A stretch of 37,277 nt of DNA from a virus. Numbering within the stretch: the stretch's first letter is position 1; each line of letters begins with the position of its first letter. The stretch covers positions 1 to 37,277 of the IMG/VR virus record IMGVR_UViG_3300044838_000164; one strand, 5' to 3'. The notes beneath the pieces were generated by a model. The model had not been told where the DNA came from. It ran no database searches and saw only the letters and a list, made by a program, of their open reading frames with translations. Positions 1 to 37,277 of the stretch are shown in pieces. The position numbers were made by a program, and so were the translations under genes.

Positions 1-621
1 ATGAAAAAAACCAAGCCGAAAAATGTAAATCCCGCCATCCCGGTGCATTGCGCTCACACAGACCTCATGATTCCGAGGGAAATGAAACCAAACCCGTTGA
101 ACCCGAAACGGCACGGGTCGAAGAAGCTTGCCCTCTACGCCAAAATCATCCGGGAAGGCGGCTGGCGCCGCTCCATCGTCGTTTCCAAGCGCTCAGGGCT
201 GATTGTCTCTGGCCACGGTGCCTGGCTCGCCGCGCTCAACGTTCTCAAAGACTACGCGGTTCCGGTCGATCACCAGGACTTTGCCAGCGCCGAAGCTGAA
301 AACGCCGCTATGCTGGCGGACAACTGGCTGGCCGAATCACTGGCTGAATATGATCAGGACCTGAGCGCCGAAGTCGTGGCGGACCTGCGCGCGGCCGGCT
401 TCGACCTGGAGCTCACCGGCATCATCGCCGCGATCGACGACAACGCCTCAGACGAACTCAAGAAAATGAACATCCCGCCGGTGCCGCGCATGGCGTGGGT
501 CTTGATCGGGATCCCGACGGTTCAATTTGGCCGGATCAACGGGTTGGTGGAAAAAATTTCGCGGGTGGAAGGCGTCCGGATCGAAACGGCAGCAAGCAGC
601 AATGGCGAAGAAAACGGATAA
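1..621 (+). CDS. ParB-like nuclease-domain protein
   Basis: The protein has 206 aa. Residues ~25-130 look like the ParB/sulfiredoxin-type N-terminal domain found alone or fused to phage DNA methyltransferases: a PNPLNPKRH segment, a GGWRRSIVVSKRSG strand-turn, then SGHGAWLAA where ParB has its (G)xRRxxAA box. The classic GERR arginines are missing, so CTPase or nuclease activity is uncertain. The rest (ADNWLAESLAEYDQ onward) matches the downstream part of such methylase-linked ParB domains. No methyltransferase domain follows in the same frame. The next gene starts 20 bp before this stop and encodes a methyltransferase-like fold, so the two may act as a split ParB-methyltransferase. The ATG is the first base of the window, so an upstream start cannot be excluded. 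Confidence 0.7.
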   Translation: MKKTKPKNVNPAIPVHCAHTDLMIPREMKPNPLNPKRHGSKKLALYAKIIREGGWRRSIVVSKRSGLIVSGHGAWLAALNVLKDYAVPVDHQDFASAEAENAAMLADNWLAESLAEYDQDLSAEVVADLRAAGFDLELTGIIAAIDDNASDELKKMNIPPVPRMAWVLIGIPTVQFGRINGLVEKISRVEGVRIETAASSNGEENG

Positions 622-1174
622 TCACAATTTGCCGGCAAAGCTGGCGCTGCGCCGGCATTTCCTGCGCACGTTTCACAGCGACGGCGACATCCGGGTTCTG
701 GATTGCTGCCAAGCTTCCGGAAAAATTTGGGGCGAGCTCCGCAAAGAATTTTACTGCCGATATTGGGGCGTCGATGTGAAACCAAAACCCGGGCGACTCA
801 AAATTGATTCTGTCCGGATTCTCGAACAGTGCGGGCTCGAGCAAAACGTGATCGACATCGACACATACGGATCGCCCTGGAAACATTGGTTCGCGCTCCT
901 GCGGAACACGCGCGAACCGCTCACCGTTTTTCTGACAATCGGAATTGGCGGCGGCAATGCGGATCGCGCGCTCCTGGACGCGCTCGGCCTCACTTTCAAA
1001 ACCCTCAAAATTCCAAACGCGATCGGCGCGCGGATCGGCGAGACGGGGGTGGCGGCGTGCATCGCCCGCGCGCGGGATTTTGGATTTGAGATCGCCGATT
1101 GCCGCGAAGCGGCCAACCTGGGGGGGCATGCCCGCTATATCGGCGTCCGCCTTTCGCGACCGGATTCCCGCTGA
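602..1174 (+). CDS. SAM-dependent methyltransferase-like protein
   Basis: The start ATG at 602 (MAKKTDNHN) gives 190 aa and a 20-bp overlap with the ParB-like gene. A longer reading from 527 would run deep inside that gene and is less likely. A Rossmann-like start, RVLDCCQASGKIWGEL, resembles motif I of class I methyltransferases. YWGVDVKP follows where the acidic SAM-ribose-binding strand is expected. DIDTYGSPWKHW resembles the DPxGSP motif IV of TRM1-like enzymes. A glycine-rich TIGIGGGNADRALLDALG segment follows. The substrate is unknown; nucleic acid is likely from the ParB-like partner. Motif I is degenerate, so the protein could be inactive or a binding protein. Confidence 0.55.
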   Translation: MAKKTDNHNLPAKLALRRHFLRTFHSDGDIRVLDCCQASGKIWGELRKEFYCRYWGVDVKPKPGRLKIDSVRILEQCGLEQNVIDIDTYGSPWKHWFALLRNTREPLTVFLTIGIGGGNADRALLDALGLTFKTLKIPNAIGARIGETGVAACIARARDFGFEIADCREAANLGGHARYIGVRLSRPDSR

Positions 1175-1259
1175 AAAATGGTGGGGGAGGGGTGGGGCAC
1201 CTCTCGTTCTCCCTCGTAAAAGGGGGTCAAAAATAAGCAAAAAAAAGCACGTTTTCGTG

Positions 1260-1287
1260 TTGCAAACATACTTCACTGAAGTATCAT
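1260..1287 (+). promoter_or_regulatory. Promoter with palindromic operator
   Basis: A possible -35 box TTGCAA (1260-1265) and -10 box TATCAT (1282-1287) are 16 bp apart. The spacer holds a perfect 17-bp palindrome, ATACTTCACTGAAGTAT (1268-1284), whose core ACTTC-N3-GAAGT ends on the first T of the -10 box. The ATG of the 37-aa gene is 6 nt after the -10, so the transcript may be leaderless. The same arrangement recurs before the HTH gene at 4665. Confidence 0.55.
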
Positions 1288-1293
1288 TGATAT

Positions 1294-1407
1294 ATGAAAA
1301 ACACACACAAAAAAGCTGCGAAAGTAAATTGGGCGGCGGCGGCGAAAAAAGCGTGGATGACGCGAAGAGCGAACGCCCGCAAATCGAGCCGGAAAAACAA
1401 AGCCTAA
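1294..1407 (+). CDS. 37-aa highly basic peptide
   Basis: A short frame of 37 aa begins MKNTHKKAAKVNWAAAAK and ends RKSSRKNKA. About 40% of residues are Lys or Arg and there is no acidic residue. The middle (AAAAKKAWMTRRANAR) could form an amphipathic, nucleic-acid-binding helix. It follows the operator-bearing promoter at 1260-1287, and the structured leader of the next gene begins 4 bp after its stop. A role in binding DNA or RNA is only an inference from charge. It is too short for the frame alone to be convincing; the promoter geometry and composition are the main support. Confidence 0.5.
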   Translation: MKNTHKKAAKVNWAAAAKKAWMTRRANARKSSRKNKA

Positions 1408-1410
1408 TTC

Positions 1411-1509
1411 GTTCCCGATCTGCGCGCGCGCGAACCGCGTGCGCAGCGGGGAGCGATTAAACTCCCGTCCCGCGAATGCGGGATGAACCACAAAAAGGAA
1501 AAGAGTAAA
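1411..1509 (+). promoter_or_regulatory. Structured 5' leader, copy A
   Basis: The stretch from GTTCCCGATCTGCGCGC to the SD-like AAAGGAAAAGAG precedes the ATG at 1510. A 10-bp hairpin pairs 1420-1429 with 1437-1446 (one G-U). The flanking TTCCC (1412-1416) can pair with GGGAG at 1449-1453, but that segment can pair instead with CTCCC at 1462-1466. A further hairpin, TCCCGC-GAAT-GCGGGA (1468-1483), stands before the SD. The same architecture recurs exactly 300 bp downstream. It may be a cis-acting RNA regulator or attenuator; no U-tract terminator is seen. Confidence 0.5.
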
Positions 1510-1704
1510 ATGAAACTATACGCAACACGCAGCGGCAAACCGGCTGAGAAAATCACAATCGGCGGACTCCAAAAACACGTCCGCGAATTTTTCGCGGGCC
1601 TGACCATTCCCGAGGGGATCGAACCCTTCGCCCTTGTCTTATCGGCGGAACCAATCGGGATCGAAGCGGCGCTCGATGAAATCATCCGCCGCAACCGGGA
1701 GTAA
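1510..1704 (+). CDS. 64-aa hypothetical protein between two leaders
   Basis: The ATG at 1510 is chosen because AAAGGAAAAGAGTAA lies just upstream, the same ribosome-binding context as at 1816. The product (MKLYATRSGKPAEKITIGG...) is a small alpha/beta-type protein with an acidic C-terminal helix (AALDEIIRRNRE) and no known domain. It sits between two copies of the same structured leader and just before the DUF932 gene, so both are probably expressed under the same control. No function can be assigned. Confidence 0.6.
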   Translation: MKLYATRSGKPAEKITIGGLQKHVREFFAGLTIPEGIEPFALVLSAEPIGIEAALDEIIRRNRE

Positions 1705-1710
1705 AAAACC

Positions 1711-1815
1711 GTTCCCGATCTGCGCGCGATCCCACAGCGTGCGCAGCGGGGAACGGATTCCCGTTCCTGCCGCCGGATTCACTGGCGGTGAACCAAAAAG
1801 GGAAAGAGTAAAACT
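1711..1815 (+). promoter_or_regulatory. Structured 5' leader, copy B
   Basis: This second copy lies 300 bp after copy A and directly upstream of the DUF932 start at 1816. Hairpin 1 pairs 1720-1728 with 1738-1746. GTTCCC (1711-1716) can pair with GGGAAC (1749-1754), while GGAACGG (1750-1756) can pair instead with CCGTTCC (1761-1767) across an ATTC loop. The last hairpin, GCCGCC/GGCGGT (1769-1789), differs in sequence from copy A but keeps the stem, followed by the shared TGAACCA and an AAAGGGAAAGAGTAAAA ribosome-binding stretch. Confidence 0.5.
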
Positions 1816-2787
1816 ATGGCTCATAACTTAGCCACAAAAAAAGACGGCTCTGCCGCCATTGTCTTTGCCGGGGAAACGCCCTGGCATCGGCTTGGGGTCA
1901 AAGTCGAGAAAGCGTTCGACGCCAAGACGGCGCTCGAACTGGGGGGGCTCGACTTCACCGTCGAGAAAGCAAAGATCGCCTGCGCGGACACTCGCGCGGT
2001 GATTCCTGATCGATTCGCGATCCGGCGCACGGACACAAAGGACGTGCTCGGAATTGTGACCGATTTTTACCAGCCATTGCAGAATCGCGAGGCGTTCGCG
2101 TTCTTCGATGGAGTATTCGGCAAAGACAAAGCGCGCTACGAAGTCGCGGGCGCGCTCGGGAAAGGCGAACGGGTTTGGCTGCTGGCCAAGCTTCCCGGTG
2201 ATTTTTCAATCATCGGCACGGACACACTCGAAAAGTTTCTGCTCCTGACAAACGGGCACGACACCAGCGAGGCGGTCCGGGCGCGCTTCACTCCGATCCG
2301 CGTTGTCTGTCAGAACACGCTCAATGCTGCGCTCTCCGGAGTGCAAAGCGAAGTGCGGGTCCAGCACATCGGCGACGTCAAAGGGAAACTGGAAATCGCG
2401 GGCAAGCTTCTCAAAGCGGCCGGGATTTATTACACGGAAGTCCAGACCGTGTTTCGCGGCTTCGTCCGGAAACAACTCAACGCGAAGGCCGTTCGCGGTT
2501 ACGCGCTCCAGGTCATTGCCGGAGACAATTCCAAGGAAGAGGATCTTTCGCCCATTGGCCGGAAGTCACTCGACCGGATTGTCGATCTTCATGACGGCGG
2601 ACGCGGAAGCAAACTCAAAGGAGTGCGCGGAACCTTGTGGGGGGCATACAACGCAGTCGCGGAGTATGTCGATCACGACGGCGTCAAGAAAAGCGTCGGG
2701 TTCATCGAACACGGTCGCGGACTGGAGTTGAAGCAGCGCGCCTTCAAGGTCGCCTGCGAGCTCGCCACCGGCAAAGGCTCCAACTGA
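1816..2787 (+). CDS. DUF932 phage/plasmid-like protein
   Basis: The 323-aa product has the hallmarks of the DUF932 (TIGR03299, phage/plasmid-like) family: GETPWHRLG at 19-27, an ITDFYQPLQN-type strand (here VTDFYQPLQN) at 81-90, GERVWLLAKLPG at ~117-128, and TPIRVVCQNTLNAAL at ~159-173. The length is normal for the family. These proteins are common in phages and plasmids of many phyla, and their biochemical role is not established. The gene follows structured leader copy B with a good SD (GGGAAAGAG), and its stop is one base before a 56-aa gene that leads into the large ParB-like gene. Confidence 0.9.
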   Translation: MAHNLATKKDGSAAIVFAGETPWHRLGVKVEKAFDAKTALELGGLDFTVEKAKIACADTRAVIPDRFAIRRTDTKDVLGIVTDFYQPLQNREAFAFFDGVFGKDKARYEVAGALGKGERVWLLAKLPGDFSIIGTDTLEKFLLLTNGHDTSEAVRARFTPIRVVCQNTLNAALSGVQSEVRVQHIGDVKGKLEIAGKLLKAAGIYYTEVQTVFRGFVRKQLNAKAVRGYALQVIAGDNSKEEDLSPIGRKSLDRIVDLHDGGRGSKLKGVRGTLWGAYNAVAEYVDHDGVKKSVGFIEHGRGLELKQRAFKVACELATGKGSN

Positions 2788-2788
2788 A

Positions 2789-2959
2789 ATGAAAAAATCA
2801 ATAAGCCTTGCCGAGTTCAAGGAACGCATCGCGCAAATCGTCCATCCCGGCCAGACGGCCGGGGTGGCGGTGAAGGAAACAAATCAAACGGTTGTTCGCA
2901 AGCCTAGCGACCGAGGCTACTACCCGAAAAAAACAAATGAAAGGAACCACAGAAAATGA
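2789..2959 (+). CDS. 56-aa hypothetical protein
   Basis: A short frame (MKKSISLAEFKERIAQIV...) begins one base after the DUF932 stop and ends in an ATGA overlap with the ParB-like gene at 2956, as expected for a coupled gene. The N-terminal half could be one helix. The C-terminal half is basic and rich in Arg, Lys and Asn (SDRGYYPKKTNERNHRK). No domain is recognised. Tight spacing on both sides is the main evidence that it is translated. Confidence 0.6.
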   Translation: MKKSISLAEFKERIAQIVHPGQTAGVAVKETNQTVVRKPSDRGYYPKKTNERNHRK

Positions 2960-4626
2960 GTAAGACAGGAAAACCAGTTCTCGACGCTCTGATCGCGGCG
3001 TCGGAACCGTTAAACGAGGAGGTCATCCGACTTCTGCCGATCAAATTGTTGCGCATCAGCAACGTTCCCGGCCAACGTCATCCCACGGCAAAGGACGTGA
3101 CGGAGTTGGCCGCGTCCATGAAAGCCGGCGGGCAAATCACGCCCGCCATTGTCCGAGAAGATCCAAAGCAGAAAGGAAGCTACGAGATCGCGGCCGGCGC
3201 CAGGCGCTTTGTCGCGGCGCAGTCGTTAGGCTGGAAAACTCTGGCCTGCGTCGTGCGCGAGCTCGACGATGACAACTTCGAATTGAAGTTGCTGGTCGAG
3301 AACCTGCAGCGGTTGGATCCCGATCCCTGCGAGGAAGTGAAGGTGGTCGAGCGCCTGATTAAACGCGGCATCAAATCAACCGCCGAGATCAGCGCCCACG
3401 TGGGCAAGAGCGAACATTGGGCCGAGCGCAGGATAAGGATCCTGCACGTCATCCCAAAGATTCGCGCACTATGGGAGAATGAAGATCACGGCCGCGGCTA
3501 CTACGACAGTCCACAGTTCGCGCACTTCACGCTCGACATGATGGAGTTCATCGGATCGCTGCCGGTGCCGACACAAGAGCAATTGGTCAAGCAAGGCAGC
3601 TATTGGATCACCAATTCAAAAACTCGCAAAGAGTTGGAGCGGCAATTCGATCGCAACCTTCGTTGCCGTCTCGATCAAGCGCCCTTCGATCTCAAGGATC
3701 CAGCGACGTTCGTTGGTGGATGCGGCCCTGGCTGCGCCTGCGATTCATCGAAGCAAGCTAACTTGTTCGACTTCGAAAGTAGCGGCGCGCGGTGTTTGAA
3801 TCCGTCCTGCTTCAAAGCGCGGACCGCCAAAGCGCAAAGCGCGCAACTGGAAAAGATCGAGAAAGAACACGGCAAAAAATTGCCGGTCGTAAGTAAGGAT
3901 CCATCCGGAGAGATCGAGCTAAGCGACAAACGTCGCATCCATCCGACCTGGGAACGCGACATCACGCCGAAGCCGACAAAGCAGAACACGATCAAGGCGA
4001 TCGTGCTGAAAGACGGCAAGTTCGATGTTGGCTACGTGCCGAAAGCTATAGCCGCCCGCGTCCCTGCCGGCGGCTCGGTTGAGGACAAATCAAAAAGCAA
4101 ATCGCTCACCGAGAAGAAATCGGCGCTACAAGCGCGCCGGTGGAATCTGGTGCACGGCGAATTGCTCAAGGCGCTCGACGCATCCGCGCACAAGGATTGC
4201 ATCGAGACGGTTGAAGATGTCGTTGCGATCTTCGGCCTGTCTTACATGGCCTACTACACAGACAGCACGCGATGCTGGCGCGAACTCGACGAACGGAAAA
4301 GAAAAGGCTTTCCGGTGAGCGAGTATGAAACCGATCCAACGTTTCATCGCCTGCACAAAAAGGGAAAAGGATTCGACAAGGATCGACGCGCCGCACTCTG
4401 GAACGGATTGAAGCCGGTGTTCAAACGCGTAATGTCCGGTTGGTATCGGGTCGGGGATATTCACAAAGCGGTGCCGGCCATGCGGCGGGTGGCGAAGTTA
4501 ATCAGCTTCCCGATCGACGAGCGCAAGCGCGCGGCCGATCTCACGATCAAAGTTCCCAAGACCTGGGGAAGCGGGCTCGACGCGCACACGCTCGAACCGA
4601 TCAAAATCAGAAGAAAAAAGTCTTGA
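2956..4626 (+). CDS. ParB/RepB/Spo0J-family protein with Cys cluster
   Basis: The 556-aa product has an N-terminal ParB domain (~25-120): LLPIKLLRIS, a GARR box at 81-84 (GERR in chromosomal ParB) and VENLQR at 114-119. A KorB-like helix-turn-helix region (~130-175, including AEISAHVGKSEHWAERRIRIL) follows. Residues 256-285 carry a Cys pattern, CGPGCAC...LFDF...CLNPSCF, seen in phage and plasmid ParB-like proteins and probably binding zinc. The C-terminal ~270 aa are Lys-rich and unassigned. No ParA ATPase is adjacent, so a role in replication or gene control is as likely as partition. It overlaps the 56-aa gene by 4 bp. Confidence 0.85.
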   Translation: MSKTGKPVLDALIAASEPLNEEVIRLLPIKLLRISNVPGQRHPTAKDVTELAASMKAGGQITPAIVREDPKQKGSYEIAAGARRFVAAQSLGWKTLACVVRELDDDNFELKLLVENLQRLDPDPCEEVKVVERLIKRGIKSTAEISAHVGKSEHWAERRIRILHVIPKIRALWENEDHGRGYYDSPQFAHFTLDMMEFIGSLPVPTQEQLVKQGSYWITNSKTRKELERQFDRNLRCRLDQAPFDLKDPATFVGGCGPGCACDSSKQANLFDFESSGARCLNPSCFKARTAKAQSAQLEKIEKEHGKKLPVVSKDPSGEIELSDKRRIHPTWERDITPKPTKQNTIKAIVLKDGKFDVGYVPKAIAARVPAGGSVEDKSKSKSLTEKKSALQARRWNLVHGELLKALDASAHKDCIETVEDVVAIFGLSYMAYYTDSTRCWRELDERKRKGFPVSEYETDPTFHRLHKKGKGFDKDRRAALWNGLKPVFKRVMSGWYRVGDIHKAVPAMRRVAKLISFPIDERKRAADLTIKVPKTWGSGLDAHTLEPIKIRRKKS

Positions 4627-4652
4627 AATTTGAAACTTCAACGAAGTATCTT
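4623..4652 (+). promoter_or_regulatory. Promoter with ACTTC-N3-GAAGT operator
   Basis: TTGAAA (4623-4628) and TATCTT (4647-4652) form a -35/-10 pair with an 18-bp spacer. The palindrome ACTTCAACGAAGT (4635-4647) fills the spacer and ends on the first T of the -10 box, as at 1270-1282. The HTH gene begins 12 nt after the -10. This fits autoregulation by that HTH protein (inference). Confidence 0.55.
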
Positions 4653-4664
4653 TCTGATTGAACC

Positions 4665-5054
4665 ATGAACATATCCGCTGACCTGAAAGTCTGGAGAAAC
4701 GTCGACGATTCGAACAATGGTCGCGGCGACTTCACTCAACGGGAGGCCGCCCAGCACCTGGGCGTGCCTTTCAAGACCTACGTGAATTGGGAACAAGGCA
4801 CGCGTGGTCCGAGTGAGCTCGCACTCCAAACGATCAGGCAGCGGATGGCTTCTAAACCGGGGGGGCGGCTGGCCACGCTTCAACGAAAGAGTAAACAAAC
4901 GCCAAAGCGCCCCGGGCCTACACCCAGGCGCATCGAACCACCAACGCGGGCCAGCAACCAAAGAGTAAATGAAAAAACAAAACGAAAGTCCCGATCAATT
5001 CGTTCCCCTCAGACCGCGCGATCTCATCGGCCCCGCCCGAAAGGTCGGCGCTAA
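4665..5054 (+). CDS. Cro/Xre-type helix-turn-helix regulator
   Basis: The 129-aa product has one helix-turn-helix at ~23-50: FTQREAAQHLGVPFKTYVNW followed by EQGTRGPS, the typical Xre pattern of scaffold helix, recognition helix and W-E-x-G-x-R-x-P turn. The C-terminal ~60 aa are very basic, with Pro and Ser (KRKSRSIRSPQTARSHRPRPK), and may be disordered or add nonspecific DNA binding. The last 86 bp overlap the AAA+ gene in another frame, so the tail is under double coding constraint. An operator-like palindrome overlaps its promoter. It is a likely phage repressor or early regulator; the target is inferred. Confidence 0.7.
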   Translation: MNISADLKVWRNVDDSNNGRGDFTQREAAQHLGVPFKTYVNWEQGTRGPSELALQTIRQRMASKPGGRLATLQRKSKQTPKRPGPTPRRIEPPTRASNQRVNEKTKRKSRSIRSPQTARSHRPRPKGRR

Positions 5055-5727
5055 ACTATTCGCGCGCGCTCGCGCTCTGCACGCGGCCTCCAGCCGGTCC
5101 GGAGTCTTAATATGGCCAGGCGCCCCACGAAACTGGAAGCTGTTGCTTTACGGTTCGCCCGGCTCTGGCAAAACGTCGATCGTCCGGATGATCCTGCCGG
5201 TGTTGGGATCCGGCTTCGACGTTGAGAAAGTAAACGGCCGTAACGTCTCGACGGATCTTGTCCGGGAATGGCAGCGCAACGCTTGCTTCCGGTCGCTCTT
5301 CGGCGGCTGGAAAATCAAGCACATCGAAGAAGTCGATCTTGTGCCGCAAGTCGCACAAGATTTAATGCTGACCTTTCTCGATGATCTTCCGGACCGAAAC
5401 GCGATCATCTGCACAAGCAACTTGTCGCTCGAAACACTGACCGAACGATTTCAGACTCGCTTCGAGCTAGTGCGCGTGAACGGGCCAAAGGATCTCGAGC
5501 TCGCAGCCTGGTTGCTGAAACGCTGGAAGATCCCGCAACCGATTTGCGATTTCATCGCCCTGGGCGCGTGCGGCAACGTGCGCCAGGCGCTGCTCGACGC
5601 GACCAGCTTTCAGACACTCGGACATTTCGACGAACGGCCCAAGCCGCCGATTGTATCGAAGGATCCAGCGGCAACTGCGCGCGCACTCAAAGCATGGGAT
5701 ACGATGCGAGGAAAGGGGGCAGCATGA
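4969..5727 (+). CDS. AAA+ ATPase, clamp-loader/DnaC-like
   Basis: The 252-aa product has Walker A GSPGSGKT at 62-69, a degenerate Walker B KIKHIEEVDLV at ~115-125 (E-E-V-D), and a sensor-1-like strand IICTSN at 146-151 with TERFQTRFELV after it. The C-terminal region (WKIPQPICDFIALGACGNVRQALLDA) resembles the lid helices of clamp-loader or Holliday-junction AAA+ proteins. It probably acts on phage DNA during replication or recombination. The ATG follows an ACCAAAGAGTAA stretch like those before 1510 and 1816. It overlaps the HTH gene by 86 bp and ends in an ATGA overlap with the next gene. Confidence 0.8.
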   Translation: MKKQNESPDQFVPLRPRDLIGPARKVGAKLFARARALHAASSRSGVLIWPGAPRNWKLLLYGSPGSGKTSIVRMILPVLGSGFDVEKVNGRNVSTDLVREWQRNACFRSLFGGWKIKHIEEVDLVPQVAQDLMLTFLDDLPDRNAIICTSNLSLETLTERFQTRFELVRVNGPKDLELAAWLLKRWKIPQPICDFIALGACGNVRQALLDATSFQTLGHFDERPKPPIVSKDPAATARALKAWDTMRGKGAA

Positions 5728-5936
5728 AGATCATCTTAAACGAAGAAGTCCGAACTTTACTGAAAGAGCTCGATGACGTGATGCAGAAGTTTCATGCAGC
5801 CACAGCGGTTCTCGCCGACAGAACCACGCCACTGCCAACCGCGATCGATATTGGTGCGGAGCGCGAATCGATTCGCACTCACATCGTGGGTATCGCTTGG
5901 CGTCTAAACAAAGCATCTACCGGGAGAAAAGAATGA
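5724..5936 (+). CDS. 70-aa hypothetical helical protein
   Basis: It starts in an ATGA overlap with the AAA+ gene, with GAAAGGGGGCAGC upstream as SD, and ends in an ATGA overlap with the radical SAM gene. The protein (MKIILNEEVRTLLKELDD...) is mostly helical and acidic in its first half, with a short basic end. No domain is recognised. Its place between an ATPase and a radical SAM enzyme suggests a small subunit or adaptor, without further proof. Confidence 0.7.
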   Translation: MKIILNEEVRTLLKELDDVMQKFHAATAVLADRTTPLPTAIDIGAERESIRTHIVGIAWRLNKASTGRKE

Positions 5937-6898
5937 ACGAGCGCGCGACCATGAACAAAAAACCGGTCTATGAAGTGCCGGCAAAATCGGTCATCAATTT
6001 CGAATCCGGATTTGGGCACAAGCTTCTTTGCGACGGCCTGACTTTTTCGACTGGAAGCGCGTGCGCTTACTCATGCGCGTTCTGTTACGTCCCCGATCTC
6101 ATGCGGAAATCTCCGCACCTAAAAGGGATCCAGGAGCGGCACGAAAAAGTTGTGATCCGCCGGCGTGGCGCCATTGCCGCGATGCTCGCGCAGTTGGTCG
6201 ATCGCTTCGGCCGGCCGAAGTTCAAAGACCCGAACGACCGGCGGGTGATCTATTCATCGCCCCTGGTCGATATCGCCGCCAACATGGATTTGGTTCGCGA
6301 GACAATCGAAGCGTGCAACACGATCCTCGAGCTCACCCATTGGCAGGTTCGGTTGCTTTCGAAATCAAACTTGCTGCCGAAGATCGCGGAAGGGATCGAA
6401 TCAAAATATCACGATCGGTTGATCTTTGGCGTTTCAACCGGAACGCTCGACGACAATCTCGCGCGCTCGTTTGAGCAAGGCTGTCCGTTTCCATCAAAGC
6501 GGATCGCGTCGCTGCACTGGTTGCAGGATCACGGCTTCCGGACTTTCGGAATGATTTGCCCGAGCCTGCCGCAGAAAGACTATTTCAAATTTGCGGTTGA
6601 AATGCACGCGGCGATCCGCGCGGAGAAATGCGAGCACGTATGGGCGGAAGTGATCAACGTCCGCGGCGATTCAATGACCCGCACCGTCGCGGGCCTGCGC
6701 GCCGGCGGATTCACTTTCGAAGCGGATGCGCTCGAACGCGTGCGTGATCAAACATTGTGGGAGCAATACGCGCGCGACACCTTCTACGCTCACGCTGAGA
6801 TTTATCCGCCGGGCAAGCTGCGCTTTCTTCAGTATGTGAACGCCAAGACCCGCGCGCGGTGGGAAAAAGAGCGCTCCCTCGGGGCAATTCTGCTCTAA
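5933..6898 (+). CDS. Radical SAM protein, spore photoproduct lyase-like
   Basis: The start at 5933 (MNERATMNKK) has GGGAG upstream and an ATGA overlap, so it is preferred over an upstream ATG at 5897. The product has 321 aa. CAYSCAFC at 44-51 is the CxxxCxxC motif that holds the 4Fe-4S cluster and SAM. The preceding INFESGFGHKLLCDGLTFS and the later VIYSSPLVDIAANMDLVRET and LLSKSNLL match the SPL/Rv2578c branch of radical SAM proteins. Spore photoproduct lyase itself repairs DNA photolesions; phage relatives are uncharacterised, so repair or DNA/tRNA modification are both possible. Weight is placed on the fold, not the reaction. Confidence 0.85.
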   Translation: MNERATMNKKPVYEVPAKSVINFESGFGHKLLCDGLTFSTGSACAYSCAFCYVPDLMRKSPHLKGIQERHEKVVIRRRGAIAAMLAQLVDRFGRPKFKDPNDRRVIYSSPLVDIAANMDLVRETIEACNTILELTHWQVRLLSKSNLLPKIAEGIESKYHDRLIFGVSTGTLDDNLARSFEQGCPFPSKRIASLHWLQDHGFRTFGMICPSLPQKDYFKFAVEMHAAIRAEKCEHVWAEVINVRGDSMTRTVAGLRAGGFTFEADALERVRDQTLWEQYARDTFYAHAEIYPPGKLRFLQYVNAKTRARWEKERSLGAILL

Positions 6899-7110
6899 AA
6901 AACGCGCCGCTCCAATCCCGCCTCTTCCCATTCGCGGCCTTCCAAAAAGACGCGATTCCGGGCATTTTAAGCGGTTTTCCGGGGCATTTTTTCGCCAAAA
7001 ATCCCGATCAATTCGAATTTCCGGCCTTTCCCTCTTCCAGATCGCCCAAACAAAACGCTTCCACGGGCACCCTACGCGCTTCCATCGGGCTGACTTCCGA
7101 TCAATCCCGC
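6899..7110 (+). other. Non-coding gap before terminase, with direct repeat
   Basis: The 212 bp between the radical SAM stop and the terminase start hold no convincing gene, although the terminase frame is open upstream. Two copies of a 13-14-bp repeat, TTCCGGGCATTTT (6956-6968) and TTCCGGGGCATTTT (6977-6990), are spaced 21 bp apart, about two helical turns. In lambda-type phages this position next to the small terminase holds cos or terminase-binding sites; that role is inferred. Confidence 0.35.
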
Positions 7111-7836
7111 ATGCTCACCGCATCCGAACGCAACACGCTTTCCCGAATCAACGCCAAGATCGACAACGCCAAACTGCGCGGGCAAAGCGTCGAGCTCTCG
7201 GCGGAAGAAGAAAAATTTCTGGACGCGGTCGCGGTTAAAAAAAACCGGGTGTCGATCCGGAACAAAGCGCTCTCCGGAAAACCGCTTTCCGCGCGCGAAC
7301 AAAAAATTCTTACCGGCGAGCAGGATCATCCACATTTCGCCGAAGGGTTGAACGGCCTGGCTCCGATCGTAGGGGTCACTCGGCGCACGCTCCAGAATTG
7401 GAAAAAGCAATATCCGGATTTTCCGGCAGCGCGCTCGGACAACCGCTACCGCGTGCAAGAAGTGTTCGAGTGGATGCGGACGCACCGCGTTGCGGCCGCG
7501 CTCAACGCTGAGCAGAGCAACGGCGAGCTCGAGATCGACGTCCGGCGGGAGCGCGAAAAGCTGCGCCTGGAACGGGAACGTTTCGAGTTCGAACGGCTGA
7601 AAGAGCGGATGTTGTCGGTCAGCCAGTTCGAGCTCGCGCTCGCGAAAATGATTTCGGCTTTCCTGGCGGCGCTCAACGCATTTCCGTCGCGCGTGAACGA
7701 GCAGCTCGAAGGCTTGAGTTTCGACGATCGCGCGCCGGTGCTCGAGCAGGAAGTCGAGCTCGTAAAAAAAACTCTGTCCGGCTGCGATTACCTGCAGGTC
7801 GATTTGCCTAACGACCATGAATTTTCCAACGAATAG
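7111..7836 (+). CDS. Terminase small subunit
   Basis: The start at 7111 (MLTASERNTL) gives 241 aa. The open frame reaches further upstream, but that part is rich in Phe, Pro and Ser and unlike a domain. A winged-helix/HTH segment at ~88-125 (LAPIVGVTRRTLQNWKKQYPDF, then YRVQEVFEWMRTH) resembles the Nu1-type DNA-binding domain that recognises the packaging site. A long charged coiled coil follows (EREKLRLERERFEFERLKER), then a C-terminal region likely to contact the large subunit. Its end overlaps the large terminase start by 20 bp, which supports the assignment. Confidence 0.8.
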   Translation: MLTASERNTLSRINAKIDNAKLRGQSVELSAEEEKFLDAVAVKKNRVSIRNKALSGKPLSAREQKILTGEQDHPHFAEGLNGLAPIVGVTRRTLQNWKKQYPDFPAARSDNRYRVQEVFEWMRTHRVAAALNAEQSNGELEIDVRREREKLRLERERFEFERLKERMLSVSQFELALAKMISAFLAALNAFPSRVNEQLEGLSFDDRAPVLEQEVELVKKTLSGCDYLQVDLPNDHEFSNE

Positions 7837-9883
7837 GATCGGGCAAAAGGTTGTCGATCTTTTCCGCGGAATCCTCGTTCCGCTGCTCACTCCGCTTCCA
7901 CGAAAAAAAATGTGGGAGTGGGCCGACGAAAACGTGATCGTTCCGGACGTAGTCGGCAGTCCTTATCCCGGTCCGCTCAATTCCGGCCGGCTCCCGATGA
8001 TGCGCGGATTACTCGAACGGCTCGAGCTCCCGCGCGTCCGCTTCTTCGATCTTTGCAAAAGCGCCCGGACCGGCGGCTCGCTTTTCTTAGGAATCATTCC
8101 TGTGTTGCACAAGATCGCGACGCGGCCGGGACCGATCCTTTGGCTGGATCCAACTGGCAGAACCGCATCGCGTTTGTCCCGCCAGGAGATTCAGCCATTC
8201 ATTCGCGCGTGCCACCCGACCAACCAGTTGCGGATCCCGACCAAAAGATATTGGACAACGCGGGAAATGATTTTCAAAACCTGCACCTTCGGCATCGTCG
8301 GGGCCGGCAGCGCGGCCGATCTCGGCGGACGGCAGGGCGAGTTAATCGTGATCAACGAGCAGGACAAAATCCCGGCGAAAGCGCGGGCCGAAGCGCCGCC
8401 TGGTTTGTTGGTCCTGGTCCGGAGCAAACTCTTTCGGCGCACCCGCAAGATCATCCGCAATTCGACACCCACTCTCGAATCCGCCGATACCTGGGGCGGG
8501 TTCATAGCCGGCTCGCAGTTGCATTGCTACCTGCCATGCCCGGAATGCGGCATTTATCAGCCGCTGACTTTTTTCAAGGAGCCCGCGCAGCCCGACAACT
8601 GGATGCGCGTTGATGAGGACGATCCGCTTCTCATCGGGCACGAAATAAAGCGCGCCGATCGCCACGGGATCGAGCTCGCGGCGGATCCCGAACGAAAAAA
8701 TTACGGCGCGATCAACCGAGCCAACGACAAGGTCGGCGGTTACTTGGTGCAAGGCATCAGGCAAACAGGCCGGATCTGGTGGCCGCCCGAGCTCCAGGAT
8801 AAAAAATCGAAGCAATGGGACGTGGACGAGGTCGAACGCCAGGCGCGTTATGAGTGTGCATTTTGCGAGGCGAAGATAACGCAGGACAAACTGAACTGGA
8901 TGAACGCGCGCTATGCGCTGCGATCGCACCGGCCGTCCGCGCCTTATGACACCGAAAGCGCGCTGCTCTGGGCGGCCTATTCGCCAATGGATTTGGGATG
9001 GGGCGGGCTGGCGAAAAAGTATCTCCTCTCGATCGGCAACATCTCCAAGATGCACGATTGCTACAATAGCGATTGGGCCAGGCCGTTCGAACGCACGCCC
9101 ACGCGGATCACGCGCAAGACCATCGAGCTGATTCAATCGCGGACGCCGATCAAATACGAGCGCGCGAATCCGCTCGATCCGGAGGATCCATGCAAGCTTC
9201 CCATCCGGCCGTGCTTCATCACGATGACGCGCGACGTTCAACAAACAGAAATGTGGTGGGAACAATGGGCCTGGGACGTGGATGCTTGCGCGTGGCTCCT
9301 GGCCTGGGGCTCGTGCGTGAGCGACCAGGAGATTGTCGATATTTCCAACCGCGTTTGGACTTACGATTTCGGCGACGATTCGCCGCCCGAGCTCCACACG
9401 ACCTGGAAAGGCATCACTGACTCAGGTTACAAAGCGAAGCGGCCGGCCGGCGTTTACCGCTTCGTGCACGAGCAAGGCGGCCGCTGGATCGCGGCGCGCG
9501 GCGGGCATCTGCAAGCCGGGAAAGAAAAACCGATTCACGAAACCACCATCGAGTTTAACTACGACGGCGCGCAGGTTTCCATTCCTTACTGCCATTTCAA
9601 CGACGACCAAATGAAGGATCATCTTTACCGGTTCGTCATCAAAGAGCGCCAGCACGCGCGCTGTTTGCCACAGAAGCTGGATGATTTATTTGTCGATCAA
9701 GTCACAAGCGAACACCTGGCCGCGATTAAAATGCCCGATGGCCGGACCGCACATGAGTGGCGAGTCGGGATCGATCCGCACCTGGGCGATTGCTGGAAGA
9801 TGAATGAGATCTTCCATTTCATTTTCTCGCGCCATATACTGCAAGCGATGCGCGCGCGGCAGGATGGGTTGCGAAAGAAATGA
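7817..9883 (+). CDS. Terminase large subunit, lambda gpA type
   Basis: The 688-aa packaging motor is close to the length of lambda gpA. KSARTGGS at 81-88 corresponds to the KSARVGYS ATP-binding loop of gpA. The Walker B position reads LIVINEQD (176-183), with Asn where Asp is usual and a following Glu as the likely catalytic residue. CPEC (241-244) and CAFC (347-350) form a probable zinc ribbon. The C-terminal nuclease part includes ITMTRDVQQTEMWWEQWAW, with Asp-240-type placement after a beta strand. It cuts concatemers and pumps DNA into the prohead with the small subunit. The stop overlaps the next gene as ATGA. Confidence 0.92.
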   Translation: MNFPTNRIGQKVVDLFRGILVPLLTPLPRKKMWEWADENVIVPDVVGSPYPGPLNSGRLPMMRGLLERLELPRVRFFDLCKSARTGGSLFLGIIPVLHKIATRPGPILWLDPTGRTASRLSRQEIQPFIRACHPTNQLRIPTKRYWTTREMIFKTCTFGIVGAGSAADLGGRQGELIVINEQDKIPAKARAEAPPGLLVLVRSKLFRRTRKIIRNSTPTLESADTWGGFIAGSQLHCYLPCPECGIYQPLTFFKEPAQPDNWMRVDEDDPLLIGHEIKRADRHGIELAADPERKNYGAINRANDKVGGYLVQGIRQTGRIWWPPELQDKKSKQWDVDEVERQARYECAFCEAKITQDKLNWMNARYALRSHRPSAPYDTESALLWAAYSPMDLGWGGLAKKYLLSIGNISKMHDCYNSDWARPFERTPTRITRKTIELIQSRTPIKYERANPLDPEDPCKLPIRPCFITMTRDVQQTEMWWEQWAWDVDACAWLLAWGSCVSDQEIVDISNRVWTYDFGDDSPPELHTTWKGITDSGYKAKRPAGVYRFVHEQGGRWIAARGGHLQAGKEKPIHETTIEFNYDGAQVSIPYCHFNDDQMKDHLYRFVIKERQHARCLPQKLDDLFVDQVTSEHLAAIKMPDGRTAHEWRVGIDPHLGDCWKMNEIFHFIFSRHILQAMRARQDGLRKK

Positions 9884-10131
9884 ACGTCGAAGGTTGGGTT
9901 ATAATCCGCGACGACAAGCAGCCTGTTTGCTCTGTCCTATTTCATTCGAAGGATGACGCGCGCCAGACTCTCGAAGCCAGCCTCAGCGAGATGAAGGCTC
10001 GCATCGTTCACCTGAAAGAAGCCGAAAACGAAGATCTCACATGGCGTTATTATAACGATGGTCTGTTTCGGGTATTTGTTGAGCGAAAGCAGCGCGAAGC
10101 GCTCGAGCTCTATAAGGAACGAGCGGGTTAG
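9880..10131 (+). CDS. 83-aa hypothetical protein
   Basis: It starts in an ATGA overlap with the large terminase. The protein (MNVEGWVIIRDDKQPVCSVLF...) looks like an alpha/beta fold: two N-terminal strands, a helix (ARQTLEASLSEMKARIVHLKEAENEDL), then strands (TWRYYNDGLFRVFVERK) and a C-terminal helix. No family is recognised. It lies between terminase and portal, where small connector or unknown genes are usual. Confidence 0.65.
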   Translation: MNVEGWVIIRDDKQPVCSVLFHSKDDARQTLEASLSEMKARIVHLKEAENEDLTWRYYNDGLFRVFVERKQREALELYKERAG

Positions 10132-10217
10132 CGATCGCTCGCGCCCGCTCGCCCTCGTTGGAACACGCAAGCCGATGGCGAGTCAAACGTAGCACTCTTG
10201 ACATAGCCAGGGTCATC

Positions 10218-10496
10218 GTGATTCCCGAAGGCTTTGTTGAGGCACTCATTCTCTACGCCGACGTAGGCGACGAGGGAGCGGACGAGATCAAGGCGCAATT
10301 CAACGCGCTCTATGACTCGATGAAGGCCGGCAACGGCAAGCAGCTCGTCAATACGGCGATCAATGGCAAAAATTTCGGCTTCCAGGTTTCGATGACAGTG
10401 GAAGAAGCCTTCTCCTGCTATGCCAAGGCACTCAAAGAAATCGACGGCACGCTCATTCCGATCACTTACGCCGGGTTTTACGGAATCACCCGATGA
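10218..10496 (+). CDS. Small head-tail joining candidate (gpW position)
   Basis: The best start is GTG at 10218 (IPEGFVEALILYADVG), 14 nt after a TTGACA box and in the family of starts described in the findings. The longer reading from 10158 would put that box inside the gene. The product has 92 aa. The second half (LVNTAINGKNFGFQVSMTVEEAFSCYAKALKEID) has the strand-strand-helix rhythm of the small lambda gpW-type protein, which also lies between terminase and portal. That role is based mainly on position. It ends in an ATGA overlap with the portal gene. Confidence 0.6.
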   Translation: MIPEGFVEALILYADVGDEGADEIKAQFNALYDSMKAGNGKQLVNTAINGKNFGFQVSMTVEEAFSCYAKALKEIDGTLIPITYAGFYGITR

Positions 10497-11998
10497 GCAG
10501 CACGATCGCAGGTCCAAGCGCAAGCGGCGAATCCATCTGGGGCTATGATGGCGCGCAGATCACAAATCTGCGCTCGGCCTTTTTCTTTTTCCCCTGGAAT
10601 AGCCGCCGCGAGTTCGCCGCTTACACCCGGAAAGAGTTAGTCCGGAAGGTGCGCGCGCTGGACGCCAATCTGCCGTTGTTCGGCCGGATCGCGCGCAAAA
10701 TTTCTGAGCACTCCGTCGGCAAAGGAATTTTCCCGCGCCCTATCACCAAGGACAAACCGTGGAACGAGCTCAACCGGAAACGGTTCATGAACAAGGTGTC
10801 GAAGCCTAGCTCCTACTCTATCGATGGCTCGCGCGATATGTGGGAGGACCAGCGGATTGCGGCCGAGACGGTGCCGAGCGATGGCGAATTTTTCGAGGCG
10901 TTCTGTTTCAAAGACGGCATCAACATGGTTCAGCCGCTCGACGTATTCGAGATTGAAAATCCCAAGATCAATTCGCCTAACGAACGCTGGATCGACGGTA
11001 TCCAGATGGATGAGTTTGAAGCGCCCACTAATTTTTCCGTGCGCACTCTGCCTTGGGCGATGGCCTCGCTCAGCTCCGGAGTAAGCCAAAACACTCCCAC
11101 TAATCCGCAACAAGGTTCCCGGACCGTGCCGGTGGATTCGATGATCCACATCTTCCGGCGCCGGCGCGCTCGCCAGCCGCGCGGGTTCACCTGGTTCTAT
11201 TCCGGAATCAACGACGGGATCGATTGCCTGGACTTGAAAGCGCTCGAGAAAGGCACCGCCAAATTGCACAGCGCCCTGGCCGTTTCGGTGAAACGAAAAA
11301 AAGGCGATGCCGGTAAACAGGGCATTTCTGGAGGGCTGCAAAAACTGTTGATGCCGGATGGCTCAACCAAAGTGGACGAAAATTTCTGGCGCGGCGCCGC
11401 TATCGCTTACTTGGCCGAGGACGAAGGAATCGACCTGCACACTTCCAACCGGGCCAGTCCGCAATTCATCGCCTGGATGGAATTTCTTTACCGCGAAATC
11501 GCGATGACGACGGATCTGCCTCTCTCGCTCGTGATCGGATTCAGCGGCACCAAGGGAAGCGAGACGCGGTCCGATCTCGAGGCCGGCCAATGGCTCTTTG
11601 ATCTCACTCAGGACATGATCGTGCAGCGGCAGAGCCAGCCCTTCTACGTCTGGGACACGGCGCTGGCGATGCAGCGGGGCGAGCTCCCAGTCTGCAAGGA
11701 TCCGGAATGGTGGGCCTGCGCCTGGCGCGGGCCGGCGAAACTATCCGTCGATCAGGGACGGACCGCGCAATCAGCCGTGCTGCTCATGAAAAACTGCGCG
11801 CTTTCACACGTCCGTTATTTCGAGGAGCGCGCGCAAGACGCTTATGACGAAGCGACCGAGGAAATGGAATTTCTGGAATGGCTGAAGGGGGAAGCGACCA
11901 AGCGCGGGCTGGACCTTTCCATGCTCCTTGAACCAACGCCGGGGGCGAACGGCGGGCAACAAAAAGGAAATCAGCCCGACGACGGCGCACCGGAATAA
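10493..11998 (+). CDS. Portal protein, lambda family
   Basis: The 501-aa product fits the lambda gpB-like portal family: an N-terminal helical part with VRKVRALDANLPLFGRIARKISEHSVG, a DMWEDQRIAAETVPSDGEFF core, a VPVDSMIHIFRRRRARQPRGFTWF segment, and a helical stem around LALSLVIGFSGTKGSETRSDLEAGQW. It forms the 12-subunit ring at one capsid vertex through which DNA enters and leaves. A Gly/Gln-rich tail ends the protein. It overlaps the upstream small gene by 4 bp. The protease follows after one small gene, as in lambda. Confidence 0.9.
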   Translation: MSSTIAGPSASGESIWGYDGAQITNLRSAFFFFPWNSRREFAAYTRKELVRKVRALDANLPLFGRIARKISEHSVGKGIFPRPITKDKPWNELNRKRFMNKVSKPSSYSIDGSRDMWEDQRIAAETVPSDGEFFEAFCFKDGINMVQPLDVFEIENPKINSPNERWIDGIQMDEFEAPTNFSVRTLPWAMASLSSGVSQNTPTNPQQGSRTVPVDSMIHIFRRRRARQPRGFTWFYSGINDGIDCLDLKALEKGTAKLHSALAVSVKRKKGDAGKQGISGGLQKLLMPDGSTKVDENFWRGAAIAYLAEDEGIDLHTSNRASPQFIAWMEFLYREIAMTTDLPLSLVIGFSGTKGSETRSDLEAGQWLFDLTQDMIVQRQSQPFYVWDTALAMQRGELPVCKDPEWWACAWRGPAKLSVDQGRTAQSAVLLMKNCALSHVRYFEERAQDAYDEATEEMEFLEWLKGEATKRGLDLSMLLEPTPGANGGQQKGNQPDDGAPE

Positions 11999-12000
11999 CT

Positions 12001-12339
12001 ATGCTCATTGTCGAAGCCACCTTGACCGAGGATATGAAGCGGCTTCAAGCGGATCGGGAAAAGGCCGAGCTCGATGCCACGCGCGCCAGGCTCCGTGTCA
12101 TCTCTCTCGAGGACGCGGAAAAGCGGATGGAAGAAACCACGCTCGCACTCGAAACGGCGCTCCAAATTTTGAACGAGTCTTATCTTAGCTACGACGAGGA
12201 TGAGGATGTCGATTTTGAAACTGCGCTCGAACGCGCGCGCAAAATGGAAAACATCGAGCGCAATTTCGATGGGTTCGCCAAGTTATGGGAGACTCAGCGC
12301 AAGCGCGTCGCTTGGGAAAATAAAAACGCGGCGGTTTAG
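12001..12339 (+). CDS. 112-aa coiled-coil hypothetical protein
   Basis: It starts 2 nt after the portal stop. The protein has a long N-terminal helix with heptad character (DMKRLQADREKAELDATRARLRVISLEDAEKRMEETTLAL split over ~10-50), an acidic patch (YDEDEDVDFE), and a second helix. No family is recognised. Its place between portal and protease suggests a minor head or assembly protein. Confidence 0.65.
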   Translation: MLIVEATLTEDMKRLQADREKAELDATRARLRVISLEDAEKRMEETTLALETALQILNESYLSYDEDEDVDFETALERARKMENIERNFDGFAKLWETQRKRVAWENKNAAV

Positions 12340-12393
12340 CGGCGTCGACTTGAAGCGGAGGGTTCATGCAGGTTTGACACGCGCCACGCGGCA

Positions 12394-13455
12394 GTGAGCA
12401 AACAATCTTGGTATGAATTCAAAGCCTCAGTCGACAAAAAAGAAACTCAGCTCTTCCTATACGACGAGATTGGAGGGTTTGGGGTCTCGGCCGCCCAGTT
12501 CGTTGCTGAACTTAAACAGGTTCCGGAAGATCACGGATTGGTTCTTAGGATCCACAGCCCAGGCGGATCAGTCCTCGAAGGGCAGGCCATCTTCACCGCA
12601 TTAAGAGCGCATCCAGGCGGGATTACCACTCACATCGACGGTTTGGCCGCGAGCATGGCAAGCGTAGTCGCGCTCGCCGGTAATCCGGTTCAGATGGCCG
12701 GCAACGGGATCATGATGATCCACAACGTGAGCGCTTTCGCTCAGGGCGATGCCGAGGAAATGCGCAAGCAGGCCGACGTCATGGACAAGATCCAGGAGAC
12801 GATCGTTTCCGCTTACGTCACCAAGACCGGCTTATCCAAGAAAAAAATCACGGAGCTAATGGACGCGGAAACTTGGATGACGGCGTCGGAAGCGAAAGAG
12901 CTTGGCTTCGTCGACGAAATCACAGGCGACCTCAAAATTGCCGCCAAATTCGATCTTTCCAAATTCAAAAACACGGCACGGTTGACAGAGCTCGTCGGCC
13001 TGATGAGCAAACCGACCGATCTTCCAAGCGAAGAAACACTTTTGCAGAAGCTGGCTGCACTTTTCACCAGCACCGAGCTCAAAGCTAAGGACGATAAAAT
13101 TGTCGAGCTCGAAGGCGTGATCTCCAAGAACGACGAAGCGACTGAGGAGCTCGTAGCCGCGCACACGAACGCGATCACGGCCGCGGGCACAGAGAGCACT
13201 GATCTCAAAGCAAAGCTGGCAACGGCCGAGTCTAACTCCGCGACTCCGGAAGAATTCGAAAAGAAGGTTAACGCCGAAGTAACCCGCCGCTGCGCCGCGA
13301 TCGGGATCAAAGAACCAATCAAGCGCGATCCCGCCGTGAACACGGATGAGGATCTCGAGACGGTGCGCGAACAAATGAACAATAGCACCGATCCGAAAGA
13401 GAGAGCCGACCTGGCCCGCAAAGCGCGCGAGCTCCGGACAAAGAAAGCCGCCTAA
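12394..13455 (+). CDS. ClpP-type prohead protease with scaffold-like tail
   Basis: The start is GTG at 12394, 14 nt after TTGACA. The product has 353 aa. Residues ~20-190 are a ClpP/S14-type serine peptidase: LRIHSPGGSVLEGQAIFTAL, GLAASMASVVALAG with the likely nucleophile Ser87, MMIHN with His110, and TWMTASEAKELGFVDEI. It cleaves head proteins during capsid maturation. The C-terminal ~120 aa are charged and coiled-coil (LKAKDDKIVELEGVISKND), as in fused scaffold domains of lambda gpC type. The last ~38 residues closely resemble the separate 46-aa protein encoded next. Confidence 0.9.
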   Translation: MSKQSWYEFKASVDKKETQLFLYDEIGGFGVSAAQFVAELKQVPEDHGLVLRIHSPGGSVLEGQAIFTALRAHPGGITTHIDGLAASMASVVALAGNPVQMAGNGIMMIHNVSAFAQGDAEEMRKQADVMDKIQETIVSAYVTKTGLSKKKITELMDAETWMTASEAKELGFVDEITGDLKIAAKFDLSKFKNTARLTELVGLMSKPTDLPSEETLLQKLAALFTSTELKAKDDKIVELEGVISKNDEATEELVAAHTNAITAAGTESTDLKAKLATAESNSATPEEFEKKVNAEVTRRCAAIGIKEPIKRDPAVNTDEDLETVREQMNNSTDPKERADLARKARELRTKKAA

Positions 13456-13462
13456 CAAATCT

Positions 13463-13603
13463 ATGCACATCGAAACCGACACCACCAAAGGACAGCGGTT
13501 GCAAGCTATCCGCGAAAAAATTCAGAAGACCACCGACCCGAAAGAAAAAGCCGAGCTCGCCCGCGAAGCGCGCGCCGTTCGGATCGAACAGGCTCGGAAG
13601 TAA
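13463..13603 (+). CDS. 46-aa protein copying the protease C-terminus
   Basis: This short frame begins 7 nt after the protease stop. Its sequence (TTDPKEKAELAREARAVR) aligns with the protease tail (STDPKERADLARKARELR), and the upstream LQAIREKI matches LETVREQM. The copy therefore covers about 38 residues. The protein is a single charged helix pair. A free copy of the scaffold end could bind the capsid protein or portal independently. The major capsid gene follows 50 bp later. It is likely real because the similarity is at the protein level with many different codons, a sign of selection. Confidence 0.65.
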   Translation: MHIETDTTKGQRLQAIREKIQKTTDPKEKAELAREARAVRIEQARK

Positions 13604-13652
13604 TTGACAAGATTTCCCAGAACAAAAACCAACCAAAGAAAAATAACCGACA

Positions 13653-14597
13653 ATGTCCTTAACGCTCTCAGCTACCGAAATTTTGACTGACGTCCTCGAC
13701 GCTTTCAAAAAGCAGTTCCCGCAACTGACCTATTTCTCGACCGATTTCAGCTCAGCGGCCGCGGTCCTTAACCAGCAAGTGCTGGCGCACATCACTCAGC
13801 TCCCGTCTGTCCAGAGTTATGATTCGACTTCCGGCTACCAACTGAACCAGGCCGATTCCAAGAGCTTAATCGTCGATGTCCCGGTAACTCTCGACCAGCA
13901 CAAGCACGTGCCAGTAAAGATTCTCTATCTCGACCGGATCGCGGCCAAGATCGATCTCTACAATCAGTCGATCGCCAACATCGGCTTCGTCCTGGGCAAA
14001 AGCATCATTGATTACGTCCTCGGAAAAGCCGTCGCCGCAAATTTCAGCAACTCGACTGTCATGACGGTCGCTAACACTAATCGCGACACTCTTTCCTTAA
14101 TCACGCTGGGCATGAACGCCAACGGAGCTGCCGCGTCCGGACGATACGGCATCGTCAGCTCTGGCGTCTTTAACTCTCTGGATTCCGATATCCGCATCGC
14201 GAGCGGCGACTACCACGGCCAGATGAAGGATGCCGCGCCTTACGGGCACCTGCGCAACATCGCCGGCTTCGAAAACATCGTTGAGTATCCGGACACGCCT
14301 TCAGCCGGTAACATGAGCGGCTTCTTCGGAGATCCCCGCGCCTTTTGCGTTGTTACTCGGTTGCCGAGCGACATTCAGAATGTTGCCGATATCGCAGGCA
14401 TCCCTTCGATCGCATCTTTCGAAACCGTCGAGGACGCAGCCAGCGGCTTAGCTCTCATGGGCATCAAATGGATGGTTCCTGGGACTTTCGACGTAAACGT
14501 GACCGCGACCTTGCTCTATGGAGCAGTCGGCGGGAACCAGGGCGGAGCCGGCGGCGCCATCACGGACAAAGCGGGCTGGATTCTCAAGACCGCGTAA
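13653..14597 (+). CDS. Major capsid protein
   Basis: The 314-aa product lies directly after the protease, as in lambda and HK97-type heads. Features include an N-terminal helical region (ILTDVLDAFKKQFPQL), a long strand pair (SKSLIVDVPVTLDQHKHVPVKILYLD), a central helix (SIANIGFVLGKSIIDYVLGKAVAANF) and a C-terminal beta-rich part (WMVPGTFDVNVTATLLYGAVG). This suits an HK97-fold coat protein, but no single motif proves it. A TTGACA box lies 43 nt upstream, and a purine-rich AAAGAAAAATAACCGACA run precedes the ATG. This product should be the most abundant virion protein. Confidence 0.8.
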   Translation: MSLTLSATEILTDVLDAFKKQFPQLTYFSTDFSSAAAVLNQQVLAHITQLPSVQSYDSTSGYQLNQADSKSLIVDVPVTLDQHKHVPVKILYLDRIAAKIDLYNQSIANIGFVLGKSIIDYVLGKAVAANFSNSTVMTVANTNRDTLSLITLGMNANGAAASGRYGIVSSGVFNSLDSDIRIASGDYHGQMKDAAPYGHLRNIAGFENIVEYPDTPSAGNMSGFFGDPRAFCVVTRLPSDIQNVADIAGIPSIASFETVEDAASGLALMGIKWMVPGTFDVNVTATLLYGAVGGNQGGAGGAITDKAGWILKTA

Positions 14598-14599
14598 CC

Positions 14600-14869
14600 A
14601 TGTTCGTCATCGGACATAAGACGCCAAATAGAAGAGAGATCGGGAAGATCCTCTACTACGGCGACGATGCCGACGAGGCCAACAAGGCCGTCGCCGAGAA
14701 CGCCGACAAATTCGCCAGGATCGATATTTCCCTTCAAGGCATCGAGGCATTTTTCCGGACCGTTCAGCATTACGATCCGGATCATCCATCGCTGAAAAAA
14801 AAGCCGGTGCCGCCGGAACCGAAACCGGAGCCAGAGCCGGAGAAAGCGGAATCAAAATCAAAGAAATAA
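14600..14869 (+). CDS. 89-aa protein with Pro/Glu/Lys tail
   Basis: The ATG at 14600 is 2 nt after the capsid stop. The N-terminal ~60 aa look folded (MFVIGHKTPNRREIGKILYY...FARIDISLQGIEAFF). The C-terminal ~25 aa are Pro, Glu and Lys (PPEPKPEPEPEKAESKSKK) and probably disordered. Such tails are common in small phage head or tail-completion proteins. No family is recognised. Confidence 0.65.
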   Translation: MFVIGHKTPNRREIGKILYYGDDADEANKAVAENADKFARIDISLQGIEAFFRTVQHYDPDHPSLKKKPVPPEPKPEPEPEKAESKSKK

Positions 14870-14881
14870 TTTTATGAATTT

Positions 14882-15523
14882 ATGATTAAGAAATTTTCAT
14901 CAATCGCTCTCATCGCGTTCGCCGCGATCGCAGCGCAAGCGACCACGATCAACATCAGGGACAACGAGGCCGGCTATATGCTCGGCACAAGCGCGAGCCA
15001 GGCGCTTGGCGTTCTCGGCGGCGGTCCGACCGGCTTGCCGGTATCGCAGCAAGCGACCGGAACCGACCCTTACACCGCGCTAGTGAATTTCGGTTTCATC
15101 GCCTCGGGCGGGAATTACTTCATCCAGCACGCGACGACTTCTCTTTCCGCGGCCCAAATCAACGGCATGGCTGCCGCTCCGGTTCAGCTCGTGGCTGCGG
15201 CTGGCGCTGGCAAGACCATCGTTATAACCAGGGCTGCGGTCCGGATCACGCGCACGGCTACGGCATTTGCCAGCGGCGGCGTCGGGATTTTACAATATGG
15301 CAACGCGGCGACCGGCGCCGGCACGAACGCGGTCGATTCAACTTTGGCGGCCACGTTCTTTACTGGCGCGTCGGGCGCGAGTGAAGCCGCGCGCAACGGA
15401 GCGGTGTTATCCGACACGGGAACCGCGCTGCAGAACCTCGGCATTTTTATTTCCAACCAGACCGGAGCATTCACGACAGGCACCGGCACGGCGACGGTCG
15501 ACGTTTGGTATTACGTTTTTTAG
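14882..15523 (+). CDS. 213-aa signal-peptide protein after capsid gene
   Basis: The start ATG at 14882 gives MIKKFSSIALIAFAAIAAQA, a clear Sec signal peptide (basic start, hydrophobic core, AQA cleavage site). The mature part is small-residue and beta-rich (Gly, Ala, Thr, Val) with TGTATVDVWYYVF at the end. It looks like a virion decoration or tail-surface fold. A signal peptide in the head operon is unusual because capsids assemble in the cytoplasm. It may be a secreted or surface protein made in lysogens, or the leader may be used for membrane-associated assembly. A strong terminator follows 25 bp after the stop. Confidence 0.7.
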   Translation: MIKKFSSIALIAFAAIAAQATTINIRDNEAGYMLGTSASQALGVLGGGPTGLPVSQQATGTDPYTALVNFGFIASGGNYFIQHATTSLSAAQINGMAAAPVQLVAAAGAGKTIVITRAAVRITRTATAFASGGVGILQYGNAATGAGTNAVDSTLAATFFTGASGASEAARNGAVLSDTGTALQNLGIFISNQTGAFTTGTGTATVDVWYYVF

Positions 15524-15547
15524 GCTTGTTTGTTTAACCATGACGCG

Positions 15548-15580
15548 ACCCGCCACTTGGAAACGAGTGGCGGGTTTTTT
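15548..15580 (+). terminator. Rho-independent terminator
   Basis: A 9-10-bp perfect stem, CCCGCCACT (15549-15557) with AGTGGCGGG (15566-15574), has an 8-nt loop and is followed at once by six T (15575-15580). It follows the 213-aa gene and would end or attenuate transcription of the head operon. Confidence 0.9.
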
Positions 15581-15583
15581 CCA

Positions 15584-15915
15584 ATGAAAAAGATTTTTCT
15601 CCTCCTTCTCCTGGCCGGCTCACTGTCGATCGCGCGGCCGGCAACCTTAGCGATGCCAGCGGAACGATCACATCCAACAATGTCTCTCAGACTGTGCTCG
15701 CTGCTTCCACCACCCCACGACAGTATTTCTTTTTCCAAAATAACTCCGGGGTCGTGATGTGGATCAATTTCGGCGGCGCGGCCGTGGCCGGCCAGCCCTC
15801 GGTCCAGGTGCCGATCAACGGGGGCACCTTTACCATGACAGGTTTCGTCAGCGACGATTCAGTCACAGTGATTTGCGCAACGTCGACGTCGTCTTTCACC
15901 TGCAAATACAGGTAG
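15584..15915 (+). pseudogene. Signal-peptide protein gene with apparent frameshift
   Basis: Reading from ATG 15584 gives a clear signal peptide, MKKIFLLLLLAGSLSIARPA, but this frame then loses coding character and stops at 15757. The frame one base back, open at least from 15601 to the stop at 15915, reads NLSDASGTITSNNVSQTVL, then RQYFFFQNNSGVVMWINFGG and TFTMTGFVSDDSVTVICA. That is a typical small phage beta-sandwich of the kind that begins DASGTIT after a leader. A -1 shift near 15645-15655 would join the parts. It may be a true mutation, a sequencing error, or programmed frameshifting; no strong slippery heptamer is seen. Alternatively, GTG 15694 starts a shorter gene. Confidence 0.6.
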
Positions 15916-15955
15916 GCCGCGCTCTCGCGCGGAATGTGCTGCTTGGGCAGCGAAA

Positions 15956-16219
15956 ATGATCTCCGGCAGAATCAACATCGAAAGATTCGGTTGCCAGGTC
16001 ATCGATGCCGAAGGCAAAAAGATCATCGATGGAAAAGTGACTGACGAATCGGTCCCGATTAAATTGCTCATCATTCAAGAGCAAGGCGGCTTGCAGCTCT
16101 TCTTCACTTTCACTCCGGAAGAGCTAGAGAATTTCATCGGGGTCATTTCCGGAAAGAAAATCATTCCGGCGGCGAATTTCATTCCGCCGCTCCTCAATCC
16201 TCTCGCCCATCGAAACTAA
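15956..16219 (+). CDS. 87-aa hypothetical protein
   Basis: The protein (MISGRINIERFGCQVIDAEGKK...) looks like a compact alpha/beta fold with an EELENFIGVISGKK helix and a Pro-rich end (FIPPLLNPLAHRN). It precedes the 133-aa gene by 2 nt. No family is recognised. It sits in the block of small genes between capsid and connectors. Confidence 0.6.
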   Translation: MISGRINIERFGCQVIDAEGKKIIDGKVTDESVPIKLLIIQEQGGLQLFFTFTPEELENFIGVISGKKIIPAANFIPPLLNPLAHRN

Positions 16220-16221
16220 GT

Positions 16222-16623
16222 ATGGGCGCGATCGTGCAATCGAAACCTAGGATCGTAACACACGAGCAAATGGTGACGCGTCTCGTCGTCGTGCGGACGA
16301 TGATGGCAGAGCTAAAGGCCGAGGATCGCAAGCTCTCCGACATCCTGCTCAGAGCATACGGACCAGGCGAACTGTTCGGAGTTTCCGGCGAAAAGGTTTT
16401 CGCGATTTGTCCCTCTCCAAAAATCGCGATCGCGGCTGACAAGGTTCCACTCTTGAAAGAGATCCTGGGTGAGAACTTCGACAAACTCATCGAACAAATC
16501 AAAACCTGGAAGGCAGTCGAAGCCTGCCGCAAGATCGCGGAGCGGATCCTCAAACCCATCACCCTCCGGAAATTCCTCGCCAACACGGAAGTTGAATCCG
16601 CGCCCTACATCCGGATTTCGTAA
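16222..16623 (+). CDS. 133-aa hypothetical phage protein
   Basis: It starts 2 nt after the previous stop. The N-terminal half has a long helix (LVVVRTMMAELKAEDRKLSDILL), then a turn and strands (AYGPGELFGVSGEKVFAICPSP), then three helices (DKVPLLKEILGENFDKLIEQIKT and KAVEACRKIAERIL). This helix-strand-helix pattern recalls unnamed phage proteins near the head genes, but no family can be named safely. It is likely cytoplasmic. Confidence 0.6.
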   Translation: MGAIVQSKPRIVTHEQMVTRLVVVRTMMAELKAEDRKLSDILLRAYGPGELFGVSGEKVFAICPSPKIAIAADKVPLLKEILGENFDKLIEQIKTWKAVEACRKIAERILKPITLRKFLANTEVESAPYIRIS

Positions 16624-16721
16624 GGCCGAGCAGTTCGAGTTTATCTTCGTGTCGGACCTGCCGGCGCCGTTCTTCGCGCAATCCCATTTTCCCTGGCGAC
16701 TTTTGACTTCGATGGCAATGG

Positions 16722-16934
16722 GTGTGCATCGCCTACGTCAAAGACCTGGGCGCAAATCCAACGCGGATTTACGCGATCCTGTTTCGAACAGGGAATTGCT
16801 TGCTCCTCTTCGACGCCGAGCGGCCTAACCAATCGCCGCTGCTGGTTTCGATTCCCCAGCTCGAGGGCGGCCGCTTCCAAGAGCTGCCCACTTTCACGGT
16901 TATAAAATGCTCCGAAGGTCTCTCATTGCCATAA
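16722..16934 (+). CDS. 70-aa protein, possibly 3' half of a shifted gene
   Basis: The only start in frame is GTG at 16722, after a stop at 16704. The product (CIAYVKDLGANPTRIYAILF...) has convincing strand patterns (CLLLFDAERPNQ, LLVSIPQLEGGRF). Just upstream, in another frame, 16622-16707 reads KAEQFEFIFVSDLPAPFFAQ followed by SHFPWRLLT, which also looks coding but has no good start. The two may be one gene broken by a frameshift near 16705-16720. No family is recognised. Confidence 0.4.
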   Translation: MCIAYVKDLGANPTRIYAILFRTGNCLLLFDAERPNQSPLLVSIPQLEGGRFQELPTFTVIKCSEGLSLP

Positions 16935-17019
16935 ACCGATTGTAGCTGCCGGCTATTCTGGAACTTGTTATTGCCGTCCGACCCCAAATGTGAATTTGAC
17001 ACGATTTGCTGAAATAATC

Positions 17020-17325
17020 ATGGATCAATCCGACGTCATCACGCAGCTCGAATGTTGGGAGAAGAGAGCGAACAAGCACGACTTCCGAGTCTCGATGGCT
17101 GGCGAAGATTCCGAAACATCGCGGCATCGCGCCGAGGAGCTCCGCCGCTGCGCCGCTGAATTGCGAAAGCTGGCCGGAATTCCCGAGCCTGAGCCAGTTA
17201 GTGAAACTTCACCCAAACCAACCGCGCCACCTGAGAACCAAAATAGTGAAACTTCACGCAAGGTTGAACCGGAACCAGCGCCATTTATCGACGATCCGCA
17301 ACATGGCAGCCTGCCGCACGCTTAA
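17020..17325 (+). CDS. 101-aa hypothetical protein with repeated SETS motif
   Basis: The ATG at 17020 lies 18 nt after TTGACA; a GTG at 16990 is an alternative. The N-terminal ~55 aa are helical and charged (VITQLECWEKRANKHDFRV, RHRAEELRRCAAELRKLAG). The rest is a Pro/Glu/Thr-rich low-complexity tail with SETS repeated 15 codons apart, from a 14-bp DNA repeat (TAGTGAAACTTCAC). It directly precedes the decoration-type gene. No family is recognised. Confidence 0.55.
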   Translation: MDQSDVITQLECWEKRANKHDFRVSMAGEDSETSRHRAEELRRCAAELRKLAGIPEPEPVSETSPKPTAPPENQNSETSRKVEPEPAPFIDDPQHGSLPHA

Positions 17326-17349
17326 CAAATTGACATGGAGTAAAGATTT

Positions 17350-17772
17350 ATGGCCGACATTGCAATCACCGCAGCAAACTTTCTTGGATCCGCTAACGCA
17401 CGTTACATCCAGCAAAAGGCAGGCGTCGCGCTTACTGCCGGACAATTCGTCTATTTCGACACGGGCAGCGGAACGGTCAAGCTGGCTAAGGCGAACGGCG
17501 CTGCGCCAATCAATACACTTTTCGGCGTCGCCGCGGAGAACGCGGCCGCCAATCAGCAGGTTCTCGTTATCACTTCCGATCCCGCGCTAGCTATTGGCGG
17601 GACGATCGCAGCCGGAGCGGTCTGCTGGCTCTCAGCTGTAAATGCCGGCGGAATTAACGCTACGCCAGCCGATGACGTCAGTGGCGGCACCATGACGCGG
17701 ATCGTTCTCGGCATTGGCATGGGATCGAACACGATGAATTTCAATCCGGTCGTGGGCGGTGTGATTCCCTAA
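17350..17772 (+). CDS. Head decoration-type protein (DUF2190-like)
   Basis: The 140-aa product (YIQQKAGVALTAGQFVYFDT, KLAKANGAAPINTLFGVAAEN, IAAGAVCWLSAVNAGG) has the pattern of small capsid decoration or DUF2190-like proteins: TAGQFVYxD, a LFGVAAENAAANQQV strand and GxAVCW-type turn. Such proteins bind the capsid surface and stabilise it. It lies between capsid and connector genes. TTGACA lies 14 nt before the ATG, with GGAGTAAAG as a possible SD. The assignment is moderately sure. Confidence 0.6.
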   Translation: MADIAITAANFLGSANARYIQQKAGVALTAGQFVYFDTGSGTVKLAKANGAAPINTLFGVAAENAAANQQVLVITSDPALAIGGTIAAGAVCWLSAVNAGGINATPADDVSGGTMTRIVLGIGMGSNTMNFNPVVGGVIP

Positions 17773-17780
17773 AGCTGACA

Positions 17781-17796
17781 TCCCCGCGCAAGCGGG
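17781..17796 (+). promoter_or_regulatory. Hairpin abutting a start codon
   Basis: CCCGC (17783-17787)-GCAA-GCGGG (17792-17796) forms a stem that ends exactly where the ATG at 17797 begins, and it occupies the position of an SD. CTGACA (17775-17780) precedes it. Similar stems stand before 1510, 19046 and 26893. It may modulate translation of the connector gene. Confidence 0.35.
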
Positions 17797-18129
17797 ATGG
17801 CATCGCAATTTTACGCTTTAGTCCAGGCCGCGTTTCTGGAAGCGCGCGCCATTCTCGATCCGAGTCTGCAGGTCATTTTGACCGGGCCGAACGGTCAGAC
17901 CGCGCAAGTCGTTGCCACAAGTTTTCCGCAAAGCAAAACGTTAAAGGAAGCGCGCCTGGACGCGAAGCTGCCGGTGCGCGTTACGATGCTTAACGTCGAT
18001 CTCGCGCGGCTCGCGATCGTGGACCGCAGCCAGGTCACAATTTACGGGCAAACTCTGACGGTCATCGTGATCGATTCCGATCCGGTCGATGATCCGCTGG
18101 TCGATTTGACCTTAAGCGAATTCTCATGA
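17797..18129 (+). CDS. Head-tail adaptor/connector candidate
   Basis: The 110-aa product is beta-rich (LQVILTGPNGQTAQVVATSF, DLARLAIVDRSQVTIYGQTL) and ends with VIVIDSDPVDDPLVDLTLSEF. This strand order with a late short acidic loop resembles lambda gpFII-type or stopper proteins that join head and tail. Position supports it: after the decoration-type gene and before the 161-aa gene, which it overlaps by ATGA. No unique motif is seen. Confidence 0.5.
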   Translation: MASQFYALVQAAFLEARAILDPSLQVILTGPNGQTAQVVATSFPQSKTLKEARLDAKLPVRVTMLNVDLARLAIVDRSQVTIYGQTLTVIVIDSDPVDDPLVDLTLSEFS

Positions 18130-18611
18130 GCGCGCCGAGCATCAAGGACATTCTGAAATATGAATTGGCCGTGCAAACCGCCTGGCGCGCGATCCTGCAG
18201 AACGCCGGCATCCCCGCCGGCCAGCTCTTCATCGAATTTCTGAATCAATCGGCAGTCACGCCGCGGGTAGAAATGAATCTCACGAACATCGTCCCGACGT
18301 TGCACCGCGGACAATTCCTTCCCGGCCAATTCACCTTCGATGCCTGGCACGGCCAGCTCGTCAACCGCGTCGTCACTCGCCGGAACGTGAATGGCTCTCA
18401 GCACGACGATCTTCTCGCCATCATCCGAAGCGAAGCCCTTTACTTCAAGAACCGGTTCACTGTCACGCTGCTTCCGTGGCATTGCATGACGCAGATCGAG
18501 GAAGCGAGCACGCATCGGATGATCGATCCGGAGCGCGACGAGGATATCACCGAGCTCAGTCACAAAATTGTCTTAAGCGTCCGTGCCGGCGCCTGGCCGG
18601 CGGGCGAATAA
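18126..18611 (+). CDS. Tail terminator/completion candidate
   Basis: The 161-aa product starts by ATGA overlap. It has an N-terminal helix (IKDILKYELAVQTAWRAILQ), then strands (LFIEFLNQSAVTPRVEMNL, FLPGQFTFDAWHGQLVNRVV) and a LLAIIRSEALYF helix, and ends TELSHKIVLSVRAGAWPAGE. The pattern of a short helix followed by a beta sheet with one long helix suits the gpU-like tail-terminator or neck proteins. The call is based on gene order and fold impression only. Confidence 0.5.
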   Translation: MSAPSIKDILKYELAVQTAWRAILQNAGIPAGQLFIEFLNQSAVTPRVEMNLTNIVPTLHRGQFLPGQFTFDAWHGQLVNRVVTRRNVNGSQHDDLLAIIRSEALYFKNRFTVTLLPWHCMTQIEEASTHRMIDPERDEDITELSHKIVLSVRAGAWPAGE

Positions 18612-18635
18612 AGTTGACAAGGGCAAGACCGCTAT

Positions 18636-19022
18636 ATGCCCAGTCCCACCGGAACTTTCCAAGACGGAAGCAATCTCGTATTCGGCTCGCAATCGGCTGC
18701 CATTGGCGGCGTTACTTATGATTTCGAAAAGATCGACGTCAAACAGGGCGAGCGCCGGATTCTTCAGACTAACATTTATGGGGTGCCCAAGAACAAAGCG
18801 CACATCCGGACTTTGATCGAAGGGAGCGCAACCTTGCAGATTCCGACGAACGTCGCGCGGTCGCCAGCGCAGTTCCAGATCTTTTCATTGCTGCCAGTCG
18901 GAAGCAGCACTCCGTTCAATTTCGTCGTCGGAGAAGTGGGCGAAGCCTTTGATCACGAAGGTGAGACGAAGATTCATATCACCTTCACCGAGCAGCTCCA
19001 GCCGGGTCAGACTTACACCTAA
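18636..19022 (+). CDS. Tail tube (major tail protein) candidate
   Basis: The ATG at 18636 follows TTGACA by 16 nt. The 128-aa protein (FQDGSNLVFGSQSAAIGGVT, YDFEKIDVKQGERRILQTNI, HITFTEQLQPGQTYT) is nearly all beta strand. Gene order (tail terminator before, assembly chaperone and tape measure after) makes the tail tube subunit the best guess, although it is smaller than many. No specific motif proves it. Confidence 0.5.
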   Translation: MPSPTGTFQDGSNLVFGSQSAAIGGVTYDFEKIDVKQGERRILQTNIYGVPKNKAHIRTLIEGSATLQIPTNVARSPAQFQIFSLLPVGSSTPFNFVVGEVGEAFDHEGETKIHITFTEQLQPGQTYT

Positions 19023-19045
19023 TCCTCCCGAGATTGCGGGACGGC

Positions 19046-19648
19046 ATGGAACTGGAACGCAAATTGCAACGGGCTCGCGAACGCGGCGCCGCGCTTGAGC
19101 AGAACCTGCGGTCGGCCGCATTTCTTCCATTCAACGAAACCATTTGCGGGATCAAAGCCGTTCCTTTAACTCTCCGAATCCTTGGCCGGCTGCGCCATCA
19201 TCGTTCTCCTTTCCTGGTAGGCGGCCGAATTCGCCCCGGTCATTGCGTTGCATTTCTGTGGGCGGTTTCACCTGATTACGGTTCGGAAAACGCCACTCGC
19301 GCGAAAGCGAAAGAAAGATTGGTGGAACGCGCAGCAGTGCTTCCCGAACGACGCGCGATTAAAGCGATCCGGAAATATCTTTTTCTGGCCTGGATGGATC
19401 GGCCGCCGGTCCGGCGAGCGCGCAAAGACGATCTGGCGGCCATCAGTTTCGACGCAGCCATGATTCATCACATCGCCAACGCTTACGGATGGGATGACGA
19501 AACGATTTTGGATAAGCCGCTGAAACGACTTTATCAATATCTCACCATGATCCGGATCGATGGAAACGCCGAGGCTGTCACTTTCAATCCTATCGTCGAC
19601 AGACTCGTTAGGGCGGCTCAAACAAAACCAACTGACACCCGGCTCTAG
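19046..19648 (+). CDS. Tail assembly chaperone candidate
   Basis: The ATG at 19046 (MELERKLQRARERGAALEQ) gives 200 aa. The core FLPFNETICGIKAVPLTLRI and CVAFLWAVSPDYG is the pattern of phage tail assembly chaperones, which carry an IxGxxVxPLTLR-like strand and a hydrophobic helix. The C-terminal part (IHHIANAYGWDDETILDKPLKR) is helical and ends in a basic tail. Its place between the tail tube and tape measure is that of lambda gpG/gpGT. A frameshifted extension like lambda GT is not obvious. Confidence 0.6.
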   Translation: MELERKLQRARERGAALEQNLRSAAFLPFNETICGIKAVPLTLRILGRLRHHRSPFLVGGRIRPGHCVAFLWAVSPDYGSENATRAKAKERLVERAAVLPERRAIKAIRKYLFLAWMDRPPVRRARKDDLAAISFDAAMIHHIANAYGWDDETILDKPLKRLYQYLTMIRIDGNAEAVTFNPIVDRLVRAAQTKPTDTRL

Positions 19649-19650
19649 GC

Positions 19651-20463
19651 ATGGCAGTCAAGGTTAAGATCAATACCACTAAACTAAAGGCGAAGCTGCG
19701 GAGCATGAGCCGCAACGTGCACCGGACCGCAACGGAAGTTTTGGAATCGGAAGGCCGGATCGCTGCAATCTCACTGGCGAAGTCGACGCAGCCTTTTGGG
19801 ACAGGCGCCGACGCTCAGAATATGGGTGAGCGCGCCGTCTCGCGCGACATCAAAAAAGTCTATGTCACGATCGGCGACGTATTCGCATCGCTTCCCGATT
19901 CACGCGAAGGCGATGCCAAGCAATTCTGGAAACTGGTTCAATCAGGCCAATACGAGGCAGCCCGGCAAATCCTTTCCAATACCGGTTCGCGCTTCGGGAA
20001 AATTCCAATCGGCAGATTCGACGGAGGTTCTTTGCACGCCCAAGCGCGCAACGCCAAGACCGGGCGGGTCAGCCAAAAGGATCCGAGCCTGGTGGTGACT
20101 GATGCCTCCGCGCTGATCGACTATGGAAAAAGCAAAGTGAATCTGGTCGGTTACGGGAAAAGCGCCTGGGCCGACCTTGCACGCCAGCTCGGGGGCACGC
20201 GCGGCCTGCGCGCGCCCAAGCTTCCCGGGGGCGAGCGCGACATCACGGCCAACTGGATCACGCGCAAAGGTGGTAAAGGCCATATCACTCGAAATTATGG
20301 AGACGGATCGCGCCCGGTTCTTACCTTAACAAGTTCGGTGCGCTACGCCGACAACATTCTTTCACAGTCTGCCATGAACAATGCGGTCCGGATCGCGCGC
20401 AATCGCATCATCAAGCAGATCGAAATGGCAGCTCGCTATGAAATGCGCCAGGCCCGCGCCTGA
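19651..20463 (+). CDS. Minor tail protein, HK97 gp10/lambda gpZ-like
   Basis: The 270-aa product begins MAVKVKINTTKLKAKLRSMS, then VHRTATEVLESEGRIAAISL: the helical start of HK97 gp10-like or minor tail proteins. Central repeats such as IGRFDGGSLHAQARNAKTGR are loop-rich, and the end (SAMNNAVRIARNRIIKQIEM) is a long helix. Such proteins sit at the head-proximal tail end. The ATG is 13 nt after CTGACA, which overlaps the end of the chaperone gene. The assignment comes from pattern and position. Confidence 0.6.
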   Translation: MAVKVKINTTKLKAKLRSMSRNVHRTATEVLESEGRIAAISLAKSTQPFGTGADAQNMGERAVSRDIKKVYVTIGDVFASLPDSREGDAKQFWKLVQSGQYEAARQILSNTGSRFGKIPIGRFDGGSLHAQARNAKTGRVSQKDPSLVVTDASALIDYGKSKVNLVGYGKSAWADLARQLGGTRGLRAPKLPGGERDITANWITRKGGKGHITRNYGDGSRPVLTLTSSVRYADNILSQSAMNNAVRIARNRIIKQIEMAARYEMRQARA

Positions 20464-20482
20464 CACTTCTTGCTAAATCGAT

Positions 20483-21745
20483 ATGTCTGATGCCAGCGTA
20501 AGTTTCGGCCTGGACGCGAAAGAATTCGATGAACGCCTAGCGGCGATCGAAGCGAAAGTCGCAACCGCATCCAGATCGATGTCCAGATCTTTTGGCGGCA
20601 TCAGCCTGGGCGCCCTCGGCGGCGGTCTTAGTTTGAGCGGCGTGGTGGCCGGTCTCAAAAGTTTGTCTGATTACGGAGCGAAGATCCAGGACCTGAGCAA
20701 TCAAACCGGCGTCAGCACCGACACGCTGCAGCATTTTGGAAACGCCGCTGAAAAAAACGGATCCTCGCTCGACGCCATGGGTCAGGCTTTCAGAAAACTT
20801 GAGCTCGCGCGTTCGAAAGCGCTCGGCGGCAACGAAGAGCTAGCGGCTTCTTTCTTACAGCTCGGCGTTGGAATACAGGATCTAACAAAATTGGATCCCG
20901 AACAGATCATGCTCAAAATCGGCAAATCGTCTCTCAACGCAGCCGACGCGGTGAAAGTTTTTGGCAAGAATGCTCTCGAGCTGCGGCCGATCCTGGCCGG
21001 AATCTCCGATGGCACGATCAAAATGGGCGAAGCGATCGATAAAAACGTGATCGCGAAGCTGAAACAAGCGGATGATAGCTTCAAAAATGTGGGTCAGCAG
21101 TCGCGCGTTTACGGCTCCAAAGTGATCGAAGGCATTGAGAGCGTAAGCGAATCGATCGGACGCGAATACGAATCAATCGAAAACCTCTCAAAAAACGTCT
21201 GGCAAAAAGCCGGCAGTTATTTCACGAATCTTTTCCACGGAAAGATCAAAGCCGGGATCAAAGACGTCAAGGAGTTAGGCAACATCTTAGTCACGCCGGA
21301 CATTCTTGACGCCAAAGCCGGCGCTAAAGCTAAGCAAATAGCCGGTAAACCTGGGGCCGGCCCGCGCAAGTTCGATGAAGAAGATGATCTAAAGCAGCAA
21401 ACCCTCGAAGCGATTAAAGAAAGATCGAAGTTGAGCTTGGGCGAGCTCGCCAGCCGCGACGCTTACGGCGAAAGCGCATTCTATAGGGGAAGATATATCG
21501 GCGGCGACATTTCCCAGGCCCAGGAAGCAGAGCGCGAAAAAGGATTGGCCGAGGATGCGGCTGTCGGGGGAAGAGATGATGAAGCCAAGCAGCACATGGG
21601 CCGGTTCCAGCAACTGACCAGCGGCATCGGTTCCTTGCGCGACAAGGATAAAGGTCTGGGCGGGCTAGCTGATAACGTGCAGTCGATCGAGAAAAGCGCG
21701 CAGCAGATTGCGAAGAACACCGGCCAGCCATTCGTTAACCACTGA
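20483..21745 (+). CDS. Tail tape measure protein (short)
   Basis: The 420-aa product has an N-terminal helical region (FDERLAAIEAKVATASRSMS), then a Gly-rich hydrophobic segment (FGGISLGALGGGLSLSGVVA) typical of tape measures, then IQDLSNQTGVSTDTLQHFGN, the conserved tape-measure/GTA pattern. Later parts are long charged helices. At about 1.5 angstrom per residue, such a protein would fit a tail of about 60 nm, short for a siphovirus. CTGACA precedes the ATG by 17 nt and contains the stop of the gene before. Confidence 0.75.
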   Translation: MSDASVSFGLDAKEFDERLAAIEAKVATASRSMSRSFGGISLGALGGGLSLSGVVAGLKSLSDYGAKIQDLSNQTGVSTDTLQHFGNAAEKNGSSLDAMGQAFRKLELARSKALGGNEELAASFLQLGVGIQDLTKLDPEQIMLKIGKSSLNAADAVKVFGKNALELRPILAGISDGTIKMGEAIDKNVIAKLKQADDSFKNVGQQSRVYGSKVIEGIESVSESIGREYESIENLSKNVWQKAGSYFTNLFHGKIKAGIKDVKELGNILVTPDILDAKAGAKAKQIAGKPGAGPRKFDEEDDLKQQTLEAIKERSKLSLGELASRDAYGESAFYRGRYIGGDISQAQEAEREKGLAEDAAVGGRDDEAKQHMGRFQQLTSGIGSLRDKDKGLGGLADNVQSIEKSAQQIAKNTGQPFVNH

Positions 21746-21751
21746 TGCGCC

Positions 21752-21769
21752 GGTGCGGCTCGCACCTTT
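21752..21769 (+). terminator. Weak terminator-like hairpin
   Basis: GGTGCG (21752-21757)-GCT-CGCACC (21761-21766) is a 6-bp GC-rich stem followed by TTT (21767-21769), 6 bp after the tape measure stop. The T run is short, so it may pause rather than end transcription. It is followed directly by the TTGACA box of the next gene. Confidence 0.4.
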
Positions 21770-21787
21770 GACAGTTCGCCTCCTGCG

Positions 21788-22603
21788 ATGCCTTCAGGAG
21801 TGTTTTACGATGGCGATTTCACGGTCGCGAATCCGGTCGGTTTGCTCGAGACCGAAGAACCATTCGAGTTTCAGCCGACGACGCTGATCTATCGCCAGAA
21901 ATTTCAGCAGTTCCTTTTTAATCCGTTCACCGGAGTGCCATGTTTTTCGCCACTGTCGATGTCAGCATCTCCGGCGCAGAGCGGGATGACGCCGGCTGTT
22001 CCGCAAAGCAGTTGGGGCGGCGGGCCGTTCCTGGTCAATGAATCGCCCCGGGTAGATATCGGCGCCGGGATCGTGGAATGGACCCGGACTTGGGCCAATG
22101 TCCCATATCAGATTTACGAATTCCCGGCTCTTAATTTTTCGCGGCAGAATTACGCGGTCTCCACCGTCCCCTGGTCCGGGCTGAGCGATCAGTTTGGAAC
22201 TTTCTACGGCACTTATCGCACCTTTACCTCTCTGGAAGAATGGCCCGAGCCGACGCAGGGCATTGTCCATCGCCAGTTCAGACGCATTTCGGACTCGAAA
22301 AGTCCGGAGCAGATCCTGGCGATGTGCCAGCCGCAAACCCCGTTCCGGATCGTCAAGATCACCGATCAACGTGGCGCCGAGCAGGTCTTCGAATTTGGAA
22401 CGCAGGGCGTAGCTGAGCCCACGTCGATCACACGCTGGATGGGCGAGATCCGCGAGATCCGCAACGTCTACGTGCAACCGAACGTCGTGCTCGGCCAGAA
22501 CTTCGGAACCTGGCTCGCCAGCGCCGGTTTCTTGAGCAACCTGCCGCCGAGCGGGATCATTTCGAGCGAGTTCTTCAGCATCGGCGGCGCGCGCGGCTTT
22601 TGA
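21788..22603 (+). CDS. Distal tail protein, unassigned
   Basis: The 271-aa product follows the tape measure, where distal tail and hub genes lie. It has aromatic-rich beta stretches (PSGVFYDGDFTVANPVGLLE, FSRQNYAVSTVPWSGLSDQF, YGTYRTFTSLEEWPEPTQGI). No known domain can be named. The stop TGA lies within the TTGACA box of the next gene. It is likely a structural component of the tail tip. Confidence 0.6.
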   Translation: MPSGVFYDGDFTVANPVGLLETEEPFEFQPTTLIYRQKFQQFLFNPFTGVPCFSPLSMSASPAQSGMTPAVPQSSWGGGPFLVNESPRVDIGAGIVEWTRTWANVPYQIYEFPALNFSRQNYAVSTVPWSGLSDQFGTFYGTYRTFTSLEEWPEPTQGIVHRQFRRISDSKSPEQILAMCQPQTPFRIVKITDQRGAEQVFEFGTQGVAEPTSITRWMGEIREIRNVYVQPNVVLGQNFGTWLASAGFLSNLPPSGIISSEFFSIGGARGF

Positions 22604-22621
22604 CATTTCGCCTAACAACAG

Positions 22622-23356
22622 ATGGATCTCTTCCTCGCTCAGAATCGCTTGAACGCGATCATTAGCCCCTACAACAAACGATCCATCGGCTGGATCGATT
22701 TGGAAGTCGGCTTCTCGATGCCGTTCAATCTTTATTTCCTAAGCCCAACGCCAACGGATGAAATTTGTCCATTTGCAGTGACCCGCTACGCGTCCGCGGC
22801 GATCACCATGAATCTGCAACAGGACGGGCTCGCTGCCGTGGCGAGCCAAGGCACCTGGAGCGAGATCGTGCCTACGACAACTTCGCCCAGCATCACACAG
22901 GTCCACGCCGGCAGTGCTACGACCGGCGAATACGACCGGATCACGTTCCCTTCGCAGCCGGGGAGCGGGAGTTTCTCGATCACGATGAAAGGCGGCGTGA
23001 TACAAGCCAAAGGCGCGGTCAGCGCCACTGCGAAAGTTTATCCGGGTGTTACTTCACCGGCATCAGTGGAAAGCGCTTTTGCCGCAATGATCGGCGCGCC
23101 GTTCTCCGTCGAATTTTTGAACAACAACACGATTGTCGATATTCACGCTTCGGCCGTGCCTGCAACCGCGCCGACGGTAACGGAAGTAAACGTGGGCGGC
23201 CTGCAATATCTCTATGGCTGGAGCGGGACCTTAAGCCTGAGCGCCGTGAGTAACACACTCGTGGGCGCGCAGAATATGAATTTAATTGTGCTGCTCACTC
23301 CGAGTGGCGGCAGCCAATACCCGGCCCTGAAATTGCCGGTTAACCTGGTTTACTAG
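22622..23356 (+). CDS. Distal tail protein, unassigned
   Basis: The 244-aa product has beta-rich sequence with Ser, Thr and Gly (WSEIVPTTTSPSITQVHAGS, ITFPSQPGSGSFSITMKGGV, LYGWSGTLSLSAVSNTLVGA). It probably forms part of the tail tip with the previous gene. The ATG is 16 nt after TTGACA, and the next gene starts 2 nt after its stop. No family is recognised. Confidence 0.6.
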   Translation: MDLFLAQNRLNAIISPYNKRSIGWIDLEVGFSMPFNLYFLSPTPTDEICPFAVTRYASAAITMNLQQDGLAAVASQGTWSEIVPTTTSPSITQVHAGSATTGEYDRITFPSQPGSGSFSITMKGGVIQAKGAVSATAKVYPGVTSPASVESAFAAMIGAPFSVEFLNNNTIVDIHASAVPATAPTVTEVNVGGLQYLYGWSGTLSLSAVSNTLVGAQNMNLIVLLTPSGGSQYPALKLPVNLVY

Positions 23357-23358
23357 CG

Positions 23359-23643
23359 ATGGCTGACGCCCCTGGTCAGTTAATTAAGATCGACAAGCTC
23401 GAGGCGGGCGGCGACCCCCTCAAAGTTTGGGAAACGCTCAATCAGATCATCGATGCCGTCAACGATATCTCCATCTCGATCGTCCCGGCCGAGCTATGCT
23501 CGATCTTCATCCAGGAAGGCGATATCCAGTTCAGTTTCACTGTGCCGGCGCCTTCTTCCCCCTCCGGTGGCAGTGATGGAGGTTCTCAACCGACCAGCGG
23601 CGATACTCCGGGCGATGTAACCGGCATGGCGCTCGGCGGGTAG
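23359..23643 (+). CDS. 94-aa tail protein, short paralogue
   Basis: The N-terminal ~55 aa (LIKIDKLEAGG..VWETLNQIIDAVND..IVPAE..IQEGDIQFSF) match the start of the next gene (LIRIKKPKKGD..LWKSVNELIDAINK..IVPAD..ITEGDIQFDF), showing a local duplication. The C-terminal ~35 aa are Gly, Ser and Pro-rich. The helix with an LWxxVNxLIDAIN pattern is usual at the base of phage tail-fibre or tail-tip appendage proteins. It starts 2 nt after the previous stop. Confidence 0.6.
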   Translation: MADAPGQLIKIDKLEAGGDPLKVWETLNQIIDAVNDISISIVPAELCSIFIQEGDIQFSFTVPAPSSPSGGSDGGSQPTSGDTPGDVTGMALGG

Positions 23644-23645
23644 CG

Positions 23646-24308
23646 ATGGGCAACCTGATTCGAATCAAGAAGCCGAAGAAGGGCGACGATTTCTTCGCAC
23701 TTTGGAAAAGCGTGAACGAGCTGATCGACGCGATCAACAAAATCAAGGTCCACATCGTGCCGGCCGATTACGTGACCAAGCCAGTCACGATTACAGAAGG
23801 CGACATCCAGTTCGATTTCGATCCCGCAAAAATCAACGCCGCGTTGAAATCCCTGGCCGGCGGTTCCAATCCGCCCGGCGGAATCCCCGATAACCCTGGC
23901 AACACCGGCGATGGCCCGCCGCCGGATCCGGTCTTCGGAGTTCAGCATGTCGATTGCCGGGTCGGTCAGCAGCGGCAGGTCTTCAACTTTCCGATCTCTT
24001 TCATTTGTTACGACGTGCAGGATTACGCGCTGGTTTACGATAACCGCGCGAACATGAATCTCCTTTTTGTTGCCGGCATCGGTTCGCTCGGCAATCCAGG
24101 CATCGGCCAGGTCGTCGAAGTATATGGCATCCGATTCGGCCGAGAACCGGCAGACGAGATCGAAATGGGCGGTGTCTGCGGTGGTTTCGGACAACCGACG
24201 TGTCCGCCTGCTGGCTGCTCTCCACCGCCGACAGCTCGGCTGCGCTGCACGCTTTACGCTTGCGATTACCCGGATAACCACGGCGCTTATGGGCCGCCCG
24301 GCGGATGA
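23646..24308 (+). CDS. 220-aa tail protein, long paralogue with Cys-rich end
   Basis: The N-terminus duplicates the gene before (WKSVNELIDAINKIKVHIVP). A Gly/Pro linker (GGIPDNPGNTGDGPPPDPVF) leads to a beta domain (FNFPISFICYDVQDYALVYD). The C-terminal third is Cys-rich (MGGVCGGFGQPTCPPAGCSP, then LRCTLYACDYPDN), perhaps metal-binding or disulfide-linked. It overlaps the small Cys protein at 24305 by ATGA. It is likely a tail appendage component. Confidence 0.6.
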   Translation: MGNLIRIKKPKKGDDFFALWKSVNELIDAINKIKVHIVPADYVTKPVTITEGDIQFDFDPAKINAALKSLAGGSNPPGGIPDNPGNTGDGPPPDPVFGVQHVDCRVGQQRQVFNFPISFICYDVQDYALVYDNRANMNLLFVAGIGSLGNPGIGQVVEVYGIRFGREPADEIEMGGVCGGFGQPTCPPAGCSPPPTARLRCTLYACDYPDNHGAYGPPGG

Positions 24309-24514
24309 AACCAGGGACGTTGCTCTCCAAAATTCTGCGCAATTTCGCAGATCAAAAAAATTGCAACTGCTCGGATCGCGCAAAAATCATGGATGAATGG
24401 GGCTGGCGCGGTTGCTGGAAAAACCGAAAAATTATTACCTGGTGGCTTCTGGAAGAATTGGCCTATAGAATTTCTTCATGGGCGCGGCGGCGTGCCATCG
24501 GCATTGACTTGTAG
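24305..24514 (+). CDS. 69-aa small Cys/Trp protein of tail region
   Basis: It starts by ATGA overlap. The core KNCNCSDRAKIMDEWGWRGC has CxC and a downstream GC, followed by KNRKIITWWLLEELAYR. This CxC...MxxWGxxGCxxN...IxxWLxEE pattern appears in small phage proteins encoded next to tail-fibre genes and could bind a metal. The C-terminus is basic. The role is unknown. Confidence 0.6.
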   Translation: MKPGTLLSKILRNFADQKNCNCSDRAKIMDEWGWRGCWKNRKIITWWLLEELAYRISSWARRRAIGIDL

Positions 24515-24526
24515 CTGCTCTGGCAA

Positions 24527-25018
24527 ATGGCCAGGGCAATTCGCAGCGCTTCCAAACGGACCGGGATAACCATCCGCACCCGCACCGGCACGGCGATTTA
24601 TCCGGAGAATTCGCCCCAACTTTACGTTCCCTTCGGGGCCGACAATATAGCTGCCGGTAGCGGCAGCACTCTTCTCACCGGGCCGGCGACCGGAAAAACA
24701 TGGATCATCGTCAGTCTCTTCGTCAGCACTGATGCCATTAACGGCGCCGGGTTGCGTGTCCAATTTACCGGCAGTCTGGCCGCTCTTTTCCAAAGCTTCG
24801 GCGGTGGCGCCGTGAGTCCGGAACAACTCATCATCGCTCCGTTCGCCATCGGCAACGTCGCTTTTGCTTGCACTTCTACGGCCGTTGCCGGCGCGTGCCA
24901 TTATTCCGTCGCCGGCTCGGCTTATCAAGCCACCATCCCGGCCGGCAGCGCGAATGCTCAGCAGGGCCAGCTCATCACCATAGCCCAGGACGGAAATCCT
25001 GCGACCAACCTCGGCTGA
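24527..25018 (+). CDS. 163-aa beta-rich tail protein
   Basis: After a basic start (MARAIRSASKRTGITIRTRT), the protein is beta-rich with PQLYVPFGADNIAAGSGSTL and TGPATGKTWIIVSLFVSTDA, ending in ASANAQQ-type small residues. This resembles virion surface or tail-fibre domains. The ATG lies 17 nt after TTGACT. A perfect GCAACG-TGA-CGTTGC hairpin (25019-25033) follows the stop. No family is recognised. Confidence 0.55.
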   Translation: MARAIRSASKRTGITIRTRTGTAIYPENSPQLYVPFGADNIAAGSGSTLLTGPATGKTWIIVSLFVSTDAINGAGLRVQFTGSLAALFQSFGGGAVSPEQLIIAPFAIGNVAFACTSTAVAGACHYSVAGSAYQATIPAGSANAQQGQLITIAQDGNPATNLG

Positions 25019-25045
25019 GCAACGTGACGTTGCATCCAGTTAAAC

Positions 25046-25396
25046 ATGATCATTCTCGATACCACGCTGCGAAAACTGGAGCTGGTGTTAGCCGGCGCCA
25101 TCACCACGAATCAGCTCCCCTTTGTCGCCAGTTACCAGGATTCCACAGTCGCACCTCCCGCAACGACCAACGGCGTTTCCAATAACACGACTGCCGTCAC
25201 ATTAGTAGCAGCGCCCGCTTCAGGCGTTCAACGGGAGTTGCAGTATCTCTCGATTTACAATGCCGACACGGTCTCAGCCACGGTCACGGTCCGCCTCAAT
25301 GATAACTCAACGCTTCGCACGATCGTGAATGTGACGCTTAACTCAGGAAGCTCGCTCATCTTCGTTCGTGATGCCGGCTGGTCGATTAAGCCATGA
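25046..25396 (+). CDS. Tail-fibre N-terminal module, stand-alone copy
   Basis: The 116-aa protein consists only of the module shared with 25393 and 26893: a start IxILDxTLRKLExVLAGAIT, TNQLPFVASYQDSTV, LYYLSIYNADTVSATVTVRL-like strands (here LQYLSIYNADTVSATVTVRL) and FVRDAGWSIKP at the end. It is beta-rich and probably an adaptor that docks fibre proteins or trimerises. It overlaps the next gene by ATGA. Its nearly identical DNA to 25393 points to recent duplication. Confidence 0.7.
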   Translation: MIILDTTLRKLELVLAGAITTNQLPFVASYQDSTVAPPATTNGVSNNTTAVTLVAAPASGVQRELQYLSIYNADTVSATVTVRLNDNSTLRTIVNVTLNSGSSLIFVRDAGWSIKP

Positions 25397-26124
25397 TCGT
25401 TCTCGATTCCACCTTAAGGAAACTGGAGATCGTGCTGGCCGGCGCGATCACCACGAACCAGCTCCCATTCGTCGCGACTTACCAGGATTCCACGGTCGCG
25501 CCGGCTGCGACCAATCAAGGTGCGTCTAACAGCACAACGGCGGTCACACTGGTGGCAGCGCCTGCTTCCGGCGTGCAACGCCGGTTGAAATATCTCTCGA
25601 TTTACAACGCCGACACGGTCTCAGCCGCAGTCACGGTCCGGCTCAACGACAACGCGACCTTGCGAACCCTGGTCAATATCGCATTGCCATCCGGCAGCAC
25701 GCTCAGCTTCGTTCATGGCGCCGGCTGGTCCGTGCTTCCCGCGCCTGCCGGTGGAGGCAGCGGTAGCAATTTCATTTCCGCAATCGCGAATAAGTCTGCC
25801 AACTTCACAGTTCCGACCAACGCCAGCGGGACATTGCATAAAGTCACAACCGGATCATCGACAATCATCGCGACGTTGCCGACGGCCGCTGCGGCAGGCG
25901 CTGACTGGTATATCTTTCTCCAGAAAGCCGACAACGGCGCCGGCACGATCACAACCAGTCCGGCGCTGCAAAATTTTCCGTTGCTCACTTTGATGGAGCA
26001 ATACGACATCGTGATGGTCTGGTGCGATGGATCGAATTTCTATGGCAGCGCGATGCCGGCAAGCTATGACGCCGGCGCGGTCTTTTTCGCTCTCATGTTT
26101 TCGATTGCCAGCTTGAAGCTATGA
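25393..26124 (+). CDS. Tail fibre with shared module and C-terminal domain
   Basis: The 243-aa product has the shared module (1-~115), a Gly-Ser linker (APAGGGSGSNF) and a ~120-aa C-terminal domain (ANFTVPTNASGTLHKVTTGS, LPTAAAAGADWYIFLQKADN) that resembles short phage fibre end domains. It is likely part of the receptor-binding complex. It overlaps both neighbours by ATGA, so the three genes are translated together. Confidence 0.7.
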   Translation: MIVLDSTLRKLEIVLAGAITTNQLPFVATYQDSTVAPAATNQGASNSTTAVTLVAAPASGVQRRLKYLSIYNADTVSAAVTVRLNDNATLRTLVNIALPSGSTLSFVHGAGWSVLPAPAGGGSGSNFISAIANKSANFTVPTNASGTLHKVTTGSSTIIATLPTAAAAGADWYIFLQKADNGAGTITTSPALQNFPLLTLMEQYDIVMVWCDGSNFYGSAMPASYDAGAVFFALMFSIASLKL

Positions 26125-26867
26125 GGATCCCGGGAGGAATAACGCCAATCGCCACGCCGGGAACATTGTCGCTCCCGGCGCAATTCTGGTTCGCGCCAGC
26201 CGGGATCAATGGCGGCACTCTGGTCAACGGCGCTGACGTCACAGCATGGACTGATTGGGGGCCGAATGGTTACGTCCCGACCGCGATCGGGGGCGCTGGC
26301 GCTCGCTTGACGGTCGTGACTGGCGCGTTGAACGGCTATCCCGCGGCCAACGGTAGCGGCACCAAGCATGGCCTTTCAGTTCCGGACACATCTGGATTCA
26401 CCTTAAGCGCTTCGAATACCTACACCATTTTTGCAGTTGCAAGCTGGACTGGCAACCAGGCTGCGAATTCCTTTTTCGGAATCGGTTACAACAACGTTTT
26501 TCCCTGGGGAATCGGGCTCGACGGCACGACCAATCAACTTTGGAATTTTTTCACGGCTGGCAATGGAAAGGCCAGCTTCGTTCCAACCTTCGGAACCTAC
26601 TACGGTATCATCATCGAAAACAACGCGGGCACTGTCACGGGATTTGTGAATGGCGCTTCTTATTCGATGCCAATCTCCGGAGGAACGCCGACTTATCCAA
26701 GCGGCCAGATCGGATTCACTCTCGGCGATTACTCAAACACGCGTTTTCCATACAATAATTTTCTCTACGGCAACTTGGTTGATATAGCTCTCTACAACGG
26801 AGCGCTCACCAACAGCGACCTCCTGAACCTGCGCGCTTATTGCCAGATCACTTACGGACTGCCCTGA
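26121..26867 (+). CDS. Concanavalin/LamG-like lectin fold protein
   Basis: The 248-aa product has jelly-roll features: LPAQFWFAPAGINGGTLVNG, VTAWTDWGPNGYVPTAIGG, a SNTYTIFAVASWTGNQ strand, GIIIENNAGTVTGFVNGASY, and the end VDIALYNGALTNSDLLNLRA. This is the usual concanavalin A-like/LamG signature of secreted and fibre proteins that bind carbohydrates. It is likely a receptor-binding domain. It lies between two fibre genes that share the N-terminal module but lacks that module itself. Confidence 0.7.
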   Translation: MRIPGGITPIATPGTLSLPAQFWFAPAGINGGTLVNGADVTAWTDWGPNGYVPTAIGGAGARLTVVTGALNGYPAANGSGTKHGLSVPDTSGFTLSASNTYTIFAVASWTGNQAANSFFGIGYNNVFPWGIGLDGTTNQLWNFFTAGNGKASFVPTFGTYYGIIIENNAGTVTGFVNGASYSMPISGGTPTYPSGQIGFTLGDYSNTRFPYNNFLYGNLVDIALYNGALTNSDLLNLRAYCQITYGLP

Positions 26868-26892
26868 TCTTTGACATCGGCCCCGCGGGCTG

Positions 26893-27690
26893 ATGCTGAT
26901 CCTTGACAACGTAAATCGTAAAATCGAGATCGTGCTGGCCGGCGCGATCACGACGAACCAGCTCCCGTTTACGGCCAGCTATGTCGACATCACGCCGACA
27001 AGCTTCCTTCCAGCCACGAACGATGGAGCGAGCAACAGCACAACGGCCGTGGACATGGTCGTTGCGCCGGCAGCCTCGACTCAACGGCAACTCAAGTTCG
27101 TCAACATCTACAATGCCGACACAGTCGCCGCTACCGTCACGGTTCGACTCAATGATAACGGCACGACTCGGATCCTGGTCAAGACCGCGCTCAATCCCGG
27201 CTACACCTTGCAGTTCGTGGATAGCGTAGGTTGGGCTATAATTCCCTCTGGTTCTAGTGGAATTGCGGGCACCACGACAAACGATAATGCAGCCGCGGGC
27301 AATGTCGGTGAATACATTGAAAGCATTGTCTCGTTTGCTTCGGCTGTGTCTTTGGTAACCAACACAGCCAAAACGGTTACATCGATCGCTTTAAGCGCCG
27401 GCGACTGGGATATATTTGGAATAGGTGGTTTTTCTCCCGCCGCATCCACGTCGATAAGCCAACTAACCTCCGGCTCTAGTGACGTCACCAATGCTTTCAA
27501 TCGATCCGACGGGTATTATGGGTTAAACATGGCTGCATTTGTTCCGGGTGCTGTTGAAATGCTTTTTGTTATTCCAACTCGTCGATATTCTTTGGCTGTG
27601 CCCGTCACTATCTACCTGGTTCACCGAGCAATTTTTACGGTATCGACTTGCAGTGGATACGGCAGAATCAGCGCACGACGGATGAGATGA
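26893..27690 (+). CDS. Tail fibre with shared module and fibre C-terminus
   Basis: The 265-aa product begins with the third copy of the shared module (LILDNVNRKIEIVLAGAITT..YNADTVAATVTVRLNDNG). A GIAGTTTNDNAAAGNVGEYI linker precedes a C-terminal domain (VTSIALSAGDWDIFGIGGFS...FTVSTCSGYGRISARRMR), the common fibre end GEYI...SLxAGDWDxxG...FTVST...GxIxARRxR. The N-terminal module is more diverged than in the other two. It is probably a receptor-binding fibre. The next gene, on the other strand, ends only 1 bp away. Confidence 0.8.
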   Translation: MLILDNVNRKIEIVLAGAITTNQLPFTASYVDITPTSFLPATNDGASNSTTAVDMVVAPAASTQRQLKFVNIYNADTVAATVTVRLNDNGTTRILVKTALNPGYTLQFVDSVGWAIIPSGSSGIAGTTTNDNAAAGNVGEYIESIVSFASAVSLVTNTAKTVTSIALSAGDWDIFGIGGFSPAASTSISQLTSGSSDVTNAFNRSDGYYGLNMAAFVPGAVEMLFVIPTRRYSLAVPVTIYLVHRAIFTVSTCSGYGRISARRMR

Positions 27691-27691
27691 T

Positions 27692-28174
27692 CTACTGATT
27701 CACGTCGTTAAGCACCCGAAGGGCGGAGTCCGGCGTGGTTTCGTGGGTGCCATTGGCATCGATCCATTTGATCTCGCCGACGAGATCGACAAACGAAACT
27801 TCATCCGCCGGCAGCGCATCGCCGATCGCAAAGAGCGCATTCATGGCCGGGCTTTCGAAAGTGATCGAGAAGGTGTAGGTCGATCCGTTTACGACCCATG
27901 AAGCGGGCCCAGCCGCGGCAGCCGCGTTGTGGTTGCCCTTGGCTTTGAATTCGAGCGTGCCGGTGGCCGGCGCTGAGACCGGCGTGATCACGCCGGCAGA
28001 AAGAAATTGAACGGCGAACGTGAGCGTGTCGCCGCGCTTGATTTCCCCCAGGTGGCGCATCGGTTCCGGAGTAATGTTCGAAGCCGGTAGCGCGTGCACG
28101 CCATCGCCGCCGGCCGGGATCGCGGCGAGCAAATTGTTGGTGCCAAGATCGACAAAGGCGCTGATCGAATCCAT
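27692..28174 (-). CDS. Reversed tail-type protein (fibre/BppU-like)
   Basis: The 160-aa minus-strand product has a clean frame with coding character: GTNNLLAAIPAGGDGVHALP, HLGEIKRGDTLTFAVQFLSA, ATGTLEFKAKGNHN, VGEIKWIDANGTHETTPDSA and the end LRVLNDVNQ. The RGDTxxFxVxF strand and final NDV resemble the N-terminal domain of baseplate/fibre proteins (BppU type). It is the only minus gene inside the plus-strand tail-lysis block. Its start is 56 bp from the divergent gene at 28231. It may be an inverted fibre module or a gene with separate control. Confidence 0.65.
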   Translation of the reverse strand: MDSISAFVDLGTNNLLAAIPAGGDGVHALPASNITPEPMRHLGEIKRGDTLTFAVQFLSAGVITPVSAPATGTLEFKAKGNHNAAAAAGPASWVVNGSTYTFSITFESPAMNALFAIGDALPADEVSFVDLVGEIKWIDANGTHETTPDSALRVLNDVNQ

Positions 28175-28230
28175 GCCTCGGCGGGACGAGTCAAACCCCG
28201 CAGTGGCGCGGCTGACATCGCCTCGGCGGT

Positions 28231-28674
28231 GTGGATTGGATCCTTAGAGCCGTCGAGGTCGCCTTCATCGCCGCGGGCGGGGCCTCGGCCATCTATGCGG
28301 CCAAACTCTGGGTCCAGGCCCAGAAGTATCGCGCGATCACCGAAGCCAAGGATGAGGCCATCCGAATTTCCGGGATTAACGCCGAAGCCTGGAAATCGCA
28401 CTACCAAGCGGCGCATCTCGAGCTCAACAAATACCGCGAGGAGCAGCATACCCGCAATGATGAATCGAATGCCAAGATCCTCAGCCTGACTGACGAAAAC
28501 GCTCAGCTCCGGGCCAAGACCGATCTCTCGCCGGTCATGAAATTGATGCAGGATTTTTTCAAAGAGCAGACGGCCATCAACGAAAAAATTCTCGCCGCCC
28601 TGATCGATTTGGAAAGACGCATTGGCAAAGGCCGGAGGAAGCCGGCGCGGTTGACTAAGAAGCGAGGCTCATGA
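28231..28674 (+). CDS. Membrane protein with coiled coil (i-spanin/holin-like)
   Basis: The start GTG at 28231 (DWILRAVEVAFIAAGGASAI) gives 147 aa with an N-terminal transmembrane segment (VAFIAAGGASAIYAAKLWV), then a long charged coiled coil (AKDEAIRISGINAEAWKSHY, YREEQHTRNDESNAKILSLT) and a basic end. One membrane anchor with a long coiled coil is the plan of an inner-membrane spanin (Rz type) or a lysis regulator. It overlaps the lipoprotein gene by ATGA, matching the Rz/Rz1 style. Confidence 0.6.
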   Translation: MDWILRAVEVAFIAAGGASAIYAAKLWVQAQKYRAITEAKDEAIRISGINAEAWKSHYQAAHLELNKYREEQHTRNDESNAKILSLTDENAQLRAKTDLSPVMKLMQDFFKEQTAINEKILAALIDLERRIGKGRRKPARLTKKRGS

Positions 28675-29141
28675 TTCGAATCGTCTGCGCACTCTCGCTT
28701 TTTCTCTCTCTGGCCTTCGCTGGCTGCACGCAAAATCAAACTGCTTCCGTGCAGAAGAACGCGGCTGCATTCGGAACCGATGTGAAAAATTTCGCGACCA
28801 GTCCGACCGGCCAGGCATTGATTCAAGGATTGATCGGCGCGGCCGCTAATGCCGCGGTCAGCTACGGGACAACCGGACAGCTCAATTCCAGTCAGCTCGT
28901 CGCCGCGGCCATGGATGGCAGCGCGTCAATGCTCCGGACCCTTGGGACCAACAACGTTTCGATCGCGTCTGTTACCAATAGCATCAATCAGGGGAGTGGC
29001 GCCCCGGTCGTTTCGGCGAAAGTAGCTCCTTTGGTCGCGCAGAACATCCAAGCGCAAATCAAATCCGGAACGAAGCCGACCCAGGCGACGGCAAATGCGG
29101 CCGCGATCTTGAATAGCGTGGCCGCAAAGACGGCGAAATGA
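28671..29141 (+). CDS. 156-aa lipoprotein
   Basis: The N-terminus MIRIVCALSLFLSLAFAGC is a lipoprotein signal with lipobox LAFAGC. The mature part is rich in Ala, Asn, Ser and Thr with helices (GQALIQGLIGAAANAAVSYG, TPTQATANAAA-like repeats), and it is larger than a classical outer-membrane spanin. It is flanked by ATGA overlaps with the two membrane proteins, so it is probably part of the lysis set. A structural or entry role cannot be excluded. Confidence 0.65.
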   Translation: MIRIVCALSLFLSLAFAGCTQNQTASVQKNAAAFGTDVKNFATSPTGQALIQGLIGAAANAAVSYGTTGQLNSSQLVAAAMDGSASMLRTLGTNNVSIASVTNSINQGSGAPVVSAKVAPLVAQNIQAQIKSGTKPTQATANAAAILNSVAAKTAK

Positions 29142-29389
29142 TCGCGCTTATCTCGCCGGAAGCGGCTCAAAGCGCAGCCATCGCCTGGATAGGTGTTCTA
29201 TCCGCGATCGCAATCGCCGCGGCAGCAGCCATTTCAATGATTCTGCCGAAAGTGAGCGCGCTCGTCGAAGCAGTAAAAACTTTGAAGGCCGGACACGAAC
29301 GAAATGCGACGGCCATCACGCAAATCGCTCTGGCCACTCCACCAGCGCAGAATGCACCAAGCTCGTCTGCAAAATCTACTGGCAATTAG
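29138..29389 (+). CDS. Small membrane protein, holin candidate
   Basis: The 83-aa protein has one strong transmembrane segment near its start (AIAWIGVLSAIAIAAAAAIS), followed by a helix (KVSALVEAVKTLKAGHERNA) and a Ser/Pro-rich tail. Small one-span proteins beside an endolysin often serve as holins or holin-like pore proteins. It overlaps the lipoprotein before it by ATGA, and its last 38 bp also encode the start of a small lipoprotein in another frame. Confidence 0.6.
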   Translation: MIALISPEAAQSAAIAWIGVLSAIAIAAAAAISMILPKVSALVEAVKTLKAGHERNATAITQIALATPPAQNAPSSSAKSTGN

Positions 29390-29528
29390 TCTAGCGCTCC
29401 TGGCCGGCTGCGCCGGTCCGCGCGTGAACCGGGATCCTGACGCTGATGCACATACTTTCGCGCGCGATCCGGAGCTCTGGTGGCATCTGCAAGAGCTAAA
29501 TGTCCCGCAGGACGACAAGCTGCATTGA
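29352..29528 (+). CDS. 58-aa lipoprotein overlapping the holin candidate
   Basis: The ATG at 29352 lies inside the previous gene. The start MHQARLQNLLAISLALLAGC is a lipoprotein signal with lipobox LLAGC. The mature peptide (PRVNRDPDADAHTFARDPEL..) is short, acidic and Pro-containing. A small lipoprotein embedded in or overlapping a membrane-protein gene is the classical form of an outer-membrane spanin (Rz1). It is therefore the best o-spanin candidate, with the 28231 protein as possible partner. Confidence 0.6.
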   Translation: MHQARLQNLLAISLALLAGCAGPRVNRDPDADAHTFARDPELWWHLQELNVPQDDKLH

Positions 29529-29555
29529 TCCGGCGGGCCAGGGTTCGGGATTTCC

Positions 29556-29648
29556 ATGAAATGCGCGTGGCCACTGCATGAGCCAACGCCAGCGCCAGCG
29601 ATCAAGCGCCCGAGGGTTCCGGTGAAAACTTATCCACCAGATAGGTGA
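29556..29648 (+). CDS. 30-aa Pro-rich peptide (tentative)
   Basis: A tiny frame (MKCAWPLHEPTPAPAIKRPR and 10 more) ends in a GTGA overlap with the next gene. No good SD is seen. The Pro-rich sequence and the overlap are the only support. It could equally be untranslated leader. Confidence 0.3.
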   Translation: MKCAWPLHEPTPAPAIKRPRVPVKTYPPDR

Positions 29649-29911
29649 CACGTGCCGCTTCCGGCATGAGCCGGACGACGCTTCCAACTACAGACGAAGA
29701 GAGGCAATTCGAATGCGTTATCCGCGTTTATTACCGGCTTCAACTCCTGGGCGAGCTTCCAAGAAAACCGAAGGTCTCCGGAGGCGTTCACATTGAAGCC
29801 TACGGCAAAGACGAGTTCGGGCTGAGTCAGCAGCAGATTCATCGAGTGCGGGCGCGGGCCCGAAAGCACATCGAAAAATTCCACGGCACGCTCCCCTGGT
29901 GGAAGAAATGA
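29645..29911 (+). CDS. 88-aa hypothetical, sigma/HTH-like C-terminus
   Basis: The start is GTG 29645 (GTGA overlap) or ATG 29666. The protein ECVIRVYYRLQLLGELPRKP, then FGLSQQQIHRVRARARKHIE, contains a helix-turn-helix-like segment (LSQQQIHRVRARARKHI) as in phage antitermination or sigma-region-4-like proteins. It could be a late regulator placed just before the endolysin, which it overlaps by ATGA. The HTH call is tentative. Confidence 0.5.
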   Translation: MTRAASGMSRTTLPTTDEERQFECVIRVYYRLQLLGELPRKPKVSGGVHIEAYGKDEFGLSQQQIHRVRARARKHIEKFHGTLPWWKK

Positions 29912-30510
29912 GCGAGGCTTTCAACAAAGCGATCGCATTCATCCTTCCGCACGAAGAAGAATTCGCGCGCGGCCATTGGGGCGATGAAAATTTTGTCATT
30001 GTCGAAAACGTTCCCGGCGACGCCGGCGGACTGACGAAATACGGGATCGACGCGCGCTCGCACCCCGGCATCAATATCGCCAATCTCACGCGCGACAAGG
30101 CGATCGCGATTTACGACGACGAATGGAACTGGCGCAACCTGGACGCGCTTCCGGAGAAGCTGGCGATCGCGCTGTTCGACGTCTGGGTGAACGGCGGTTA
30201 TCCGGTGAAATGGTTGCAGATCGCGATCAACAAGGTCGGCTTTGGCTCACCGATGCAGTGGGCGCGCATCGGCACTAATAACTCCGGCGGAACGTTATTC
30301 TATCTTCCGCTTACAATCGACGGCGATCTTGGTCCGAAAACTCTCGCCGCCGCGGCCGCGTGCGATCAAGCGGCCGTGCTTAGGTATTTCATCGCCGAAC
30401 GCGAAGCGCGCTTCGTTGCGATCGCGGCCAATAATCCGCAGGATCGACAATTCCTGCCAGGCTGGAAAGCGCGCGATCTGGATCTGACAAAATATCTACT
30501 GGCGGCTTGA
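29908..30510 (+). CDS. Endolysin, GH108 N-acetylmuramidase
   Basis: The start at 29908 (ATGA overlap) gives 200 aa. IAFILPHEEEFARGHWGDEN corresponds to the family HEGGYxxDP motif, with likely catalytic Glu16; GDAGGLTKYGIDARSHPG is the conserved DxGGxTxxGI. Then LTRDKAIAIYDDEWNWRNLD and LAIALFDVWVNGG follow. The C-terminal half (IDGDLGPKTLAAAAA..) is the peptidoglycan-binding part. It cuts the glycan strands of peptidoglycan at the end of infection. No signal peptide is seen, so it needs a holin; candidates lie upstream. Confidence 0.9.
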   Translation: MSEAFNKAIAFILPHEEEFARGHWGDENFVIVENVPGDAGGLTKYGIDARSHPGINIANLTRDKAIAIYDDEWNWRNLDALPEKLAIALFDVWVNGGYPVKWLQIAINKVGFGSPMQWARIGTNNSGGTLFYLPLTIDGDLGPKTLAAAAACDQAAVLRYFIAEREARFVAIAANNPQDRQFLPGWKARDLDLTKYLLAA

Positions 30511-30534
30511 CACTCCGCGCTGAGGAAAAACTTC

Positions 30535-30981
30535 ATGAAACTTTTTTCCGTTCTCTTTCTCGTCGCCGCGGCTCTTTACGCGCAGTCTCCAGCTCCGAGC
30601 CGGAGCCCGATGCCAGCAATCACGCCGAGCCCGACTCCGGGCCCGATCCCGCTGATATCGCCAACGCCCACCGCGACGCCGAAACCATCGCCCTTCGTCA
30701 CGCCTACACTTCCGCCTAGCCCGAGCCCGGCAATCACGCCGAAACCATCGCCCTCAGTCGCGCCGACGCCGGTGCCGCTGGTTGCAGGAGCGACGATTGT
30801 TTTTTCCAACAAGCTGCAGGTGAACGCAATTTTCACGGTTCAATCTTCGACCGACCAAGTCACTTGGAAAAACATTGTCAGCGTGCCGATCACGACCACG
30901 CCGCCAGTTCAGTATTACCGGGCGATTGTTACTTTCACTCCCACGCCCGCGCCATCTTCGACGCCCGCGCCGACTCTGTGA
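30535..30981 (+). CDS. Secreted protein with Pro-rich linker
   Basis: The 148-aa product starts with a signal peptide (MKLFSVLFLVAAALYAQ). Residues ~18-80 are a low-complexity run of Pro, Ser and Thr with repeats such as ITPKPSPSVAPTP. The C-terminal domain (FTVQSSTDQVTWKNIVSVPI...YYRAIV) has the STDxxxW-strand-YYR pattern common in Verrucomicrobia secreted proteins. It may act at the cell surface of lysogens or in the virion. TTGACA with the endolysin stop lies 22 nt upstream. It overlaps the glycosyltransferase gene by GTGA. Confidence 0.7.
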   Translation: MKLFSVLFLVAAALYAQSPAPSRSPMPAITPSPTPGPIPLISPTPTATPKPSPFVTPTLPPSPSPAITPKPSPSVAPTPVPLVAGATIVFSNKLQVNAIFTVQSSTDQVTWKNIVSVPITTTPPVQYYRAIVTFTPTPAPSSTPAPTL

Positions 30982-31952
30982 GCGATCGCCGGCTACACAT
31001 TGTAACGACGCTGTTTAATCCGCGCCGGTTCAATTCCCGGCTCCGGCTCTACCGGGATTTCGTTACCTACGTGGAAGAGAGCTCGGCGCGAAGCGTGAAC
31101 GGTGCCACGCTTTACACTGCCGAAATGGCCTTCGGAGACCGTGGCTTCCAAGTTCCCCAGGGTGAAAACAATCTCCATTTCCGGACCTACTCCGATCTGT
31201 GGCACAAGGAACGGCTCTTAAATCTGCTGATCGCTCACGTCTGCCGGCGTAATCCTGAAGCGCGTTATTTCGCCTGGATCGACGCCGATACCAAATTCAC
31301 CCGGCGGCACTGGATCGATGAAACGATCGAAGCGTTACAGCATTATCACGTCGTGCAAATGTTCGAAAGCTGGCGGAATTTGGGGCCGGACGATTCGATC
31401 ATCAGCGAGAAATTCGAAGCCCAACAGAAGGGGATGATTGCCGCCTGGGAAGATGGCGGACGCCAAAAACTTTCCTGGAATCCGCGAGGCTGTTTGTATG
31501 ACGGACTGGTGCATCATCCTGGTTTCGCTTGGGCGGCCACGCGATGGGCCTTTGACCAGCTCGGCGGATTGTTCGACGTCTGCATCGCCGGAAGCGCGGA
31601 CACCCACATGGCGGCCGCACTCTGCGGAAACTGGCGGTTCGGGTTTCCGGTCGAACTGCAAGAGGCTGCTTATGGTCGCGCCCTGCAGGCCTGGGCCATG
31701 CGGGCCGGCCAATCAATCGAACAAAATGTGGGTCACTTGTTAGGCACAATATTGCATCGCTGGCACGGAAAAGCGAGTCAGCGCGGCTATGATACTCGCT
31801 GGAAGCTGCTTCGTGACCATCGGTTCGATCCATTTTTTGATCTACAAAATGACGTCTTCGGCTGCCTGGCCTGGAGCGGCAATAATCCGGGCTTACAGCA
31901 CGCGCTCCGCGATTCTTTGTGGGGCCGCAACGAAGACTCAATCGACCGATGA
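30978..31952 (+). CDS. Phage glycosyltransferase-like protein (GT-A fold)
   Basis: The start GTG at 30978 (SDRRLHIVTTLFNPRRFNSR) overlaps the previous stop as GTGA and yields 324 aa; an upstream ATG in frame would overlap the gene before by over 100 bp. YFAWIDADTKF with DxD at 102-104 is the metal/nucleotide-sugar motif. HPGFAWAATRWAFDQLGGLF, GSADTHMAAAL and the end WGRNEDSID match a phage-encoded glycosyltransferase-like family. The likely role is sugar transfer to a surface glycan (superinfection immunity) or to DNA/virion. The target is not visible from sequence. Confidence 0.75.
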   Translation: MSDRRLHIVTTLFNPRRFNSRLRLYRDFVTYVEESSARSVNGATLYTAEMAFGDRGFQVPQGENNLHFRTYSDLWHKERLLNLLIAHVCRRNPEARYFAWIDADTKFTRRHWIDETIEALQHYHVVQMFESWRNLGPDDSIISEKFEAQQKGMIAAWEDGGRQKLSWNPRGCLYDGLVHHPGFAWAATRWAFDQLGGLFDVCIAGSADTHMAAALCGNWRFGFPVELQEAAYGRALQAWAMRAGQSIEQNVGHLLGTILHRWHGKASQRGYDTRWKLLRDHRFDPFFDLQNDVFGCLAWSGNNPGLQHALRDSLWGRNEDSIDR

Positions 31953-31957
31953 GCGAG

Positions 31958-31985
31958 CTTCGATTTACTCGTAATCGAAGGTTTT
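31958..31985 (+). terminator. Terminator-like hairpin between convergent genes
   Basis: CTTCGATT (31958-31965) and AATCGAAG (31973-31980) pair perfectly across a 7-nt loop, followed by GTTTT (31981-31985). It lies 6 bp after the glycosyltransferase stop and overlaps the end of the minus-strand gene at 31965. It could terminate the plus-strand operon. On the minus strand it lies within coding DNA. Confidence 0.65.
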
Positions 31986-32381
31986 CAAAATCCCCAGGCA
32001 ATCGATTCTCGGAGGAAGAGTGATCGGCGGTGGGGTCGGCGGTGGTGGCTGCCATCCGCCCGTGAACGGCGGCACGTCTATTTCAACGACGTTGCTGATT
32101 GGGCTCTCGAGGTTGTTCGCGTCGATCGCTGTGACGGCGTAGAAATGGGTCGAGCCAGATTCTAAATCTGTGACGAGGAATTGCGCGGTCGGCGCTTTCG
32201 TCCAGCCGACAGTTGCGCAACCGCCGCCGCCAAATTCTTCAAGCACGCGATAGAGAATAACGTTGTCTGCCGGCGGATCAGGATCCCATCCCAATAGATA
32301 AGTCACCGGGATAGGGCCGGGCCCAGCCGCCGCGGATAGCGCGAACAAAAACGAAATCGATAAAAGAAGAAGGCGTCGCAC
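31965..32381 (-). CDS. Secreted fibronectin type III-like protein
   Basis: The 138-aa minus-strand product has a signal peptide (MRRLLLLSISFLFALSAAAG). A fibronectin type III pattern follows: VTYLLGWDPDPPADNVILYR, TAQFLVTDLESGSTHFYAVT, AIDANNLESPISNVVEI. A Pro-rich C-terminal stretch follows. It is probably exported and binds surfaces or sugars. It runs opposite to the lysis genes and in the same direction as the integrase, so it can be expressed in lysogens. Confidence 0.75.
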   Translation of the reverse strand: MRRLLLLSISFLFALSAAAGPGPIPVTYLLGWDPDPPADNVILYRVLEEFGGGGCATVGWTKAPTAQFLVTDLESGSTHFYAVTAIDANNLESPISNVVEIDVPPFTGGWQPPPPTPPPITLPPRIDCLGILKTFDYE

Positions 32382-32426
32382 TCATGAGCGTGCGAAGTCA
32401 AACTTAGGGTGGACTTTCCATACTTC

Positions 32427-32720
32427 TTAGCCAGTGGACGGAACCGCCGTGGGTGAAGTTTCCCTATTCGGCGCCCTAGCAGACCGGATCAGTTGCGCCG
32501 TGTCCCCGGAGATCATTTTCAATTCCCGGATCATCTGGTTGCATTTGCTGATCACAATGAATGGGAAAACGAGCCAGGCAATGGCGACGACGATTCCCAG
32601 AATGATTAGCGCTATGCCCGCCAGGGCCATTCCCGCCCCCGCAGCATCCGAGTCATCAGCAAAGCAAGTGGGAGTAAACGCGATTCCAAGCAGCACCACG
32701 ACGAACATGAGCTTTTTCAT
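32427..32720 (-). CDS. Small membrane protein
   Basis: The start at 32720 (MKKLMFVVVLLGIAFTPTCF) gives 97 aa; an ATG six codons upstream is possible. A signal-like N-terminus is followed by a strong transmembrane segment (LAGIALIILGIVVAIAWLVFPFIVI split across ~30-54), then a charged cytoplasmic or periplasmic tail. The function is unknown; it could be a superinfection-exclusion protein (inference from place and type). It is co-directional with the integrase. Confidence 0.6.
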   Translation of the reverse strand: MKKLMFVVVLLGIAFTPTCFADDSDAAGAGMALAGIALIILGIVVAIAWLVFPFIVISKCNQMIRELKMISGDTAQLIRSARAPNRETSPTAVPSTG

Positions 32721-32942
32721 GCCCTTCAAAGCAGGCACGACTCATGCCACAAAGCGGTATGCTGGCGCGGTGGAGTCGCTGCGCTACAGGTTGTGTAATC
32801 GAAGCCATCAATTTGATGCCTTCCGCGCGCTCAATGGGAGCGGGATGATATACCCGCCCTCAACCCTCTTCCCTCGCGGAGTTTCTTAAAGCGTCACGCT
32901 TTTGCGTATTACCAGCGGGAATCAACCTGTAGTGGTCTGCGG
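32721..32942. other. Non-coding gap, attP candidate region
   Basis: These 222 bp hold no convincing gene. They contain an inverted repeat, CTACAGGTTG (32784-32793) and CAACCTGTAG (32923-32932), 129 bp apart, a hairpin AAAGCG-TCA-CGCTTT (32888-32902), and GCGGG/CCCGC. The region lies near the 3' end of the integrase gene, with one small gene between. Integrase arm sites or an attachment site are plausible. Confidence 0.35.
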
Positions 32943-33149
32943 TTAAAACCAGCCGAGCTTTCGGTAGAGCCGCAACGCAAGTGGTGAAAGACGTTCCACC
33001 TCCCACATTGCTTCCTGATATAATCTAGCATTGGAAGCGATCAAAGGCGACGGAAAGCACGTGTTGCCGTGTCTGCATGGCGGCGGAACTGGCGTCCGCG
33101 AGATCCTTCGCGCTTTGGAAATTGCTGCGATCAGACGAAACACTTTCAT
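32943..33149 (-). CDS. 68-aa hypothetical after integrase
   Basis: The minus-strand frame starts by ATGA overlap with the integrase stop. The protein (MKVFRLIAAISKARRISRTP, ending RLYQEAMWEVERLSPLALRL and YRKLGWF) is basic with a likely C-terminal helix. No domain is recognised. The coupling suggests a real gene, perhaps a small recombination or regulatory protein. Confidence 0.5.
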   Translation of the reverse strand: MKVFRLIAAISKARRISRTPVPPPCRHGNTCFPSPLIASNARLYQEAMWEVERLSPLALRLYRKLGWF

Positions 33150-34039
33150 GAATTCACGGTCTGCATTCGCACAACATTCGCCAAGGACGGTGGCCGAAGA
33201 TTGAAAAAATCGACCGCTTCGGATTCGGCCTGCGGCGAATTATAATTCTCGCGCACGATGCGGGCACTGTTGCCCATTTCCAGCGCGACCTGCTCGCAGC
33301 TCTTGGTGATCGCCAAGCGATACGATCCGAAACTATGACGCAGCGCGTTGTCTTTGCGCTGCAGGCCATCGCGGATCCTCAGCATTTCCCGGCTGAGGGC
33401 ATTTTCATTCCGCTTGACGTAACCGCCAGAAACGATCAGGCCCACATGCCCGCGATAGGGCGCGAGCCAGGCTACAAGATTGTCAGTCATCGGAACGGCG
33501 CGCGCGATCCGCTTCTTCCGCGCCACCTGACGCGAAATCCGGATTGATCGTCTTTCGAAATCGATCGCGCTCCAATCCAGGCGCAGGATCTCACTCGTGC
33601 GCAGGCCGGCGAAGAGTCCCAGGACGAGGACCGGCAACCATTCCGGACTGATCTTGCCCAACAAAAGCTTCGCTTCCGGCACGGTCCAGATTTGCGGCAA
33701 CTCATAGCCAGGATGGACGCGCCGGATTTTCTCTGCGGGCGAACGTTTATTTTCCGGGAGGTAATCGCGCGACCGGGCAAAGCGCGAAAGCTGCACGATC
33801 GAAGAGTGCACATTGTAGCAGCGCCGCGGCCCAACCCGTTCGGAAAGACGGCTTAGATAATTGACGACACCACCGCGGTCGGCTTTTTCCAGACGCGGGA
33901 ACGCTGCCAGGAATGCCCGCAGATCATTTTCCAGCGCGTAAATGTGCCGTCGGCTCCGGCCCAGGTTGCGCAGCTCGTCCCTCATCTCCCGCCAGATTTC
34001 GTCCGAGCTCGGCGTGCGCCGAAAAAGCAGCGACAGCAT
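33146..34039 (-). CDS. int: Tyrosine recombinase (integrase)
   Basis: The 297-aa product has an N-terminal SAM-like DNA-binding part (~15-95, including RSRRHIYALENDLRAFLAAF) and a C-terminal catalytic domain (FAGLRTSEILRLDW with Arg147; NALRHSFGSY with Arg234; the end VRENYNSPQ with Tyr266). Both histidine positions of the usual box II set are Asn (Asn231 in HxxR, Asn257 in MGNS), a variant seen in Verrucomicrobia and planctomycete recombinases with GNS. It inserts and removes the phage DNA at att sites. It is transcribed leftward, away from the early genes at 34.2 kb. Confidence 0.9.
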   Translation of the reverse strand: MLSLLFRRTPSSDEIWREMRDELRNLGRSRRHIYALENDLRAFLAAFPRLEKADRGGVVNYLSRLSERVGPRRCYNVHSSIVQLSRFARSRDYLPENKRSPAEKIRRVHPGYELPQIWTVPEAKLLLGKISPEWLPVLVLGLFAGLRTSEILRLDWSAIDFERRSIRISRQVARKKRIARAVPMTDNLVAWLAPYRGHVGLIVSGGYVKRNENALSREMLRIRDGLQRKDNALRHSFGSYRLAITKSCEQVALEMGNSARIVRENYNSPQAESEAVDFFNLRPPSLANVVRMQTVNS

Positions 34040-34050
34040 CGCCGCAATTA

Positions 34051-34104
34051 TTACAGGCAGTTTTTTTTTCGTCCAGCCAGGTCTTGTTCACAGGTCTTCA
34101 CAGG
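34051..34104. repeat. Tandem TTCACAGG repeats in int/early intergenic region
   Basis: TTCACAGG occurs at 34087-34094 and 34097-34104 (exactly 10 bp apart, about one helical turn), with TTACAGGC at 34051-34058 as a related site. They lie between the integrase and the ribbon-helix-helix gene. Ribbon-helix-helix dimers often bind such in-phase repeats, so this may be an operator or an arm site. Confidence 0.45.
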
Positions 34105-34152
34105 CTATTACAAGCAGCACCTTTTGTGCAATAAAATTTATTAAATATCCGC

Positions 34153-34182
34153 TTGACCTGCGCGCCGCTGGCTCACTAATTT
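34153..34182 (+). promoter_or_regulatory. Promoter for the right early genes
   Basis: TTGACC (34153-34158), an 18-bp spacer and TAATTT (34177-34182) make a sigma70-type promoter. The ATG at 34193 is 10 nt after the -10, so the mRNA would be nearly leaderless. It also argues against the TTG at 34181 as start. It would drive the small-gene operon. Confidence 0.6.
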
Positions 34183-34192
34183 GGGCGATCAA

Positions 34193-34381
34193 ATGGGACG
34201 AGAAGCCACACTCATCAGCGTGAGCGGAATTCCAAAGCCGGTGATCTCAAAGATCGATCAAGCCGCGGACTTACGGCATATGTCGCGAAGCGCAGTGATT
34301 GCCCAAACGCTCGAAAAGGCTTTTTCTGCGGATCGAGTCCCCGCAGCGAAAAAGAGCGGGAAGAAAGGCGGCCGGAAATGA
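34193..34381 (+). CDS. Ribbon-helix-helix regulator
   Basis: The 62-aa protein has one strand (EATLISVSGIP) then two helices (KPVISKIDQAADLRHM, SRSAVIAQTLEKAF), the ribbon-helix-helix plan of CopG/Arc-type DNA-binding proteins. The C-terminus is basic (KKSGKKGGRK). It is likely a transcription regulator of the int/early divergent region, whose direct repeats are next to it. No toxin partner is adjacent. It overlaps the next gene by ATGA. Confidence 0.7.
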   Translation: MGREATLISVSGIPKPVISKIDQAADLRHMSRSAVIAQTLEKAFSADRVPAAKKSGKKGGRK

Positions 34382-34644
34382 GCGAGAGCGGATTCGATTC
34401 CCGCCCCCGCCTCAAAGTGGGGGATCTCGCAAACGCGCACTTATTGGCCGGCGAACTTTGGGGGCTGGCGATGCGCCTGGACGCAGACTTGCTCGAAAAG
34501 TTCTTGCGCAATCCGCCAGCGGACTTTCGTTACGCATCGATTTGCCAAGCGGCGATTAATTTTCGGCGGGAACTAGACAGGGCTCTGCGACCGCGCGCTC
34601 CGATCAAGATCGCATCGCGCAAAAATCGGAGGAGGTCGACGTGA
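34378..34644 (+). CDS. 88-aa hypothetical early protein
   Basis: It starts by ATGA overlap. The middle (LANAHLLAGELWGLAMRLDA, DLLEKFLRNPPADFRYASIC) is helical; the end is basic (KIASRKNRRRST). No family is recognised. It belongs to the chain of overlapping small early genes. Confidence 0.6.
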   Translation: MSESGFDSRPRLKVGDLANAHLLAGELWGLAMRLDADLLEKFLRNPPADFRYASICQAAINFRRELDRALRPRAPIKIASRKNRRRST

Positions 34645-34946
34645 AGCTGGAAGACAACGAAGAAAAAACACGATCGGGCCAAGGTAAAGCATCGCCTCCA
34701 GATCGCGCGCGCATCGCGCAAAAGGAACCGGAGGGGCGCGTGAAAATCGACGGGTTGGTCGAGGCGGCAGAGAAAATGGATTGGCTGCAAATTGTTATTC
34801 ATCAGAAACCGCCGTGTTTTCATCTCATGCCTGACGGTAGGTTTTGCGGCCGCTCAGACATTTGGCCGGGACATGATCCCTCAACCGGCTTCCATGATTT
34901 TTTTTCTTTAGCAGACCTCATTCGTTCAGTGGAGAAGCGGCGATGA
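34641..34946 (+). CDS. 101-aa hypothetical early protein
   Basis: The start is GTG in a GTGA overlap. The first ~30 aa are charged and low complexity (KLEDNEEKTRSGQGKASPPD). The rest (MDWLQIVIHQKPPCFHLMPD, GRFCGRSDIWPGHDPSTGFH) has Cys and His residues that could bind metal, then a helix. No family is recognised. Confidence 0.6.
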   Translation: MKLEDNEEKTRSGQGKASPPDRARIAQKEPEGRVKIDGLVEAAEKMDWLQIVIHQKPPCFHLMPDGRFCGRSDIWPGHDPSTGFHDFFSLADLIRSVEKRR

Positions 34947-35050
34947 CTGAAATGCCCTTCGCTCTTTTTCAGGAATGGCACGCAGAGCAGGCGCGCGCGC
35001 AGAACATTCGCAAACTCCGCGCGGCGGTGCAGAAAGCGAGGGCGGCGTGA
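34943..35050 (+). CDS. 35-aa hypothetical peptide
   Basis: A tiny frame (MTEMPFALFQEWHAEQARAQ and 15 more, rich in Ala and Arg) is bounded by an ATGA overlap before and a GTGA overlap after. It is a single amphipathic helix. Both overlaps support translation, which could keep ribosomes coupled to the next gene. Confidence 0.5.
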   Translation: MTEMPFALFQEWHAEQARAQNIRKLRAAVQKARAA

Positions 35051-35334
35051 AAGTTCTCAATCCGGGTTATTGGTATGAGCTCGACAACTTCGAAAATGCC
35101 GGTCCGCCGAATTTTCTCCGGTTTATCCAAAAGTTAGAAGGCTTCCGTCATGATGGAACCACTAACGAGGAAGTGCTGCACGTTCTGATCGATCGGTTGC
35201 GATTCCAGGGCAACAAACTTCCGAGCCGTGAAAACAGCATCGCGATCACAAAGCTCGAAGAAGCTTTGATGTGGTTGGAGAAACGCACCGCTGATCGCCA
35301 ACAGCGCGGCGTGGAAGTAACACTATCGCCATGA
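35047..35334 (+). CDS. Acb2/Tad1-hairpin-domain protein (anti-defence candidate)
   Basis: The start GTG (GTGA overlap) gives 95 aa. The N-terminal NPGYWYELDNFENAGPPNF..FI is followed by DGTTNEEVLHVLIDRLRFQG and a second helix ENSIAITKLEEALMWLEKRT then ADRQQRGVE. This two-helix hairpin with EEVLxVLIDRL...ExxxAIxxLExALxWLxxRTxDRxxRGV is the pattern of the Acb2/Tad1 family. Acb2 binds cyclic di- and trinucleotides (and some Tad1-like proteins bind cADPR isomers), blocking CBASS or Thoeris. Activity here is inferred from pattern only. The family match is good; the ligand is unknown. Confidence 0.75.
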   Translation: MKVLNPGYWYELDNFENAGPPNFLRFIQKLEGFRHDGTTNEEVLHVLIDRLRFQGNKLPSRENSIAITKLEEALMWLEKRTADRQQRGVEVTLSP

Positions 35335-35609
35335 AAACGCTAGCGCCGACGATTTCTTTGCCCTCGCGACCAATGATCAACACGGAGCTGACCTATCGCT
35401 TGGAACTTTTGCGCACTCTCGATCGGGCTGTGAGAGAGGCTTCAAATACTCAGGAGCGAATCGCGAACAACTCATTCGGGAAAGCGATGGCCTGGGGCCA
35501 CGAATCATTGATCAAGCTGGCACGCGAAGCGATCGACGAGCTCGGGCCGCTGAGCAAGATCGCCCAGGAAGCGGAAGTAAAAGATTTTATCGAGTCGCTC
35601 GACCAATGA
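35331..35609 (+). CDS. 92-aa hypothetical early protein
   Basis: It starts by ATGA overlap after the Acb2-like gene. The protein is helical (NTELTYRLELLRTLDRAVRE, ASNTQERIANNSFGKAMAWG, LAREAIDELGPLSKIAQEAE) and slightly acidic at the end. No family is recognised. Its place next to an anti-defence candidate makes it interesting, but no function can be given. Confidence 0.55.
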   Translation: MKTLAPTISLPSRPMINTELTYRLELLRTLDRAVREASNTQERIANNSFGKAMAWGHESLIKLAREAIDELGPLSKIAQEAEVKDFIESLDQ

Positions 35610-35938
35610 TCTCGAATAAAACTGGCCTCGAATTGGTGCTCCTCTTTTGCGCCCTGGCATTTGCGTGGGGCATCGTGATGCTCATCTGCTTGATTCGCGG
35701 AGCGCTCGAGCACAAGAAAACGCTTCGGCTGATGAAATGGGAGTCCTGGCTTACAGCGGTTGAAGATCGCGACATCGGCGGCGACATAGATTTTTCAGAT
35801 AAGTCCGCGGAATATTTTCTGCGCGAGAAATTTGAGAGCGGCTGCACCCCCTACGAAGCGATCGCTGAATGGCGGCGGCGCAAGATGGAGGATCGAGCGG
35901 GAGAGCGCCGCCCGCGCGGCAACAAGCCGACTGTCTGA
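35606..35938 (+). CDS. 110-aa membrane-anchored protein
   Basis: It starts by ATGA overlap. An N-terminal transmembrane helix (LELVLLFCALAFAWGIVMLI) is followed by a charged tail (GALEHKKTLRLMKWESWLTA, YFLREKFESGCTPYEAIAEW) and a basic end. It may sit in the inner membrane with a cytoplasmic tail. Superinfection exclusion is possible but unproven. Confidence 0.6.
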   Translation: MISNKTGLELVLLFCALAFAWGIVMLICLIRGALEHKKTLRLMKWESWLTAVEDRDIGGDIDFSDKSAEYFLREKFESGCTPYEAIAEWRRRKMEDRAGERRPRGNKPTV

Positions 35939-35941
35939 GCG

Positions 35942-36142
35942 ATGCAAAAACGCAACGGGAAAATCGTCAGTGAGGAGGACGAGATCGGCGAAATGCCACC
36001 ACGCAACGCGCGCGGGAGTCATAGCTCATCGCTCTCTCTCTCCGTCTCCGAAGCTTGCGACCGGTTTTTTGAAAAGCGCGGAATGCTTCAACCCACGACA
36101 TGGCACCGCCGCGGAAAAGCAAAGGAACCAAAATGTTCCTGA
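35942..36142 (+). CDS. 66-aa hypothetical early protein
   Basis: The ATG is 3 nt after the previous stop. The product (MQKRNGKIVSEEDEIGEMPP..., VSEACDRFFEKRGMLQPTTW) is charged and overlaps the next gene by 10 bp if that starts at 36133. No domain is recognised. Confidence is moderate because of position only. Confidence 0.45.
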   Translation: MQKRNGKIVSEEDEIGEMPPRNARGSHSSSLSLSVSEACDRFFEKRGMLQPTTWHRRGKAKEPKCS

Positions 36143-36630
36143 AAAATTATACGAGCGAAGTCCCGGTCAGCGAGACGATCCATCGCATCGAGAAGGTGCT
36201 GATTCGCTGCGGAGTCTTAGGGATCATGAAAGAGTATGGCTTTGGCGGCAAAGTGATCGCCATCACTTTCCAAGTCGATAATCCGGAACGGCCCGGGAAA
36301 ATGACGATCCGCCTTCCCGCCGATGAAGAGAAAGCGATGGAAGCACTCTGGCTCGATTACGCAGGCACGGACGTTTCTAAAAATACTCCGGGTGTCTGTA
36401 ACTACACCAGCCGCAAGAAAAAAAGTAAGAAAGATTTCGCTGATCAGGCAGCGCGCACCGCCTGGAAAATCGTGCAGGATTGGGTTGAAGTGCAGATGTC
36501 GATGATCCAGCTCGGGCAAGCTGACCTGGTCCAAGTTTTCCTGCCATACATTTTCGACGGTCAACGGACCTATTATCAGGCGCTGAAAGAAGCGAAGTTT
36601 GCCGGGTTACTCACCAACGGCGCGGCATGA
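36133..36630 (+). CDS. 165-aa conserved phage hypothetical
   Basis: The ATG at 36133 (MFLKNYTSEVPVSETIHRIE) has AAAGGAACC upstream; an ATG at 36100 is less likely. The pattern VPVSETIHRIEKVLIRCGVL, KVIAITFQVDNPERPGKMTI, RLPADEE, and AARTAWKIVQDWVEVQMSMI followed by VFLPYIF resembles unnamed phage proteins with an AxRxAWRxxKDWxExQ...FLPY core. The function is unknown; it may bind nucleic acid or host factors. It overlaps the last gene by ATGA. Confidence 0.65.
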   Translation: MFLKNYTSEVPVSETIHRIEKVLIRCGVLGIMKEYGFGGKVIAITFQVDNPERPGKMTIRLPADEEKAMEALWLDYAGTDVSKNTPGVCNYTSRKKKSKKDFADQAARTAWKIVQDWVEVQMSMIQLGQADLVQVFLPYIFDGQRTYYQALKEAKFAGLLTNGAA

Positions 36631-37277
36631 GCAACCACCCTCGCATCGAACCGCACGCATGGACGCACACTGGCGATCATGTCCTGATCGTAAAATGCTT
36701 GAATCGCGACGGGACTTCGCACAACGGATTTGTTTGGCCAAAGGCCGGCCCGGTTAAAAATGATTTTTGGAGCCGTCAGCCGACATGCGGCAGTGGTGGC
36801 CTTTTCGGTTGGCCCTGGGGATTTGCTGTAGGCGAAGGACGAGATCTTGATGCATGCGCGCCATGGCTGGTCTTTCGGGCGCGCCCGGAAAATGTGGTCG
36901 GAGATGTAGAGGGAGCTAAGTGCAAGGCTGTCCCCGGAGAAAACGGCGAGCTCCCCGAGGTCGTTTATTACGGAACACAGGCCGGGGCGATGAAGTTCAC
37001 CCATGCCGGCCGGCTCGCACTGATTCAAAAAAATAGCTCTTCGGCTTCAACGAGTGGCTACCTCTCTTCGGCTTCAACGAGTGGCTACCTCTCTTCGGCT
37101 TCAACGAGTGGCGACCTCTCTTCGGCTTCAACGAGTGGCTACCTCTCTTCGGCTTCAACGAGTGGCTACCTCTCTTCGGCTTCAACGAGTGGCGACCGCT
37201 CTTCGGCTTCAACGAGTGGCGACCGCTCTTCGGCTTCAACGAGTGGCGACCGCTCTTCGGCTTCAACGAGTGGCTAC
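36627..37277 (+). CDS. Repeat-containing protein, 3' end cut by window
   Basis: The frame starts by ATGA overlap and has no stop before the end. The N-terminal ~135 aa (HAWTHTGDHVLIVKCLNRDG, GGLFGWPWGFAVGEGRDLDA, PWLVFRARPENVVGDVEGAK, ELPEVVYYGTQAGAMKFTHA) are a folded domain related to the DUF7666-type phage proteins. From residue 137 on, a 9-aa unit (SSASTSGYL/GDL/GDR) repeats nine times to the window edge. The repeats resemble pentapeptide/SxAxxSG-type beta-helical repeats. Truncation is likely an assembly break in the repeat. The function is unknown. Confidence 0.7.
   Translation, partial: MSNHPRIEPHAWTHTGDHVLIVKCLNRDGTSHNGFVWPKAGPVKNDFWSRQPTCGSGGLFGWPWGFAVGEGRDLDACAPWLVFRARPENVVGDVEGAKCKAVPGENGELPEVVYYGTQAGAMKFTHAGRLALIQKNSSSASTSGYLSSASTSGYLSSASTSGDLSSASTSGYLSSASTSGYLSSASTSGDRSSASTSGDRSSASTSGDRSSASTSGY
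37035..37277 (+). repeat. 27-bp tandem repeat, nine units
   Basis: A 27-bp unit beginning (A/C)(G/T/C)CTCTTCGGCTTCAACGA repeats nine times with no spacer to the last base. Differences are confined to TAC/GAC (Tyr/Asp) and CTC/CGC (Leu/Arg). Each unit encodes nine residues in the frame of the gene at 36627. The repeat probably continues past the window. Confidence 0.95.

Follow-up and report, generated by a model that had tools for sequence, protein, structure and literature searches.

REP and BIME elements are GC-rich inverted repeats that lie past stop codons and occur in more than one copy. Stable hairpins that lack a U-tract are found within E. coli operons where differential mRNA decay has its boundaries, and one operon can have several of them (PMC5927463). 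Herein we describe a pair of duplicated hairpins in a virus contig of 37,277 nt, the whole of which was analysed and is referred to as the window. The contig codes for terminase, portal, head protease, head protein and tape measure as well as an integrase, and it is therefore a temperate tailed phage (siphophage). Its early operon is arranged in the order of a ParB-like gene (1-621), a 190-aa gene (602-1174), a promoter, a basic 37-aa ORF (MKNTHKKAAKVNWAAAAKKAWMTRRANARKSSRKNKA; + strand, 1294..1407), hairpin A, a 64-aa ORF lying between the two hairpin cassettes (+ strand, 1510..1704), hairpin B and a DUF932 gene of 323 aa (+ strand, 1816..2787; PF06067, PHROG 1221), and a ParB_N protein gene is located at 2956-4626. 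Both small ORFs have a codon-use score of 0.47 bits/codon, with the other two frames of the 64-aa ORF scoring negative, and their codon use is like that of the long genes of the phage. The 37-aa ORF has no Pfam match, and no relatives of the 64-aa protein were found in IMG/VR, phages, Pfam or PHROGs. Between the DUF932 and ParB_N genes another very stable + strand hairpin can be observed at 2826-2870 (CATCCCGGCC AGAC GGCCGGGGTG), within a 56-aa ORF. Elsewhere in the window, a 27-bp tandem repeat in nine copies occupies 37010-37277 up to the contig end and reads SSASTSGYL in one frame, and a small protein at 34194-34380 (LISVSGIPKPVISKIDQAADLRHMSRSAVIAQTLEKAF), ribbon-helix-helix-like by eye, is a possible regulator near the integrase.

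The preliminary description proposed two duplicated structured elements ahead of the 64-aa gene and DUF932, and the present analysis supports them. In fact the shared blocks are found as described, CCCGATCTGCGCGC at 1414 and 1714 and CGTGCGCAGCGGGGA at 1438 and 1738, at an offset of exactly 300, and a 46-nt block shows 87% identity between copies A and B. Hairpin A (48 nt, + strand, 1409..1456) is composed of an outer stem 1409-1416/1449-1456, an internal loop GAU/CG and an inner stem 1420-1430/1436-1446, while hairpin B (48 nt, + strand, 1709..1756) has an outer stem 1709-1716/1749-1756, the same internal loop and an inner stem 1720-1728/1738-1746; the hairpin with an outer stem that had been suggested for each copy is thereby recovered, the outer stem having 8 bp and the inner one 11 bp in A and 9 bp in B. 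Over 51 nt the fold energy is -35.8 kcal/mol for A and -31.6 kcal/mol for B, corresponding to z-scores of -4.9 and -5.2, with 0/200 shuffles equally stable. When all 50-nt segments of the + strand were scanned, none was more stable than A, which is the strongest + strand fold, and only 2 of the 7446 exceeded B, segments over A being included in these two. Both hairpins are well beyond chance, and they are real and duplicated.

The position of the two hairpins is equally regular. Hairpin A starts 1 nt past the stop codon of the 37-aa ORF and precedes the RBS of the 64-aa ORF, and hairpin B starts 4 nt past the stop of the 64-aa ORF and precedes the RBS of DUF932. As the two small ORFs end just before the hairpins, what had been called leaders are intercistronic gaps starting directly at a stop codon, the 37-aa ORF having been overlooked in that account. 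Neither gap has a called promoter or a called + strand terminator. After both stems a U-tract is absent and CGATTAAACTCCC and ATTCCCGTTCC come next; an intrinsic terminator, which would need a run of U behind its GC stem-loop, was rejected for both hairpins, at neither of which there is a + strand call. A and B rather resemble protective stem-loops in being stable hairpins that lack a U-tract in a gap between co-directional genes. Stop-codon readthrough was considered as well and rejected: the frame past the stop of the 64-aa ORF meets TGA, and non-synonymous changes separate the copies. Reading on in frame past the 37-aa ORF meets no stop before the 64-aa ORF.

Homologues of the hairpin were sought in IMG/VR, GTDB genomes, phage records, Rfam and the closest phages, and none was found. 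With exact-arm patterns no genuine match came up in IMG/VR or among GTDB species genomes, looser and other patterns gave no match in IMG/VR and GTDB genomes, a GTDB search using the DUF932 pair gave no match either, and in Rfam nothing reached the gathering score, only chance matches below threshold being seen. A covariance model (R1) was built from copies A and B and run on 114 loci and the window as well as on the complete records of the three closest phages; below an E of 0.7 it returned solely the window and, at E 9.5e-5, locus L033, which is also the sole exact-arm match in IMG/VR. This match is rejected as a coincidence, since it falls on the antisense strand of a lysin-like gene (ORF 4363-5139, ...NSPLRAAHWCAQIGHESAG...) in which codons for SPLR and AQIG, rich in GC, resemble the hairpin arms, and since no minus-strand ORF of the window has a Pfam match. 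The closest DUF932 genes, with identities of 76% (L001), 61% (L038) and 56% (L037), are all at loci from which the hairpin is absent, and in L001 and L038 the 190-aa gene directly precedes DUF932, without the 64-aa gene in between. With no homologue found, neither covariation across homologues nor a conserved aptamer was seen, the comparison being that of two copies.

On the other hand, structure next to stop codons is common around the DUF932 genes of the relatives. The 72-nt stretches just past the DUF932 stop have a mean z of -2.4, with 32/62 below -2, although many of these structures may be intrinsic terminators; the stretches just ahead of the DUF932 start have a mean z of -0.4 (6/65 below -2), and among gene-internal control stretches 3/64 fall below -2. 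In L001, L037 and L038, GC stem-loops of 11-12 bp are located in the gap behind DUF932, while the DUF932 of the window itself has no such structure right past its stop (z 0.8). A hairpin just ahead of the DUF932 RBS was rejected as a general feature: it occurs in 15/65 cases against 3.4 expected from shuffles, yet also in 10/65 of the controls taken 400 nt upstream.

Since post-stop structure is common in the relatives and there is a precedent in E. coli, A and B are read as intercistronic stem-loops. To this reading, in which they would form a duplicated intercistronic stem-loop and RBS cassette with a 3'-protective/processing or insulating function, we give about an even chance. Each cassette would consist of three parts: a very stable stem-loop starting from the stop of the ORF before it, then a further small hairpin, and then an A-rich RBS. 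The promoter at 1260-1287 would give a polycistronic RNA, in which the stop-proximal hairpin would shield the message before it against 3'-5' exonucleases and/or keep the translation units apart, and the second hairpin together with the A-rich site would serve the initiation of the next gene. Because the closest DUF932 loci have neither the gene nor the hairpin, the 64-aa gene and its flanking repeats look inserted or locally duplicated in the lineage of the window, and the flanking position of the two copies is what one would expect had the gene entered, or moved within, the early operon along with one cassette copy. If this is right, the locus shows cleanly how a phage operon can be assembled from repeated stem-loop and RBS cassettes, and around phage DUF932 genes it is the stop-proximal structure that recurs and not the leader structure.

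The differences between the copies bear on the question whether the hairpins are functional at all. Ten of the 51 columns differ between A and B, and they are distributed as 5/9 in the apical loop, 3/34 in the stems and 0/5 in the internal loop, so that the apical loop has changed more than the stems (Fisher p = 0.0055). All three stem-base differences keep the pairing and no pair is broken: 1409-1456 changes on both sides from U-A to C-G, and 1412-1453 changes on one side from U-G to U-A. The evidence of covariation from two copies had been called limited, which agrees with our count, as the former is the only two-sided change in the main hairpin. This pattern favours the hairpin, judged from just two copies of one genome, while the conservation of the stems may also come from a recent duplication or from a site acting at the DNA level. 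The repeats could be a neutral relic without any function, left by a tandem duplication or by a gene insertion, which would agree with the finding of no hairpin conservation outside this contig; we hold it unlikely, as the loop bases have changed significantly more than the stem bases and every stem change keeps the pairing.

Downstream of its main hairpin, copy A folds a second small hairpin at 1466..1485 (+ strand), and the A-rich RBS tail at 1491..1509 (+ strand; CAAAAAGGRAAAGAGTAAAA) is duplicated at 1794-1813 with 95% identity. In copy B, minimum free energy and pair probabilities give a second domain at 1758..1804 (+ strand) in which UUCCC 1758-1762 pairs with the SD GGGAA 1800-1804, enclosing a small hairpin at 1769-1789. 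These final hairpins (1466-1485 and 1769-1789) had been said to keep their stem through compensating changes. A base-by-base alignment of them is impossible; the sequence is replaced, compensation is not demonstrated, and no covariation is therefore counted from them.

The preliminary description further took two mutually exclusive pairings as a switch. Such an RNA switch would let the left arm (L) pair with the right arm (R), or R pair with a downstream segment (T), the choice setting the RBS under the control of a ligand or protein. In copy B, L and T have UUCCC in common, R and the SD have GGGAA in common, and one G-C/A-U difference in R-T between the copies fits such an exchange. Compared with shuffled downstream sequence, the 7-bp R-T stem of B is reached by about 5% of shuffles, so that this alternative stem is marginal, while the 5-bp stem of A is reached by 37% and is at chance level. 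The alternative is 4-5 kcal/mol worse, and it does not free the RBS of B: as UUCCC occurs both in the left arm and downstream, the SD GGGAA is paired in either state, with 1758-1762 in the main one and with the left-arm UUCCC in the alternative one. Two exclusive states of similar energy that differ in the exposure of an RBS or terminator were thus not found.

A related possibility is that the ribosome itself makes the choice, namely that a terminating ribosome covers L, R then pairs with T, and the next SD is released. L sits 1-12 nt past both stop codons, within the reach of a terminating ribosome, and in simulations of copy B masking L makes the SD cheaper to open (about 2.5-3.3 instead of 4.7 kcal/mol) and raises the probability of an unpaired SD from 0.20 to 0.49-0.64, although the initiation region of B still costs about 9 kcal/mol to open. 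In copy A the simulated SD opening hardly shifts (from 1.4 to about 0.9-1.1 kcal/mol); with a ribosome placed over the left arm, the simulated change is small, about 0.5 kcal/mol for A and 1.8 kcal/mol for B. Translation-coupled control is fairly unlikely as an account of the two elements, and such an effect would be conceivable in copy B alone. With the chance-level stem in A, the energy cost, the SD paired in both states of B and the little masking effect in A, a switch common to both copies is not supported.

The RNA switch finds some indirect favour in the related phages, for L037 (1640-1720) and L125 (5740-5830) have a common 80-nt DUF932 leader with compensatory changes. This leader folds as a three-way junction, in which 4/5 pairs of the P3 stem change on both sides (GACGG/CCGUC against CCGAG/CUCGG) while the P3 loops stay similar (CGUGAA/CGUUAA), and P1 has one change from U-A to C-G. 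Its covariation is stronger than that in the window, but comes from two sequences; it has no Rfam match, and a pattern search in IMG/VR gave no more copies. It is a different structure from the hairpins of the window, which themselves have no homologues and no Rfam match, and a ligand- or protein-driven switch is in our opinion improbable. With a hairpin pair in the window against a three-way junction in L037 and L125, a more general proposal would be that the DUF932 operons of this phage group share a promoter-operator and have fast-evolving leaders regulating DUF932 translation, which here would turn on a ribosome-sensed choice of L-R or R-T pairing; this too is very doubtful. In this leader GACUC(C)G is seen twice, inside P2 and at the start codon (1667-1675 and 1730-1739 in L037; about 5767-5774 and 5833-5842 in L125), and both copies seem to vary together between the two loci, as if rivals for one partner. 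In L125 the DUF932 start at 5843 (MAHNIEIKNGRAS) passes into unrelated sequence after about 13 residues, and the gene is apparently truncated behind an intact promoter and leader.

More widely conserved is an element at the promoter. The sigma-70-like promoter TTGCAA-16-TATCAT (+ strand, 1260..1287) contains between its boxes, and overlapping the -10, the palindrome ATACTTCACTGAAGTAT (1268-1284). Its pattern ATAC-N9-GTAT occurs once in the window, where 0.07 is expected, and once per record in L001 (3901-3917), L038 (4923-4939) and L125 (5673-5689), and in all these four related records it lies at the DUF932 operon start or promoter. It is absent from the record of L037 and from five records with the 190-aa gene, in which DUF932 was not seen in the stretch read behind that gene. 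The inner bases vary and stay palindromic, being TTCA/TGAA in the window, GCGA/TCGC in L038 and GGCA/TGCC in L125. The palindrome looks like a candidate operator overlapping the -10 box and, from the records compared, is better conserved than the hairpins as a putative control element upstream. This conserved putative operator is perhaps the more useful outcome, as a handle on the regulation of the DUF932 operon. An HTH/XRE-like protein, as judged by eye, is encoded at 4665-5054 (GDFTQREAAQHLGVPFKTYVNWEQGTRGP), a candidate regulator for the putative operator, and a similar ORF is present in L001 (5918-6280).

Such a palindrome is also pertinent to the view that the hairpin repeats are DNA sites, near-perfect inverted repeats bound by a dimeric phage protein. 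The repeats are long and present in two copies, and two ParB-domain proteins are encoded nearby, the ParB-like protein (1-621) and the ParB_N protein (2956-4626). Yet parS palindromes are compact, unlike the split arms here, which are interrupted by an asymmetric internal loop and a 9-nt loop; moreover there are just two copies, both exactly between a gene end and an RBS, the repeats were not found in relatives carrying the ParB-like gene, and a separate conserved palindrome is present at the promoter. We consider a DNA site quite unlikely.

To sum up, the duplicated intercistronic cassette can be set against the described systems as follows. As in the riboswitches and attenuators of Rfam, A and B are structured RNA ahead of an RBS with a possible alternative pairing, but they have no Rfam match, conserved aptamer or supported alternative state. 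As with REP and BIME elements, they are GC-rich inverted repeats past stop codons, but they are two copies only and not dispersed. The second hairpins (1466-1485 and 1769-1789) lie shortly upstream of the next RBS as does the 5' stabilising hairpin left in papB-papA after RNase E processing (PMC5927463); they differ between the copies, and the likeness is one of position only. The nearest counterparts are the intercistronic protective stem-loops of malE-malF, puf and menBCE (PMC5927463): here the sequence is another one, the operon is that of an uncultivated phage, and there are two near-identical copies with a duplicated RBS tail, while A and B are likewise stable, free of a U-tract, directly past a stop codon and between operon genes, and more than one hairpin per operon is known there (PMC5927463) as it is here.
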